This document shows, in pieces, positions 1-52,483 of a stretch of DNA of 52,483 nt (positions are counted from its first letter, which is position 1; each line of letters begins with the position of its first letter). The translations under genes were made by a program, and so were the position numbers. The stretch covers positions 1-52,483 of the forward strand of contig JAMOVQ010000047.1 of NCBI GenBank assembly GCA_027067575.1. Reading direction: 5' to 3'. The stretch comes from Thermoanaerobaculia bacterium. Its GTDB lineage: Bacteria; Acidobacteriota; Thermoanaerobaculia; Thermoanaerobaculales; Sulfomarinibacteraceae. Under the pieces are notes generated by a model. It saw nothing but the letters and a program-made list of their open reading frames with translations. It did not search any database and was not told the origin of the DNA.

Positions 1-1
1 G

Positions 2-289
2 GGGGGGGGGGGGTGGTGCCTCGTGCTGTCCCGCGGCGGGAGGCTGACGCAACGGATCGGGCTCGCCGGGGCGGTGGCGGCGGCCGGCGCGGGAGCGCTG
101 GACACGGTGGAGAACATGGCGCTCGCCCACGTGATCCTGGGCGGCGCGGCCCGGCCGTGGGCCACGCTGGCCACGGCGTGCGCGGTCCCGAAGTTCGCCC
201 TGGCCGGTCTTGCCGTGCTCGTGCCGGTGGTACTTCTGATCCTCCGAGTGTCGGGGCGCGGAGGAGAGGGGCGGGCGGCTGGGCTATGA
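2..289 (+). CDS. C-terminal fragment of a small membrane protein
   Basis: The reading frame is open to the left edge, so the N-terminus is missing and the true start is outside the window. A GTG at 23 is the first internal start codon. What remains has two or three hydrophobic stretches (around IGLAGAVAAAGAGA and FALAGLAVLVPVVLLIL) separated by a short polar segment with a D-x-x-EN motif. This suggests an integral membrane protein. The stop lies 8 nt before the glycosyltransferase start. The 13-G run at the left edge reads as poly-glycine in this frame and should not be trusted. I do not recognise the family. Confidence 0.5.
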   Translation, partial: GGGGWCLVLSRGGRLTQRIGLAGAVAAAGAGALDTVENMALAHVILGGAARPWATLATACAVPKFALAGLAVLVPVVLLILRVSGRGGEGRAAGL

Positions 290-290
290 T
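285..290 (+). promoter_or_regulatory. -10 box of a probable leaderless promoter (glycosyltransferase operon)
   Basis: TATGAT ends exactly 6 nt before the ATG at 297, so the expected transcription start falls on the start codon. There is no purine-rich ribosome-binding site between them and no convincing -35 box. The same geometry recurs at six other genes in the window. Confidence 0.5.
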
Positions 291-296
291 GCCCGC

Positions 297-3200
297 ATGG
301 AACGGGATCACTCCCTGATCTCGGTGATCGTGCGCACGAAGGACCGCCCCCGGGTGCTGCGGGAGGCGCTCGAGAGCATCGCAGTCCAGACCTGGCGGCC
401 GGTCGAGGCCGTGGTGGTCAACGACGGCGGTTCCGCGGTAGGCGAAATCGTGGAGGCGTTCGGGGGCCGGCTCGACGTGACGCTGCTGGAGCACGAGCGA
501 AGCCGGGGCCGTGTCGAGGCGGCGAACGCGGGGATCTCAGGGGCACGGGGCGAATGGATCGCGTTCCTCGACGACGACGACCTCCTGCTCCCCGAGGGTC
601 TCGAGGCGCTGATGGGGGCCACGGGCGGATGGGCATGTGTGGCGTACGGCCGGGTTCCTGCCGTGCGCTACCCGCCGGAGGGCGGGGAGGCCGGAAGGAC
701 GATCCGGACGTTCGGCATTCCGTTCGACCCCGACCTGCTGCTGTTCGAGAACTTCATCCCCATCGTGGGTTGCCTGATTCCGAGGGAGGCGCTGGAGGCG
801 GTGGGCGGACTGGACGCCTCGCTCGAGGTGTTCGAGGACTGGGACCTGTTCCTCCGCCTGTCGGACCGCCTGGAGTTCCGGTTCGTCGACCGCGAGGTCG
901 CGCGGTACCGCATTTTCGGCGAAGGGTTCATCACCGGAGCCGGGGGGGCGGGACTCCAGCACCGCGGCCGGGTGCGGATCTACGAGAAGCACCGGGAGCG
1001 GTACACCCCCGAGGCGTTGAGCCGGATGGTCGTCGCGGTCAAGGAGCGCCTGGTTCCCGCTGAGCTGGAGCTCGCGGACGCGGAACGGGACCGGCGGCTC
1101 GAGGCGATGGAGGAGGGGATCGCGTACCTGAGGTCGCAGGTCGCTGCGCTCCGGGAGGAGGCCTCCGGCTGGCGCGACCGCGCCCGCACCGCGGAGGAGA
1201 CCCTGCTGGGAACGCTGGGGACACTCCCCTCAGAAACACAAGGGACAGTCCCCTCAGAAATTGGGATTGGGGCGCGATCCACCGAGGGCGGGGTAGATGT
1301 GAAGGAGACACTCCCCATTGACGGCGCGGAACAGGGGACACTCCCCGGCAGCGAGGAAGCACCAGGTTCGAGCGGACCTGCGCTGGGGAGACTCCCCGGG
1401 AGTGAGGCCGTGGAGGGGACACTCCCCGAGGGTGGGCTGCCGAAGGTCTCGGTGGTGATGGTCAACTACAACGGCCGCCACCACCTGGAGCGGTGCCTGC
1501 CGGCTCTCGCCGCGACGCGGGGCGTGCCGCTCGAGCCGATCGTGGTGGACAACGGATCGACGGACGGCTCGGTGGAGTGGCTCCGTGAGGCCCATCCCGA
1601 GGTGGTACTGCTGCCCCAGGGCCGAAACCTGGGGTTCGGGGCGGCGAACGCGATCGGGGTCGCTGCGGCGTCGTCGGAGTGGATCGCGCTGCTCAACACG
1701 GACACCGAGGTGGAGCCGGGCTGGCTGCTTCCGCTGCTCGAGACGATGCAACGTGACCCGGGGATCGGGGCGGCGTGCAGCACGCTGCGGCTGCTCGAGC
1801 GGCCGGAGATCCTCAACGCCCGCGGCGGCGGGATGACGAAGCTCGGTTTCGGCTTCGACCACCGGTTCGGCGAGCCGTACGTGGCCGAGACCGCCGAGCG
1901 GGAGGTGCTGTTCCCGACGGCGGCCGCCATGCTGATGCGCCGGCACGACTTCCAGGCGCTGGGCGGGTTCGATCCGGCCATGTTCATGTACCACGAGGAC
2001 GTGGACCTCGGCCTCCGGATCTGGCTCTCCGGCCAGCGGGTCGTGGTGTGCGGCCGCTCGGTCGTCCGGCACCTGTTCGGGGGGACGACCCGGACCGAGC
2101 GTTCGCTGGCGTGGCGGGAGCGCCTGGGGCAGCGGCACGCGCTGCGCTCCCTCCTCGTCTGCTCCGAGCCCATGACGCTGGCGCGCGCCCTCAAGGGGCT
2201 GCTCGGCCTCTGGTGGCGGCGGCGGGCGTTCGGACGGGCCCTCCACGCCCTCGCCTGGAACCTGCTCCACCTCCCCGGGACGCTCGCGCGCCGGTGGAGG
2301 GTGCAGCGCGTCCGGAGGATCCGCGACCGCGAGCTGTTCGAGCGGTGGCTGATCCTTCCGGGGCCGTGGCCGCCGCCTGCGCCCGAGCTGCCGCGGTCCG
2401 GCGGCCCCGGGAGGAAGACGGACTGGATCGAGAACCCGGTGCTCCGGCCCGGCGAGGCCTCGGCGGTGGGCCGTCTCGGGCCGGGGTGGTATGCCGCCGA
2501 GAACGTGTCGGGCCGGAGGGCGAGGCCGACGTGCGGCCGTGCGGTCTGCTGGCTGAAGGTCGCGCCCTCGGTGACGGGGCGGATCGAGCTCGAGGTCCAC
2601 GTTCCGCCGTCGGCCGCTGGCCGGACGCTGACGGTCCACGCCAACGGCGCGGAGGTCCGCGAGACGCTGGACGGCTCCCTGTGGCAACGGGTGGCCGTGT
2701 GGACGGCCTCCACGTCCCAGGGGATCGTCACGGTGGAGATCGATGTCCCCGAGTGGATCCCCCACGAGCTCGAGGGGAACTGGGACTTCCGCCGTCTGGG
2801 TTGCGCCGTCGCCTCCGTCCGGTTCGTGCCCGACGAGCCGGTCCGGACCACGGAGGAGCCGCTCGTCACCGTGTTGATCCCGACCTACGAACGGGCGGCG
2901 GTTCTCGAACGGACGCTGGAGGCGCTGGCCGGCCAGACGTGGGGACACTTTCAGGTGGTGGTGGTGGACGACGGCTCGTCGGACGGGACGCCGGAGGTGC
3001 TCGAACGGTGGAGCCGGAACGGGCGGCTGGATCTCGTGGCGCTCCGTCAGGAGAACTCGGGTCAGGGAATCGCCCGGAACCGCGGGCTGGCCCACGCACG
3101 GGGCGACCTCGTCCTCTTCCTCGGCGACGACACCATCCCGGAGCCCGGGCTCGTGGAGGCCCACGTCGCGATGCACCGGAGGACCGAAGGGCCGTGCGCG

Positions 3201-3773
3201 GTGGTGGGGTACACGGGGTGGGACCCGGAGACGGTGCGGGAGACCTCGGCGCTGCGGTACGCCAACGAGGAGGGTCCCCAGTTCGGGTACGGGCACATGC
3301 GCCACGGCGAGGAGGTGCCGTACACCTGCTTCTACACCTCCAACGTGTCCCTGCCGCGGGAGGTCCTCGGCGGGGAGCCGTTCGATCCCACGTTCCGCGT
3401 CTACGGGTGGGAGGACGTGGAGCTGGGCTACAGGCTGGCGTTGCGGGGCCTCCCCATCGTCTACGCGGCGAACGCCAGGACGCGCCACGCCCACCCGATG
3501 ACGTTCTCCCAGCTGATCCGGCGGCAGATCCGGGTGGGGGAGAGCCTCGACACCCTCCTCGCGATCCACCCGGGACTCGAGACCGATCCGGTGATGCCGC
3601 CGGCCCGCCCCCCCGCCGTGGTCCGGGTACTCCGGCCGTTCCTGCCGCTGAGTGTCCCCATGCTCTCGCTCCTGGACGGTCTTGGCCTGCCGATCCCGCG
3701 CCGCGTGCTCGCCGCCCACTTCCTTGTCGGCTTTTTCGAGGGGCGGCGGCGGGCGGCGGCCCGGCGGAGGTGA
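297..3773 (+). CDS. Three-domain family-2 glycosyltransferase
   Basis: Predicted cytosolic or membrane-associated polysaccharide glycosyltransferase, 1158 aa. Domain 1 (about residues 5-270) is a GT-A fold starting SVIVRTKDRP with FLDDDDLL. A short coiled coil follows at about 255-302. Domain 2 (about 382-680) starts VSVVMVNYNG with NTDTEVEPG. About 150 residues resembling a beta-sandwich come next. Domain 3 (about 855-1110) starts VTVLIPTYER with LGDDTIPEP and the acceptor-side motif WEDVELGYR. Multi-GT2 proteins of this kind build O-antigen or exopolysaccharide. The linker at residues 307-378 is encoded by six copies of the GGGGACACTCCCC palindrome, giving repeated GTLP/GTVP/GRLP peptides. 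That linker is low-complexity and unlike the flanking domains. No Shine-Dalgarno site is visible; a -10 box sits 6 nt upstream. Confidence 0.9.
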   Translation: MERDHSLISVIVRTKDRPRVLREALESIAVQTWRPVEAVVVNDGGSAVGEIVEAFGGRLDVTLLEHERSRGRVEAANAGISGARGEWIAFLDDDDLLLPEGLEALMGATGGWACVAYGRVPAVRYPPEGGEAGRTIRTFGIPFDPDLLLFENFIPIVGCLIPREALEAVGGLDASLEVFEDWDLFLRLSDRLEFRFVDREVARYRIFGEGFITGAGGAGLQHRGRVRIYEKHRERYTPEALSRMVVAVKERLVPAELELADAERDRRLEAMEEGIAYLRSQVAALREEASGWRDRARTAEETLLGTLGTLPSETQGTVPSEIGIGARSTEGGVDVKETLPIDGAEQGTLPGSEEAPGSSGPALGRLPGSEAVEGTLPEGGLPKVSVVMVNYNGRHHLERCLPALAATRGVPLEPIVVDNGSTDGSVEWLREAHPEVVLLPQGRNLGFGAANAIGVAAASSEWIALLNTDTEVEPGWLLPLLETMQRDPGIGAACSTLRLLERPEILNARGGGMTKLGFGFDHRFGEPYVAETAEREVLFPTAAAMLMRRHDFQALGGFDPAMFMYHEDVDLGLRIWLSGQRVVVCGRSVVRHLFGGTTRTERSLAWRERLGQRHALRSLLVCSEPMTLARALKGLLGLWWRRRAFGRALHALAWNLLHLPGTLARRWRVQRVRRIRDRELFERWLILPGPWPPPAPELPRSGGPGRKTDWIENPVLRPGEASAVGRLGPGWYAAENVSGRRARPTCGRAVCWLKVAPSVTGRIELEVHVPPSAAGRTLTVHANGAEVRETLDGSLWQRVAVWTASTSQGIVTVEIDVPEWIPHELEGNWDFRRLGCAVASVRFVPDEPVRTTEEPLVTVLIPTYERAAVLERTLEALAGQTWGHFQVVVVDDGSSDGTPEVLERWSRNGRLDLVALRQENSGQGIARNRGLAHARGDLVLFLGDDTIPEPGLVEAHVAMHRRTEGPCAVVGYTGWDPETVRETSALRYANEEGPQFGYGHMRHGEEVPYTCFYTSNVSLPREVLGGEPFDPTFRVYGWEDVELGYRLALRGLPIVYAANARTRHAHPMTFSQLIRRQIRVGESLDTLLAIHPGLETDPVMPPARPPAVVRVLRPFLPLSVPMLSLLDGLGLPIPRRVLAAHFLVGFFEGRRRAAARRR
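1217..1427 (+). repeat. Six GGGGACACTCCCC-type palindromes inside a coding sequence
   Basis: Exact 13-mers lie at 1217-1229, 1334-1346 and 1415-1427. Near copies are at 1242-1254 (the GGGGACAGTCCCC variant), 1304-1316 and 1385-1397. A hairpin CAGGT/ACCTG lies between copies (1363-1380). All are read in frame in the glycosyltransferase linker between domains 1 and 2. Confidence 0.9.
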
Positions 3774-3780
3774 GCGCGGC

Positions 3781-5358
3781 GTGGGTGCTCTCTCCGCTCT
3801 CCGCAGGTTCGCGGACGAGGTCCGGCGGCCGGCGTTCCTGTTCGAGCGCTGCTGGAGGGTGCTCGCCTGGCGGCGGTACGCCGGGCTCTACCGCAGGATG
3901 CTCGAGGCCGGGGAACTGCTATCCGTGCCGTCCTCCCCGCCGGCCAATGTCGCGTTCTCCGTCATCATGCCCGTCCACCGGGTGCTCCCGGAGCACCTCG
4001 AGGCCGCGGTGGCGTCCGTCCTCGGCCAGACCGTGCCGCCGCTGGAGCTCGTCCTCGTGGACGACGGGGCCCCGGACCCCGCGGTCACCGCGGCGCTGGA
4101 GCGCCTCGCGGCCGATCCGCGGATCCGCACGGTCCGGTTGCCGGAGAACCGGGGGATCGCGGCGGCGTCGGATGCGGGCGTCCGGGTGGCCCGGGGTGAC
4201 TGGCTGGTGTTCGTCGACCACGACGACCGCCTGCACCCCCGCGCGCTCGAGATCGCGGCGAGGACGCTGGCAGAGGTTCCCGACGCCGGATGGCTGTTCA
4301 CCGACGAGGACACCATCGACAGCGAGGGCCGGCACGGCCGGCCGGTACTGAAACCGGGGTTCTCCCGGCACCTGCTGCTCGGCTTCAACCTCGTCGCCCA
4401 CGCACGGATCCTCCGGCGCGACCTGTTCGAGGCGCTCGGCGGCCACGGGCGGGGCCTCGACGGCGCCCAGGACTGGGACCTCGCCCTGCGTGCGCTGGCC
4501 GCCGGGGCCCGCTTCGTGCATCTTCCTGGGGTGCTGTACCACTGGCGCCGGGTTCCGGGCTCCATGGCCCGGGGAGCGGGGGAGAAGCCGGCGGCGCGGC
4601 GGGCGGCCGTGACCGCGCTCCGGCGGTTCCTCACCGGGGTCGAAGGTGTCTCGGAGGTGACCGTCCGCCCGGCGCTCGCCCACGCCAGCCTGTTCGACGC
4701 CCGCTGGCGGCCCGACGCGTCGATCGGCATGTCGCTGCTCGGCAGTCCCGGAACCGGTGGGCCGCGCGTCCGGGAGCGGATCCCCCTCGACTCGTGGTCC
4801 GCCGAGGCGATCGTGCGTGCCGCCGGACGTGCCGGGGAGCCGTTCGTGCTCGTGGCGCCCGGCCGGGACGTGCCGCCGGAGGCCGTCGAGCGGCTCCTCG
4901 CGCGCGTCCTCGTTCCGGGAACGGCGGTGGTGGCGGCCCGGGGCGTGGACGGCGGGCGGGTGACGGCGAGCGGGTGGTGGGCCGTGGAGGGTGGGGGGAT
5001 TCGCGACCCGTGGGCCGGGCTCTGGCGTGGCGCCGCAGGGGCGTTCAACCTCGCGCTGTTGCCGGGGCCGCGCCTGATGCCGCCGCCCACGGCCTGGGTC
5101 GCCCGGCGGGATGCGTTGCTCGAGGGGTGGGAGGCCGTGGGGAGTGTCCCCATGCCGTGGCGTCTGGGGAGTGTCCCCATGGCGTGGCGTCTGGCGGCAG
5201 GGCTCGACCGGCTGGGGCTGGAGACCGTCACGGTGCCAGGCGCCGACGTGGCCTCGGGGGTTCCGGTTCCCCCGGCGCCCGCGCCCGCGTCCTGTTCCTG
5301 GCGGGAGGCGAGGTGGTGGCGCGAGCTGGGGTTTTCGAAAGGGAGCGATGCGCCATGA
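3781..5358 (+). CDS. Family-2 glycosyltransferase
   Basis: 525-aa glycosyltransferase. The GTG start at 3781 is supported by GGAGGTGA at 3767-3774, 6 nt upstream; the frame is open further upstream but overlaps the previous gene. After a basic amphipathic N-terminus, the GT-A domain (about residues 55-300) starts FSVIMPVHR. It has VDDGAPD, the DHDDRLHP metal/nucleotide-binding motif and, near its end, the acceptor motif QDWDLALR. The C-terminal half is unassigned and contains a 27-bp tandem duplication encoding GSVPMPWRL/GSVPMAWRL. It is the second gene of the polysaccharide operon and overlaps the sulfatase start by ATGA. Confidence 0.88.
   Translation: MGALSALRRFADEVRRPAFLFERCWRVLAWRRYAGLYRRMLEAGELLSVPSSPPANVAFSVIMPVHRVLPEHLEAAVASVLGQTVPPLELVLVDDGAPDPAVTAALERLAADPRIRTVRLPENRGIAAASDAGVRVARGDWLVFVDHDDRLHPRALEIAARTLAEVPDAGWLFTDEDTIDSEGRHGRPVLKPGFSRHLLLGFNLVAHARILRRDLFEALGGHGRGLDGAQDWDLALRALAAGARFVHLPGVLYHWRRVPGSMARGAGEKPAARRAAVTALRRFLTGVEGVSEVTVRPALAHASLFDARWRPDASIGMSLLGSPGTGGPRVRERIPLDSWSAEAIVRAAGRAGEPFVLVAPGRDVPPEAVERLLARVLVPGTAVVAARGVDGGRVTASGWWAVEGGGIRDPWAGLWRGAAGAFNLALLPGPRLMPPPTAWVARRDALLEGWEAVGSVPMPWRLGSVPMAWRLAAGLDRLGLETVTVPGADVASGVPVPPAPAPASCSWREARWWRELGFSKGSDAP
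5139..5192 (+). repeat. 27-bp in-frame tandem duplication starting with the REP palindrome
   Basis: 5139-5165 and 5166-5192 differ at one base. Each starts with GGGGAGTGTCCCC, the reverse complement of the REP 13-mer, and together they encode two 9-aa copies. The 27-bp unit preserves the reading frame. Confidence 0.92.
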
Positions 5359-7187
5359 CGGTCCGGACGGGACGGGAAGGATGGGCGCTGCGGCGGGAAG
5401 GGCGGTGGTTCTGGCTGCTTCCACTCCTCTCGACGCCGGTGCTGTACGGGCTGATGACGCTCGTTGCAGGGAGTGCGTTCGGTGTCGCACTGTCCGGGCA
5501 CGGGTGGATCGGGGATCTGGTGCTGGAGCTGCTGCTCGGGTACGTGCTCCTGGCGTTCTCCCGCAAGGGGACACTCTTCGTCGCCGCTCAGGCGATCCTG
5601 ATGGCGGTCCTGATGCTGGGCAGCGCCGCCAAGGTCGCGGTCTGGGGGTGGCCTCCGCGGCCGGAGGAGATCCTCGCGCTGCCGGAGCTCGTCCGGATCG
5701 TGCCGCCGCTCGTCCGGGCGGCGCTCCTTGCGCCGTTCGTGGCCCTGCTCGTGGTGCTCGCAGTGAACGTCCGGTTCCGCCGGGCCGGCGTCGTGGCACT
5801 CGGACTCGTCGCCGTCCTGATCGCGGGCATCGTCCTCGCACCGGGCGTCGTGGTTCGTATCGCCGATGCCGGAATCCCGCACTCGGCCTGGAACGAGGCG
5901 GAGAACTACCGGACGAGGGGCCCGCTGCTCTACCTGGTGACGGCGGTCTGCCACGCGCGGCTCGCGCGGCCGCATCCGCCCGGAAAGGTGGAGCTTGCTG
6001 CGGCGGTCCGACGGCTCGCCGAACGGGCGTCGGAGACGGGCCGGGTAGGGGAGGGGCCGTCCGCCGGGCGGCGGAACCTGTACATCGTCGTCCTGGAGTC
6101 GTTCTGGGATCCAGCTCCTCTCCGGGCCGCCGGGTTCGATGCCCCGCCCCTCGATCCGGCGTTTCTCTCGCTCTGGGAGCGCGCCGGGAAGAGTCATGCC
6201 CTTTCCGGTGAGTTCGGCGGCGCCACGGCGAACCCGGAGCTCGAGATCCTGTGCGGACTTCCGGCCAGGGCGATCTTCCCGGGCGTGGCGTTCAAGGGAG
6301 CGGTCACCGGCGATCTCCCGTGCCTTCCGCGGCAGCTCGCCGGACAGGGCTGGGCCACGGCGGCGTTCCACCCGAACGTGCCCGATTTCTGGAACCGACG
6401 CTGGGCGTACGCGCGGCTCGGGTTCGGCCGGTTCTTCTCGAAGCGCAACCTCGAGCTCGACGATCTCAACGGGCCGTACCTGGACGACGCCTCGCTCTAC
6501 CGGCAGCTCCTGGCCTGGAGGCCGGGGGAGCGTCCGGTGTTCCGGTACGCCATGACCATCACGGGCCACTGGCCGTACGATCTCGCCCCGCGGCACCGCC
6601 CGGAGATCGCCTGCCGGTCGAAGGTGAAGGACGTCTGCGCCTACGCGCGCCTCGCCAGGCACACCTCGAAGGAGCTCGCGGAGTTCGTGGACACGGTGCT
6701 TCGCGAGGATCCGGATGCCGTGATCGTCGCACTCGGCGACCACCTTCCGGTCCTGGGGACGGCCCTCGCTGGGTACATGGAATCCGGCCTCGTCTCCACG
6801 ACGTGGATCCCGGATCTCTCCGGCGAGGGCCTCGTGACGCTCTCGGCCGTCCCGCTCCTCGTGGTGGACGGACGGAGGGGTCCGCTTCCGGTCGGGACCG
6901 TCGCCCAGTACGAGCTTCCGCGGCTGGTGCTGAAGCTCCTCGGCCGTCCCGTGCCGTACTGGCTCGAGCTCCTCCGGCCTCCGGACGGGATCCACGTTCG
7001 GCCGGTGCCCCAGGGGTTCTTCGTCGTGCCGGACGTGGGGGAGCCGTACTCCTGCATGAAACGGCCGGCACCGCCTGGGTGTCGGGATGCGGGAGCGTGG
7101 CTCCAGGACGTCGTGACGGTCGGCAGGACGATCCTCCTGGGCGGCGGGGTGGGCGAGTTCGAACGCACGAGGCAGGTTGGCCCATGA
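5355..7187 (+). CDS. LTA-synthase-like membrane sulfatase/phosphotransferase
   Basis: 610 aa. The N-terminus has about five membrane segments (residues about 20-170). A periplasmic alkaline-phosphatase/sulfatase-fold domain follows from about residue 240. Visible metal and catalytic elements are VLESF (Glu248), the candidate nucleophile Thr291 in GGATANPE, TGHWPYD, and GDH (Asp462-His463). The family includes LtaS/OpgB-type enzymes that move phosphoglycerol or phosphoethanolamine from a lipid to a glycan. The operon suggests decoration of the polysaccharide made by the upstream glycosyltransferases; the transferred group is not readable from sequence. ATG 5355 overlaps the previous stop (ATGA). 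A degenerate REP-like GGGGACACTCTTC at 5567 may be chance. Confidence 0.83.
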   Translation: MTVRTGREGWALRREGRWFWLLPLLSTPVLYGLMTLVAGSAFGVALSGHGWIGDLVLELLLGYVLLAFSRKGTLFVAAQAILMAVLMLGSAAKVAVWGWPPRPEEILALPELVRIVPPLVRAALLAPFVALLVVLAVNVRFRRAGVVALGLVAVLIAGIVLAPGVVVRIADAGIPHSAWNEAENYRTRGPLLYLVTAVCHARLARPHPPGKVELAAAVRRLAERASETGRVGEGPSAGRRNLYIVVLESFWDPAPLRAAGFDAPPLDPAFLSLWERAGKSHALSGEFGGATANPELEILCGLPARAIFPGVAFKGAVTGDLPCLPRQLAGQGWATAAFHPNVPDFWNRRWAYARLGFGRFFSKRNLELDDLNGPYLDDASLYRQLLAWRPGERPVFRYAMTITGHWPYDLAPRHRPEIACRSKVKDVCAYARLARHTSKELAEFVDTVLREDPDAVIVALGDHLPVLGTALAGYMESGLVSTTWIPDLSGEGLVTLSAVPLLVVDGRRGPLPVGTVAQYELPRLVLKLLGRPVPYWLELLRPPDGIHVRPVPQGFFVVPDVGEPYSCMKRPAPPGCRDAGAWLQDVVTVGRTILLGGGVGEFERTRQVGP

Positions 7188-9079
7188 GCCATGAGATTGA
7201 CACAAAGGGACACCACCCTCCGATGCAGGGAAGATGGAGGAGACACCCCCGACAGGCAGGGGACACTCTCCAAGAAGAGGATGCAAGGGATGAAAGGGAC
7301 ACTCTCCAAGAGATGCAAGGGACACACTTCCGGAGGGCGGTCCTCCACGCCGCGGTCCTCCTGATCCCCCTCATCCTCTGGATGTGGGTCGTTCCCCGGG
7401 CGGGGCGCGTCCAGTACAATGACTACTGGGGCGTCCTGGCCTCGGTGGTGGATCAGGGTGGGTTCACGACGGATCCCGTTCGGTGGCTGACGGTCAAGTC
7501 GAACGAGCACACCGTGGCGGTTCCCGCGCTGCTCTACGCCGCCAACGTGAGACTGACCCACGGTGACAACCGCGCACTCTCGGCGTGGGCGGTCCTCTGC
7601 ATGATGGTCACGGCCACGCTCGCCTGGCGTCTCGTCCCCGTGGGCGTTCGTGAGGCGCCGGGAACGGGAACGGCGCTCGCCGCCCTGACCGGGACGCTGG
7701 CCATGACCCCCGTGGCGGCCCACAACGTGGTCTACGGGTTCTCCGGAGCCATGTGGTTGAGCGCCAACGCGCTGTCCATCGCCGCGATCTCGCTCGCCTG
7801 GCAAGGGGTCCGCAAAGGGAGTGTCCCCTGGAGGCCGGGGATCGGCTGGGTCGTCGCGGCCTCGGCCGTGGGTCTCGCGGCCTCGCTGACGTACAGCACC
7901 GGTCTGGCGGTCTGGCCTGCGCTGGCCGTCGTGCTGCTCGCCGCAGGTGCTCCAGGGCGCTGGTTCCTGATTCCGGCACTTCCGGCCCTCGCGGACCTGG
8001 CGTTCGAGATGGCCACCTACGTGCGTCCTCCGTCGATCCCGCCGCCGGAGACGGGGAACCTGCCGTTGCTCGCCGGATACGTCGCCGTCTACATCGGACA
8101 CGTCCTGTGCCGCCCGCTCTGGCTGGCGGCGGCGGTCGGCGGAGGGGGGCTCGTCGCGGCGGCGGCTTTCGTACTGCGCCCACTGGGCGGGGCGGAACGG
8201 GGGAGACGGTTCCTCGCACCGTGGTACGGGATCGGTTGCTTCGCACTCGTCAACGCGGTCGTCACGGCGGTGGGACGGGCGAGCCTGGGGGGTGCCCGAT
8301 CGTCCCGCTACGCGACGCTGGCCGGCCTGTTCTGGCTCGCTCTGGTGGTCGTGTGGCTCACGGTACGGCGTGAACGGACGCGGCGGGCGGCGTGGCCCGT
8401 CGCCGTGATCGCGGTGCTCGTGGCCGCGACATGGGTCCGCGGCGCCCGGGAAGTTCGGCTGTACCTCGAACAAGCAGCGGAACAGCCCCTTGGTGCGCTC
8501 GCCTGGACCGCCGGGATCCGCGATGACGACGCGCTGCGGACGATCTGCCTCGTTCCGGACCAGCTGTGGCGTGTCCGGCCGCTGGCGATCCGGCTCCGGC
8601 ACGTTCCGTTCGACGGTCCCAGTCTGCCGGCCCCGGGGACACTCCCCGAACTCCAGGGGACACTCCCCAAGAGTCACGCACCAGGGACCGGGGACGGCCC
8701 CCTGGTGCGAGCAGCGGAAACGCCTGTGGCCCACACGCTCACGGTCTCGCGGACGGTGGGCGACATACTGGTCCTCGCTAGCGAACGGTGGCGGGACCTG
8801 TCCGGAGGGCGCCCTGCGCTGCTCCTGGACGGTTCGGGAGCGGTGGTGGGAGCTGTCGTCGGTCTCGGGAGGCTTCCGTGGCTGCCCGACCGTGTGAAGG
8901 GGTACGCCCTGCCCGCCGCTCGAGGCGAACGACGTCTGGCCGTTGCCGTGTCCGAGGGGGACGTGTGGAGGGTGGTGGGGAGTGCGGTCGTCAGCGGTGG
9001 CGGCGGTCGATCAGACGGCCCAGCAGACCGAAACGCGTGCGGGGGAGCTCCAGTCCCTCCGTCGGACCCTGCCGTGTAG
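7184..9079 (+). CDS. Polytopic membrane protein of the polysaccharide operon
   Basis: 631 aa from ATG 7184, which overlaps the sulfatase stop (ATGA). About ten hydrophobic segments occupy residues 47-430, followed by a C-terminal soluble region. The general look is that of GtrII-like or O-antigen membrane glycosyltransferases and ligases, but no diagnostic motif was recognised, so function is open. Residues 5-48 are encoded by four degenerate REP copies (repeated RDTLQE), so translation could instead begin at ATG 7313, just before the first membrane segment. More REPs are read in frame at 7816 (GSVP), 8635 and 8656 (GTLP). The last 89 bp overlap the convergent PIG-L gene. Confidence 0.7.
   Translation: MSHEIDTKGHHPPMQGRWRRHPRQAGDTLQEEDARDERDTLQEMQGTHFRRAVLHAAVLLIPLILWMWVVPRAGRVQYNDYWGVLASVVDQGGFTTDPVRWLTVKSNEHTVAVPALLYAANVRLTHGDNRALSAWAVLCMMVTATLAWRLVPVGVREAPGTGTALAALTGTLAMTPVAAHNVVYGFSGAMWLSANALSIAAISLAWQGVRKGSVPWRPGIGWVVAASAVGLAASLTYSTGLAVWPALAVVLLAAGAPGRWFLIPALPALADLAFEMATYVRPPSIPPPETGNLPLLAGYVAVYIGHVLCRPLWLAAAVGGGGLVAAAAFVLRPLGGAERGRRFLAPWYGIGCFALVNAVVTAVGRASLGGARSSRYATLAGLFWLALVVVWLTVRRERTRRAAWPVAVIAVLVAATWVRGAREVRLYLEQAAEQPLGALAWTAGIRDDDALRTICLVPDQLWRVRPLAIRLRHVPFDGPSLPAPGTLPELQGTLPKSHAPGTGDGPLVRAAETPVAHTLTVSRTVGDILVLASERWRDLSGGRPALLLDGSGAVVGAVVGLGRLPWLPDRVKGYALPAARGERRLAVAVSEGDVWRVVGSAVVSGGGGRSDGPADRNACGGAPVPPSDPAV
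7205..7331 (+). repeat. Degenerate REP cluster at the N-terminus of the membrane protein gene
   Basis: Decayed copies of the 13-bp palindrome: GGGGACACTCTCC at 7259-7271, GGGACACTCTCC at 7296-7307, GGGACACACTTCC at 7319-7331, and weaker forms near 7206-7222 and 7239-7250. They alternate with GATGCAAGG-like spacers. All are in frame with the gene starting at 7184. Confidence 0.75.
7816..7828 (-). repeat. Single inverted REP copy in coding sequence
   Basis: AGGGAGTGTCCCC, one mismatch from the reverse complement of the 13-mer. It is read as KGSVPW in the membrane protein, in a loop between hydrophobic segments. Confidence 0.75.
8635..8708 (+). repeat. Two exact REP copies plus a long hairpin inside coding sequence
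   Basis: Exact GGGGACACTCCCC at 8635-8647 and 8656-8668. They are followed by a perfect 9-bp inverted repeat, GCACCAGGG (8678-8686) with CCCTGGTGC (8700-8708). The region encodes a GTLPELQGTLPKS linker in the membrane protein. A similar REP-plus-CACCAGG arrangement occurs near 1334-1397. Confidence 0.88.
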
Positions 9080-9767
9080 CCCACCGAAGGGGCCCCATTC
9101 GGCGGATTTCTCCGGCCGTGAGGACGTGATATCCCTCGGCCCGTGAGACCTCCCGGCCCAGCGTCAGGGCCCGGATCGTCGCCGCGCATTCCAGGACGTC
9201 AAGGTAGGGGTGCGTCCCGAGCTGGGAAGTGAACGCCCGGGCAGCGTCAAGCACACGTTCCCATACCGAATCGATGGCCAGGAGAAGGTTCGGACGGAGC
9301 ATCGCGGAGACCTCGTAGGCGGCAATGGTCGTATCCGGGAGGATGACACTGGAGACCGCGAGGGAGGCCACGGCCAGCGCCACGGCGCGGTGGTCGGGGT
9401 GGATCTCGGCGGGCGAGGGCACGAGCAGAAGGTCCGGCCGGGAGCGTTCCAGTGCGTTGCGGATCGCATCGAGCAGAGCGGGAAGAGCGGGGTCGAGGCC
9501 CCGGTCGGAGAGCGCTCCGAACATGGGCTCGGGGGTCCCCAGCCTCCGGGCGGCCTCACGGGACTCTTCGCGCCGCGTGGCCGCGTCGCCCTGTGCTGCC
9601 CCGTCCGTCAGGACGAGGATCTCGATCCGGCGCCCTTCGCCGACCGCGTGGGCAAGAAAACCGCCGCACCCGAACACCTCGTCGTCGGGATGTGGTGCGA
9701 GAACGAGCACGGAATCGCCCTCGAGCCGGCCAGGGGCGTAGGGGACGAGCGCCTGTTCCGGGCGCAT
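8991..9767 (-). CDS. PIG-L family deacetylase
   Basis: 258 aa. The LmbE/PIG-L signature APHPDDE is at residues 24-30 (zinc ligands His26 and Asp29), and the second metal motif HPDHR is in the middle of the protein. Family members remove acetyl groups from GlcNAc-type substrates (GlcNAc-PI, mycothiol and bacillithiol precursors, sugar nucleotides). ATG 9767 lies 2 nt after the stop of the upstream kinase gene, so the two are probably co-transcribed. The 3' end overlaps the convergent membrane protein gene by 89 bp. With the glycosyltransferases next door, a role in modifying surface sugars is plausible but inferred. Confidence 0.85.
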   Translation of the reverse strand: MRPEQALVPYAPGRLEGDSVLVLAPHPDDEVFGCGGFLAHAVGEGRRIEILVLTDGAAQGDAATRREESREAARRLGTPEPMFGALSDRGLDPALPALLDAIRNALERSRPDLLLVPSPAEIHPDHRAVALAVASLAVSSVILPDTTIAAYEVSAMLRPNLLLAIDSVWERVLDAARAFTSQLGTHPYLDVLECAATIRALTLGREVSRAEGYHVLTAGEIRRMGPLRWATRQGPTEGLELPRTRFGLLGRLIDRRHR

Positions 9768-9769
9768 CC

Positions 9770-10339
9770 TCACGGTTGGAGCTCCCGGAGATCGAAGAGC
9801 GGTGGGGTGGGCTGAACCATCGGCTCGAGCACGGCGATGATGTCGTCGCACCAACGGTCGTGGCGACCCGGGTCGAGCCGCAGCGGCTCGAGCCCACGGG
9901 CCGCGAGCATCCCGTTCAGCAGGGCGTCGATCCGTTCCTGGAACCCGGGATCGACGGCGCGGACACCGTCGTAGGCGGGCCGGCGCCAGATCGGAACGGA
10001 GACGAGGAGATCGTAGGTCGGCATCCAGTGGTCCAGGATGTCCTCCCACATCCGGGAGGTTCCGGAGGCATGCACGAGGTAGCAGTAGTTGTCGAGCGCC
10101 GAGCGGTCGCACACGGCGAGCTCGTGGGTTGCCGTGGCCTCGATCTCCCACGCCATCTGGGTGTGGAGGATCCACTCCTGCGCCGCGGCGGAGGTCTCCC
10201 GGTTGATCGGCAATGGACAGCGGCGCGCGACCTCCCGCACCATCTCGACGTTGACGTCGAGCCGTTTCAGGCGGGCGGCGAGTTCGTAGCACAGAGTTGT
10301 CTTCCCGACCCCGTGGGTCCCGATCAGGGCGACCTTCAT
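9770..10339 (-). CDS. P-loop kinase/ATPase, AAA_28 (NadR-like) family
   Basis: 189 aa. The Walker A motif GTHGVGKTT is at residues 7-15, and CDRSALDN in mid-protein looks like the Walker B/base region. The overall pattern (VREVARRCPLPIN, WEDILDHW) matches AAA_28 kinases, a group that includes the ribosylnicotinamide kinase domain of NadR. The substrate cannot be read from sequence; a nucleoside-type substrate is likely. First gene of a two-gene unit with the PIG-L deacetylase. The start at 10339 fits a leaderless transcript: TACAAT ends 6 nt upstream with no ribosome-binding site. Confidence 0.75.
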   Translation of the reverse strand: MKVALIGTHGVGKTTLCYELAARLKRLDVNVEMVREVARRCPLPINRETSAAAQEWILHTQMAWEIEATATHELAVCDRSALDNYCYLVHASGTSRMWEDILDHWMPTYDLLVSVPIWRRPAYDGVRAVDPGFQERIDALLNGMLAARGLEPLRLDPGRHDRWCDDIIAVLEPMVQPTPPLFDLRELQP

Positions 10340-10345
10340 GCCCCG

Positions 10346-10351
10346 ATTGTA
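10346..10351 (-). promoter_or_regulatory. -10 box of a probable leaderless promoter (kinase/PIG-L unit)
   Basis: On the minus strand TACAAT is followed by CGGGGC and then the ATG, a 6-nt gap. No -35 consensus 17 bp upstream. Confidence 0.55.
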
Positions 10352-10367
10352 CCGCCGCCCGGCGGGA

Positions 10368-11078
10368 TCAGCGTCCTGCGGGCTTCCCCGTCGGTCTGAG
10401 TGAGGCGGGTAGGGAGGCGGCGGCCTCCAGCAGAAGCGCGTGCATCTCGGCGGCGTCCGCGGCCTCCGTCAGGCCGGAGAGCCGGGCCGGGTTGCGAACG
10501 ATCCACGCCAGTCTGGAGAGCCAGCGGAGGTGAAGCGCGTCGTTCCGCAGCGCGAGAAGGAAGAAGATATGCGTCCGCCCCATGTCCGGCGACCCGAAGA
10601 CCACACCGGCCTTCGATCGTCCCAGAGCGATGAACTGGGTCGGGAACTTATCCGGTGCGCGGCGCCGCGCGTGCATGAACGCCACGCCCTCCGGGACCGC
10701 CGTCGGCACCAGACGCTCGCGAGCGGCGAGGGCCGACTCGAACCACCCCCGGTCCCGCACAAGGCCAAGCTCCGTCACGTGCTCGACCATCTCGTGGATC
10801 ACGCCTTCGCGAGTGTCCGACGAGAGATCGGGCAGGATCGCTTCCGGCTTGAGGATCTCCTCCATCGGGGTATCGATCACCTGGCCGGTTGGGGCCGTCT
10901 TTGTCACGGTCTCCGTCGCCAGCGTATCGAGGTACTCGTCGAGGAGGGCACGGCGGAACCGCCACTGGCCACCGATCTTGACACCGGGGATCTGACCCTC
11001 GTGGGCCAGACGGACCAGGGTTCGCTCCGCGAGTTTGAGGTAATCGGCGGCTTCCTTGGCGGTCATGTACGATTCCAT
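10368..11078 (-). CDS. HTH (excisionase-type) protein fused to a PTS EIIA-Ntr-like domain
   Basis: 236 aa. Residues about 5-50 (TAKEAADYLKLAERTLVRLAHEGQIPG) form a MerR/excisionase-type DNA-binding helix-turn-helix. After a linker, residues about 75-225 resemble the PtsN/EIIA-fructose domain. His136 in GVAFMHARR occupies the position of the phospho-accepting histidine (GxAxPH), and a late HLRWLSRLAWIVRN motif matches the HLxxLxxLA helix. This suggests a DNA-binding protein whose state is set by PTS phosphorylation; that is inference. GGGAGGAAG lies upstream of ATG 11078. Transcribed alone, divergent from the RAYT. Confidence 0.78.
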   Translation of the reverse strand: MESYMTAKEAADYLKLAERTLVRLAHEGQIPGVKIGGQWRFRRALLDEYLDTLATETVTKTAPTGQVIDTPMEEILKPEAILPDLSSDTREGVIHEMVEHVTELGLVRDRGWFESALAARERLVPTAVPEGVAFMHARRRAPDKFPTQFIALGRSKAGVVFGSPDMGRTHIFFLLALRNDALHLRWLSRLAWIVRNPARLSGLTEAADAAEMHALLLEAAASLPASLRPTGKPAGR

Positions 11079-11120
11079 GCTCTTCCTCCCTCGACTCGGC
11101 CGGGAACGACCGTCATTGGC

Positions 11121-11149
11121 TGATTACTCCATTCCATGACCGATGTCAA
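11121..11149 (-). promoter_or_regulatory. Sigma-70-type promoter of the HTH-EIIA gene
   Basis: On the minus strand TTGACA (11149-11144), a 17-bp spacer, then TAATCA (11126-11121). The -35 is perfect; the -10 is weak. A leader of about 35 nt with a good ribosome-binding site follows. Confidence 0.6.
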
Positions 11150-11225
11150 GCAAACCTCTCCAAGGGACACTTTCCTTTCACCACTCACCACGTAGAGGGA
11201 CAGTCCCCAACGGTGTGCGGTGTGC

Positions 11226-11231
11226 TAGACT
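11226..11231 (+). promoter_or_regulatory. Possible -10 box of the RAYT gene
   Basis: TAGACT about 45 nt upstream of ATG 11277, immediately after the second upstream REP. No clear -35 box; the position 17 bp upstream falls in the REP. Confidence 0.35.
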
Positions 11232-11276
11232 GAGCGTGTCCCGTTCCGCGCAACGACGAGCGAAGGGAGCGCGTAC

Positions 11277-12218
11277 ATGGGACGTTTACCCCGACTGAAA
11301 TGTTCGAGTCACGATACGTGGTATCACCTGTACGCCCGTCTCGCGGGCAGGAAGGGTGAGTATCCGCTGGCCGATCCGCTACCAAGACGGCAGTTGATCG
11401 AGCTGATTCATCACTACGCGTCGATCTACTTCTGCGAGGTCGCGGCGTTCTGCGTCATGGGCAACCATTATCACCTCGTACTTCGCTTCGACGCAGAACG
11501 GGACGTGGACCGCAAGGAGCTCAGAGCTCGGGCGTATACGATGTATCGCGGCAAGCTAATGCGAGCCATCGTGGACGCCTGGGGGAAGGGGGAGTGGGAG
11601 CGGTACCGGCGACGGCTGTTCGACGTCTCGGAGTTCATGCGGAACGTACAGGGGATGTACGCCCGCTGGTACAATCGGACGTACGAGCGCCAAGGACGGC
11701 TGTGGGGAGACCGGTTCAAGTCGGTCCTGCTCGGGGATGAGCGGGCAGTGCTGGACTGCGTGCTGTACGTGGAGCTGAACCCGGTGCGGGCCGGGCTGGT
11801 GGAAAGGCCAGAGACGTTCGACGGCTCATCGGTGTTTCTACGGGAAGCTGGTGAAGACGGATGGCTGGTGCCGATTGAGCGGCTGATGCATCGGCAAGGA
11901 CGGAGCAGTGCGATGGTGGAGTTCCGGCAGCTGCTGTACCACCGGGGGGCTGTGCCGACCCGGGAGGGCCAGGCGAGAATCCCACAAAAGGTGCTCGAGC
12001 AGGAGACGGCGCGGGGGTTCCAGGCGAGAGGAGCATACCGGAAGCGGGTGGCGTACTGGGTGAACGGGGTGGTTGTGGGGACCGAGGGGTTCATCCGACA
12101 GCAGCTCGCGGCACTTCGGGAGGGGGGCATCTACAGGAGAAGACGGCATCCGATCCCACAGCTCGATGGAGTCCACTGGTCACTGAGGGCAGGGCGAGGG
12201 AAGCGGTTCCCGAGCTGA
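11277..12218 (+). CDS. REP-associated tyrosine transposase (RAYT, Y1/HUH superfamily)
   Basis: 313 aa. The HUH metal-binding pair is His64 and His66 in CVMGNHYHLVL. The likely catalytic tyrosine is Tyr128 in VQGMYARWYNRTY, followed by the family hallmarks GRLWGDRFKS and YVELNPVRAGLV. These are single-strand nucleases that bind and cleave REP hairpins. About 100 residues beyond the core form a C-terminal extension. ATG 11277 has AAGGGAG 8 nt upstream. No frameshift or internal stop is visible, so the gene looks intact. Flanking inverted REPs fit the GGGGACACTCCCC family found across the window, so it is the likely mobilising enzyme. Confidence 0.92.
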   Translation: MGRLPRLKCSSHDTWYHLYARLAGRKGEYPLADPLPRRQLIELIHHYASIYFCEVAAFCVMGNHYHLVLRFDAERDVDRKELRARAYTMYRGKLMRAIVDAWGKGEWERYRRRLFDVSEFMRNVQGMYARWYNRTYERQGRLWGDRFKSVLLGDERAVLDCVLYVELNPVRAGLVERPETFDGSSVFLREAGEDGWLVPIERLMHRQGRSSAMVEFRQLLYHRGAVPTREGQARIPQKVLEQETARGFQARGAYRKRVAYWVNGVVVGTEGFIRQQLAALREGGIYRRRRHPIPQLDGVHWSLRAGRGKRFPS

Positions 12219-12343
12219 ACGGCACGCGTCGCGACAATTTCGAGAAGGAAGACGGCGGGCCGACATGGGGGCCGATGTGGATTCGTGCGTTCGGATTGGA
12301 GGTTGTTCGGTCGGATCGGATCCGAAGTGGTTCCCAGAGGCCA

Positions 12344-12365
12344 CGGCAACTCGTTGGCGTTGCCG
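12344..12365 (+). repeat. 7-bp inverted repeat downstream of the RAYT gene
   Basis: CGGCAAC (12344-12350) and GTTGCCG (12359-12365) with an 8-nt loop. No T-run follows, so it is not a classic terminator. It lies in the 286-bp gap between the RAYT and the protease gene. The rest of that gap holds only the two inverted REPs and a -10 box. Confidence 0.45.
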
Positions 12366-12393
12366 GATGGTATGACATGAGGCAGAGTGTTCT

Positions 12394-12444
12394 GGGGAGT
12401 GTCCCATTTCATCGTCATCTCGTGGCATCGTGGGGAGTGTCCCC
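12394..12444 (-). repeat. Two inverted REP copies between the RAYT and protease genes
   Basis: 12394-12406 (one mismatch) and 12432-12444 (exact), both as GGGGAGTGTCCCC, opposite in orientation to the pair upstream of the RAYT. They are separated by 25 bp of spacer and share the following CATTTCA sequence. Confidence 0.88.
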
Positions 12445-12464
12445 ATTTCAGGCCTGGGAGCTGG

Positions 12465-12470
12465 TAGAAT
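12465..12470 (+). promoter_or_regulatory. -10 box of the trypsin-like protease gene
   Basis: TAGAAT 34 nt upstream of ATG 12505. A -35 at the expected spacing would fall at the edge of the downstream REP copy, and no consensus is visible there. Confidence 0.4.
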
Positions 12471-12504
12471 CGAGCACAGCGTGACCCTCGGAGGTACGGT
12501 TCGG

Positions 12505-14175
12505 ATGGTGCGCACTCTGCGAATGGTGTACGGCGTTGTTCTCGTTCTTGCGTGCATTCCAAGTTTCCTTGGTGCGGATGACGGTGGGCCGACCCTTCCC
12601 CGGGAGACGCTCGACCGGGTGATCCATGCGACGGTCTTCGTCAAGACACGGCGTGTCTTCCAGCGTCAGGAGTTCCCCGCGTCCGGGAGCGGCGTGTTCA
12701 TCTCCCCCGACGGGTACGTCCTGACGAACTGGCACGTGATCGCGGACCAGTTCTCGGGCTGGATCTGGGGCAAGGAGCACGAGATCACGAGCAAGGTTCT
12801 CAGCCTCTCCGTCGTGGTGGACAGCGGAACGACGCAGGAGAAGGAGATCCCGGCGGTGGTGGTCGCCCGGAACCGGAAGCTCGACCTCGCGCTGCTGCGG
12901 ACCGGCTACCATCCGAAGGCCTGGGTCGACCTGTCGACCGTGCCGGACGTCAGCCTCGCCCAGAGGATCTGGATCGTCGGGTTCCCCTACGGGCAGATGC
13001 TCTCCAGCTTCAAGGATCCGGACACGCTGGAGCCCAAGGCGAACCCCGAGGTCAGCATCGCCTCGGGAATGGTCACGTCGATCCGGCACGACAAGAAGGG
13101 CGACATCGCGGCGATCCAGATCGACGCGCCCGTGAACCCTGGCAACTCCGGTGGTCCGATGCTCGACGAGAAGGGCCGGGTCGTCGGGATCGTGTTCGCG
13201 AAGTGGACGAAGGGGGAAGGGCTCGGACTGGCGGTTCCCCCGGAACACATCCGGCGTTTTCTCTCGGATCAGCTCCTGAAGGTCCGCTTCAGGCCCGTGT
13301 CGGTCGGGGAGCCGCCCTCGCCGATCCACATCTCGATCGTCCCGCTCCTTGCCTCGAAGAAGCCGGTCGGTGGTACGGCCACGCTCCGCGGGGCCGACAT
13401 CCCGAACACGACGGCGCAGTTCACGGAGGCCGGCGATGGAGTCGAGGTGACGATCCCGTTTCCGGAGAGGATCGTTGGCACTGAGACTCCGGATCACTAC
13501 ATCGTGGTGGTGGAACTCGTCGATGCGGGCGGGATGCGGATCTTCCGGAAACGGTACCGTCTCAAGCATGTCGAGACGGCGGTGGGTCTCGTCCGGAGCG
13601 AACGGGACCCGGGATCGATGATGGAGGATCGCCGCCTCTTCGGTAACGACATGGAGATCAGGGACTACCTGAAGAGCCGGAAGGCGGCCGGGGAGTCTCC
13701 GAACTCGCTTTCCGGCATGGCGAAGAAGCTGAAACTCCGGAAGACCGAAGGCGGCTCGATCGTGATCGACAACAACTCGGTCCGCCGGATCGCCGCATTC
13801 ATTCCGGATCCCGAGGCGTACACGGCGCTGGAGAAGGAGGAGTGGAGGACGCTGTGCGAGGACTACGACAGCACGCTCTACCGGATCCGAAAACTCGAGA
13901 AGCGCATCGAAGAGCTGAAGAACGCCAGGGAGGTCACCGACAGCGTGTACGGCACGCTGGTCTACATCTACGTTCCATGGAGCAACGAGCGGATCTCCTC
14001 ATCTCAGAAGAAGAAGCTGATCGACCAGCACCGGCAGGAGATCACCAAGGCCCGGAGACACCTCGAGAGGCTCGGTCAGTTCATCGGCCGGGTGAATCTC
14101 GTACGCTGTCCGGCCGGAAAGTGGTATCGAGCGGTGGAGAGTCCCTGCGGGTATCCGGTCCTTCCGAGGGAATGA
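12505..14175 (+). CDS. Secreted trypsin-like (HtrA-type) serine protease
   Basis: 556 aa from ATG 12505, with GGAGG about 10 nt upstream. An upstream in-frame start would translate through a REP and is unlikely. The N-terminal 23 residues form a signal peptide (MVYGVVLVLACIPSFLGA). The protease domain (about 30-260) carries a full catalytic triad: His77 in TNWHVIAD, Asp127 in KLDLALLR and Ser215 in PGNSGGP. No PDZ domain follows. Instead there is a beta-rich segment and a charged C-terminal coiled coil (about 445-535). The likely role is periplasmic or extracellular protein quality control. It is a single gene between the RAYT unit and the convergent imuB. Confidence 0.86.
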   Translation: MVRTLRMVYGVVLVLACIPSFLGADDGGPTLPRETLDRVIHATVFVKTRRVFQRQEFPASGSGVFISPDGYVLTNWHVIADQFSGWIWGKEHEITSKVLSLSVVVDSGTTQEKEIPAVVVARNRKLDLALLRTGYHPKAWVDLSTVPDVSLAQRIWIVGFPYGQMLSSFKDPDTLEPKANPEVSIASGMVTSIRHDKKGDIAAIQIDAPVNPGNSGGPMLDEKGRVVGIVFAKWTKGEGLGLAVPPEHIRRFLSDQLLKVRFRPVSVGEPPSPIHISIVPLLASKKPVGGTATLRGADIPNTTAQFTEAGDGVEVTIPFPERIVGTETPDHYIVVVELVDAGGMRIFRKRYRLKHVETAVGLVRSERDPGSMMEDRRLFGNDMEIRDYLKSRKAAGESPNSLSGMAKKLKLRKTEGGSIVIDNNSVRRIAAFIPDPEAYTALEKEEWRTLCEDYDSTLYRIRKLEKRIEELKNAREVTDSVYGTLVYIYVPWSNERISSSQKKKLIDQHRQEITKARRHLERLGQFIGRVNLVRCPAGKWYRAVESPCGYPVLPRE

Positions 14176-14193
14176 CCGGGGGCGGACCGGTCA
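14173..14193 (+). terminator. Inverted repeat at the convergent junction of protease and imuB
   Basis: TGACCGG (14173-14179) and CCGGTCA (14187-14193), a 7-bp stem that includes the protease stop codon. A second weak stem, CACC/GGTG, follows near 14209. No T-run, so termination is inferred from position between convergent genes. Confidence 0.4.
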
Positions 14194-14222
14194 CAAGGGC
14201 CTGACGGCACCGGCCGGGTGGT

Positions 14223-15746
14223 TCAATCGTAGATACCGGCGAGGTGCCATGCTCCCGATGCGTCATGAAAGATACGGAGGAGCACCCCGTGAGGAAGCTC
14301 CACGTCCCAGGCGGTGAGGACGGTTCCGGTCTCCCACCAGCCGGTGTCGAACTCCCAGGGTCCCGTGGCGCCCCGGACGGTCCCCCGGAAGGTGGGGAAG
14401 GAGCCGGACGGGGTCCTGACCGAGAGAGGACGTCCGTTCCGGTCGTCGGTGGCGACCTCGATTGGGCGAGGCGGGTCGAGCCGCCGGAAGGCGAGGAACC
14501 CCGGTGGGGGAGCGGGACCGGAGGCGAACGCCGCCGTGGAGGGCGGGTCGAACGGTACGAGTTCCGGTGCGGAAGGGACCGGGGTGTTCGGGACCGCCGG
14601 GGAGCCGACCCCGCCCGGGCCGAGGGTGGCCGCGATCCGGGAGAGGGCGCTGGCCGTCCGCTGTGGGGCCAGCTCCTCCGGACCGAAGAGAGAACCCTGG
14701 AGGTGGGGGAGCCCCGCGGGGTGGGCGATGACGGCGACGGCCGTCACGGGAGCGTGGGGCGGACGCCGCTCGAGCTCGAGTCCAGCGAGGTCGAGCAGTG
14801 GGGCTCCCTCGGCCGTCGGCCTGGGAAGACGGATGGCCCGCCTGAGATGTTCGCCCGTCTCGAGTTCCAGCTCCAGCTCCAGCAGGCGGCAGCCCCTGCC
14901 CCGCTCCAGGAGCCGGGAGGCGACCCGCTCCACGGCGTCCTGCATCCCGGCGAGGAGGTGGCCGAGCCGGTCGACGGGCCAGTCGAGCGTGAACCCCTCC
15001 CGTACGGTGTCCGGCAGCGGCACGGGCAGGAAGGGGGCCGGGTCGATCCCCCGGGCGGCGTGGTGGAGCGTCACGCCTTCGCGGCCGATCCGGGCGACGA
15101 GGTCGGGGAGGGGGAGGCGGGCCAGGTCACCGATCCGGAGGACACCCCATTGCCGGAACCGCTCCACCGCCGTCCGGGACGGACCGAGGAGCTCCACGGG
15201 GAGCGGATCGAGGAACGCCGCCTCCTCGCCGGGAGGGATCACCACCACGTCGTCCGTTCTCGAGGCGGCCAGACGGGCGACGAGCCGGGTCGAGGCCACT
15301 CCGGCACGGGCGTGGAGGGTACGCCGCCGGAGGGCACGAAGGGCCCTCCGGGCGAGGTGACGCTCCGAAGGTGCCGTCCGTTCCGTTCCCTGGAGGTCCA
15401 CGTGGGCGAGGCCGGGGCCTCCGTCCTCGACCCGGGGCGAGATGGACGCCGCGGCCTCCAGCAGGGCCTCGCCCGCGGAGCGTTCCGCCTCGGGGTCGCG
15501 TGGAAGGACGAGGAGGCCGGGGAGGAGGACGCGGGCCCGCGCGACGCCCATCCCTGTGTGGACGCCGTGGTGCCGGGCCGGACGCGAGGCCGCCACGATA
15601 CGGGATGAGGTCCCCCGGCCGTCGACGACGGCCACGGCGCGCCCGGCGAGGTCGGCATCCCTCCGGAGGATCGCGGCGAGGGGGAAGGCCGGCACGACGA
15701 GGGCGAGAACCCTGCCGCCACGGTGCCCGGTGTCAGCCCGCCGCAT
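14223..15746 (-). CDS. imuB: ImuB-like inactive Y-family polymerase
   Basis: 507 aa. The N-terminal half has Y-family palm features (ALVVPAFPLAAILRRDADL, then RAVAVVDG and RARVLLPGLLVLP). The catalytic acids are missing: the usual DxDxF is PAFPL and the SxDE region reads HVDLQG. This is the hallmark of ImuB, the non-catalytic scaffold of the ImuA-ImuB-DnaE2 mutasome. The C-terminal half carries helix-hairpin-helix and little-finger-like segments and an ImuB-C-type end (WWETG...). Its start overlaps the imuA stop by 14 nt. No dnaE2 is present in the window. Confidence 0.85.
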   Translation of the reverse strand: MRRADTGHRGGRVLALVVPAFPLAAILRRDADLAGRAVAVVDGRGTSSRIVAASRPARHHGVHTGMGVARARVLLPGLLVLPRDPEAERSAGEALLEAAASISPRVEDGGPGLAHVDLQGTERTAPSERHLARRALRALRRRTLHARAGVASTRLVARLAASRTDDVVVIPPGEEAAFLDPLPVELLGPSRTAVERFRQWGVLRIGDLARLPLPDLVARIGREGVTLHHAARGIDPAPFLPVPLPDTVREGFTLDWPVDRLGHLLAGMQDAVERVASRLLERGRGCRLLELELELETGEHLRRAIRLPRPTAEGAPLLDLAGLELERRPPHAPVTAVAVIAHPAGLPHLQGSLFGPEELAPQRTASALSRIAATLGPGGVGSPAVPNTPVPSAPELVPFDPPSTAAFASGPAPPPGFLAFRRLDPPRPIEVATDDRNGRPLSVRTPSGSFPTFRGTVRGATGPWEFDTGWWETGTVLTAWDVELPHGVLLRIFHDASGAWHLAGIYD

Positions 15747-16515
15747 GGAGCACCTCGGGAACGGCCGTCCCGGGGGGGGCCGCGGCCGGATCGGCGAGCA
15801 CGGCGTCGGGGAGGGGCCACCGGTGGGTCGCGCCGTGGGCCGGTGCTCCTCCGCGGTGCCGTTCGACGGTGACGGACGATTCGAGGCCGGCCAGGACGCG
15901 GAGAAAACGGCCGCGCCAGATCCCCCGGACGCCGTGAAACCGGAGCACGACCCCGGCCGCGGGCCCCGACAGGCGGTACGGCGACGAGAGGAGCAGCGTC
16001 GCGCCGCGGTCGCGGGCGAGCCGGGCGAGACGGAGCCACGTGGCCGTCGGAACACGGTCCGGCAACGGGGGGAGGCCGGCTTCCATGGCGACGAGCGGGA
16101 ACCCCGCGGCCAGGAGCTCCTCCGCCACGCGCGCGGCGTCGGGAACGCTCCGGGGAAGAACCCACAGAAGGCGTTCCGGGACAATGCCGAGGCGAATCAC
16201 GGAGTCGGCGTCGAGGGAACCGCCGTGGTCCACAAAGGCGGCTGGGATTCCCGAAGCTGTGGCGGCCGCGAGAGCCGCGAGGGTCGCCGAGAGACGCCCC
16301 GAGGAGGCGTGCCCCGTGATCTCTACCAGAACGCCCCGGGGAAGGCCGCTCCCCAATGCGCGGTCGAGGGATGGAACGCCGATAGGGAATGAGTGACGCC
16401 GCAGCTCGACGGTGTGGCGGTGTCCCAGCTCCGCCGCAGTCACGAGGGTTCCCCGGAGATCGGATGGCAGGGACTCCATGAACGACTCGACGGTTCTCTG
16501 CTCCGACACGGGCAC
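15733..16515 (-). CDS. imuA: ImuA, RecA-like SOS mutagenesis protein
   Basis: About 260 aa. The middle carries a degraded RecA/SulA-like fold: IGVPSLDRALGSGLPRGVLVEITG followed by SSGRLSATLAALAAATA where a Walker A motif (GxxxxGKT) would be, so nucleotide binding may be lost. It pairs with imuB, which it overlaps by 14 nt. The start is uncertain. The longest frame begins at TTG 16524, but the promoter -10 box ends at 16528, so TTG 16524 lies upstream of the expected transcription start. GTG 16515 is chosen; ATG 16479 is the conservative alternative. No LexA box was recognised upstream. Confidence 0.78.
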   Translation of the reverse strand: MPVSEQRTVESFMESLPSDLRGTLVTAAELGHRHTVELRRHSFPIGVPSLDRALGSGLPRGVLVEITGHASSGRLSATLAALAAATASGIPAAFVDHGGSLDADSVIRLGIVPERLLWVLPRSVPDAARVAEELLAAGFPLVAMEAGLPPLPDRVPTATWLRLARLARDRGATLLLSSPYRLSGPAAGVVLRFHGVRGIWRGRFLRVLAGLESSVTVERHRGGAPAHGATHRWPLPDAVLADPAAAPPGTAVPEVLHAAG

Positions 16516-16527
16516 CCCCAGCAATCC

Positions 16528-16556
16528 AAGGTAGGCGTAAATGAGACATAAGTCAA
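16528..16556 (-). promoter_or_regulatory. Sigma-70-type promoter of imuAB
   Basis: On the minus strand TTGACT (16556-16551), a 17-bp spacer, then TACCTT (16533-16528). It lies between imuA and the REP array. Confidence 0.6.
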
Positions 16557-16577
16557 GAAGGCTTCAGAAGACTTCCA

Positions 16578-16857
16578 GGGGACACTTCCCGAGACTTGGG
16601 ACCCTCCCTTGCTTTCGAGATTGTGAGATTGCTCCAGGGGACACTCCCCTTGCCAAGATGTTGGTTCCAGTTCGGTTCCGCTCGATTCGGTTCTAGGGGA
16701 CACTCCCCTTGGGCTCTGAGGGAGATTCTCCGGCTCGGCTCCAGGGGACACTCCCATACTTTGCTTGGCTCCAGGGGACACTCCCTTACCTTGCTTCTAG
16801 AGGACACTCCCTTGCCTTGCCATGCTCAGCTCTGCTCAGCTCCAGGGGACACTCCCC
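16578..16857 (+). repeat. Seven-copy REP array in the imuA-cmk intergenic region
   Basis: All copies are in the same orientation: 16578-16590 (one mismatch), 16637-16649 (exact), 16696-16708 (exact), 16744-16756 (one mismatch), 16774-16786 (one mismatch), 16800-16812 (degenerate), 16845-16857 (exact). Start-to-start distances are about 59, 59, 48, 30, 26 and 45 bp. Most copies share the flanks GCTCCAG before and a TTGC-rich stretch after. This fills most of the 530-bp gene-free region 16525-17054; the rest holds the divergent imuA and cmk promoters. Confidence 0.93.
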
Positions 16858-16994
16858 TTGCCACCCCTTGTCATGTTGATGGGTGGCGGGGACTGCCGTG
16901 GGATGTGGGTGATCGGCGTGCTCTGCGCTTTTCGGAGCCGGGTCCGGCGGGGGGTGCGGACGTCCTGTGGCTGTGCGGTCTGAGCGGGGTGCGC

Positions 16995-17022
16995 TTGCAA
17001 CGCCGCCCGGAGGCAGTAGAAT
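16995..17022 (+). promoter_or_regulatory. Sigma-70-type promoter of cmk
   Basis: TTGCAA (16995-17000), a 16-bp spacer, then TAGAAT (17017-17022), 32 nt upstream of ATG 17055. Confidence 0.6.
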
Positions 17023-17054
17023 CGCCTTCCCGCGCGGGGAGGTGTCAGCCGGGA

Positions 17055-17792
17055 ATGGACGGAATCGGAGCAGAAAGACGGAGGAGGCCCGTGGTCGCCA
17101 TCGACGGGCCGGCGGGGGCCGGGAAGTCGACGGTGGCTCGGATGCTCGCGGCGCGCCTCGGCGTGCCGTACATCGACACCGGCGCCATGTACCGGGCCGT
17201 GGGTCTCCTCACCATGCGCGCCGGGATCGAGCCGCCGTTCGACGAGGAGGATGAGGCGCGGCTGGAGGCACTGGCCCGTGAGCACCAGATCGAGCTCGTC
17301 CCCGATCCCGCGGGGGTCCGGGTGTTGGTGGACGGTGAGGACGTCAGCGAGGCGATCCGCTCCCCGGAGGCCGCCGCCATGGCCTCCGAGGTATCGGCCG
17401 TTCCCGCGGTGCGGCGGGCGCTGGTGCCGCTCCAGCGGGCGATGGCCACCGCATCCGGCGGTGTCATGGAGGGGCGGGACATCGGTTCGGTGGTCCTCCC
17501 CGACGCCGACCTCAAGGTATTCCTGACGGCGACGCCGTCGGTCCGGGCGATGCGCCGGTACGAAGACCTCCAGCGGCGCGGAATCGAGACGACGCTGGAG
17601 ACCGTCCGGGAGGAGCAGGCGCGGCGCGACCTGCGCGACACGACCCGCCGGGACTCGCCGTTGATGGTGGCTCCCGGAGCCTGGGTGCTGGACTCCTCGG
17701 ACATCGGACCGGAGGCCGTCGTCGACCGGATCGTCGCCCGGCTGGAAGAAATTGGCGCCGGACGCTTGACATTCCCGATGGGGGAGCCCTAA
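17055..17792 (+). CDS. cmk: Cytidylate kinase
   Basis: 245 aa; phosphorylates CMP and dCMP for nucleotide synthesis. The Walker A motif IDGPAGAGKST is at residues 16-26, followed by YIDTGAMYRAVG, the EGRDIGSVVLPDADLKVFLTA block and DLRDTTRRDSPL, all characteristic of bacterial Cmk. ATG 17055 has GGGAGG about 12 nt upstream. The frame is open far upstream through the REP array, but that part is not coding. cmk followed by rpsA is a common bacterial order. Confidence 0.95.
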   Translation: MDGIGAERRRRPVVAIDGPAGAGKSTVARMLAARLGVPYIDTGAMYRAVGLLTMRAGIEPPFDEEDEARLEALAREHQIELVPDPAGVRVLVDGEDVSEAIRSPEAAAMASEVSAVPAVRRALVPLQRAMATASGGVMEGRDIGSVVLPDADLKVFLTATPSVRAMRRYEDLQRRGIETTLETVREEQARRDLRDTTRRDSPLMVAPGAWVLDSSDIGPEAVVDRIVARLEEIGAGRLTFPMGEP

Positions 17793-17795
17793 AGT
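17766..17795 (+). promoter_or_regulatory. Promoter of rpsA overlapping the end of cmk
   Basis: TTGACA (17766-17771) with TAAAGT (17790-17795) at an 18-bp spacing, or CTAAAG at 17 bp. The -10 includes the cmk stop codon (TAA 17790-17792). It would give rpsA its own high-level transcript. Confidence 0.6.
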
Positions 17796-17854
17796 CGCGG
17801 AACCACGGAAGATTCGGGCGCGCCGGGATGGCGTGTCCGCCAGGAGGAACGGTC

Positions 17855-19930
17855 TTGAACTTCGGATCGGAAACGGACAACGGGAACAACGGAAACAACG
17901 GACAGAACGGCGACTTCGAGCAGATGTCGATGGCGGAGCTCGTCGACTCCTCCCTCGCGCACCTTCGCGAGGGGGAGCTCGTGACCGGCACGGTGGTGGC
18001 GGTCTCGGACGACACCGTGATGGTGGACGTCGGCTTCAAGTCGGAGGGGATCATCCCCGTCTCGCAGTTCAGGAACAGGGAGACGGGCGAGCTCGAGGTC
18101 GCTGTCGGTGATGAGGTCGAGGTGTTCGTCGAGCGGATCGACGAGGGTTCCGGCGAGATTCGGCTCTCCCGGGACCGCGCTACGCGGCTCAAGACATGGC
18201 GCACCATCGAGGAGGCGTACAAGGAAGGAACGCCCGTGACCGGGAAGGTCCTCGAGCGGGTCAAGGGCGGTCTTGCCGTGGACATCGGTGTCCGTGCGTT
18301 CCTGCCGGGTTCGCTGGTGGACCTGCGGCCCAACCGCCGGCTCGAAGAGTACATCGGCCAGGAGATTCGTGCGCGAATCATCAGCTTCGACCGCCGGCGT
18401 TCCAACGTCGTTCTCTCCCGCAAGGCGATCCTCGAAGAGGAGACCTCCCACCTCAAAGAACAGCTGATGGAGACGCTGGAGGAAGGCAAGCTCATCACCG
18501 GTGTCGTCAAGAACATCACGGACTATGGAGTGTTCGTCGATCTCGGCGGGCTCGATGGTCTGCTCCACATCACCGACATTTCCTGGGGCCGGGTGGGCCA
18601 CCCCTCCGAGTACTTCGAGGTCGGCGAGGAGGTCGATGTCGTCGTGCTGCGGTTCGACCGTGAGCGGGAACGGGTCTCGCTGGGGTACAAGCAGCGGTTC
18701 GAGGATCCGTGGACGTTCGTTCCCGAGAAGTACCCGATCGGGAAGCGCGTCCAGGGCAAGGTCGTCAGCATCGTCGACTACGGTGCGTTCGTGGAGCTTG
18801 AGGAGGGCGTCGAGGGGCTGATCCACGTCAGCGAGATGTCGTGGACGCGCAAGGTGAAGAACCCCCGTTCCATTCTCGAGGTCGGCCAGGAGGTCGAGGT
18901 CGTCGTCTCCGAGGTCGATCCGGAGAAGCGCCGTCTGTCGCTCTCCCTCAGGGCCACGGAGCCCAACCCGTGGGAGACGGTGGCGGAGAAGTACCAGATC
19001 GGCTCCCGGATCCGCGGCGTGGTGCGGAACCTGACCGATTTTGGTGCGTTCGTCGAGATCGTCCCCGGGGTCGACGGGCTGGTCCACATCTCGGACATGT
19101 CCTGGACGCGCCGGATCCACCACCCCTCCGAGGTCGTCCAGAAGGGCCAGGAGGTGGAGGCGATCATCACGGCCATCGACGTGGTCAACCAGCGGATCTC
19201 GCTTTCGATGAAGGAACTGATGCCGAACGAGTGGGAGGAGTACGCGAACTCCCACCACGTGGGCGACGAGGTCAACGGGAAGGTCACGAACATCACGGAC
19301 TTCGGTGTGTTCATCGAGCTGGCGCCCGGTGTCGAGGGACTGTGCCACGTCTCGGAGATCGACCGCGATCCAGGGGTCGAGCTGACCGAGCTCTTCGCTC
19401 CGGACCAGCCGGTGCGGTGCCGCATCCTCCGGATCGACTGGAACGAGAACCGGATCGGCCTGTCGATGCACGGTGTTTCCCAGGAGGACGCGGGGACCGA
19501 GCCCGTGGTTGCCAGTGCGGGTGCGGATGAAGCCGGTCCCGTGACGGCGATGGCGGCCGCACTCAAGGCGTCCGGGCTCGTCCAGGAGTCCGAGGACGAC
19601 GCGACGGAGGCCGGTGGCGGGGAGCAAACCGAGCCGGTGGCCGAGGTGGCCGCAGAGACCAAGGCGGAGGATCTCGATACCGAGACGGAGATTGCCGCGG
19701 ACGCGGCCGAGTCGGACACGAATGCCGGTGACGCCGAGGGCAGCATTCCGGAGTCCGATGTTGTGACGGAAGAGGAGACCGCGGAAGAGGTCGAGAGTGC
19801 CGGTCAGGACGGAGGGACGGCCCGGGAGGAGGCGGAGGCCGAGGCAGCCGCGGAGCCCGCCGAGAACGCCGGGGACGGCCAGGAGGAGTCGGAGGACGAC
19901 GACGAGGCCGGAAAGAGTACGGAGTCGTGA
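17855..19930 (+). CDS. rpsA: Ribosomal protein S1 with acidic C-terminal tail
   Basis: 691 aa; binds mRNA on the 30S subunit during initiation. Six S1 domains are visible (cores DVGFKSEG, DIGVRAFLPGS, DLGGLDGLLHITD, ELEEGVEGLIHVSE, EIVPGVDGLVHISD, ELAPGVEGLCHVSE). They are followed by about 145 residues rich in Glu, Asp and Ala. The start is TTG 17855: AGGAGG at 17842-17847 sits 7 nt before it. The upstream ATG 17828 lacks a ribosome-binding site and adds nine unconserved residues. The N-terminus has an unusual NGNNGNNGQNG stretch. The long acidic tail is not part of typical S1. Confidence 0.93.
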   Translation: MNFGSETDNGNNGNNGQNGDFEQMSMAELVDSSLAHLREGELVTGTVVAVSDDTVMVDVGFKSEGIIPVSQFRNRETGELEVAVGDEVEVFVERIDEGSGEIRLSRDRATRLKTWRTIEEAYKEGTPVTGKVLERVKGGLAVDIGVRAFLPGSLVDLRPNRRLEEYIGQEIRARIISFDRRRSNVVLSRKAILEEETSHLKEQLMETLEEGKLITGVVKNITDYGVFVDLGGLDGLLHITDISWGRVGHPSEYFEVGEEVDVVVLRFDRERERVSLGYKQRFEDPWTFVPEKYPIGKRVQGKVVSIVDYGAFVELEEGVEGLIHVSEMSWTRKVKNPRSILEVGQEVEVVVSEVDPEKRRLSLSLRATEPNPWETVAEKYQIGSRIRGVVRNLTDFGAFVEIVPGVDGLVHISDMSWTRRIHHPSEVVQKGQEVEAIITAIDVVNQRISLSMKELMPNEWEEYANSHHVGDEVNGKVTNITDFGVFIELAPGVEGLCHVSEIDRDPGVELTELFAPDQPVRCRILRIDWNENRIGLSMHGVSQEDAGTEPVVASAGADEAGPVTAMAAALKASGLVQESEDDATEAGGGEQTEPVAEVAAETKAEDLDTETEIAADAAESDTNAGDAEGSIPESDVVTEEETAEEVESAGQDGGTAREEAEAEAAAEPAENAGDGQEESEDDDEAGKSTES

Positions 19931-19939
19931 CGGAGCGAC

Positions 19940-19958
19940 CTGGCGTTACCGGCGCCAG
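19940..19958 (+). terminator. Small hairpin between rpsA and the HU gene
   Basis: CTGGCG (19940-19945) and CGCCAG (19953-19958), 6-bp stem, 7-nt loop, no T-run. It may partly attenuate read-through from rpsA. Confidence 0.35.
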
Positions 19959-19988
19959 TGGAGCCCTGGGGGAAGAAGGGGGAGCCCG

Positions 19989-20273
19989 ATGACGGTGACG
20001 AAAGCGCATCTCGTGGACCTGGTCGCGAAGCGGGCGGACGTCTCGCACAAGGTGGCGGACGAGGCCGTGCGTGTGATTCTCGAGGGTGTGATCGAGGCGC
20101 TTCAGAACGGTGAGAAGGTCGAGCTTCGAGGGTTCGGGTCGTTCCGGATCCGCCAGAGGGGTTCCCGTATCGGGCGCAACCCCAAGACGGGAGAGCGGGT
20201 CAATGTTCCGGCGAAGAAGATACCGTACTTCAAGCCGGGCAAGGATCTTCGAGAGCAGCTTCTGGCCCGGTAG
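19989..20273 (+). CDS. HU/IHF family DNA-binding protein
   Basis: 94 aa, the usual length for the family. It carries the DNA-bending arm signature GFGSFRIRQRGSRIGRNPKTGE and the ending VPAKKIPYFKPGKDLRE. It binds and bends DNA in the nucleoid as a homo- or heterodimer. The wording of the arm leans toward the IHF side, but subtype cannot be fixed by eye. ATG 19989 is preceded by a GGGGGAAGAAGGGGGAG purine tract. Placed 58 bp after rpsA, as in many bacteria. Confidence 0.93.
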   Translation: MTVTKAHLVDLVAKRADVSHKVADEAVRVILEGVIEALQNGEKVELRGFGSFRIRQRGSRIGRNPKTGERVNVPAKKIPYFKPGKDLREQLLAR

Positions 20274-20286
20274 GGTCGCCGGATTG

Positions 20287-20802
20287 GTGGTGCAGGTTCT
20301 GTTCGCACCGTGGCGGTTGCGGTACGTTTCCGGGGAGACGGGAGGCGGCGGAGGTGGGTGCATCTTCTGCGAGGCGTTCCGTTCGGAGGATGACCGGGCC
20401 ACTCTCACGCTGTGGCGCTGGAAACGGACCTTCGCGCTGCTCAACCGGTATCCGTACACCTCGGGGCATGTGATGATCGCTCCGGTCGAGCACCAGGGAA
20501 CGCCGTTCGACGTGGACGATGCGACGTTCGGCGAGATGATGCAGCGTGCCCGTACGGTGATGCGTGCGCTCGACCTGGTCTATCGGCCCGACGGGTACAA
20601 CGTCGGGCTCAACGTCGGCGAGGCGGGCGGCGCGGGGATCCGGGAACATCTCCACCTTCACGTGGTTCCACGCTGGAGGGGGGATACCAACTTCACGACG
20701 ACCACGGGCGAGCTCCGTGTGGTCCCCGAGTCCCTCGAGAGCGCTTGGGAGAAGCTGCACGACGCCCTGATGGACCCAGCGGAGGGGGGACGGGATGGCT
20801 GA
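20287..20802 (+). CDS. HIT family nucleotide hydrolase
   Basis: About 171 aa. It has the family N-terminus FAPWRLRY, GCIFC (a possible zinc ligand pair) and the histidine triad HLHLHVVPRW, where the middle His is the nucleophile. Ap4A phosphorylase/hydrolase-like members start almost identically. The start is ambiguous among three consecutive codons TTG 20284, GTG 20287 and GTG 20290; ATG codons further upstream lie inside the HU gene. The 3' end overlaps the next gene by 8 nt. Confidence 0.88.
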   Translation: MVQVLFAPWRLRYVSGETGGGGGGCIFCEAFRSEDDRATLTLWRWKRTFALLNRYPYTSGHVMIAPVEHQGTPFDVDDATFGEMMQRARTVMRALDLVYRPDGYNVGLNVGEAGGAGIREHLHLHVVPRWRGDTNFTTTTGELRVVPESLESAWEKLHDALMDPAEGGRDG

Positions 20803-21202
20803 ACGGAAGGACGACGAGCGGGCCGCCGAACCCGGCAAGCCCGTGCCGTGGGGACTGCTGGTCCTTTCCTGGCTCGTACCGGGGCTGGGGCACCTCGTCC
20901 TCGGGAAGCGCACACGGGCCATCGTCTTTGCGGCGGTTATCCTGGCGGCGTTCGTGACGGGCATCCTGCTCGATGGCGAGCTGACGCTCCCGCAGGGCGG
21001 TTCTCCGTTCTCCTGGCTCAAGGCGTTTGCCAGCGCCGGCAGCGGGATAGCATTCGTCCTGGCACGGCTGGCCGGTCTGGGGCATGGGGATCCCACCGCC
21101 GTTGGTTTCGCCTTCGGTGACACGTTCCTGTACACGGCGGGCCTGATGAACTGGCTCGTCGTGCTCGACGTCTCCGACATCGCCCGCGGCGTCAAGGAGT
21201 AA
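20795..21202 (+). CDS. Small membrane protein, DUF6677-like
   Basis: 135 aa with three or four hydrophobic segments after a charged N-terminus. The motif WLVPGLGHLVLGKRTRAIVFA near residue 27 is the TM2-like GxGHxxLGK pattern seen in DUF6677 proteins. Function unknown. It overlaps the HIT gene by 8 nt and precedes a 57-aa membrane protein and lpxB, so it is probably co-transcribed with lipid A synthesis. Assignment to DUF6677 is from memory of the pattern, not a search. Confidence 0.75.
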   Translation: MAERKDDERAAEPGKPVPWGLLVLSWLVPGLGHLVLGKRTRAIVFAAVILAAFVTGILLDGELTLPQGGSPFSWLKAFASAGSGIAFVLARLAGLGHGDPTAVGFAFGDTFLYTAGLMNWLVVLDVSDIARGVKE

Positions 21203-21206
21203 GGTG

Positions 21207-21380
21207 ATGGTGGACCATTTCCTTCTGCTCGTCTGGGACGCCGTGCTGATCGCTGTCTTCTTCGCCTTTCTCTGGAAGAATGACGGCCCGGCCCGCAAGC
21301 GGTTCATCGTCAAGGCGCTGCTGATCATGGTCGTCGGTGCGGTTGCGCTCGGGTGGCTGATGTACCCGTTCCCCTCCTGA
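21207..21380 (+). CDS. 57-aa membrane protein between DUF6677-like gene and lpxB
   Basis: Reads MVDHFLLLVWDAVLIAVFF... to ...LGWLMYPFPS. It has two hydrophobic segments (about residues 4-22 and 36-53) joined by a short basic loop (KNDGPARKR). The start is ATG 21207 (GTG 21204 is also possible), 4 nt after the preceding stop and with a GGAG-containing sequence (AAGGAG) just upstream. It ends 20 nt before lpxB. The tight packing and conserved-looking two-helix design argue for a real gene. No family recognised. Confidence 0.7.
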   Translation: MVDHFLLLVWDAVLIAVFFAFLWKNDGPARKRFIVKALLIMVVGAVALGWLMYPFPS

Positions 21381-21400
21381 GGGGCGATGGAGCACGGGAC

Positions 21401-22537
21401 ATGACCGGCGAGGGTCCCCGGCTGCTGGTCGTGGCCGGTGAGGTCTCGGGCGACATCCACGCAGGCAACCTTCTCGAAGCGTTGCGCGAGCTTCTGCCCG
21501 GCGTGCGGGCGTTCGGCGTTGGAGGGGAGCGGCTCGAGGCCCAAGGTCTGGAGCTCGAGGCGAGGACCTCGGATCTCGCCCACATGGGTCTGCTCGAGGT
21601 GGTCCGGGAGCTGCCACGGATCCGGGGGATCATGAAGCGGCTCGTGGATCGGGCGGCCCGGGAACGGCCGGGGGCGGCGGTTCTCGTGGATTCTCCTGAC
21701 TTCAACCTGCGCCTCGCGCGAAGGCTGAACCGGCTCGGCGTTCCGGTCGTCCTGTACGTCTCACCACAGCTCTGGGCCTGGAGGCGGGGGCGCGTCCGGA
21801 TCGTTCGGCGCGTGGCGCAGGAGATGCTGTGCATCCTGCCGTTCGAGGTGTCGTTCTACAGGGAGCACGGCATGGACGCTCGTTACGTCGGGCACCCGCT
21901 GGTCGATGACTTCCAGCGTGAGGGCCTTCTCGGCGGTGCGGGGACGGTGGAGCCCGGGACGATCGCCCTCCTGCCCGGATCGCGTCGGATGGAGGTGCGG
22001 TCGTTGCTGCCGGCCATGCTGGCGGCGCTGGAACGGCTCGATCCCGCCCCGTCGAAGGTTCGCCTGATCGAGGCTCCGGGCATGGGACCGTTCCTGGACG
22101 AGGTGCTGGAGGAGGCCCCCCGCACCGGGGTTCCCCTTCGCCGCGTCCGCGGACCGGAACGCCGGCGTGTCCTGGCGCGGACCGAGCTGGCCTGGACCGC
22201 CTCCGGCACGGCCACGTTGGAGTGCGCGCTGCTCGGCGTGCCGATGGTCGTTGGGTACCGGCTTCATCCGGCGAGCTACCTCCTCGCCCGGATGCTGGTC
22301 CGGGTGCCCCACGTGGCGCTCGTCAACCTGATCGCCGGGAGACGACTCGTTCCCGAGCTGATCCAGGGGCGATGGAACGCAGGGGAGCTCGCGGAGACCA
22401 CACGGCGGCTTCTCGCCGGGGGCCTGGATGCTCAGCGGTCCGGGCTCGCGAAGGTCCGGCGGGCGCTCGGCGAGCCCGGGGCGTCGGCCAGGGCGGCACG
22501 GGTCGTTGCCGGGATCCTTCGCGGGGAGGGGACATGA
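21401..22537 (+). CDS. lpxB: Lipid-A-disaccharide synthase
   Basis: 378 aa; joins UDP-diacylglucosamine and lipid X in lipid A synthesis at the inner membrane. Family hallmarks: VVAGEVSGDIHAG at the N-terminus, VLVDSPDFNLRLARRL, YVSPQLWAWRRGRV, and the C-terminal UDP-binding block ASGTATLECALLGVPMVVGYR. ATG 21401 with GGAG upstream is chosen; an upstream in-frame start (21353) lies inside the 57-aa gene. Proof that the host makes lipid A and is Gram-negative. The 3' end overlaps the thioesterase start (ATGA). Confidence 0.96.
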   Translation: MTGEGPRLLVVAGEVSGDIHAGNLLEALRELLPGVRAFGVGGERLEAQGLELEARTSDLAHMGLLEVVRELPRIRGIMKRLVDRAARERPGAAVLVDSPDFNLRLARRLNRLGVPVVLYVSPQLWAWRRGRVRIVRRVAQEMLCILPFEVSFYREHGMDARYVGHPLVDDFQREGLLGGAGTVEPGTIALLPGSRRMEVRSLLPAMLAALERLDPAPSKVRLIEAPGMGPFLDEVLEEAPRTGVPLRRVRGPERRRVLARTELAWTASGTATLECALLGVPMVVGYRLHPASYLLARMLVRVPHVALVNLIAGRRLVPELIQGRWNAGELAETTRRLLAGGLDAQRSGLAKVRRALGEPGASARAARVVAGILRGEGT

Positions 22538-23031
22538 CAGCACGAACGGTCCTGCCATGGTCCGACGGCTGTTTCGTCTGCGGTTCGGAGAACCCCCGCG
22601 GCCTCGGGCTGCGGTTCGAGGTCGAACCGGACGGGACGGTGGTGATCGACCCGCTTGTCATCGATGCGGCGTTCGAAGGGTACCCGGGCCACGTTCACGG
22701 CGGCGTGGTGACGGCGGTGCTCGACGAGGCGGCCGGATGGGCGTGCACCATGGCCTCGGGACACCTCCTGTTCACGGTGGAGTTCACCGTCCGTTTCCGC
22801 CGCCCCGTTCCAGGGGACACTCCCCTGCGGCTCGAGGCGAGCTGCCTGGAGAGCAGGCGAAGGATCTCGACGGGGCGTGCGGTGATCCTCGGCGGAGAGG
22901 GCAAGGTTCTCGCCGAGGGGGCGGGCCGGTTCGTGCGGGTCCCCGAGGCCGACGAACGGGCGACGATCCCCGAGCTCAGGATGCCCGGCCGGGCCGCAGA
23001 ACCGGAGGATCTCCGGGGGGGCGGCCGCTGA
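22534..23031 (+). CDS. PaaI-like hotdog thioesterase
   Basis: 165 aa. The N-terminus CFVCGSENPRGLGLRF and the core YPGHVHGGVVTAVLDEAAGWA match the 4-hydroxybenzoyl-CoA/PaaI hotdog thioesterase fold (HGGxxxxxxDE with Asp/Glu near the active site). Likely hydrolyses an acyl-CoA or acyl-ACP; substrate unknown. Overlaps lpxB by ATGA. An exact REP 13-mer at 22813-22825 is read as GDTP in the segment PVPGDTPLRLEA, where this family often has PxxGxxL. So it may be native sequence and not an insertion. Confidence 0.85.
   Translation: MTARTVLPWSDGCFVCGSENPRGLGLRFEVEPDGTVVIDPLVIDAAFEGYPGHVHGGVVTAVLDEAAGWACTMASGHLLFTVEFTVRFRRPVPGDTPLRLEASCLESRRRISTGRAVILGGEGKVLAEGAGRFVRVPEADERATIPELRMPGRAAEPEDLRGGGR
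22813..22825 (+). repeat. Exact REP 13-mer in the thioesterase gene
   Basis: GGGGACACTCCCC, isolated, read as G-D-T-P. No second copy or decayed copy nearby, unlike the other coding REPs. Confidence 0.6.
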
Positions 23032-23053
23032 CCTCGGGGCGGGCCGGCGGTGG

Positions 23054-23059
23054 TAGAAT
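23054..23059 (+). promoter_or_regulatory. -10 box upstream of rimO
   Basis: TAGAAT 18 nt upstream of ATG 23078, in the 46-bp gap after the thioesterase gene; a short leader containing CGGAGG (ribosome-binding site) follows. Confidence 0.5.
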
Positions 23060-23077
23060 CCGGCGCCCGGAGGCTCG

Positions 23078-24484
23078 ATGGACGGGCAGCGAAGGGGGGG
23101 CGGCATCACCGGTCGGAAGCGGGTCGCGATGGTCGCGTTGGGGTGCGCGAAGAACCTCGTGGACGGGGAGGTCATGCTCGGTCGGCTGACCCGGGAGGGC
23201 CACGAGATCGTCGCGGACGTCGAAGCGGCGGACGTCGTGGTCGTGAACACCTGTGGTTTCATCCTCGACGCCAAGCAGGAGTCGATCGACGCGATTCTGG
23301 AAGCGGCGGCGCTGCGGCGTGAGGGCGTCATCGAACGGCTCGTGGTCGCCGGGTGCATGTCGCAGCGGTACGCGAAGGAGCTCGCCGCGGAGATCCCGGA
23401 GATCGATACGTTCGTCGGTCTCGACGAACTGGAGACCATCGGGGATGCGGTCTCCGGGCGTACCAGCGGTCACCTCCCGGACCAGCGCGGGGCGCTGCGG
23501 CTGTACGACCACACGAACCCGAGGCTCCTCTCCACGGGCGTTCACGCGTTTCTCAAGGTCGCGGAGGGGTGCGACAATCCGTGTGCCTTCTGCCACATCC
23601 CCAGAATGCGGGGACGGTTCCGCTCCCGGGCCCTCGACGACCTGGTGGCGGAGGCCCGCGCGCTGGAACTGGCCGGGGCGCGTGAGCTCGTGTTGATCGC
23701 CCAGGACACGACGCGGTACGGCGAGGACATCGGCCTGGACCGCGGCTTGCTCCGTCTCCTGGAGGTACTGCTCGGCTCGACGGGCTTCCCGTGGATCCGT
23801 GTGCTGTACGCCTACCCCGCGACACTGGACGAGGGCCTCTTCGACCTGATGGCGGCCGAGCCACGGCTCGTACCGTATCTCGACATCCCGTTCCAGCACG
23901 CGAGCCGGACGGTGCTGCGCGCCATGCGGCGCGGTGGGAGCGGCCGAACGTTCAGGGCGCTCGTCGAGCGTGCGCGGGGACGGGTGCCGGGACTGACGGT
24001 CCGCACGGCGTTCATCGTCGGCCATCCGGGGGAGGGTGAGGCGGAGTTCGAGGAGCTCGTCGAGCTCGTCGAGGCCGTCCGTTTCGACCACGTCGGGGTG
24101 TTCACCTACTCCTGGCAGGAGGAGAACCCGGGGGCGGGGCTGCACGATCCGGTCCCGGCCGAAGTGAAGGAGGAGCGCCGAAGGATCCTGATGGAGCGGC
24201 AGCAGGCCATCGCCCTGGAGATCAACGAAGCGCTCGTCGGACGCCGGTTCCCGGCGCTGGTGGAGGGACCGCTCGAGGAGATGCCGCTGCTGCTCCGGGG
24301 CAGGCTTTCCCGGCACGCCCCCGAGGTGGACGGGCGTCTGCTGATCAACGACGGTTTCGCGGAGACCGGCGCGCTGGTGGCAGTCGAGATCACCGAGGCG
24401 CATCCGTACGACCTCGTCGGCCGGATCACCGGCGTGCTCGACCCGGCCCCGCCGCGGCCAGCGGCCCTCCCGGTGGTGGGGTAG
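23078..24484 (+). CDS. rimO: Ribosomal protein S12 methylthiotransferase
   Basis: 468 aa; radical-SAM enzyme that methylthiolates an aspartate of ribosomal protein S12. The N-terminal MTTase domain has cysteines in LGCAKNLVDGEVM, NTCGF and GCMSQRYAKEL. The radical SAM cluster motif is CDNPCAFCHIP, followed by RGRFRSR, which separates RimO from MiaB (CDEFCTYC in this window). A TRAM-like C-terminus (PALVEG...DLVGRI) closes the protein. ATG 23078 has CGGAGG upstream and a -10 box (TAGAAT) 18 nt before it. Confidence 0.93.
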   Translation: MDGQRRGGGITGRKRVAMVALGCAKNLVDGEVMLGRLTREGHEIVADVEAADVVVVNTCGFILDAKQESIDAILEAAALRREGVIERLVVAGCMSQRYAKELAAEIPEIDTFVGLDELETIGDAVSGRTSGHLPDQRGALRLYDHTNPRLLSTGVHAFLKVAEGCDNPCAFCHIPRMRGRFRSRALDDLVAEARALELAGARELVLIAQDTTRYGEDIGLDRGLLRLLEVLLGSTGFPWIRVLYAYPATLDEGLFDLMAAEPRLVPYLDIPFQHASRTVLRAMRRGGSGRTFRALVERARGRVPGLTVRTAFIVGHPGEGEAEFEELVELVEAVRFDHVGVFTYSWQEENPGAGLHDPVPAEVKEERRRILMERQQAIALEINEALVGRRFPALVEGPLEEMPLLLRGRLSRHAPEVDGRLLINDGFAETGALVAVEITEAHPYDLVGRITGVLDPAPPRPAALPVVG

Positions 24485-24494
24485 GGGAGGCGGC

Positions 24495-25460
24495 GTGCAG
24501 ATTCTCTGGGATCCCATGGGGCGCGACGATCCGCCACGCGGGGCGGTCCTCTCCATCGGCAACTTCGATGGCGTCCACCTCGGGCACCAGGAGATCCTCC
24601 GCACCGTCGTGTCCCGGGGGCGAGAGCTCGAGCTTCCCGCCGTTGCCATGACATTCGATCCCCACCCGTTGAAGGTCCTGCGCCCCCAGGAGGCACCTCG
24701 GCTCTTGACCACCATGCCGCAGAGGCTCCAGCTGCTGGAGCGCATGGGCCTCGACGCCACGCTCGTCATGCCGTTCGCCCGTGAGTTCGCCCGGATGCCG
24801 GCCGACCGGTTCGTCCGGGAGGTCCTGGTGGAGCGCCTCGCCATCCGGGAGGTTCACATCGGGGCGAACTTCCGGTTCGGGGCGGACCGCGGAGGAAGCG
24901 TCGACCTGCTGCGCAGCATGGGACGGGAGCTCGGGTTCGAGGCCAACGGCGTGCCCCCGGTCGTGCTGGACGGCGAGGTCGTCTCCTCCACGCGGGTCCG
25001 GCGCGCCGTGGCCCACGGCAGGGTGGAGGCGGCATGGAAGCTCCTCGGCCAGCCGCTGTTCGTCGACGGGTCGGTGTTCCGCGGCGAGCGTCTCGGGCGA
25101 AAGCTCGGGTTCCCGACACTGAACATCGAGGTCGAAAACGAGCTGTTTCCGGCCCATGGCGTGTACGTGACCGTGGTCCACATCCCGTCGTTCGGCCGCA
25201 ACTTTCCGTCGGTGACCAACATCGGCGTCAGGCCCACGGTGTACGAGAACTACCGAACCACCGTGGAGGCGCACCTGCTCGATTTCACCGCGGACGTCTA
25301 CCGTGAGACGGTCCGGCTGTTTTTCCTCGCACGGCTTCGTGAGGAGAAGGTGTTCGCCTCGACGATGCAGCTGGTGGCTCAGATCCGGCGGGACGTGGAG
25401 GCCGCGCGGATGTGGTTCCTCACCCATCCTCCCGAGAGTCTGGAGCTCGTGACGCCGTGA
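24495..25460 (+). CDS. ribF: Bifunctional riboflavin kinase/FAD synthetase
   Basis: 321 aa; makes FMN and then FAD. The N-terminal FAD synthetase half has IGNFDGVHLGHQEIL (nucleotidyltransferase HxGH-type motif) and MTFDPHPLKV. The middle has VSSTRVRRAVAHGRV. The C-terminal flavokinase half has GERLGRKLGFPTLNI and TNIGVRPT. GTG 24495 is preceded by GGGGAGG. It sits 10 nt after rimO and overlaps the PrsW-like gene (GTGA). Confidence 0.95.
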   Translation: MQILWDPMGRDDPPRGAVLSIGNFDGVHLGHQEILRTVVSRGRELELPAVAMTFDPHPLKVLRPQEAPRLLTTMPQRLQLLERMGLDATLVMPFAREFARMPADRFVREVLVERLAIREVHIGANFRFGADRGGSVDLLRSMGRELGFEANGVPPVVLDGEVVSSTRVRRAVAHGRVEAAWKLLGQPLFVDGSVFRGERLGRKLGFPTLNIEVENELFPAHGVYVTVVHIPSFGRNFPSVTNIGVRPTVYENYRTTVEAHLLDFTADVYRETVRLFFLARLREEKVFASTMQLVAQIRRDVEAARMWFLTHPPESLELVTP

Positions 25461-26470
25461 CGCTCGCCTCGCTCCTCGTCGCCGTGATCGCCCTCGGAGT
25501 CTCCTCGGCGTTCCTGCTGCTCGTCCTGGCAGCCGTCTGGTTCTTCGACCGGTACGACCGGGAACCGCTGGCACTGGTGGCGGCGGTCTTTCTGTGGGGG
25601 GCGATTCCCGTTCCGATCCTCGCCGTGATCGCTGAGGGTCTCACCGGTCACGTCATGGCCGCCGTGGGCCGCGGCCCCTGGCTCGGCTTCGCCCAGAGCG
25701 TGATGGTGGCGCCGGTGATCGAGGAGCTGCTCAAGGGTCTGGCGGTGCTGGGCGTCGTGATCCTGTCGGACCAGTTCGACAACCCGACGGACGGGGTGGT
25801 CTACGGTACCGCGGTCGGCCTTGGCTTCGCCATGGCAGAGAACGCGCTCTACGCCCTCGGAGCGCTCGGACAGGGGCCCGCGCACGTCGGGTTGCTCGTT
25901 CTCGTCCGGACCGTGACGAGCGCCGGTGTTCACGCCGTGGCATCGGCGGCGCTCGGCGGGTTTCTCGGAATCGCCTACCTCTCCCGCCGGTGGAGCGCAC
26001 GGATCGTCGTTGCCGTCGCGGGTTTCCTCGTTGCGGCGGGTATCCACACGGCCTGGAACCTCGCCGCCGAACGGTGGGCTCTCTACGGCGATGGCCACTC
26101 CCTCGCAACAGCGCTCCTCTCCCTGCCGGTGGTATACATCCTCTATCTCGGGGTCCTGGCCGCCTTCCTTCACTGGGAGCACCGGCTGCTTGTCCGGGAG
26201 CTTTCACAGGAGGTGGAGCTTGGCGTCTTGCCCGTCTGGGTCGCCGAAGTGATCCCCCGGTACCGCCTCAGAATCCGGTCGGACTGGTGGCCCTCGCGCG
26301 AGGAACGGACCGTCATCGCACGCCTCCTCACACGTCTGGCGTTTCGCAAGCACGCCATCGCACACCTCCCGGAGGCGGAGGCGCAACTGGCCGGTCTGGA
26401 GGTCGTTCGGCTCCGGGAACGTGTTCGGAGGGTTCTCGGCGAGGATCCCGACGGGGAGACGCTCTCGTGA
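25457..26470 (+). CDS. PrsW-like intramembrane metalloprotease
   Basis: 337 aa with about seven or eight membrane segments in residues 1-245 and a charged cytoplasmic tail. Motifs of the PrsW/CPBP-type group are visible: APVIEELLKG (Glu89-Glu90), FAMAENALYAL, HAVASAALGGF and IHTAWN, which could supply zinc and catalytic residues. PrsW in Bacillus cleaves an anti-sigma factor; no anti-sigma/sigma pair is present here, so the target is unknown. GTG 25457 overlaps the ribF stop. Confidence 0.82.
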   Translation: MTLASLLVAVIALGVSSAFLLLVLAAVWFFDRYDREPLALVAAVFLWGAIPVPILAVIAEGLTGHVMAAVGRGPWLGFAQSVMVAPVIEELLKGLAVLGVVILSDQFDNPTDGVVYGTAVGLGFAMAENALYALGALGQGPAHVGLLVLVRTVTSAGVHAVASAALGGFLGIAYLSRRWSARIVVAVAGFLVAAGIHTAWNLAAERWALYGDGHSLATALLSLPVVYILYLGVLAAFLHWEHRLLVRELSQEVELGVLPVWVAEVIPRYRLRIRSDWWPSREERTVIARLLTRLAFRKHAIAHLPEAEAQLAGLEVVRLRERVRRVLGEDPDGETLS

Positions 26471-26478
26471 CGCTCTGC

Positions 26479-26484
26479 TAGACT
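26479..26484 (+). promoter_or_regulatory. Possible -10 box of the subtilisin gene
   Basis: TAGACT 74 nt upstream of ATG 26559; -35 not recognised. Confidence 0.35.
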
Positions 26485-26558
26485 GCCTCAAACGGTTCCA
26501 CGGGCAGGATCCGCGGGAGGTGGCGGTGGGGCTGGCGTGGAACGTATGGAGGGTTTCG

Positions 26559-29500
26559 ATGCGTCGTCTTTCCTGTCTCATCGCCGTCTTTCTGGGCCTC
26601 CTCGTCTTGTCGGCCGGTCAGCTGGCCGCGGAGAGGATCCATCTCGCGGGCGCCTCCTTCGATCCGGCGGATGGCGCTCACCCAGGCGTCCGCGGCAACC
26701 CGCCGTTGATCCTGATCCAGTTCGAGGGGCCGGTCACGCGGGCGATGAAACGTGCCGTGGAGAAGCAGGGTGCGGAGCTGCTGGCCTACGTTCCGAGGGA
26801 CACGTTCATTGCGAGGTTCGACGGCGGGCAGCGTGACGCCGGCACACTCCTCGGTGTCCCGGGAGTCCTGTGGGTGGGCGAGTACCGGGCAGCGTACAAG
26901 ATCCATCCGGCGGTGCTGTCGCTCGAGGGCGATTCCAAGGAACCGGTGGAGATCGACGTGGAGCTCGTCCCGTGGGCCGACGCCACCTCCGTGATCCGGG
27001 AGATCCGTGAGGCCACCGGAGGCCGGACGGCGGCGTCCGGCGTGTTCCGCAAGCCGCACCGGTACCGGGTCCGGTTCCGGACGGTGCTCGCCGATGCGGC
27101 CATGGTCGCCCGGGCGCTGGCGGCGCGGGGCGACGTGCTCTCCGTGATGCACCACCCGAAGCCGGAGCTGCTCAATGACCACTCGGTGTGGGTAATCCAG
27201 AACTACGACGTGACCAACGGCCCGACGGAGGCGTCGGCGAGCGTGCCGCGGCAGTACCCGCAGTCGGCCACTATCTGGCACCACGGCCTGATGGGCGAGG
27301 GCCAGATCGTCGCCGTGGCGGACTCAGGGATGAGCCGGATGTGCTTCTTCGAGTACGCCGATGGAGACTTTCCCACGCCGCAGGAGCTGACTCCGCCGGA
27401 CCTCGGGACCATCGACACGACGAAGAAAGTCATCGCCTACTACGTCGAGCCCGGCGCTGAGGCGTACGACCACTCGAGCCAGTCGTACCACGGCACCCAC
27501 GTCTCCGGGTCCGTGGCGGGCGACAACTACGCCAACCTGGCGGTGGAAGCGCAGGATCTTCCGAACCACGACCAGGGCGACGGCATGGCCCCGGCGGCGA
27601 AGCTCGTCATGCAGGACGTGGGCAGCTCGGGGGGGCTCTCCGGTCTCTCCGGCGACCTGACCGACATGTTCGACCAGGCGTACGAGGCGGGGGCCCGGAT
27701 CCACACGGACTCCTGGGGTGCCAACACTCCGTCGTACACCTCGGACGCCCAGGACATGGACGAGGCCATGTGGCGCCGGGAGGACATGATCTTCACGGTG
27801 GCGATGGGGAACTCGGGTCTTGCACCGGCCGACCACACCATCGGCGCCCCCGCCACGGCGAAGAACGTGGTCTCCGTCGGTGGCGTGACCAACGGAGGAT
27901 CGTCCACCCGGGCCGACGACATGACCCGGTATTCTCGAGGCCCCACGGAGGATGAGCGGCTCAAGCCCGACGTGGTGACCCCGGCCTCCAGCATCGTCTC
28001 CGCTTACGGTGGCTCCACCTGTTCCACGACCACGCTCTCCGGGACCTCCATGGCCACGCCCACGACGGCCGGCGCCGTGGCGCTGCTGCGGGAATACTTC
28101 GTCAAGGGGATCTGGAAGACGGGCGTCCAGGATGCGACGGACGGGGTCGACCCGTCGGGCGCCCTCCTCAAGGCCGCCCTGATCAACGGCGCCATGCCGC
28201 TGGGTTCCGTCAGCGGCTACGATCCGCTGGCTGGGACCGACGTGTCGACGATTCCCTCGATGGACCAGGGGTGGGGGAGGACGGAGCTCGAGGGCGCGTG
28301 CTACTTCGCCGGGGACGCCGAGCGCGTCCGGTACTGGGACGTGCGGCACCGGGACGGACTGGAGACCGGCGAGACCCGGGAGCTGCACGTCGATGTGCCC
28401 GCCGGTTCCTCCGTGCTCGCGGTGACCCTCGTCTGGTCCGATCCGCCGGCTACCACGGCGGCAGCAGTGGCGCTGGTCAACGACCTGGACCTCGAGGTCA
28501 TGGCGCCGGACGGGACCACGTACCGGGGCAACGTCTTCTCGAACGGCTGGTCCACAACGGGCGGCGACTTCGACCGGCTCAACCCGGTGGAGGGTGTGCG
28601 GCTCCAGAACCCTGCGGCGGGAACGTGGACGATCCGCGTGACGGGGTACGACGTGCCGGGGACAGGGATCGCGCTCAACTCAGACCGCCAGGGGTTCGCC
28701 GTGGTGGCGCGGTTCGGGGAGTGCACCGGCACGGCTCCTTCGGCGCCGACCGGCCTGTCCGCGGCGGACGATCCACCCAACGGTGTGCAACTCTCCTGGA
28801 CCGCCGCGGCGGGGGCCGTGCGGTACCTCGTCTACAAGGCGGAGGGTGGCTGTTCGTCGGACATCTCCGCGTTCACGCTGCTCGGCGAGACGACGGGGAC
28901 GAGCTATACCGATGACAGGGCCTACGGTGGCTACACCTACGCCTACCGGATCGTTGCGGACGGCGGGTGCAGCCAGTCTGACTGGTCGGCGTGCGCCTCC
29001 GTGACGTACACCGGACCGTGCGGTCTCGAACCCGGGTTTGGAGGACTGGAGGCGGCAACCAACGCGGGGACCGTCGGTGAATGCGCGGTGGACCTCTCCT
29101 GGAGCGCCGCGCAGGTGTTCTGCCCCCTTGGCCTCACGGCCCGGTACAACGTCTACCGCAGCACCGCCCCGCTCTTCATGCCGGGCCCGGGCAATCTCCT
29201 GACGACCACGACCGGCCTGACGTACCACGACGACGCGGTGGTCTCGGGGCAGCCGTACTACTACGTGGTCCGTGCGGAGGACTCCACTTCGGACGGGACC
29301 GGACCGAACGGCGGCAACGAGGAGGGGAACACGATCCGCCGGAAGGCTGTGCCCTGGACCGGGATGGACACAGCGGTATCGGATTTCGTGGACGACGGCG
29401 GGGACACCACCGCCTGGCTCGAGAACGAGTCCCCATGGACCATCACGGCCTCGGACAACCATACGGCCGGTGGGAGCTACTCGTACCGGTCGGCCCTCGA

Positions 29501-31598
29501 GGGCGAGAACTATCCGGCGGGAACCTGCGCGGCGCTGACGACGCCACCGCTCGAACTCGTGGCGGGCCAGGCCCACACCCTGACCTACTGGGCCCGGTAC
29601 AACATCGAGAGCGACTGGGACGGCGTGGTGGTCGAGATCTCCGCGGACGGCGGGACCTCCTGGCAGGATCTGCCACCGGCCGGCGGCTATCCCAACGATT
29701 TCAGCTCCACGGGGAACCCACCGATCAACGCCTGCGGGTACGATGCGAGCCACGGGGCGTTCAACGGTCCCTCGGGGAACTCGGCGCCAACGGCGTGGAC
29801 CGAGTACACCGCGGACCTCTCGGCGTGGGACGGCCAGACCGTGCAGGTCCGCTGGCACCTCTCCACCGACCCGGGATCGGAGTTTGAGGGGTTCTGGCTC
29901 GATGACATCTCGGTGACCGGCGTGCGGGGCCCCGGACGGTGTGCCCGCCACGCTGGCGAGGTCACCCTTGATGCCGAGATCTACTCGTGCGACGGGACCG
30001 TCGGGGTCGCCGTGGAGGACGCCGACCTGCTGGGGGATGGAACGGCCACGGTGACCGTCACCAGCTCGGCGGGCGACTCGGAGACCCTCACCGTCAATGA
30101 GACGCCGGCCTCGAGCGGGCATTTCGAGGGCACCATCAGCACCTCCGGGAACGCGCCCTCGACCAACAACGGGACACTGGAGGTCGCGGACGGCGGGACA
30201 CTCCAGGTCGAGTACATCGATGCCGACGACGGTAACGGCGGGACCAACGTCTCCAGGACCGCCTCGGCTCCAGTCGACTGCACGGCGCCGGTGGTCTCGA
30301 ACCTCCAGGTGACGGAGATCGGGGCCACAATGGCGCGGGTCACGTGGTCGACGGACGAGCCTGCGGACTCCTCGGCGACGGTCTCGCCCGGGGGCGTCAC
30401 GGCTTCGGAGACCGAGCGGGTGACGGCCCACGACCTGCTGCTGACCGGACTCAACCCCTGCACCGTCTACACCGTGACGGTCGCCTCCCGGGACGAGGCG
30501 GGGAACCTCGGAACCGGAGGGCCCACGGCTCCGTTCAGTACCCTGGACCAGACGCTGGCCGTGGACGATGACGTGGAGTCCGGCACCGGGCCGTGGACCG
30601 TGGACACGGCGGCCGACAACAACGGCGATCCGACGAACAACTGGTCGATCGTGGCGAACGGCACGGCACACTCGCCGACCCACGCCTGGTTCTCTGCAGA
30701 CGAGCCGAACATCAAGGACGACCGGCTCGTGGCCGGGCCGTTCACGCTTGGGACGGGAACCTCCACGCTGAGCTTCTGGCACACCTACAACCTGGAGAGC
30801 TCGTGGGACGGCGGCGTGCTCGAGATCTCCACCGACGGCGGTTCCACGTGGCAGGACGTCACTGCTGCCGGCGGAACGTTCTCGCAGGGCGGCTACACCA
30901 ACACCCTGCGCTCCAGCAGCAATCCGCTTGCCGGACGGGACGCCTGGACGGGCGACGCCTCGGGCTCGTTCTCCGAGGTCCGGGTGGACCTCTCGGCGCT
31001 GGCCGGGAGCGACGTGACGCTCCGGTTCCGGGTCGGATGCGACGGCTCCGTCAACCGGACCGGATGGTGGATCGACGACATCGTGCTCGAGACCCCCGGC
31101 CCCTGTCCCTGCACAGGTCCGGACTTCGACGGCATCGTCTCGGCCACCGCGGTCTCCGGAGAACCCGCGGCGGACCTCGCATGGAACGCGGCGGACGACA
31201 CGTGCAATACCGGCTCCATCGAGTACCTGATCTATGCCGGCGCCGGCGGCAACCCCGTCGACTGGACCGCTCCCGTGGCGTCCACCACGGCGCTGGCCCA
31301 CCGGCTGCACGGTCTGACACCGGGAACGGAGTACCGTTTCGGTGTCCGTGCCCGGGACGGGCTCGGACACGTGGACTCCAACACGGTGGAGGCCGGTCCC
31401 GTGACGGCGGAGGGGACAGGCCCCGACGGGGACGCGGACTGCGACGGAACGTTGGCTCCGGCGGACATCCCCGCCGTCGTCTCGGTGATTTTCGGCGCGG
31501 CGCCGGGAAGCTGCGCCGCCGAGGATGCGAACCGTGACGGCTCGGTGGACGCAGGGGACCCGGCGGCGATCCTCCGGTACCTGTTCGACGGCCTCTGA
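26559..31598 (+). CDS. Large secreted subtilisin-like protease with dockerin-like C-terminus
   Basis: 1679 aa. Signal peptide in residues 1-24 (LSCLIAVFLGLLVLSAGQLAA), prodomain to about 205, and S8 protease domain about 240-600. The complete triad is Asp255 (VAVADSGM), His314 (HGTHVSG) and Ser497 (SGTSMATP). A proprotein-convertase-like beta domain follows (WTIRVTGYDVPG), then two fibronectin III-like units. Two MAM/jelly-roll-like units share WDG-V-V/L-EIS-DGG-TWQD, separated by further FN3 repeats. The last about 55 residues (GDADCDG...AEDANRDGSVDAGD) look like a paired calcium-binding dockerin/EF-hand repeat. Probably an extracellular digestive protease. ATG 26559 has GGAGG 6 nt upstream; the frame is open before it but non-coding. 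Confidence 0.9.
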   Translation: MRRLSCLIAVFLGLLVLSAGQLAAERIHLAGASFDPADGAHPGVRGNPPLILIQFEGPVTRAMKRAVEKQGAELLAYVPRDTFIARFDGGQRDAGTLLGVPGVLWVGEYRAAYKIHPAVLSLEGDSKEPVEIDVELVPWADATSVIREIREATGGRTAASGVFRKPHRYRVRFRTVLADAAMVARALAARGDVLSVMHHPKPELLNDHSVWVIQNYDVTNGPTEASASVPRQYPQSATIWHHGLMGEGQIVAVADSGMSRMCFFEYADGDFPTPQELTPPDLGTIDTTKKVIAYYVEPGAEAYDHSSQSYHGTHVSGSVAGDNYANLAVEAQDLPNHDQGDGMAPAAKLVMQDVGSSGGLSGLSGDLTDMFDQAYEAGARIHTDSWGANTPSYTSDAQDMDEAMWRREDMIFTVAMGNSGLAPADHTIGAPATAKNVVSVGGVTNGGSSTRADDMTRYSRGPTEDERLKPDVVTPASSIVSAYGGSTCSTTTLSGTSMATPTTAGAVALLREYFVKGIWKTGVQDATDGVDPSGALLKAALINGAMPLGSVSGYDPLAGTDVSTIPSMDQGWGRTELEGACYFAGDAERVRYWDVRHRDGLETGETRELHVDVPAGSSVLAVTLVWSDPPATTAAAVALVNDLDLEVMAPDGTTYRGNVFSNGWSTTGGDFDRLNPVEGVRLQNPAAGTWTIRVTGYDVPGTGIALNSDRQGFAVVARFGECTGTAPSAPTGLSAADDPPNGVQLSWTAAAGAVRYLVYKAEGGCSSDISAFTLLGETTGTSYTDDRAYGGYTYAYRIVADGGCSQSDWSACASVTYTGPCGLEPGFGGLEAATNAGTVGECAVDLSWSAAQVFCPLGLTARYNVYRSTAPLFMPGPGNLLTTTTGLTYHDDAVVSGQPYYYVVRAEDSTSDGTGPNGGNEEGNTIRRKAVPWTGMDTAVSDFVDDGGDTTAWLENESPWTITASDNHTAGGSYSYRSALEGENYPAGTCAALTTPPLELVAGQAHTLTYWARYNIESDWDGVVVEISADGGTSWQDLPPAGGYPNDFSSTGNPPINACGYDASHGAFNGPSGNSAPTAWTEYTADLSAWDGQTVQVRWHLSTDPGSEFEGFWLDDISVTGVRGPGRCARHAGEVTLDAEIYSCDGTVGVAVEDADLLGDGTATVTVTSSAGDSETLTVNETPASSGHFEGTISTSGNAPSTNNGTLEVADGGTLQVEYIDADDGNGGTNVSRTASAPVDCTAPVVSNLQVTEIGATMARVTWSTDEPADSSATVSPGGVTASETERVTAHDLLLTGLNPCTVYTVTVASRDEAGNLGTGGPTAPFSTLDQTLAVDDDVESGTGPWTVDTAADNNGDPTNNWSIVANGTAHSPTHAWFSADEPNIKDDRLVAGPFTLGTGTSTLSFWHTYNLESSWDGGVLEISTDGGSTWQDVTAAGGTFSQGGYTNTLRSSSNPLAGRDAWTGDASGSFSEVRVDLSALAGSDVTLRFRVGCDGSVNRTGWWIDDIVLETPGPCPCTGPDFDGIVSATAVSGEPAADLAWNAADDTCNTGSIEYLIYAGAGGNPVDWTAPVASTTALAHRLHGLTPGTEYRFGVRARDGLGHVDSNTVEAGPVTAEGTGPDGDADCDGTLAPADIPAVVSVIFGAAPGSCAAEDANRDGSVDAGDPAAILRYLFDGL

Positions 31599-31625
31599 TC
31601 CGCCGTCAACGTTGTGTCAAACCCT

Positions 31626-31652
31626 GGGGCCGCGGCGCCACGCCGCGGCCCC
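31626..31652 (+). terminator. Strong GC hairpin after the subtilisin gene
   Basis: Perfect 12-bp stem: GGGGCCGCGGCG (31626-31637), loop CCA, then CGCCGCGGCCCC (31641-31652). No T-run follows, but the stem is the strongest in the window and lies 27 nt past the stop. A -10 box for the next gene begins 7 nt after it. Confidence 0.65.
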
Positions 31653-31659
31653 CGTACCG

Positions 31660-31665
31660 TACATT
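31660..31665 (+). promoter_or_regulatory. -10 box of a probable leaderless promoter
   Basis: TACATT followed by GGATCC and ATG 31672, a 6-nt gap. No ribosome-binding site. The place of a -35 box is taken by the terminator hairpin. Confidence 0.5.
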
Positions 31666-31671
31666 GGATCC

Positions 31672-32439
31672 ATGGGGATCGCGGACCTCGGACCGAAAGA
31701 GCTGATGGCGCTGGTCGCGGGAGGGGACCTGGACGAGATCCAGGTCGTCCAGGTCCTGAGAAACCCGCACTGCACCGTGGAGATCGCCCGCCGGATCGCG
31801 GCGAACCGGGGTTGGACCACATCGCACCTCGTCCGGGAGCGTCTCGCCTCGTTCCGGGGCATGCCGGTGGGCACCGTGCTCAACATCATGCCGACCCTGC
31901 CGTGGCTTTCGTTGCTCCACGTGGCGCAAGAGCCGCGGACACCTCCCGTGATCCGGCGGCACGCCGAACGGCAGATCCTCTCCCGGTTGCAGCGCATGGC
32001 GCTGGGGGAGCGGATCGCCCTGGCACGCCTGGCGCACCGTGAGCTCTACCGGCACCTTCTGGAGCTTCCCGACCCGGAGGTCCTGAAGGCGCTCCTCGAC
32101 AACCCACGGACCATCGAGAACGACGTCGTGCTGTTGCTGCTCCGTGCGGAGCAGGGATCGCCCCTGTTCGCCGCGGCGCTTCGGCACCGGAGGTGGGGGG
32201 CGTGCTACGGGGTCAAGCACGCCATCGCCCGTGCGCCCCACGCTCCATCCCCTCTCGCCATCTCCTCGCTCGTGCATCTGAAGCTCGCCGATCTCGAGGA
32301 GATCGCCGGCGGCCATGCGGGAGCCGGGCCTACCGTCAGAAACGCCGCCAGGGCCCTGCTCGATCGCCAGGCGAGAACGGAGACGGCGCCGGTCTGTCAT
32401 GCGGCCCGGAAGCCAGAGCCGCCCGGCGGCCCGGTCTGA
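31672..32439 (+). CDS. Helical-repeat protein of unknown function
   Basis: 255 aa, leucine-rich and almost entirely helical, without a signal peptide or membrane segment. It contains repeats of the form NPxT...IARRI / NP(R)TIENDVVLLLL and a block LPWLSLLHVAQEPRTPPVIRRHAERQILSRL. A similar block (LNHRDLKRISKDRNVAGPVRTMAGRLLARR) ends the protein encoded at 33407-34486, so the two look like relatives flanking rodZ. Resembles HEAT/LRV-type scaffolds. Function not recognised. Apparent leaderless start. Confidence 0.7.
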   Translation: MGIADLGPKELMALVAGGDLDEIQVVQVLRNPHCTVEIARRIAANRGWTTSHLVRERLASFRGMPVGTVLNIMPTLPWLSLLHVAQEPRTPPVIRRHAERQILSRLQRMALGERIALARLAHRELYRHLLELPDPEVLKALLDNPRTIENDVVLLLLRAEQGSPLFAAALRHRRWGACYGVKHAIARAPHAPSPLAISSLVHLKLADLEEIAGGHAGAGPTVRNAARALLDRQARTETAPVCHAARKPEPPGGPV

Positions 32440-32534
32440 ACCCGCCGCGGAGTTCTTTCCCTTTTCCAGGACGAGCCGGCTGCTATGGGGCCGGGGCGGA
32501 AGGAATCTGCGTCCTCAACGGCTCGGGAAGGTGT

Positions 32535-32540
32535 TACACT
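32535..32540 (+). promoter_or_regulatory. -10 box of a probable leaderless rodZ promoter
   Basis: TACACT (as TGTTACACT) ends 7 nt before GTG 32548. It would lie inside the coding sequence if ATG 32485 were used, which argues for the GTG start. Confidence 0.5.
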
Positions 32541-32547
32541 CGCCTCC

Positions 32548-33405
32548 GTGGGTCGTGACGAAGCTGGCATCCCGCGGACGCCGGAGGCGTTCGGCGCCGA
32601 ACTGAGACGGCTGCGCGAGAACGCAGGGGTCTCGCTCGAGGACATCGTCGCCGAGACGAAGATCGGAATCGGAGTGCTTCGCGATCTGGAGGCCGGACGG
32701 TTCTCCCGCCTTCCGGAACGTGTCTTCACCCGAAACTTCGTCCGGCAGTTCAGCGAGGTGGTTGGGTTCCCGCCCGACACGCTTGCCGCGTGGTTCGACG
32801 TCGCGTGGGAGGCCCACACGCTTCGATCCGGTTCCCATCCGGCCATCGCCCTCGCCGAGACCCCGGAGCCGCGCCTTGGCAGGCGGCTGTGGAGCTGGAT
32901 CCCGGTCGCCATCGGGATCATCGTTCTCCTGGGAGTGCTCCTGGCGCTCGTCGTCCGGCACCACGGCCAGGAAGAGGGTGATGCACGTCACGGAGCGGTT
33001 CCGAGCCTCCCGGTTACGTCGACACCCCGGAGCACTCCCCTGAAGAGCTCCCCGCCGCCGATCAGCCCGTCTGCTGTACCGCTGAGAGAGAGTAGTGATG
33101 TGGACCGCGAGGATGTTCGGACCGCCGCCGCGACGATCCGTGTGCTTCCCGGGAACGAGTGCTGGATCCGCTGGAGGGATGAACACGGCATGTTGAGCCA
33201 ACGGCTGCTCACGGCCGGAGAGAGCGTGGAGATCCCGGTCGAGCACCTAGTCCAGCTCACCCTCGGAAACGGTGGGGGAGTGGTTCTCACCGTCGGCGGG
33301 AAGGTGTACCGGGCTCCCGGACGTCCGGGGGAGGTGGTGCACCTCGAGCTCCATCCGGACGGGATGACACGTCCGGAAAACCGGATGGTGGAGGCCGGCG
33401 GCTGA
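32548..33405 (+). CDS. rodZ: RodZ-like transmembrane HTH protein
   Basis: 285 aa; in RodZ proteins the N-terminal HTH_25 domain binds MreB and helps set rod shape. Residues about 10-80 (FGAELRRLRENAGVSLEDIVAETKIGIGVLRDLEAGRFSRLPERVFTRNFVRQF) match this domain closely. A membrane segment follows (WSWIPVAIGIIVLLGVLLALVV), then a Ser/Pro-rich linker and a periplasmic beta domain (DUF4115-like). GTG 32548 is chosen over ATG 32485 because the -10 box lies between them. Followed 1 nt later by the second helical-repeat gene. Confidence 0.85.
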   Translation: MGRDEAGIPRTPEAFGAELRRLRENAGVSLEDIVAETKIGIGVLRDLEAGRFSRLPERVFTRNFVRQFSEVVGFPPDTLAAWFDVAWEAHTLRSGSHPAIALAETPEPRLGRRLWSWIPVAIGIIVLLGVLLALVVRHHGQEEGDARHGAVPSLPVTSTPRSTPLKSSPPPISPSAVPLRESSDVDREDVRTAAATIRVLPGNECWIRWRDEHGMLSQRLLTAGESVEIPVEHLVQLTLGNGGGVVLTVGGKVYRAPGRPGEVVHLELHPDGMTRPENRMVEAGG

Positions 33406-33406
33406 G

Positions 33407-34486
33407 ATGAATCAACCGTTGACGGCCGAACAGATTCTCGATGGAATCCGGAAGGGACAGGTCGCACGGCAGGTACGCCTGTTCGCCGCGCAGGGGCTTC
33501 TCCCCGTTGCCCGCGAGGACCTTCTCCGGATGCAGATCCTGCTCACCGCCGATCCGGACGAGGAAGTCGCGAGGCTGGCGAGCGAGACACTCGCAGGTGA
33601 GGATGAGGAGGTTCTTCTCGATCTCGTTCGAACGGGAGAGCTCTCCGCTCTCGAACTCGACCTTCTGGCCCGAATTCGCCGGGATCAGAAGCTCTGGATG
33701 GCCATTGCGGCACGCCCGGAGTCCTCCGACGAGACCCTTCGGATCCTTGCACGGTACGGCGATCCGCTCGTCCAGGACGTCATCATGACGAACCAGGTCC
33801 GGATCCTGGCCTGTCTCGATCTTCTCGAGGATCTGCGTTCGAACCCGGCGGTGACGCAGGTGATCCTGCGAAGGGTCAAGGAGTTCGAGGAGGAGTTCAT
33901 CGAGAAGGCCGTCGCGGCCGAGACGCGTGGCGAGCCGCTTGAGACGCCTGAGCCCGGCCCGAGCATCGAGGACGCGCTGGAGGCGCTCCGGGCCATCGGA
34001 GCCCGTCTTCCGGCGGAGGAGGAGCTGGTTCCGCCGGGCGACGTGGACGAGGAGCTCGCCCGGCAGGCCGAGGAGGCCGGGAAGAGCATCTACGCCCAGC
34101 TGTTGATCCTGACGACCCACGAGAAGATCATGCGGGCGTTGAAGGGATCGCGGGAGGAGCGGGCGATCCTGATCAACTCTCGGAACCGGCTGGTTGCCAG
34201 GGCCGTCCTAGGATCCCCCAAGCTGAGCGAGATCGAGATCGAGCGGTTTGCATCCTCGCGAAGCGTCTCGGACGAGGTGATCCGGACCATCGCGGCGAAT
34301 CCCCGATGGCTCCGGCGGTACCCCGTCGTTCTCGCGCTCGCCGGCAATCCGAAGACCCCGGTCCGGGTTGCTCTGAACCTCCTCCCGCGGCTCAACCACA
34401 GGGATCTGAAACGGATCTCCAAGGACCGGAACGTCGCCGGCCCCGTCCGAACCATGGCAGGACGGCTCCTCGCGCGGAGACGGTGA
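33407..34486 (+). CDS. Helical-repeat protein of unknown function, related to the 31672 gene
   Basis: 359 aa, soluble, nearly all helical. It shows HEAT/LRV-like units (DPDEEVARLASETLAG; GNPKTPVRVALNLLPRLNHRDLKRISKDRNV) and an acidic linker in the middle (ETPEPGPSIEDALEALRAI). The last unit mirrors the block in the 31672 protein. Starts 1 nt after the rodZ stop, so the three genes probably work together. A scaffold role near the cell-shape machinery is a guess. No enzyme motif seen. Confidence 0.72.
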   Translation: MNQPLTAEQILDGIRKGQVARQVRLFAAQGLLPVAREDLLRMQILLTADPDEEVARLASETLAGEDEEVLLDLVRTGELSALELDLLARIRRDQKLWMAIAARPESSDETLRILARYGDPLVQDVIMTNQVRILACLDLLEDLRSNPAVTQVILRRVKEFEEEFIEKAVAAETRGEPLETPEPGPSIEDALEALRAIGARLPAEEELVPPGDVDEELARQAEEAGKSIYAQLLILTTHEKIMRALKGSREERAILINSRNRLVARAVLGSPKLSEIEIERFASSRSVSDEVIRTIAANPRWLRRYPVVLALAGNPKTPVRVALNLLPRLNHRDLKRISKDRNVAGPVRTMAGRLLARRR

Positions 34487-34514
34487 GGCGTTGCAGGATC
34501 GCCTGTGGCTGTGG

Positions 34515-34520
34515 TAGACA
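34515..34520 (+). promoter_or_regulatory. Possible -10 box of the J-domain gene
   Basis: TAGACA about 115 nt upstream of ATG 34636. The long leader carries a perfect 12-bp palindrome GTCTTCGAAGAC (34544-34555) and a run of G tracts (34575-34597: 3, 7 and 9 Gs). Confidence 0.3.
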
Positions 34521-34543
34521 GAGGGGAGGGCACCGGCACAGAC

Positions 34544-34597
34544 GTCTTCGAAGACAGGACAGTCGGTGAGCTGCGGGAGTGGGGGGGTGGGGGGGGG
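34544..34597 (+). promoter_or_regulatory. Palindrome and G-tracts upstream of the J-domain gene
   Basis: GTCTTCGAAGAC is a perfect palindrome and a candidate operator. Twenty bases on, G3-AGT-G7-T-G9 could form a G-quadruplex in DNA or mRNA just before the coding region. Neither role can be shown from sequence alone. Confidence 0.4.
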
Positions 34598-34635
34598 ATG
34601 AAAGTTCAGAGCGCAGGAGGGGAGGCGGCGGAACG

Positions 34636-35298
34636 ATGGCGAAACGGACGCTGTACGAGGTGCTCGGCGTCGATGCAGATGCCTCCGTCGAGGAGATTCG
34701 CGGGGCGTTTCGGGAGTTGACGAGGACGCACCACCCCGACCTGTTCCAGGGTGAGGAGCGCCGGCGGGCCGAGGCCCGGTTTCAGGAGATCACCGAGGCA
34801 TTCAACGTCCTCTCCCGGCCCGATTCGAGGGAGCGGTACGACAAGGAGCTTGCCGAGGGCGGTGCAGAGACGTTGAGCGATCCCCGGGAGATCGCCCAGC
34901 GGCTGGCGGCCGTCGGCGCCAGGGCGTACAAGGCCGGGAACTTCGTCGAGGCCTCGGAGAACCTGCTGCTCGCCGTTCACCACGACGATCAGAACGGACG
35001 GGCGCACTACTTCCTCGGACTGACGCTGCTGAAGATTCCGGGGCGGCAGAAAGAGGGGCTCCGGCATCTCGAGCGGGCGGCGCTCCTCGAACCGACCAAC
35101 GCTGCGATTCAGGCCGAGACCGCACAGGCGTTCCTGGGCGCTGGCCTTCGGGCACGGGCGGAGCGGTTTGCAGAGAAGGCTCTCGAGTACGATCCCACGA
35201 ACGCGAAGGCCGGGGCCGTTCTCGCCGAGCTCCGTGAAGGGGGCGGCACGAGGAATGGCGGCGGCCTGTTTGGCGGCGTGCTGCGACGGAAGGGATAG
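34636..35298 (+). CDS. J-domain protein with TPR repeats
   Basis: 220 aa. N-terminal J domain (about residues 3-68): LYEVLGVDADASVEEIRGAFRELTRTHHPD with the HPD motif that stimulates DnaK, and ITEAFNVLSRPDSRERYD. No Gly/Phe or zinc-finger region. The C-terminal half (about 90-205) is built of tetratricopeptide-like helices (AHYFLGLTLLKIPGRQKEGLRHLERAALLEPTN). It is likely a client-specific DnaK co-chaperone. ATG 34636 has GGAGGCGG upstream. It ends 1 nt before the phosphatase gene. Confidence 0.88.
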   Translation: MAKRTLYEVLGVDADASVEEIRGAFRELTRTHHPDLFQGEERRRAEARFQEITEAFNVLSRPDSRERYDKELAEGGAETLSDPREIAQRLAAVGARAYKAGNFVEASENLLLAVHHDDQNGRAHYFLGLTLLKIPGRQKEGLRHLERAALLEPTNAAIQAETAQAFLGAGLRARAERFAEKALEYDPTNAKAGAVLAELREGGGTRNGGGLFGGVLRRKG

Positions 35299-35299
35299 G

Positions 35300-36100
35300 A
35301 TGAACGAGCGCCTGCTGGAGATCGAGTCATGGGGCACGACCGACGTCGGGATGAAACGGCGCCTCAACGAGGATGTGTTCGAGATCGACGAGACCGTTGG
35401 CGCCTATATCGTCGCGGATGGCATGGGTGGCCACTCGGCGGGCGAGGTCGCATCGAGACTGGCCGTGGACGCCATCGTGAGGTACCTGCGTGAGCGGATC
35501 GCTCGCGTTGGGGAGAACACGTGGCCCGATCACTGGGACACGGACCGGAGTGCACCCGGCAACCTTCTCGCCGACGCGATCGTGGCGGGGCACAGGGCCG
35601 TTCTCGCCGCAGTGGGACGTGACACGGATCTGAAGGGGATGGGGACGACCGTGGTCGCGGCAGTGCTCGATCGCAGGCAGGGACGGCTCATCATCGGGCA
35701 CGTGGGCGACAGTAGGGCGTACCGGTTCCGGGAGGGAACGCTTGAGCTCCTCACGGAGGACCACTCGTGGGTTCACGAGCAGGTACGGGAAGGAAACCTC
35801 TCGGAGGAGGCGGCACGCACGCATCCCTTGAAGAACGTCGTCACGCAGGCTCTCGGCGGAAGCGCCGAACCCGCCGTGGACATCCTCGAGACCGATACGG
35901 CGGCCGGAGATCTCTACCTTCTCTGTTCGGACGGGCTGAACACCATGCTGACGGACGAAGAGATCGAGCGGATTCTCGCGGACGCCTCGGGGCTCCCGGA
36001 AGCCGGACAGAACCTCGTGATCGCGGCCAACGAGCACGGCGGGAACGACAACATCACCGTCGTCCTGCTGAAGGTCGTTGAGCTCCAGCCGGGAACCTGA
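35300..36100 (+). CDS. PP2C-type serine/threonine protein phosphatase
   Basis: 266 aa single-domain PPM phosphatase. Conserved metal-binding motifs: RRLNEDVF, VADGMGGHSAGEVAS, GTTVVAAVL, IGHVGDSRAYR, LCSDGLN and GGNDNITVV. Dephosphorylates Ser/Thr-phosphoproteins, normally opposing a Hanks-type kinase; no such kinase lies in the window. Its start follows the J-domain stop by 1 nt, so co-translation is likely. Ends 6 nt from a convergent 67-aa gene. Confidence 0.93.
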   Translation: MNERLLEIESWGTTDVGMKRRLNEDVFEIDETVGAYIVADGMGGHSAGEVASRLAVDAIVRYLRERIARVGENTWPDHWDTDRSAPGNLLADAIVAGHRAVLAAVGRDTDLKGMGTTVVAAVLDRRQGRLIIGHVGDSRAYRFREGTLELLTEDHSWVHEQVREGNLSEEAARTHPLKNVVTQALGGSAEPAVDILETDTAAGDLYLLCSDGLNTMLTDEEIERILADASGLPEAGQNLVIAANEHGGNDNITVVLLKVVELQPGT

Positions 36101-36106
36101 CAACGT

Positions 36107-36310
36107 TCAGGTGGCCGGGATCCCCGATGGGATGGGCCGGATCTCGAACGAGCCGTCCCGCCAACGGTCCCCGTGCAGGGCGAGCCAGTCCTCGCACTCC
36201 GTGAGCGGGCCACGATGAACCACCGTGGCCCGTTGGCCGGTCGTGTACACCACCTCGTGCGTGGGAGAGTCCATGGGATCACGGGTTGTGGTGTCGTGCC
36301 GTTCCTTCAT
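36107..36310 (-). CDS. Small protein of unknown function
   Basis: 67 aa from ATG 36310. It is polar, with two Trp residues and the pattern YTTGQRATVVHRGPLTECEDWLALHGDRWRDGSFEIRPI, which could be a small beta/alpha domain. No known family recognised. ATG 36319 would overlap the -10 box, and the leaderless geometry (TACGAT ending 7 nt upstream) favours 36310. Convergent with the PP2C gene, 6 nt apart. Confidence 0.55.
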   Translation of the reverse strand: MKERHDTTTRDPMDSPTHEVVYTTGQRATVVHRGPLTECEDWLALHGDRWRDGSFEIRPIPSGIPAT

Positions 36311-36317
36311 GACCCCC

Positions 36318-36323
36318 ATCGTA
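36318..36323 (-). promoter_or_regulatory. -10 box of a probable leaderless promoter
   Basis: On the minus strand TACGAT then GGGGGTC and ATG 36310, a 7-nt gap. Confidence 0.45.
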
Positions 36324-36432
36324 CCCCCGATCGCCGGGCCGTGGACGACGATGGTCTTTCCGGTTCACGGCGAGCGCCCCTTCCACTGGACCCCGGGATG
36401 CTGGACAATGGCCATCCGTGAGGAGGAACGCC

Positions 36433-37653
36433 ATGGGCTGGGAACTCGAGGAGAGCATCTACCGGAGAATCGCCACCACGACACCGACCCGCATCCTGTA
36501 CCTCGTCCTCGACGGGCTGGGCGGTCTGCCGGGTCCGGACGGCCGGACGCCGTTGGAAGCGGCGGCCACGCCCAACCTCGACCGGCTCGTCCGGGAGGGG
36601 TGCTCCGGCATCTTCGATCCCGTGGCACCCGGTGTGACACCGGGCTCCGGACCTGGTCATCTTGGGCTCTTCGGGTACGAGCCAATGACCGTGGAGGTGG
36701 GCCGGGGGGTGCTGGCGGCGCTTGGCATCGGGTTTCCGATCCGGAAGGGTGACGTGGCCGCGCGCTTCAACTTCTGCACGCTCGATGGCGAGGGGAGGGT
36801 GACGGACCGGCGGGCGGGCCGGATCCCCACGGAGAAGAACCGTGAGCTGGTCGCGTTGCTGCGCGAACGGGTTCGCCCCCCGGAGGGTGTGGAGCTGTTC
36901 CTCGAAACCGTCGCCGAGCACCGGGGGCTCCTCGTCCTCCGCGGGGAGGACCTCGGGCACAGGATTGCGGACACCGACCCGCAGCGAACGGGCGTCGCGC
37001 CCCTTCCCGCGAAGGCGCTGGCTCCCGACTCGGAACGGACGGCCCGGATCGTCGATGAGATCGTCGCGAAGATCACCGAGGTGCTTCGGGATCACCATCC
37101 CGCCAACGGGATCCTCCTGCGCGGGTTTGACACGCTGCCGGACATCCCGTCTCTCCAGGAAAGGTTCGGACTGCGGCCCGTCTGTATCGCCCAGTACCCC
37201 ATGTACAGGGGCCTGGCACGGCTCGTCGGGATGGAGGTTCCCGAGCCACCAGCGAGTCTGGAGGCTCTCCCCGCGTCGTTGAAGGAGCACTGGGACGGCC
37301 ACGATTTTTTCTTCTGCCACGTCAAGTACACGGACAAGGCTGGGGAGGACGGCGACTTCGGTAGGAAATGCGAGGTGATCGAGACGGTCGACGCGATGCT
37401 CCCGACGATGCTCGAGCTCCGGCCTGAGGTTGTGGTCGTGGCGGCGGATCATTCGACGCCAGCGAGGCTGAAGGCCCATTCCTGGCACCCCGTGCCGGGG
37501 CTGATCTGGGCCCCATCCACGGTGCTCCCGGACCGTGTGGAAGCCTTCGGGGAGCGGGAGTGCTCGCGGGGCGGTCTGGGACGACAGTACCTCCGCCACC
37601 TGCTCCCTCAGGCGCTGGCCCACGCGGGGAAGCTCGTCAAGTTCGGCGCCTGA
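36433..37653 (+). CDS. apgM: 2,3-bisphosphoglycerate-independent phosphoglycerate mutase, archaeal type
   Basis: 406 aa; interconverts 3- and 2-phosphoglycerate in glycolysis. It has an alkaline-phosphatase-superfamily metal site: YLVLDGLGG at the N-terminus, TPGSGPGHLGLFGY (possible phospho-Ser loop), FFFCHVKYTDKAGEDGDF and VVVAADHSTP at the C-terminus. The length and order fit ApgM and not the longer GpmI. ATG 36433 has AGGAGG at 36421-36426; GTG 36418 lies at the ribosome-binding site and is rejected. Alone between a small minus-strand gene and accA. Confidence 0.92.
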   Translation: MGWELEESIYRRIATTTPTRILYLVLDGLGGLPGPDGRTPLEAAATPNLDRLVREGCSGIFDPVAPGVTPGSGPGHLGLFGYEPMTVEVGRGVLAALGIGFPIRKGDVAARFNFCTLDGEGRVTDRRAGRIPTEKNRELVALLRERVRPPEGVELFLETVAEHRGLLVLRGEDLGHRIADTDPQRTGVAPLPAKALAPDSERTARIVDEIVAKITEVLRDHHPANGILLRGFDTLPDIPSLQERFGLRPVCIAQYPMYRGLARLVGMEVPEPPASLEALPASLKEHWDGHDFFFCHVKYTDKAGEDGDFGRKCEVIETVDAMLPTMLELRPEVVVVAADHSTPARLKAHSWHPVPGLIWAPSTVLPDRVEAFGERECSRGGLGRQYLRHLLPQALAHAGKLVKFGA

Positions 37654-37753
37654 TCAGCGGCCGGCCGTCACGCCCGCCGAAGGAGCGGCCCGGGGGGTGG
37701 TGCATGCAGCTTCCTCTCGAAGGCGGACCCCTTCGCCGCTCTTCCCGCGAAGA

Positions 37754-37782
37754 TTGACCGGGCGGAAGGCCTTTGCTAGCCT
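37754..37782 (+). promoter_or_regulatory. Leaderless sigma-70-type promoter of accA
   Basis: TTGACC (37754-37759), a 17-bp spacer, TAGCCT (37777-37782), then CGCGCC and ATG 37789: a 6-nt gap, no ribosome-binding site. One of the two best-formed leaderless promoters in the window. Confidence 0.7.
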
Positions 37783-37788
37783 CGCGCC

Positions 37789-38730
37789 ATGGCAACGCCC
37801 ACCGCACCGTTCCTGGAACCGATCGAGCGTCTGGCGGAGTCGCTGAAGGAGGCGAGGCGACACGGAGAATCCGAAGAGGCCGCACGGCTCGCGGCGCGGT
37901 TCGAACAGGCGGTGAAAGAGACCTTCCGGTCGCTGACACCCTGGCAGCAGTGCCAGATCGCCCGCCATCCGGAGCGGCCGTACACGCTGGACTTCATCCA
38001 CGGCATGATGACGGAGTTCGTCGAGCTCCACGGCGACCGGACGTTCGCCGACGATCCGGCGATCGTGGCTGGGTTCGCGCTGTTCGATGGACAGCCGGTG
38101 GCAGTGATCGGTCACCAGAAGGGCCGCGATACGACGGAGAAGGTTCGCCGGAACTTCGGCATGCCGCGGCCCGAGGGGTACCGGAAGGCGCTTCGCGTCA
38201 TGCAGATGGCCGAACGGTTCGGGCGTCCCGTGATCACGCTGATCGACACGCCTGGAGCGTACCCTGGGATCGACGCGGAGGAGCGGGGCCAGGCGGAGGC
38301 GATTGCCAGGAACCTGCGAGAGATGGCGCTCCTGAAGGTGCCGATCATCGCCGTGGTCACGGGTGAGGGTGGGTCCGGCGGTGCGCTGGCGCTCAGTGTG
38401 GCGGACAGGATCCTCATGCTCGAGCATGCGGTGTACTCCGTGATCTCTCCCGAGGGGTGCGCGGCGATCCTCTGGAAGGATCAGTCGCGGGCGGAGGATG
38501 CGGCCCAGGCGCTCCGCCTGACGGCGGCCGATCTCAAGCGGCTCGGTGTGATCGACGAGATCGTCCCGGAACCGCCGGGAGGCGCGCAACTCGATCCCAG
38601 CCGGGCGGCGGAGCTCCTGAGCTCGTCCCTGCGGCGCCACCTGAAGGAGCTCCGGCGCGTGAAGAAACCGAACCTCCTGCTGGCCCGTCGTTACCGGAAG
38701 TTCCGGACGATGGGCGAGTTCGTTCAGTAG
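37789..38730 (+). CDS. accA: Acetyl-CoA carboxylase carboxyltransferase subunit alpha
   Basis: 313 aa, the usual AccA length. With AccD it moves carboxyl from biotin to acetyl-CoA, the first step of fatty acid synthesis. Signature blocks: [82 protein letters not shown] and [17 protein letters not shown] (oxyanion glycines). The start is leaderless. No accD nearby. Confidence 0.96.
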
Positions 38731-38775
38731 CGGCGTCCGGGTCCGGCCGGTGACCGGAGCGGGAGGTACCAAACC

Positions 38776-40773
38776 ATGACACGGCGGAGGGCAGGGGTCT
38801 GGATCCGGCGCGTGACCGGTGTGCTCCTCGTGGCCATTCTCGGTTCACTCGCCGTCATCGGAGCCCACCGGTACCGGATTCTCAAGCCCCAGCTACTCCG
38901 GATGCTTCCCGAGGCACTGACCGGTGGCCCAGGCGCCGGAGCGAACGGAACGGCCGTCGGTGTCTATCACGGTTTCGAACACACGGAAAGCCTCGCCGGG
39001 AAACCCGTTTTCGAACTGCGGGCATCCGAGACGCTCGGTCTCGTGTCCGGCTGGTATTCGCTCGAGGGCGTGACGCTGAAACTGTTCCGGAAGGGTGGGG
39101 GTACGGCGGTCCTCCGGTGTGATCGCGCACGGTTCAACGCGAAGACACGAGCGGCGGAGCTCGACGGTTCCGTCCATCTCGAGCTCGATGACGGATCGTT
39201 CGTCGACACCTCCACCGGGCGGTTCGATCCCCGGCGACGGATCTTCCGAAGCACGAGCGAGGTGTTCTTCGGTGATCACTCCCTCATCGGGCGCGCCGGA
39301 TCGCTCCGCTACGACCTCGGACGGGACCGGATCGAGCTTGGAAACGGCGTGCGCGTGTTCGGTGCCGATGGCGCGACGATGCAGACGGACCGCGTCGTCT
39401 ACGACCGGCGGGCGCTGACCGTTACCGTCCCCGGTAGGTGCGTCCTGACCGATCCCGGGGGCTCCATCGATGCGGGCAGGGGGACCATCACTCTGTCGGA
39501 ACGCGACGGTCGGCCCGAGCGGATCGATCTCGTGGACGGCGTCCGGTTCGTGTGGGCCGATCCGCGGGGCCCAGGGGAGGGGCGGGGAACGGCGGAGCGA
39601 CTTCTCCTGTCCCGGGAAGGCGCCGGAACGTGGCGGGGACGCGCCAGGACCCGGGGGCCGTGGGTGGAGCTGGAGTTCGTCGAGGGCCCGGACTTTCTCT
39701 ACAGAAGGATCCGCACGTGGGAGCTCGAGTTCGTCGTGGGGCCGGACGGCCCACGATCTGCCCGCACGAAGGGGATGACCTGCCTGACCGATCTCCCTGC
39801 CGACGCGGATGTGCGGTTCGCGGAATCGCGAGATGGAATGTTCCGGTTCGACGGGAACGGCCTCTCCGACATGGAGCTCTCCCGGGAGGTCCGGCTCTTC
39901 GCCGGCCCGTTCCGCGCGACGGCGGATCTAGCCCGCTTCGTTGCAAGCGTGCGGACCGTGGTTCTGCAGTCGGGACACGCCTCGGACGCCTCTCGGGTCC
40001 ATGTGGTCCGTGACGGGACCGAGGTCTGGGCCAAGGAGATCCAGATGAAGGAGGAAGGCCGTGTAATGACCGCCCGTGGCGACGTCCAGGGACGGACGAC
40101 CCGCGTCGGCTTCGCTGGCGGGTTGGAGGAAGAATCCGGGACGGCGGAGGAAGGGATCCGCTTCGCTGCGCAGACACTCGAGGCGTCCTCCGCAGGGGGG
40201 CGCGTCACGCTCCGGAGGGACGCGCGGGTCTGGCAGGGTCCGCGGCTGCTTCTCGCCGAGGAGATCGAGTTCGACGAGGAGCACCGCACCCTGGACGCCG
40301 TGGGGAACGTCCGGATGACGATGCCCTTGCCGGTCGAGGCGGACGACGGGGACGATCCGGGTGCTGGTGGAGGTGGAGAGGCGCTGATCGTCGCAAGATT
40401 GCTTCACTACTCCGAGCGCGAGGGCAAGGCCGTCTTCAAGGGCGGGGTCCGGCTGTCCGATCCGGAACACATGCTCTCGGCCGCCAAGCTCACGGCGACC
40501 ATCGGCGAGACCGGAGAGCTGGAGGGGTTCGTCGCCGAGGGCCAGGTCGTCATCGAGGAGACGGCCGTCCGGCGGCGAATGACCGGGGACACGGCGCGCT
40601 ACACACGCAAGACGGGCGAACTGGTCGTCACGGGGAACCCTGCACGGCTCGTGGACGAGAAGGGAAACGTCGTGACGAGCCGCTCGTTGACGTGGCACCG
40701 GCCCGATGATACGGTCACGGTCGCCGGCGAGGAGGAAGCGCCGACCGAGACCATCTACCATCCGGAGGGGTGA
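38776..40773 (+). CDS. LptC/LptA-like lipopolysaccharide transport fusion
   Basis: 665 aa. N-terminal membrane anchor (residues about 11-34), then an LptC-like periplasmic region and several LptA/OstA-type segments. Repeated phrases such as RARFNAKTRAAELDGSVHLEL, EFDEEHRTLDAVGNVRMT and DTARYTRKTGELVVTGNPARLVDEKGNVVTSRSLTW match the beta-jellyroll strands of LptA. LptC and LptA are normally separate proteins of about 190 and 180 aa; here they appear joined and expanded. Followed directly by lptB, as in the canonical lptC-lptA-lptB order. GGGAGGT sits 8 nt before ATG 38776. Confidence 0.82.
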   Translation: MTRRRAGVWIRRVTGVLLVAILGSLAVIGAHRYRILKPQLLRMLPEALTGGPGAGANGTAVGVYHGFEHTESLAGKPVFELRASETLGLVSGWYSLEGVTLKLFRKGGGTAVLRCDRARFNAKTRAAELDGSVHLELDDGSFVDTSTGRFDPRRRIFRSTSEVFFGDHSLIGRAGSLRYDLGRDRIELGNGVRVFGADGATMQTDRVVYDRRALTVTVPGRCVLTDPGGSIDAGRGTITLSERDGRPERIDLVDGVRFVWADPRGPGEGRGTAERLLLSREGAGTWRGRARTRGPWVELEFVEGPDFLYRRIRTWELEFVVGPDGPRSARTKGMTCLTDLPADADVRFAESRDGMFRFDGNGLSDMELSREVRLFAGPFRATADLARFVASVRTVVLQSGHASDASRVHVVRDGTEVWAKEIQMKEEGRVMTARGDVQGRTTRVGFAGGLEEESGTAEEGIRFAAQTLEASSAGGRVTLRRDARVWQGPRLLLAEEIEFDEEHRTLDAVGNVRMTMPLPVEADDGDDPGAGGGGEALIVARLLHYSEREGKAVFKGGVRLSDPEHMLSAAKLTATIGETGELEGFVAEGQVVIEETAVRRRMTGDTARYTRKTGELVVTGNPARLVDEKGNVVTSRSLTWHRPDDTVTVAGEEEAPTETIYHPEG

Positions 40774-40776
40774 CCC

Positions 40777-41511
40777 CTGAATCCACCCAGCGTCGATCTC
40801 GTAGCCGAGCACCTGCGGAAGTCGTACCGGCACCGGCGGGTCGTGGACGGTGTCAGCCTCACCGTCTCTCCAGGAGAGGTCGTCGGTCTTCTCGGTCCGA
40901 ACGGTGCGGGCAAGACCACGACTTTCTATATGATCGTCGGCTTGATCGAGGCGGACGAGGGCGTGGTCAGACTGGGGACGAAGGACATCACCGGGCTGCC
41001 GATGTACCGGCGTGCCCGGATGGGCCTGTCGTACCTCCCGCAGGAGGCCAGTGTCTTCCGTCACCTGACGGTTGAACAGAACCTTTGGATCATCCTCGAG
41101 GCGCTCGGAGTCGGGATGGATGACGCCTTCGACCGGATCGATGGTCTCCTCGAGGCACTCGGGCTCGATGGGCACCGCCACCAGCGGGCGGAGACCCTCT
41201 CCGGTGGCGAGCGGCGCCGGCTCGAGATCGGCCGCGCCCTGGCCATCGCCCCGACGTTCCTGCTGCTGGACGAGCCGTTTGCGGGCATCGATCCCATCGC
41301 GGTGCTCGATCTGCAACGCGTGATTCGCCACCTCAAGTCGATAGGAATCGGCGTGTTGATTACCGACCACAACGTCAGAGAAACATTGAAGATCACGGAT
41401 CGCGCCTCTATAATCAAGGATGGCAGGATTTTTGCTGCAGGCGTCCCGGAGGAACTCGCCACCAATCCGGACGTCCGACGAATCTACCTAGGGGAGGATT
41501 TTCAACTCTAG
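40777..41511 (+). CDS. lptB: LPS export ABC transporter ATPase (apparent CTG start)
   Basis: 244 aa if initiated at CTG 40777. Drives LPS extraction from the inner membrane with LptFG. Walker [10 protein letters not shown] (residues 40-48), signature [15 protein letters not shown], Walker B LLLDEP. The only ATG or GTG candidate is GTG 40843, which would delete the conserved beginning ([15 protein letters not shown]). Upstream, the frame runs back to the lptC/A stop. It contains CTG 40777 with GGAGGGG (40764-40770) exactly 6 nt before it, so CTG is the best-supported start. rpoN begins right after its stop. Confidence 0.92.
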
Positions 41512-43011
41512 ATGGCCCTGGAACAGAAGCTCCGGCTCAAGCTCGCCCAGCGTCTCGTGATGACGCCCTCGCTGCAGCAGGCGATCAAGTTGCTGCAGCT
41601 GTCGCGTCTCGAGCTTCAGGACGCCGTGACGCAGGAGATGCTGGAGAACCCGATGCTCGATGTCGAGCAGGAGGGGCTCGAGGAGGAGGTTGTCGAGACG
41701 CCGGCCAGCGAGGACCTGACAACACAGGATCCGTCCTCGCCGGCCCAGGAGATAGCGGAAGATCCACTTCCGTCGCCGGAGGAGAGCTACGGCGACATCG
41801 ATCTCGAGGCGTTTTTCTCGGACTACCTTCCGGACTCGAGAGTCGAGGGCCGTTCCATGGCCTGGAGCGGGGAGGACCTGACACCACTCGAGAACGTGCT
41901 AACCGCTCCGCCGGGTCTGTTCGATCACCTGATGTGGCAGCTGAACCTCGTCCAGTTTCCCGAGGCGCTCCGGCCAGCGTGCGAGTTCATCATCGGGAAC
42001 CTCGACGAGGACGGCTTCCTTCAGGCCTCGGACGAGGAGATCATGACAGCTGCCGGGCTCGAGTCGGTGGAGCAGGTCCGGGAGGCGCTGGCGGTGGTCC
42101 GCTCCCTGGATCCTCCAGGCATCGCGGCGCGGTCCCTCAGGGAGTGTCTCCTCCTGCAACTGGACCTGCTTGCCAACGATGCCAGGGTAGGCGAGGAGGA
42201 TCGTCAGGTGACCGCCCGTCTGAGAGTCGTGATTCGCGACCACTGGGACGACCTGCTGCGCCAGCGGTGGGAACGGATCGCCGACGCACTCGGCTGCCCT
42301 GTGCCCGAGCTGAAGCCACTCCTGGATGTGTTGCACAGGCTGGATCCTCGTCCCGGCCGGGCCTACCAGCGTGATGCGAACTATGCAGTCGAGCCCGACG
42401 TCTACGTCCACAAGGTCGATGGCGAGTACGTCATCACCCTCAACGACGACGGTCTGCCGCGCCTGCGGATGAACCCCCACTACCTGGCGCTGCTCAACGG
42501 ACGGCAGGTGGACGGTGAGACGGCGACCTTTCTCCGGAACAAGATGCGGAGCGCCCTCTGGCTGATCAAGAGCATCGACCAGCGGCAGCGCACGATCTAC
42601 AAGGTCGCGGAGAGTATCGTCCGGTTCCAGCGGGACTTCCTCGACCACGGGCTCGAGTTCCTGCGGCCGATGGTGCTCCAGCAGGTCGCCGACGACGTCG
42701 GCCTCCATCAATCCACGGTCTCCCGGGTGGTGAGCAACAAGTACATGTACACCCCTCGGGGACTGTTCCCGATGAAGTTCTTCTTCCACTCGGGGGTCGA
42801 CTCGGCACGGGGGGAGAACGTATCATCGCTGGTGGTGAAGGAACGGATCAGGAAACTGATCGAGACGGAGGATCCAGCGAAGCCGCTGTCCGATTCAAAG
42901 ATCATGAAGCTGCTCCAGCGGGAGGGCATCCGTCTCGCCAGAAGAACCGTAGCCAAGTACAGGGAGGAGGTCGGCATCCCCTCCTCCGAGAAGCGGAAGA
43001 GAATGTTCTGA
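41512..43011 (+). CDS. rpoN: RNA polymerase sigma-54 factor
   Basis: 499 aa. Region I (KLAQRLVMTPSLQQAIKLLQLSRLEL) interacts with activators, an acidic region II follows, and region III contains the core-binding part and HTH (VADDVGLHQSTVSRVVSNK). The RpoN box ARRTVAKYRE near the C-terminus binds the -24 element. Starts directly after the lptB stop (TAGATG), with AGGGGAGGA 13 nt upstream. No sigma-54 activator protein was found in the window. Confidence 0.97.
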   Translation: MALEQKLRLKLAQRLVMTPSLQQAIKLLQLSRLELQDAVTQEMLENPMLDVEQEGLEEEVVETPASEDLTTQDPSSPAQEIAEDPLPSPEESYGDIDLEAFFSDYLPDSRVEGRSMAWSGEDLTPLENVLTAPPGLFDHLMWQLNLVQFPEALRPACEFIIGNLDEDGFLQASDEEIMTAAGLESVEQVREALAVVRSLDPPGIAARSLRECLLLQLDLLANDARVGEEDRQVTARLRVVIRDHWDDLLRQRWERIADALGCPVPELKPLLDVLHRLDPRPGRAYQRDANYAVEPDVYVHKVDGEYVITLNDDGLPRLRMNPHYLALLNGRQVDGETATFLRNKMRSALWLIKSIDQRQRTIYKVAESIVRFQRDFLDHGLEFLRPMVLQQVADDVGLHQSTVSRVVSNKYMYTPRGLFPMKFFFHSGVDSARGENVSSLVVKERIRKLIETEDPAKPLSDSKIMKLLQREGIRLARRTVAKYREEVGIPSSEKRKRMF

Positions 43012-43036
43012 ACGACTCACGTTCAAGGAGTGACCG

Positions 43037-43588
43037 ATGAAGATCGAATACGTTGCACGAAACGACGTCGAGCTCACCGACCGGATCCGGCAGTTCACGG
43101 AGAAGAAGCTCCGGAAGGTCCTCAAGTACTTCAACGACATCCTGGAAACCCGCGTGGAGCTCGAACAGGAGCGCCACCTGTTTACAGCCGATATCTTCAT
43201 CAACGGAAAAGATTTCGACCTCAAGGCTCGGGGCCGCTCGAAGGAGATCACGGCGGCGATCCAGGAGGCGGTGGACAAGCTTGAGAACCAGGCGGCCAAG
43301 GCGAAGACTCGCCTGAAGGAGCGGAAGCGGGGAGGCGAGGGCCCTGGAAAGGGTGCCTCGGGCTGGCCGGTGGAGGTCCTGGAGCGGGACTCCATTCGTG
43401 AGGGAACGCCGCGGATCATCAAGACCTCGACCATCCCGATCAAGCCGATGACCGTCGAGGAGGCCGCGCTTCAGCTCGAGAGCTCGCGGAACGACTTCAT
43501 CGTCTTCAGGAACGCGGCGAACGACCGGATCAACGTTCTGTACCGGCGCAGGGACAACAACCTCGGCCTGATCTCTCCCGAGTTCTGA
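43037..43588 (+). CDS. hpf: Ribosome hibernation promoting factor, long form
   Basis: 183 aa. The N-terminal domain (about 1-100; IRQFTEKKLRKVLKYFNDI) is the YfiA/RaiA fold that sits in the 30S A and P sites. The C-terminal domain (about 125-180; IIKTSTIPIKPMTVEEAALQLESSRNDFIVFRNA, RRRDNNLGLISP) dimerises ribosomes into 100S particles. AAGGAG 6 nt before ATG 43037. Between rpoN and ptsN, the classic order. Confidence 0.95.
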   Translation: MKIEYVARNDVELTDRIRQFTEKKLRKVLKYFNDILETRVELEQERHLFTADIFINGKDFDLKARGRSKEITAAIQEAVDKLENQAAKAKTRLKERKRGGEGPGKGASGWPVEVLERDSIREGTPRIIKTSTIPIKPMTVEEAALQLESSRNDFIVFRNAANDRINVLYRRRDNNLGLISPEF

Positions 43589-43590
43589 CC

Positions 43591-44055
43591 GTGAAGCTCC
43601 TGCAACTCATCGGACCGGACCGGATCTTCACCGGTCTCCGGGCGGAGGACGCCAAGAGCGCCCTGCGTCAGGTCGCCGAACTGATCGCACCCGCCGCGGG
43701 GATCGACGCGAAGACCATCCACGAGGCGTTGCTCGAACGCGAGAAACTCGGGTCGACCTCGATCGGGGACGGATTCGCGATCCCGCACTGCAAGTGCCAG
43801 GGGATGGACGAGATCGTCGTGGCGGTTGCACGGCTCGAAGAACCGGTCGGGTTCGGCGGCCCGGCAGACGAGCCCGTTCGCTGCCTCTTCGTCGTCCTGT
43901 CGCCGCCGGATCAGCCCGCAGCACACCTGCAGGTGCTCTCGCAGATCGCGCGGGTCCTCAAGCGGCGGGAGGTCCGGCGGAGGCTCCTCGAAGCCGAGAG
44001 TGCCGAGCAGATCCTTGAGGAGATCCGGAAGGCGGCGGAGGCCGAGGGAATGTGA
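43591..44055 (+). CDS. ptsN: PTS EIIA-Ntr (PtsN)
   Basis: 154 aa regulatory EIIA. His66 in GDGFAIPHCK is the phosphorylation site; HLQVLSQIARVLKRREVRRRLLEA is the family's C-terminal helix. Phospho-PtsN usually controls nitrogen and potassium functions. GTG 43591 follows hpf by 2 nt and the stop overlaps hprK (GTGA). Confidence 0.94.
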   Translation: MKLLQLIGPDRIFTGLRAEDAKSALRQVAELIAPAAGIDAKTIHEALLEREKLGSTSIGDGFAIPHCKCQGMDEIVVAVARLEEPVGFGGPADEPVRCLFVVLSPPDQPAAHLQVLSQIARVLKRREVRRRLLEAESAEQILEEIRKAAEAEGM

Positions 44056-45059
44056 AGATCCCGGCCCCGATCCCCGTGCAGGAACTGCTGGATGCCAGGG
44101 CTCTGGCTCCTCTGGGGTTCGAGGTGGTCGCGGGAAGCCAGGCGCTTGGCCGGCGAATGATCTCGAACCCACGGATTCAGAAACCCGGCCTCGCCCTGGC
44201 GGGTTACCTGGAGTACGTCCGGAAGGGAAGACTTCAGGTGCTCGGCCAGTCCGAGTTCTCCTACCTGGAGACCCTGCCCCCTTCCGAGGCCGATGCACGG
44301 ATGATCGCGCTGGCCGATACCGATGTCTCGGCGCTCGTCGTCGCGAAGGGCCTCGATCCATCACCGGCTGTCGTGGCGCACTGCGACACCGTTGGCATGC
44401 CCATCCTCCGGACACACCTTCAGACGTCCGAGGTCATCGCGCGGATCGCCAACTACCTGGAGGAGCGGCTCGCCCCGTGGACCCAGGTCCACGGTGTGCT
44501 CGTCGAGGTCTACTCCGTGGGGACACTGATCACGGGAGCCCCCGGGATCGGCAAGAGTGAATGTGCGCTGGAGCTCGTCTACCGGGGGCACCGGCTGGTC
44601 GCCGATGATCTCGTCGTGATCCGGAGGATACGGCACTCACAGCTGCTCGGATCCGCGCATCCCGACCTCCTGTACATGCTCGAGCTCCGCGGGGTTGGGA
44701 TCATCGACATCCGGAGTCACTTTGGGAACAGCGCGGCCTCGCTCGAGGTGGACGTCACCCTCGCGATCCACCTGGAGAAGTTCGAGGGCACGGGACGGCC
44801 AAAACGCGGTACGTGGGAAGATCGGCTCCGGGCCGGGGGCGATCCGGCTGCCACGAACCATGAGATCCTCGGTGTCTCGATTCCCCGGTTCAGCATGGCC
44901 GTGGCACCGGGCCGGGACGTTGCGATCATGGTGGAGACAGCCGTCCGCAAGTGCATGCTCGCCGAACGGGGTATCCACGACGAACAGGAGTTTCTGCGCC
45001 GGGTCGACATCCGCGCAGCCAGGGGTCACGATGGGCAGGGTGACGATGAGGACCGGTGA
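44052..45059 (+). CDS. hprK: HPr kinase/phosphorylase
   Basis: 335 aa. The N-terminal Mur-like domain is followed by the kinase domain with Walker A GAPGIGKSE (162-170) and the family signature ELRGVGIIDI. Phosphorylates HPr on its regulatory serine and reverses it with phosphate. The target serine is present in the HPr encoded at 46413. GTG 44052 overlaps ptsN; the 3' end overlaps rapZ by 29 nt. Confidence 0.95.
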   Translation: MKIPAPIPVQELLDARALAPLGFEVVAGSQALGRRMISNPRIQKPGLALAGYLEYVRKGRLQVLGQSEFSYLETLPPSEADARMIALADTDVSALVVAKGLDPSPAVVAHCDTVGMPILRTHLQTSEVIARIANYLEERLAPWTQVHGVLVEVYSVGTLITGAPGIGKSECALELVYRGHRLVADDLVVIRRIRHSQLLGSAHPDLLYMLELRGVGIIDIRSHFGNSAASLEVDVTLAIHLEKFEGTGRPKRGTWEDRLRAGGDPAATNHEILGVSIPRFSMAVAPGRDVAIMVETAVRKCMLAERGIHDEQEFLRRVDIRAARGHDGQGDDEDR

Positions 45060-45933
45060 AGGGGACCGGAATCCGGGCGGCGGCCCGTTCATCCTCACGG
45101 GCTACTCGGGATCCGGAAAGACCGTCCTGTCCCGTGGTCTCGAGGACATCGGGTTTCACTGCGTCGACAACGTGCCGCTGGAGGTCATCGAACCGGTCTT
45201 CCGGTGTCTGGAACCGCGTATCGAGCGCGTTGCGGTGGTCCTCGATGTTCGGACCCCCGGCTTTTCCGAGCGGTTTCCGGAGGTACTGGAGCGCCTGCGG
45301 GAGCGGTTCACGACGTTGAAGCTCGTCTTCGTCGAGGCCTCCCTCCAGATCCTCCTCCACCGGTACTCGATCTCCCGGCGGCCCCATCCGATCCGGTCGA
45401 CGTCGCTGACTGAGGCCATCGCCGACGAGGTGGAATCGCTCGCGGAGATCCGGGGCCTGGCGGACGTGGTGATCGATTCCTCCCAGCTGGAGCCACTGGA
45501 GCTACGCCGGCAGGCGCTGGCGCTCGGCGGGCTGATCGATCTGAGGGAGCTCATGGTGCTCGAGGTCGAGAGTTTCTCCTACCTCCACGGCGTGCCGTCC
45601 GATGCCAGCCTCGCCTTCGACGTGCGGTTCCTGCCCAACCCGTACTACGTCCCCGAGCTTCGCCCCCTTCCGGGTGACCATCCGGACGTGGTGGCGTGGC
45701 TCGAGTCCCACACCGAGGTCGGAGAGACGGTGGGGAGGCTGTGCGACGTCGTTCTCGACCTCGCGCCACGTTATGCGGCCGAGCTCAAGAGCCGTCTGAA
45801 CGTGGCCGTTGGATGCACCGGAGGGCGTCACAGGTCCGTCTACGTCGCGGATCGGATCGCCCATGGGCTGGAATCCTCGGGCTACACTGTGGCGTTGCAC
45901 CACAGGGACAGGAACCGCTGGAGGCCCTCATGA
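45031..45933 (+). CDS. rapZ: RapZ family nucleotide-binding protein
   Basis: 300 aa from ATG 45031 (295 from ATG 45046; both have purine-rich upstream sequence). Walker A GYSGSGKT at 24-31. DVRFLPNPYYVPELRPL and the RNA-binding end GCTGGRHRSVYVADRIA are diagnostic. In E. coli RapZ directs RNase E to the GlmZ sRNA to tune hexosamine synthesis; elsewhere its role is less clear. No GlmS or sRNA was seen here. Confidence 0.93.
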   Translation: MGRVTMRTGEGDRNPGGGPFILTGYSGSGKTVLSRGLEDIGFHCVDNVPLEVIEPVFRCLEPRIERVAVVLDVRTPGFSERFPEVLERLRERFTTLKLVFVEASLQILLHRYSISRRPHPIRSTSLTEAIADEVESLAEIRGLADVVIDSSQLEPLELRRQALALGGLIDLRELMVLEVESFSYLHGVPSDASLAFDVRFLPNPYYVPELRPLPGDHPDVVAWLESHTEVGETVGRLCDVVLDLAPRYAAELKSRLNVAVGCTGGRHRSVYVADRIAHGLESSGYTVALHHRDRNRWRPS

Positions 45934-46340
45934 TCAAGACACTGATCGTCACCCACGGCAACCTCGCCGACGAGCTCGTCGCAGCGGCACGAACGATCGA
46001 CGAGGAGCTTGCACGGGGTGTTCACCCGCTCTCACTTCCGTGGGACGTGGACTTCGACATAGCCCGCGAGACGGTGACCGGGCGCCTCCAGGAACTCGAT
46101 GAAGGTTCCGGGGTCCTGGTCCTGACCGACATGTTCGGCGGCACGGCGACCAACCTCGTGCTCCCATCCCTCGAGGAGGGGAAGGTGGAGGTCGTCACCG
46201 GGGTCAACCTTCCGATGCTGATCAAGCTCGGCAGCCTGCTGGATCGGGGACTCGAGCTTCACGAGCTGGCCCGACGGGTGGTGGCAGCGGGCCAGCGGAG
46301 CATTCACGTCGCGAGCGAGTTTCTCGGCTCCCGCGGCTGA
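45930..46340 (+). CDS. PTS EIIA, mannose/sorbose type
   Basis: 136 aa. His9 in LIVTHGNLA is the phosphorylation site; LTDMFGGTATNL and the NLPMLIKL motif match the EIIA-Man fold. ATG 45930 overlaps the rapZ stop (ATGA). No EIIB/C/D partner follows, so it is probably regulatory and not used in transport. Confidence 0.93.
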   Translation: MIKTLIVTHGNLADELVAAARTIDEELARGVHPLSLPWDVDFDIARETVTGRLQELDEGSGVLVLTDMFGGTATNLVLPSLEEGKVEVVTGVNLPMLIKLGSLLDRGLELHELARRVVAAGQRSIHVASEFLGSRG

Positions 46341-46361
46341 TCAGGCCTCCCTCAGCTCGTG

Positions 46362-46381
46362 TACGATTGGGCCTGAGGCCC
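46362..46381 (+). promoter_or_regulatory. -10 box and hairpin upstream of ptsH
   Basis: TACGAT (46362-46367) followed at once by GGGCCTGAGGCCC (46369-46381), a perfect 6-bp stem at the expected transcription start. It could protect or regulate the mRNA 5' end. Lies in the 72-bp gap between the EIIA and HPr genes, so HPr-EI may have their own promoter. Confidence 0.45.
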
Positions 46382-46412
46382 GCCCACGGCGGTGGAGAAC
46401 AGGAACGGGATG

Positions 46413-46682
46413 ATGAAGGAAGAACAGATCGAGGTCTCGAACAAGCTGGGCCTGCACGCGCGGGCCGCCGCAAAGCTCGTCCACACGGCGAGCCGCTTCG
46501 AGTCGGATGTGACCATCGGCACGGACGATGAGGAGGTCAATGCGAAATCGATCCTTGGCCTTCTGACGTTGGCTGCGACCAAGGGGTCGAAACTGAAGAT
46601 TCGCGCCAACGGCCGGGACGAGGACGCGGCGGTCGAGGCGGTTGTCGAGCTCTTCCAAAACCGTTTCGGGGAACCCGAATGA
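46413..46682 (+). CDS. ptsH: PTS phosphocarrier protein HPr
   Basis: 89 aa from ATG 46413. With this start the catalytic residue is His15 (GLHARAAAKLV) and the HprK target is Ser46 (NAKSILGLLTLA), the classic numbering; AGGA is 8 nt upstream. ATG 46410 or GTG 46392 would add a few residues. Relays phosphate from EI to EIIA proteins. The presence of both sites together with hprK implies regulation by Ser phosphorylation. The stop overlaps ptsI (ATGA). Confidence 0.95.
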   Translation: MKEEQIEVSNKLGLHARAAAKLVHTASRFESDVTIGTDDEEVNAKSILGLLTLAATKGSKLKIRANGRDEDAAVEAVVELFQNRFGEPE

Positions 46683-48445
46683 GCGCATCTTCCGTCTCAG
46701 GGCTCGGCGTCAGTCCCGGCATCGCCATCGGCGAGCCCGTGGTCCATCTGGCCCGGCCCGTGGCGGTGCTTCGGGTTCCGATTCCGAAGAATCGGGTGGA
46801 TGACGAGATCGCACGGTTCCGTGATGCCGTCCGCCGCGCGGCGGAGGCCATCGAGCACAACGCCCGGAGAGCGCGGGAACGGATGGGGGAGGAGTACGCG
46901 GCGATCTTCGAGGCACACAGCATGATCGCAAGGGACCCGGTTCTCGTCGAGAAGGTGGAGAAGCTCATCCGGACGGGTGCCGTCAACGCCGAGTGGGCGT
47001 TCGATCAGGTCGTGGCGGAGTACATGGAGCAGTTCGAGGGCCTCGGCGACGGCTACCTGGCCGAGCGCCGGCTCGATCTCCTCGACGTTGCATCCCAGAT
47101 TCTCAACATCCTCCAGGGATACGACTTTGGAAAGCTTCAGGAGCTCGAACGCCCGGTGATCCTCGTGGCGGACGACTTGCCGCCCTCCCAGGCGGTTCAG
47201 CTTCCGCTCGATCATGTCTTGGGCTTCGTTCTCGAGACCGGTGGAGCGACATCCCACACGACGATCATCGCACGCTCGCTGGGGATCCCGGCGATCGTCG
47301 GAGCGCACGGCGCCTGCCAGGCGGCGCTCGAGGCCCGGATGGCGGTGGTGGACGCGTTCGAGGGCCGGGTCGTGTTCGATCCCGACCCGGCCGAGATCGC
47401 GGAGTACGAGTCTCGGAACGCAGAGTACGCCGAACAGCGTGAACACCTCGTGGAGCTCGTGGCTCAGCCTCCCGTCACGCGCGATGGCCACAGGATCACG
47501 CTGCTCGCGAACCTCGATCTTCCGTCGGAAATGCGGGAGGCGGATCGCTGGAACGCCGAGGGCGTGGGCCTGTACCGGTCCGAGTTCCTCTACATGCGGT
47601 TCGCTCCCGGACTGCCTTCCGAGGAGGATCACTTCCAGCACTACATGGACCTGGTCTCCCGGGCCAACGGCCGGCCCGTGGTCATCAGGACGTTCGACCT
47701 CGGTGGCAAGAAGCTGGCACGGGAGGTCATCGGGGCCAGGGAGAGCAACCCGATCCTCGGGTTACGAGGGATCCGTCTCTGTCTCCGCCAGCGTGATTTC
47801 TTTGCGGATCAGCTCCGGGCGCTGCTCCGGGTCTGCGGGCAGTTCCCCGCGGGACAGGTCAGGATCATGCTGCCGCTGATCTCCGGGATCGAGGAGGTCC
47901 GGAAGACGCGGTGCCTTCTCCGAAGACTCACGAAGAAGCTCCGCGCTGAGGGTCACCATATCCCCGAGAACGTTCCGCTCGGCGTGATGGTCGAGGTGCC
48001 GTCCAGCGCACTGATTGCGGACCGGCTCGCGCAGGAGGTGGACTTCTTCTCCATCGGCACCAACGATCTCACCCAGTACACCCTCGCGGTGGACAGGGCC
48101 AACGAAATGGTCGCCGAGCTGTACCGGCCGAGCCACCCCGCGATCCTGCGGCTGATCGAGGAGGTGGTTCAGGCTGCCAGCCATGCGGGGATCGAGGTCT
48201 CGATCTGTGGAGAGACAGCGGCCGATCCGCTGATGGTCCCCGTTCTGGTCGGACTTGGACTGAAGAAGTTGAGCATGAACCCCCAGTCGCTTCCGGTGGT
48301 CAGGAACCTCATCCGGCATCTCTCCTACCGGGAGGCGGCCCATATCTCCCGTACCGCACTCAGGCTCTCCACGGCCTCGGAGGTGGAGGAGTACCTCCTC
48401 GAACGCCTTGCAATCCTGTTCGCGAAGATCAAGATTCACGTATAG
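46679..48445 (+). CDS. ptsI: PTS enzyme I
   Basis: 588 aa phosphoenolpyruvate-protein phosphotransferase. Phospho-His193 in GGATSHTTIIARSLGIPAIVG; PEP-binding barrel with NAEGVGLYRSEFLYM, RTFDLGGKK, SNPILGLRGIR, GVMVEVPSSA, FFSIGTNDLTQYT and the catalytic SICGETAAD. Transfers phosphate from PEP to HPr. Full length, with no EIIA fusion. Confidence 0.97.
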   Translation: MSASSVSGLGVSPGIAIGEPVVHLARPVAVLRVPIPKNRVDDEIARFRDAVRRAAEAIEHNARRARERMGEEYAAIFEAHSMIARDPVLVEKVEKLIRTGAVNAEWAFDQVVAEYMEQFEGLGDGYLAERRLDLLDVASQILNILQGYDFGKLQELERPVILVADDLPPSQAVQLPLDHVLGFVLETGGATSHTTIIARSLGIPAIVGAHGACQAALEARMAVVDAFEGRVVFDPDPAEIAEYESRNAEYAEQREHLVELVAQPPVTRDGHRITLLANLDLPSEMREADRWNAEGVGLYRSEFLYMRFAPGLPSEEDHFQHYMDLVSRANGRPVVIRTFDLGGKKLAREVIGARESNPILGLRGIRLCLRQRDFFADQLRALLRVCGQFPAGQVRIMLPLISGIEEVRKTRCLLRRLTKKLRAEGHHIPENVPLGVMVEVPSSALIADRLAQEVDFFSIGTNDLTQYTLAVDRANEMVAELYRPSHPAILRLIEEVVQAASHAGIEVSICGETAADPLMVPVLVGLGLKKLSMNPQSLPVVRNLIRHLSYREAAHISRTALRLSTASEVEEYLLERLAILFAKIKIHV

Positions 48446-48456
48446 GAGTTCTGCCG

Positions 48457-48828
48457 ATGCCAAGGATCGAACCGCGCCGGATCGAGAAACCATGGGGCCA
48501 CGAGGAGATCTTCGCGGTGACCGAGCGGTACGTCGGGAAGATCCTGTTCATCCGAGAGGGCGAGGCGTTGAGCCTTCAGTACCATGAACGCAAGGACGAG
48601 ACGATCCGTATCCTCGACGGCCTGATGGAGCTCGTCAGCGGTCCGGAACCCGAGGCACTCGAGAGCCACCGGCTTCAGCCGGGCGATGTCTTTCACGTTC
48701 CACCCGGGACGGTCCACCGGATGATCGCACTCGAGGATACGCGCGTCCTCGAGGTCTCCACACCAGAGCTCGACGACGTCGTCCGCCTCCAGGACCGGTA
48801 CGGACGGGAAGGAACGAACATCCCCTGA
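48457..48828 (+). CDS. Small cupin (mannose-6-phosphate isomerase-like)
   Basis: 123 aa single cupin. Motif 1 LQYHERKDETIRILDG and motif 2 LQPGDVFHVPPGTVHRMIALE give the metal-binding His and Glu residues. The start RIEKPWGHEEIFAVTERYVGKILFI is like the C-terminal domain of GDP-mannose pyrophosphorylase/isomerase proteins. A sugar-phosphate isomerase role is possible. AGGAG 8 nt before the ATG; 11 nt after ptsI. Confidence 0.85.
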   Translation: MPRIEPRRIEKPWGHEEIFAVTERYVGKILFIREGEALSLQYHERKDETIRILDGLMELVSGPEPEALESHRLQPGDVFHVPPGTVHRMIALEDTRVLEVSTPELDDVVRLQDRYGREGTNIP

Positions 48829-48848
48829 TGGGGGAAGGGAGCCCGAAG

Positions 48849-49514
48849 ATGAAACGAGAGACCGGACGCCATCCGTTGCACGCCGCAGTCCTTCTCATCG
48901 GGGTGCTGGCGTACGCTGCCCCAACCCTGTCGGCGGAACCGGAGGCAACGGCGACGCCCGCGCCGACCGCAGCCCCAACGCCCTCTCCCGAGCCCGGATC
49001 CCTCGCCGCTGCCGCCAGCCGGATCAAGCTCAAGAAGCCCCGGACGAAAGGGGAGGGGATCGTCATCACCAACGAGAACCTCCCGGATTACGCTGCAAAG
49101 GGGGCCTTGACCTTTGCCAAGGGTTCCTCCACGGGGTCAGAGGATGGAGGACTCGACGAGGCTTCCGAAGGCGGGGACGAGGCTCACGAGGACGGCCAGA
49201 AAAGCGGGAAGGACAAGCGCGAGTACTGGCAAAAGCGGTACAAGGATCAGCTGAAGCGCATCCAGGAGATGAAGAAGCGGATCAAGGAGCTCGACAAGGA
49301 GATTCCCGGACTCTGGGCACAGTTCTACTCCTGGGACGACCCGGTCTACCGGGATTCGGTGATCAAGCCGAAGCTGGACAAGGCGCTGGCGGAATCCGAG
49401 ACGTTGAAGAAGAAGCTTCCCGAGGAGGAGGCGAAGCTCGACAGGATCCGGGAGGAGGCGCGCCGAGACGGAGCGCTGCCCGGCTGGTTCCGCGGACTCG
49501 ACGCCGGGGAATGA
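48849..49514 (+). CDS. Secreted or periplasmic coiled-coil protein
   Basis: 221 aa from ATG 48849 (GGGGGAAGGGAG upstream; ATG 48828 overlaps the cupin stop and is less likely). Signal peptide in residues 1-30 (LHAAVLLIGVLAYAAPTLSA), then a Pro/Ala/Thr-rich linker (ATATPAPTAAPTPSPEP) and a charged segment. A long coiled coil follows (about 115-210; YWQKRYKDQLKRIQEMKKRIKELDKEIPGLWAQFYSWDDPVYRDSVIKPKLDKAL). Family not recognised. Possibly an envelope-associated protein. Confidence 0.75.
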   Translation: MKRETGRHPLHAAVLLIGVLAYAAPTLSAEPEATATPAPTAAPTPSPEPGSLAAAASRIKLKKPRTKGEGIVITNENLPDYAAKGALTFAKGSSTGSEDGGLDEASEGGDEAHEDGQKSGKDKREYWQKRYKDQLKRIQEMKKRIKELDKEIPGLWAQFYSWDDPVYRDSVIKPKLDKALAESETLKKKLPEEEAKLDRIREEARRDGALPGWFRGLDAGE

Positions 49515-49606
49515 TCGGGACGCGTTGGGTCGTCTGACAGCGTGGGACACGATCCTCCGTCACAGGGCCTCTGAGACTGTACGGTTTGCTCGAACAGGAC
49601 ACGCGA

Positions 49607-51019
49607 ATGAGACTGCGAACCTATTTCATCGAGACCCGTGGATGTCCGATGAACGTCCACGACAGCGAGCGGCTGGAGGGGCAGCTGATCGCCTCGGGGC
49701 TCCGGCCTGCTGCGGATGCCGGATCGGCCGACCTCGTCCTCCTCAACACCTGCGCCGTCCGGGAACGCCCGGTGCAGAAGATCCACGGCCGGATCGACCA
49801 GCTCGCACGCCTTCCCCGACCGCCGGCCGTTGCCATCTGCGGCTGTGTGGCGCAACAGGAGGCCGACGCATTGCTCGAGCGATCGGCCAGCGTCGTTCTC
49901 GTCCTTGGCCCGCGCAAGGTCGGTCGCCTCGCCGGTCTGCTGCACCGTGTGGAACAAGGGGAACGGCTCGTCGTCACGGGGTTCGACGAGACCCCAGGCG
50001 GAGATCCTCATCTCGGCCACCATGCCACACCGTACCGGGGGATGGTCACGGTGACGGAAGGGTGCGACGAGTTCTGCACCTACTGCGTCGTTCCGTACAC
50101 ACGCGGGCGCGAGGCCAGCCGCCCCGTGAACGCCATCGCCGCCGAGGTCGGGCACCTGGTAGCCGGGGGCGTGTCCGAGATCCTGCTCCTCGGGCAGACG
50201 ATCAACTCGTACCGGTGTCCGCAAACCGGCGTCGGCTTCGCCGCATTGCTTGACCGCCTTGCATCGGCGGGACCGCACATCCCTCGGCTTCGGTTCCTCA
50301 CGTCCCATCCCCGTCATTTCGACGACCTGCTCATCGAGACCATTGCGGCACACCCGCACCTCTCGCGTTACCTCCACCTGCCGGTCCAGGCGGGCTCGGA
50401 TGCCGTCCTGTCCCGGATGAAGCGACGGTACACCCGGGCCGAGTACCTCGAGCTCATCGAGAGGATCCGCCAGGCGGTTCCCGAGGCGAACCTATCCACC
50501 GACGTCATCGTCGGGTTCCCCGGCGAGACCGAAGCCGACTTCCTTCAGACCCTCGACCTCCTGGAGACCGTGCGGTTCGGCCAGGTGTTCGCCTTCGCCT
50601 TCTCCCCTCGGCCCCGAACGCCCGCGGCGCGGTATGCCGACGCCGTTCCCGAACCGGTGAAGAAGGAACGGCTCCACCGCCTGTTCGAGGTCACCGACAG
50701 GATCGAGCGTGAGCTCAACGAGACCCTGGTCGGGACCGTGCAGGAGGTCTTGATCGAGGGTGATTCGCGCCGCTCCGGCGCGGAATGGCAGGGGAGGGGA
50801 GCGGACAACCGCGTCGTCAACTTCGCCAAGGTGGGAGACGACCGTCCGGGCGATATCGTGCCCGTCCGGATCACCGCAGCGGCCGCGCACTCCCTCCACG
50901 GCGACCGGATCCCGGCCGAACCGTACCACCGGTTCGTTCCCCGCACGCTCCCCGTGCTCGACCGTGCAATGCCACAAACAAAGCGGGGCGAACCGGGCCC
51001 CAGGGAACCCCGGCCTTGA
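49607..51019 (+). CDS. miaB: tRNA-2-methylthio-N6-dimethylallyladenosine synthase
   Basis: 470 aa radical-SAM methylthiotransferase acting on A37 of tRNA. N-terminal domain cysteines in ETRGCPMNVHDSE, LLNTCAVRE and CGCVAQQEA; radical SAM cluster CDEFCTYCVVPYTRGRE; then HLPVQAGSDAVLSRMKRRYTR and a TRAM domain near the C-terminus. ATG 49607 is chosen; TTG 49586 is an alternative with seven extra residues. Distinguished from rimO (23078) by the YTRGRE/VRE wording. Confidence 0.94.
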   Translation: MRLRTYFIETRGCPMNVHDSERLEGQLIASGLRPAADAGSADLVLLNTCAVRERPVQKIHGRIDQLARLPRPPAVAICGCVAQQEADALLERSASVVLVLGPRKVGRLAGLLHRVEQGERLVVTGFDETPGGDPHLGHHATPYRGMVTVTEGCDEFCTYCVVPYTRGREASRPVNAIAAEVGHLVAGGVSEILLLGQTINSYRCPQTGVGFAALLDRLASAGPHIPRLRFLTSHPRHFDDLLIETIAAHPHLSRYLHLPVQAGSDAVLSRMKRRYTRAEYLELIERIRQAVPEANLSTDVIVGFPGETEADFLQTLDLLETVRFGQVFAFAFSPRPRTPAARYADAVPEPVKKERLHRLFEVTDRIERELNETLVGTVQEVLIEGDSRRSGAEWQGRGADNRVVNFAKVGDDRPGDIVPVRITAAAAHSLHGDRIPAEPYHRFVPRTLPVLDRAMPQTKRGEPGPREPRP

Positions 51020-51044
51020 CAACGGCCCGGCCTGTCCGCACATT
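51016..51044 (+). promoter_or_regulatory. Leaderless sigma-70-type promoter of the bifunctional-nuclease-family gene
   Basis: TTGACA (51016-51021), 17-bp spacer, CACATT (51039-51044), then GGTGGC and ATG 51051: a 6-nt gap and no ribosome-binding site. The -35 overlaps the miaB stop (TGA 51017-51019). Confidence 0.7.
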
Positions 51045-51050
51045 GGTGGC

Positions 51051-51557
51051 ATGAACGAGCCGGATGTTCCGTTTCGCGAGGAGGATCTCGAGGCCGTCCG
51101 AATACGGGCTCTGGTGATGGACCCCGTCTCGTCCGTTCCAGTGGTCGTCCTCGAGAGCGAGGCCGGCGGAACGCTCCTGCCGATCTGGATCGGGCTCTGC
51201 GAGGCCAACGCCATCGCCCTCGCGATGGAGTCCGTCGCCACGCCACGTCCGATGACCCACGACCTGCTCGTCTCCATCATCGAGGCCACGGGCCACCGTG
51301 TGGAACGAGTCGTCATCCACGCCCTCGAGCACAACGTCTTCCATGCGGTACTCCTGCTCTCGGGCGCCAACGGAAACATCCCGGTGGATTCGAGACCATC
51401 CGACGCCCTGGCCCTCGCCGTCAGGATGCAAACGCCGCTCTTCGTCACCCGCGGAGTTCTCTCCGAGGCGGCGTTCCGGGAACGGAGCGAATCCGAGCTC
51501 ATCCGTGCGGTCCTCGAGAAGATTCCCGCGGAGGATCTCGGCCGCTGGAAGATGTGA
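51051..51557 (+). CDS. Bifunctional nuclease family protein (DUF151)
   Basis: 168 aa. The core LPIWIGLCEANAIALAMESVATPRPMTHDLLVSIIEA, IPVDSRPSDALALAVRMQTPLFV and a VL ending match the BFN/DUF151 domain found alone in many bacteria. Some plant relatives have nuclease activity; in bacteria the role is unclear. Starts with a leaderless promoter. The frame is open upstream within miaB but that part is out of frame with it. Last gene before a 926-bp repeat region. Confidence 0.9.
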   Translation: MNEPDVPFREEDLEAVRIRALVMDPVSSVPVVVLESEAGGTLLPIWIGLCEANAIALAMESVATPRPMTHDLLVSIIEATGHRVERVVIHALEHNVFHAVLLLSGANGNIPVDSRPSDALALAVRMQTPLFVTRGVLSEAAFRERSESELIRAVLEKIPAEDLGRWKM

Positions 51558-51633
51558 GGGTACAGCAAGCCCACGGCCCGCCTCGCCACCCGCAGCCCTC
51601 CACCCGGTACCCCACACCACACCCACCTTCCAA

Positions 51634-52314
51634 GGGACGAGCAAAGCGATGTCCCCGTCGGCGCCTCGAAGAACCGTGCCCTCAACGATTTGGACAGCCC
51701 CCAACCCGACCGACCCGCCGGCCGAAACGAGGTGCCCCCACCTGGTACCCCACTCACCCGCCCGACCAGGGACGAGCGAAGCGACGTCCCGGTTGGCGCT
51801 CCAGAGAACCAGGCCCTTCACGATCGGGACGGTCCTCCAACTCGCCTGATCCGCCGGCCGAAACGAAGCACTCCCGCATGGTGCCCCACATACCCGCCGC
51901 CCCAGGGACGAGCGAAGCGATGTTCCGGTTGGCGCTCCAGAGAACCAGGCCCTTCACAATTGGGTCTGTCCCCTCGAGCAGCGCGATGCGGGCTGAAGCC
52001 CGCGCTCCGTTGGGCTCGCCCCGGACGAAGGAAAAACAATGTCCCCTGCTCCTGCCCTTCGGCCGAAACGAAGGCCCTTCGCGCGGTACCCCATCCCTCG
52101 CCCACCCAGGGACGGGCGAAGCAATGTCCCGGTTGGCGCCGCAGAGAACTAAGCCCTCCACGATTGGGACTGTCCCCGCAACCTGGCCGAAACCCCCGCC
52201 GAGAGGATGGCGCTCCACCTGGTGCCCCACTCATTCACCCGCCCAGGGACGAGCGAAGCGACGTTCCGGTTGGCGCTCCAGAGAACCGAGACCATCACGA
52301 TTGGGACTGTCCCC
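51634..52314 (+). repeat. Tandem array of about 136-bp repeats with two palindromes each
   Basis: Five clear units start at 51634, 51769, 51905, 52109 and 52246 (periods 135, 136, 204, 137). A decayed sixth starts near 52022. Each begins GGGACGAGCGAAGCGA followed by a closing GTCCC (or GTTCC), a hairpin. About 40 bp on each has GGTTGGCGCTCCAGAGAACC, then GGGACTGTCCCC or a variant (clear at 51826, 51962, 52166, 52303), which is the reverse complement of the GGGGACAGTCCC REP. This fills the gene-free region 51558-52483; nothing else was seen there except the insert at 51988. Confidence 0.88.
51988..52003 (+). repeat. Second palindrome type inserted in the 136-bp array
   Basis: GCGGGCTGAAGCCCGC, a perfect 7-bp stem with a 2-nt loop, followed by GCTCC. 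It lies in the extra segment that makes the third unit about 68 bp longer than the others. This motif resembles a common REP-like sequence of other genomes. Confidence 0.7.
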
Positions 52315-52483
52315 TCAACGGAGTCCTTCGCCATCCAGCGATCGAGCGCCCCACGTGGAACGGGCCGGCGTGGGGGCGGGGGCGGTCCGGGGACGGAGGG
52401 GAGGGCAAGCCCCGTGGAGGCGTGCCCGGGCGGCGAGCGCAGACGGCTTGGCCCGAGAGGGTGGATGGGTGGGGGAAGGGTAA

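Follow-up and report, generated by a model that had tools for sequence, protein, structure and literature searches.

A TIRtron-like transposase locus and its probable link to an amplified palindrome in a Thermoanaerobaculia genome

A transposase gene that stands between short palindromes, in a genome where the same palindrome recurs at many places, raises the question of what kind of mobile unit it is and whether its enzyme could have spread the repeats. The window analysed here, 52,483 nucleotides in full, is one contig (C47) of the 3.08-Mb genome of a Thermoanaerobaculia bacterium (G000, 191 contigs), and an earlier note had described the locus as an intact RAYT gene with inverted flanking REPs. 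The gene is indeed intact: the ORF list gives an uninterrupted frame of 313 aa, the protein scores above the cut-off of the Y1_Tnp profile (PF01797; 36 bits, cut-off 23), and it carries the motifs NHYH at residue 63 and YVELNP at residue 164, which are invariant or near-invariant in an alignment of its homologues. In the AlphaFold model confidence is low overall (mean pLDDT 58) and fair to good for residues 11-140, and the best PDB fold match of this partly weak model is 4ER8, TnpA-REP with a REP hairpin (E 3e-5, TM 0.53 by target). A search of PDB by sequence gave no match, nor did searches of PHROGs and Rfam.

The gene is flanked by four repeats of the GGGACA[C/G]T type, two upstream in forward orientation and two downstream inverted (Table 1). 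They belong to one family and are arranged as had been proposed, but it is not an identical 13-mer that stands on both sides, as the exact sequence GGGGACACTCCCC is found at only one of the four (12432-12444) and the left end has diverged. The exact copy overlaps the first GTG of a protease-like ORF (12430-14175), the true start of which probably lies further downstream.

Table 1. Coordinates of the transposase gene, its flanking repeats and related repeats in the window.
Feature	Position	Strand	Basis
Y1 (HUH/Tyr) transposase gene, 313 aa, TIRYT / subclass 2.3-like	11277..12218	+	ORF call, profile matches, motifs, fold
Outer left end, degenerate, GGGACACTTTCC	11164..11175	+	sequence, homologue-locus comparison
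Left-end palindrome AGGGACAGTCCCC, 2 mismatches to 13-mer	11196..11208	+	13-mer scan, homologue-locus comparison
Right-end palindrome, inverted, TGGGACACTCCCC, 1 mismatch	12394..12406	-	13-mer scan, homologue-locus comparison
Right-end palindrome, inverted, exact GGGGACACTCCCC	12432..12444	-	13-mer scan, homologue-locus comparison
Six palindrome copies, head-to-tail in-frame array, linker of ORF 297-3770	1217..1427	+	13-mer scan, reading frame, relatives
Two exact copies, 27-bp tandem duplication	5139..5178	-	13-mer scan, spacer comparison
Two imperfect copies, head-to-tail	7259..7307	+	13-mer scan
Single copy, GGGGACACTCCCT	7816..7828	-	13-mer scan
Two exact copies, head-to-tail	8635..8668	+	13-mer scan
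Seven-copy head-to-tail array, three exact	16578..16857	+	13-mer scan
Single exact copy	22813..22825	+	13-mer scan
GGGACATTGTTTTT, end of multicopy sister family type, 1 mismatch	52032..52045	-	scan for sister-family ends

The palindrome has the layout GGGGA-CAC-TCCCC, and its predicted fold is a hairpin with a stem of 5 bp and a loop of 3 nt (-3.3 kcal/mol). Twelve exact copies are present in the window, 20 with at most one mismatch and 34 with at most two, against 5.8 expected for the last of these and a maximum of 12 in 100 shuffles; the more than 25 places claimed earlier are reached if two-mismatch copies are included, about six of which would occur by chance, and not at one mismatch. The genome as a whole holds 47 exact copies (0 for a reversed control) and 426 matches with up to two mismatches (control 103), and the form GGGGACACT occurs 112 times (control 2) while being near its control in most relatives. 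The window is a hot spot: it makes up 1.7% of the genome and has 12 of its 47 exact copies. Over the 99 copies with at most one mismatch, conservation ends at 13 bp, apart from A/T at position -1 and a T-rich +13/+14, and the flanks are mostly unrelated. The exact 13-mers were not found in the literature searched.

This expansion is directly seen to be specific to the genome. Equal abundance in close relatives, which the earlier note had named as evidence against its reading, was not found, since 59 relatives hold 0-1 exact copies each. The palindrome is real, above chance and, to judge from the sequence evidence, correctly linked to a Y1 transposase. Among 396 genomes of the phylum, the 13-mer is present in 6 of 10 with a close enzyme (E<=1e-60, at most five candidates scored per genome) and in 26 of 386 without one (P = 3e-5), and with the window's own genome left out it is present in 5 of 9 with a close enzyme (P = 2e-4), both P values being only indicative because the genomes are related. 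A search for an empty site of the palindrome found none in the genomes covered, which included none of the same genus.

The ends of homologous transposase loci indicate where the repeat may come from. At 24 of 29 such loci, GGGACANT (N not T) lies upstream (within 300 bp) and/or in inverse orientation downstream (within 500 bp), and in 15 of the 29 on both sides; the hosts are Acidobacteriota, Myxococcota, Pseudomonadales and one unclassified bacterium, so that the inverted ends and their conservation in three phyla have direct support. The extension beyond the core depends on the lineage and is usually not palindromic, and the conserved feature in this comparison is the terminal core GGGACA[C/G]T rather than the palindrome. 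Palindromic ends are found at the window locus, at two further enzymes of the same genome (C189 and C69) and at one locus of a relative (G012:C44). The last genome has two homologous left ends, GGGGACACTATCAAGCTCTTGCC and GGGGACACTCCCCAACTCTTGCC, which may represent a step from a non-palindromic to a palindromic end. At three other loci, L202 (G357), L050 and L191, 4-6 transposon ends stand head-to-tail beside single homologue genes, like the arrays of the window.

A second line of evidence comes from a multicopy sister family in this genome (C152-type), whose five copies are 94-97% identical inside. These start exactly at GGGACACTG, and just 5' of it the identity between pairs of copies drops from 1.0 to 0.49 and further to 0.24-0.33, so that the divergence of the flanks is directly observed to begin exactly at GGGACACT. 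The right end, at C179, is the inverse, GAGAAAAACAGTGTCCC. Ends of the GGGACACTGTTTTT type number 68 with at most one mismatch (control 0); they are non-palindromic, and for the left end of the family no fold was predicted. Most of the gene copies run into the end of a contig, as would be usual for a repeat that interrupts the assembly. The family looks recently mobile, and its sequences point to it, rather than to the window locus, as the recently multiplied element here. Its inverted GGGACACTGTTTTTCTC ends occur on C152, C154, C180, C140, C116, C179 and other contigs of the genome. The right end of the window contig (51757-52483) likewise carries GGGACATTGTTTTT at 52032 and two copies of GGGGACAGTCCCA at 52165 and 52302, so the contig may break within such end repeats. 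Given the core shared across homologue ends and the break of the sister family at its end sequence, the best reading of the palindrome is that a transposon end has taken a palindromic form and been amplified.

We therefore regard the locus as probably a TIRtron whose palindromic ends were amplified as REP-like elements, with the window enzyme or its paralogues as putative mover; spread by the window enzyme itself is plausible from the sequence evidence. The gene, for a Y1 single-strand transposase, would have its own terminal sequence, with the core GGGACA[C/G]T, on either side as inverted copies; in this lineage that sequence would have turned palindromic, and copies of the end without the gene would then have multiplied in the genome as REP-like elements. 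We infer that the window enzyme or its paralogues (C189, C69) could recognise and bind the hairpin when the DNA is single-stranded, use the tyrosine to cut next to it and mobilise short pieces bearing the end. The head-to-tail clusters would then be side products of these events, together with some local duplication. Besides the homologue ends, the sister family, the phylum association, the hairpin fold and the TnpA-REP fold match, this reading is favoured by inverted neighbouring GGGACA[CGT]T repeats, of which 12 point inward and 1 outward, as transposon ends would, and by an intergenic excess of copies (61 of 99, against 19% of bases by a rough ORF call). Points opposing it are three relatives (G004, G012 and G013) that have 57-67% identical enzymes and only 0-1 exact copies each, a sister palindrome in genomes without a detected close enzyme, the head-to-tail rather than REPIN-like pairing, and the diverged left end. 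A more far-reaching version, which we put forward tentatively, is that these repeats show a REP family in the making. A subclass 2.3-like transposon would have had a non-hairpin end, made up of GGGACACT and a variable stretch, which turned palindromic in this lineage and then spread alone, head-to-tail, even into a protein linker.

The sister palindrome, GGGGACAGTCCCC, has 17-53 copies in each of five genomes (G345, G260, G275, G368 and G382) in which no close enzyme was found at E<=1e-60 with at most five candidates scored per genome, and the stretches around its sites in G345, G260 and G275 contain no close enzyme. The palindromic core thus recurs in the phylum, and one enzyme is not the whole cause. 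This abundance supports an alternative in which the palindrome still derives from a transposon end but owes its spread to a different enzyme, be it one since lost, one from the multicopy sister family or one from another Y1 subclass, and in which the window enzyme has similar ends by descent. That alternative would also suit the sister family being the recently mobile one, and the divergence at the left end of the window locus. What argues against it is that the ends are palindromic at C47, C189 and C69 while those of the multicopy family are of the non-palindromic GGGACACTGTTTTT type, and we consider it rather unlikely. Other Y1 genes of the GGGGACAGTCCCC-rich genomes were rejected as candidates, as they mostly have a HUH-Tyr spacing of about 60 and other ends or none, with G168 L233 and G217 L240 as exceptions. 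In G345 and in the G260/G275/G349 family, the GGGGACAGTCCCC core lies inside longer, lineage-specific palindromes with AATT or GAATTC-like arms (L247-L266 and L272-L279), and several Acidobacteriota have 14-53 exact copies per genome. At L222 (G345), a different Y1 gene (NHVH, HUH-Tyr spacing 60) has runs of GGGACAC-type units at 13-bp steps on each side.

The arrangement of the copies bears on how they multiplied. Close pairs are direct in 26 of 27 cases, which would suit dense window clusters built up from one unit by tandem duplication in place, with transposition playing little or no part; such duplication is clear at 5139/5166 and likely at C62:8255. The array at 1217-1427 could be explained in the same way, as its six copies share one reading frame that encodes LGTLP-type peptides in an interdomain linker. 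The linker block has 85 residues here and 21-35 in six relatives, a comparison that marks the array as extra DNA in this lineage and demonstrates the gain of an array, not of a single unit. For most direct neighbours, however, the spacer has only chance-like identity to the adjacent flank, which rules out tandem duplication as sole cause, and the 47 exact copies are scattered over about 30 contigs with unrelated surroundings, so this explanation is improbable. Lagging-strand bias was also rejected as a source of the direct clusters, since copies more than 300 bp apart on the same contig have the same orientation in 10 cases and the opposite in 17.

Least probable of all is a protein-binding or regulatory site (operator, terminator or nucleoid site) arisen by point mutation and selection with no transposition, which would fit a short, mostly intergenic palindrome with unrelated flanks and the one copy near the same gene end in G020, G028 and G032, but not an array inside a coding linker, the near-absence from relatives, transposase ends with the same core, or gene gaps that show no strong preference (1.3, 1.3 and 1.8 sites per kb in divergent, tandem and convergent gaps), the last also speaking against a terminator or operator. 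The three genomes just named belong to one genus, and their single GGGGACACTCCCC, at the same place in each (L029, L027 and L028), is probably inherited, not mobile.

A TIRtron with amplified palindromic ends can be placed beside several known systems. TIRYTs and TIRtrons were named by Di Nocera et al. 2013 for a Y1 gene that has, on its two sides, inverted repeats sharing a GGGGWSAS motif; the end repeats are in some genomes dispersed as singles, dimers and groups, and the hosts include Acidobacteria (PMC3733652). The window locus resembles these in its Y1 enzyme with HUH motif and catalytic Tyr, in its inverted GGGACA[C/G]T ends, present on both sides in about half of the homologue loci, and in ends dispersed through the genome, both palindromic and of the GGGACACTGTTTTT type. 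It differs in that what is dispersed is a 13-bp palindrome whose copies nearly always stand head-to-tail, and in that its protein is subclass 2.3-like, whereas most TIRYTs fall in subclass 2.1 (Quentin et al. 2018, PMC6006769).

Subclass 2.3 of TnpA-Y1 is described as having NHYH, YVDLNP, a median length of 325 aa, a HUH-Tyr spacing of about 110 and a 55-aa insertion between beta3 and alphaC (PMC6006769). Proteins of about 300-325 aa with NHYH, YV[ED]LNP, long HUH-Tyr spacing and several copies per genome are common to both, but the window protein has YVELNP, 313 aa and a shorter insertion at the right place. Its N-to-Tyr (HUH-Tyr) spacing is 101, against 113 in the Alteromonadales/Vibrionales members examined, and it is about 35% identical to the Alteromonadales members, so that as far as this evidence goes it can be termed subclass 2.3-like. 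The 2018 survey reported no REP-like sequences for subclasses 2.1 and 2.3 (PMC6006769), while GGGACA-type inverted ends were found here, which ties subclass 2.3-like proteins to such ends.

A canonical RAYT with REPs, as the locus had been labelled, is matched by the Y1 enzyme, by small hairpin repeats that flank the gene and are dispersed, and by the best fold match. The protein reaches only 52 bits on the RAYT model NF047646 (cut-off 80), no GTAG-type (5' GT[AG]G) tag was found in the flanks of the 99 copies, the stem is only 5 bp and the clusters are direct, not inverted. A link between a Y1 enzyme and the repeats remains probable, and TIRtron with amplified palindromic ends is the better name. 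REPINs are also short repeats tied to a Y1 transposase, but there the mobile unit is an inverted pair (Bertels and Rainey 2011, PMC3116915), and here only one close pair of the 27 has that orientation. IS200/IS605 insertion sequences would show high-identity copies and a subterminal hairpin at each end; the copies of the sister family are 94-97% identical, and its left end does not fold. Short palindromes in frame within ORFs are also known as Rickettsia palindromic elements (as cited in PMC3733652), but the unit here is shorter and is linked to a transposase family.

These comparisons bear on the origin of REP families: a single enzyme family that spans phyla, and of which several intact enzymes are available, offers for comparison a conserved transposon end, a palindromic form derived from it and an expansion confined to one genome. 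It was suggested by the authors who described TIRtrons that these might reveal how REP families begin (PMC3733652), and the restriction of the expansion to this genome among its relatives is possibly a snapshot of how bacterial repeat families begin. The copies are not all of one kind. Those that end in CCCG (C12:47507, C31:2912/3050, C142:30376, C153:24800, C62:8255, C138:848 and C5:1086 of G000) sit in a longer common repeat, in which gtgctg/ggtt precedes the 13-mer and atcgtgga...ggttctct follows it, and they perhaps form a second, longer repeat family.
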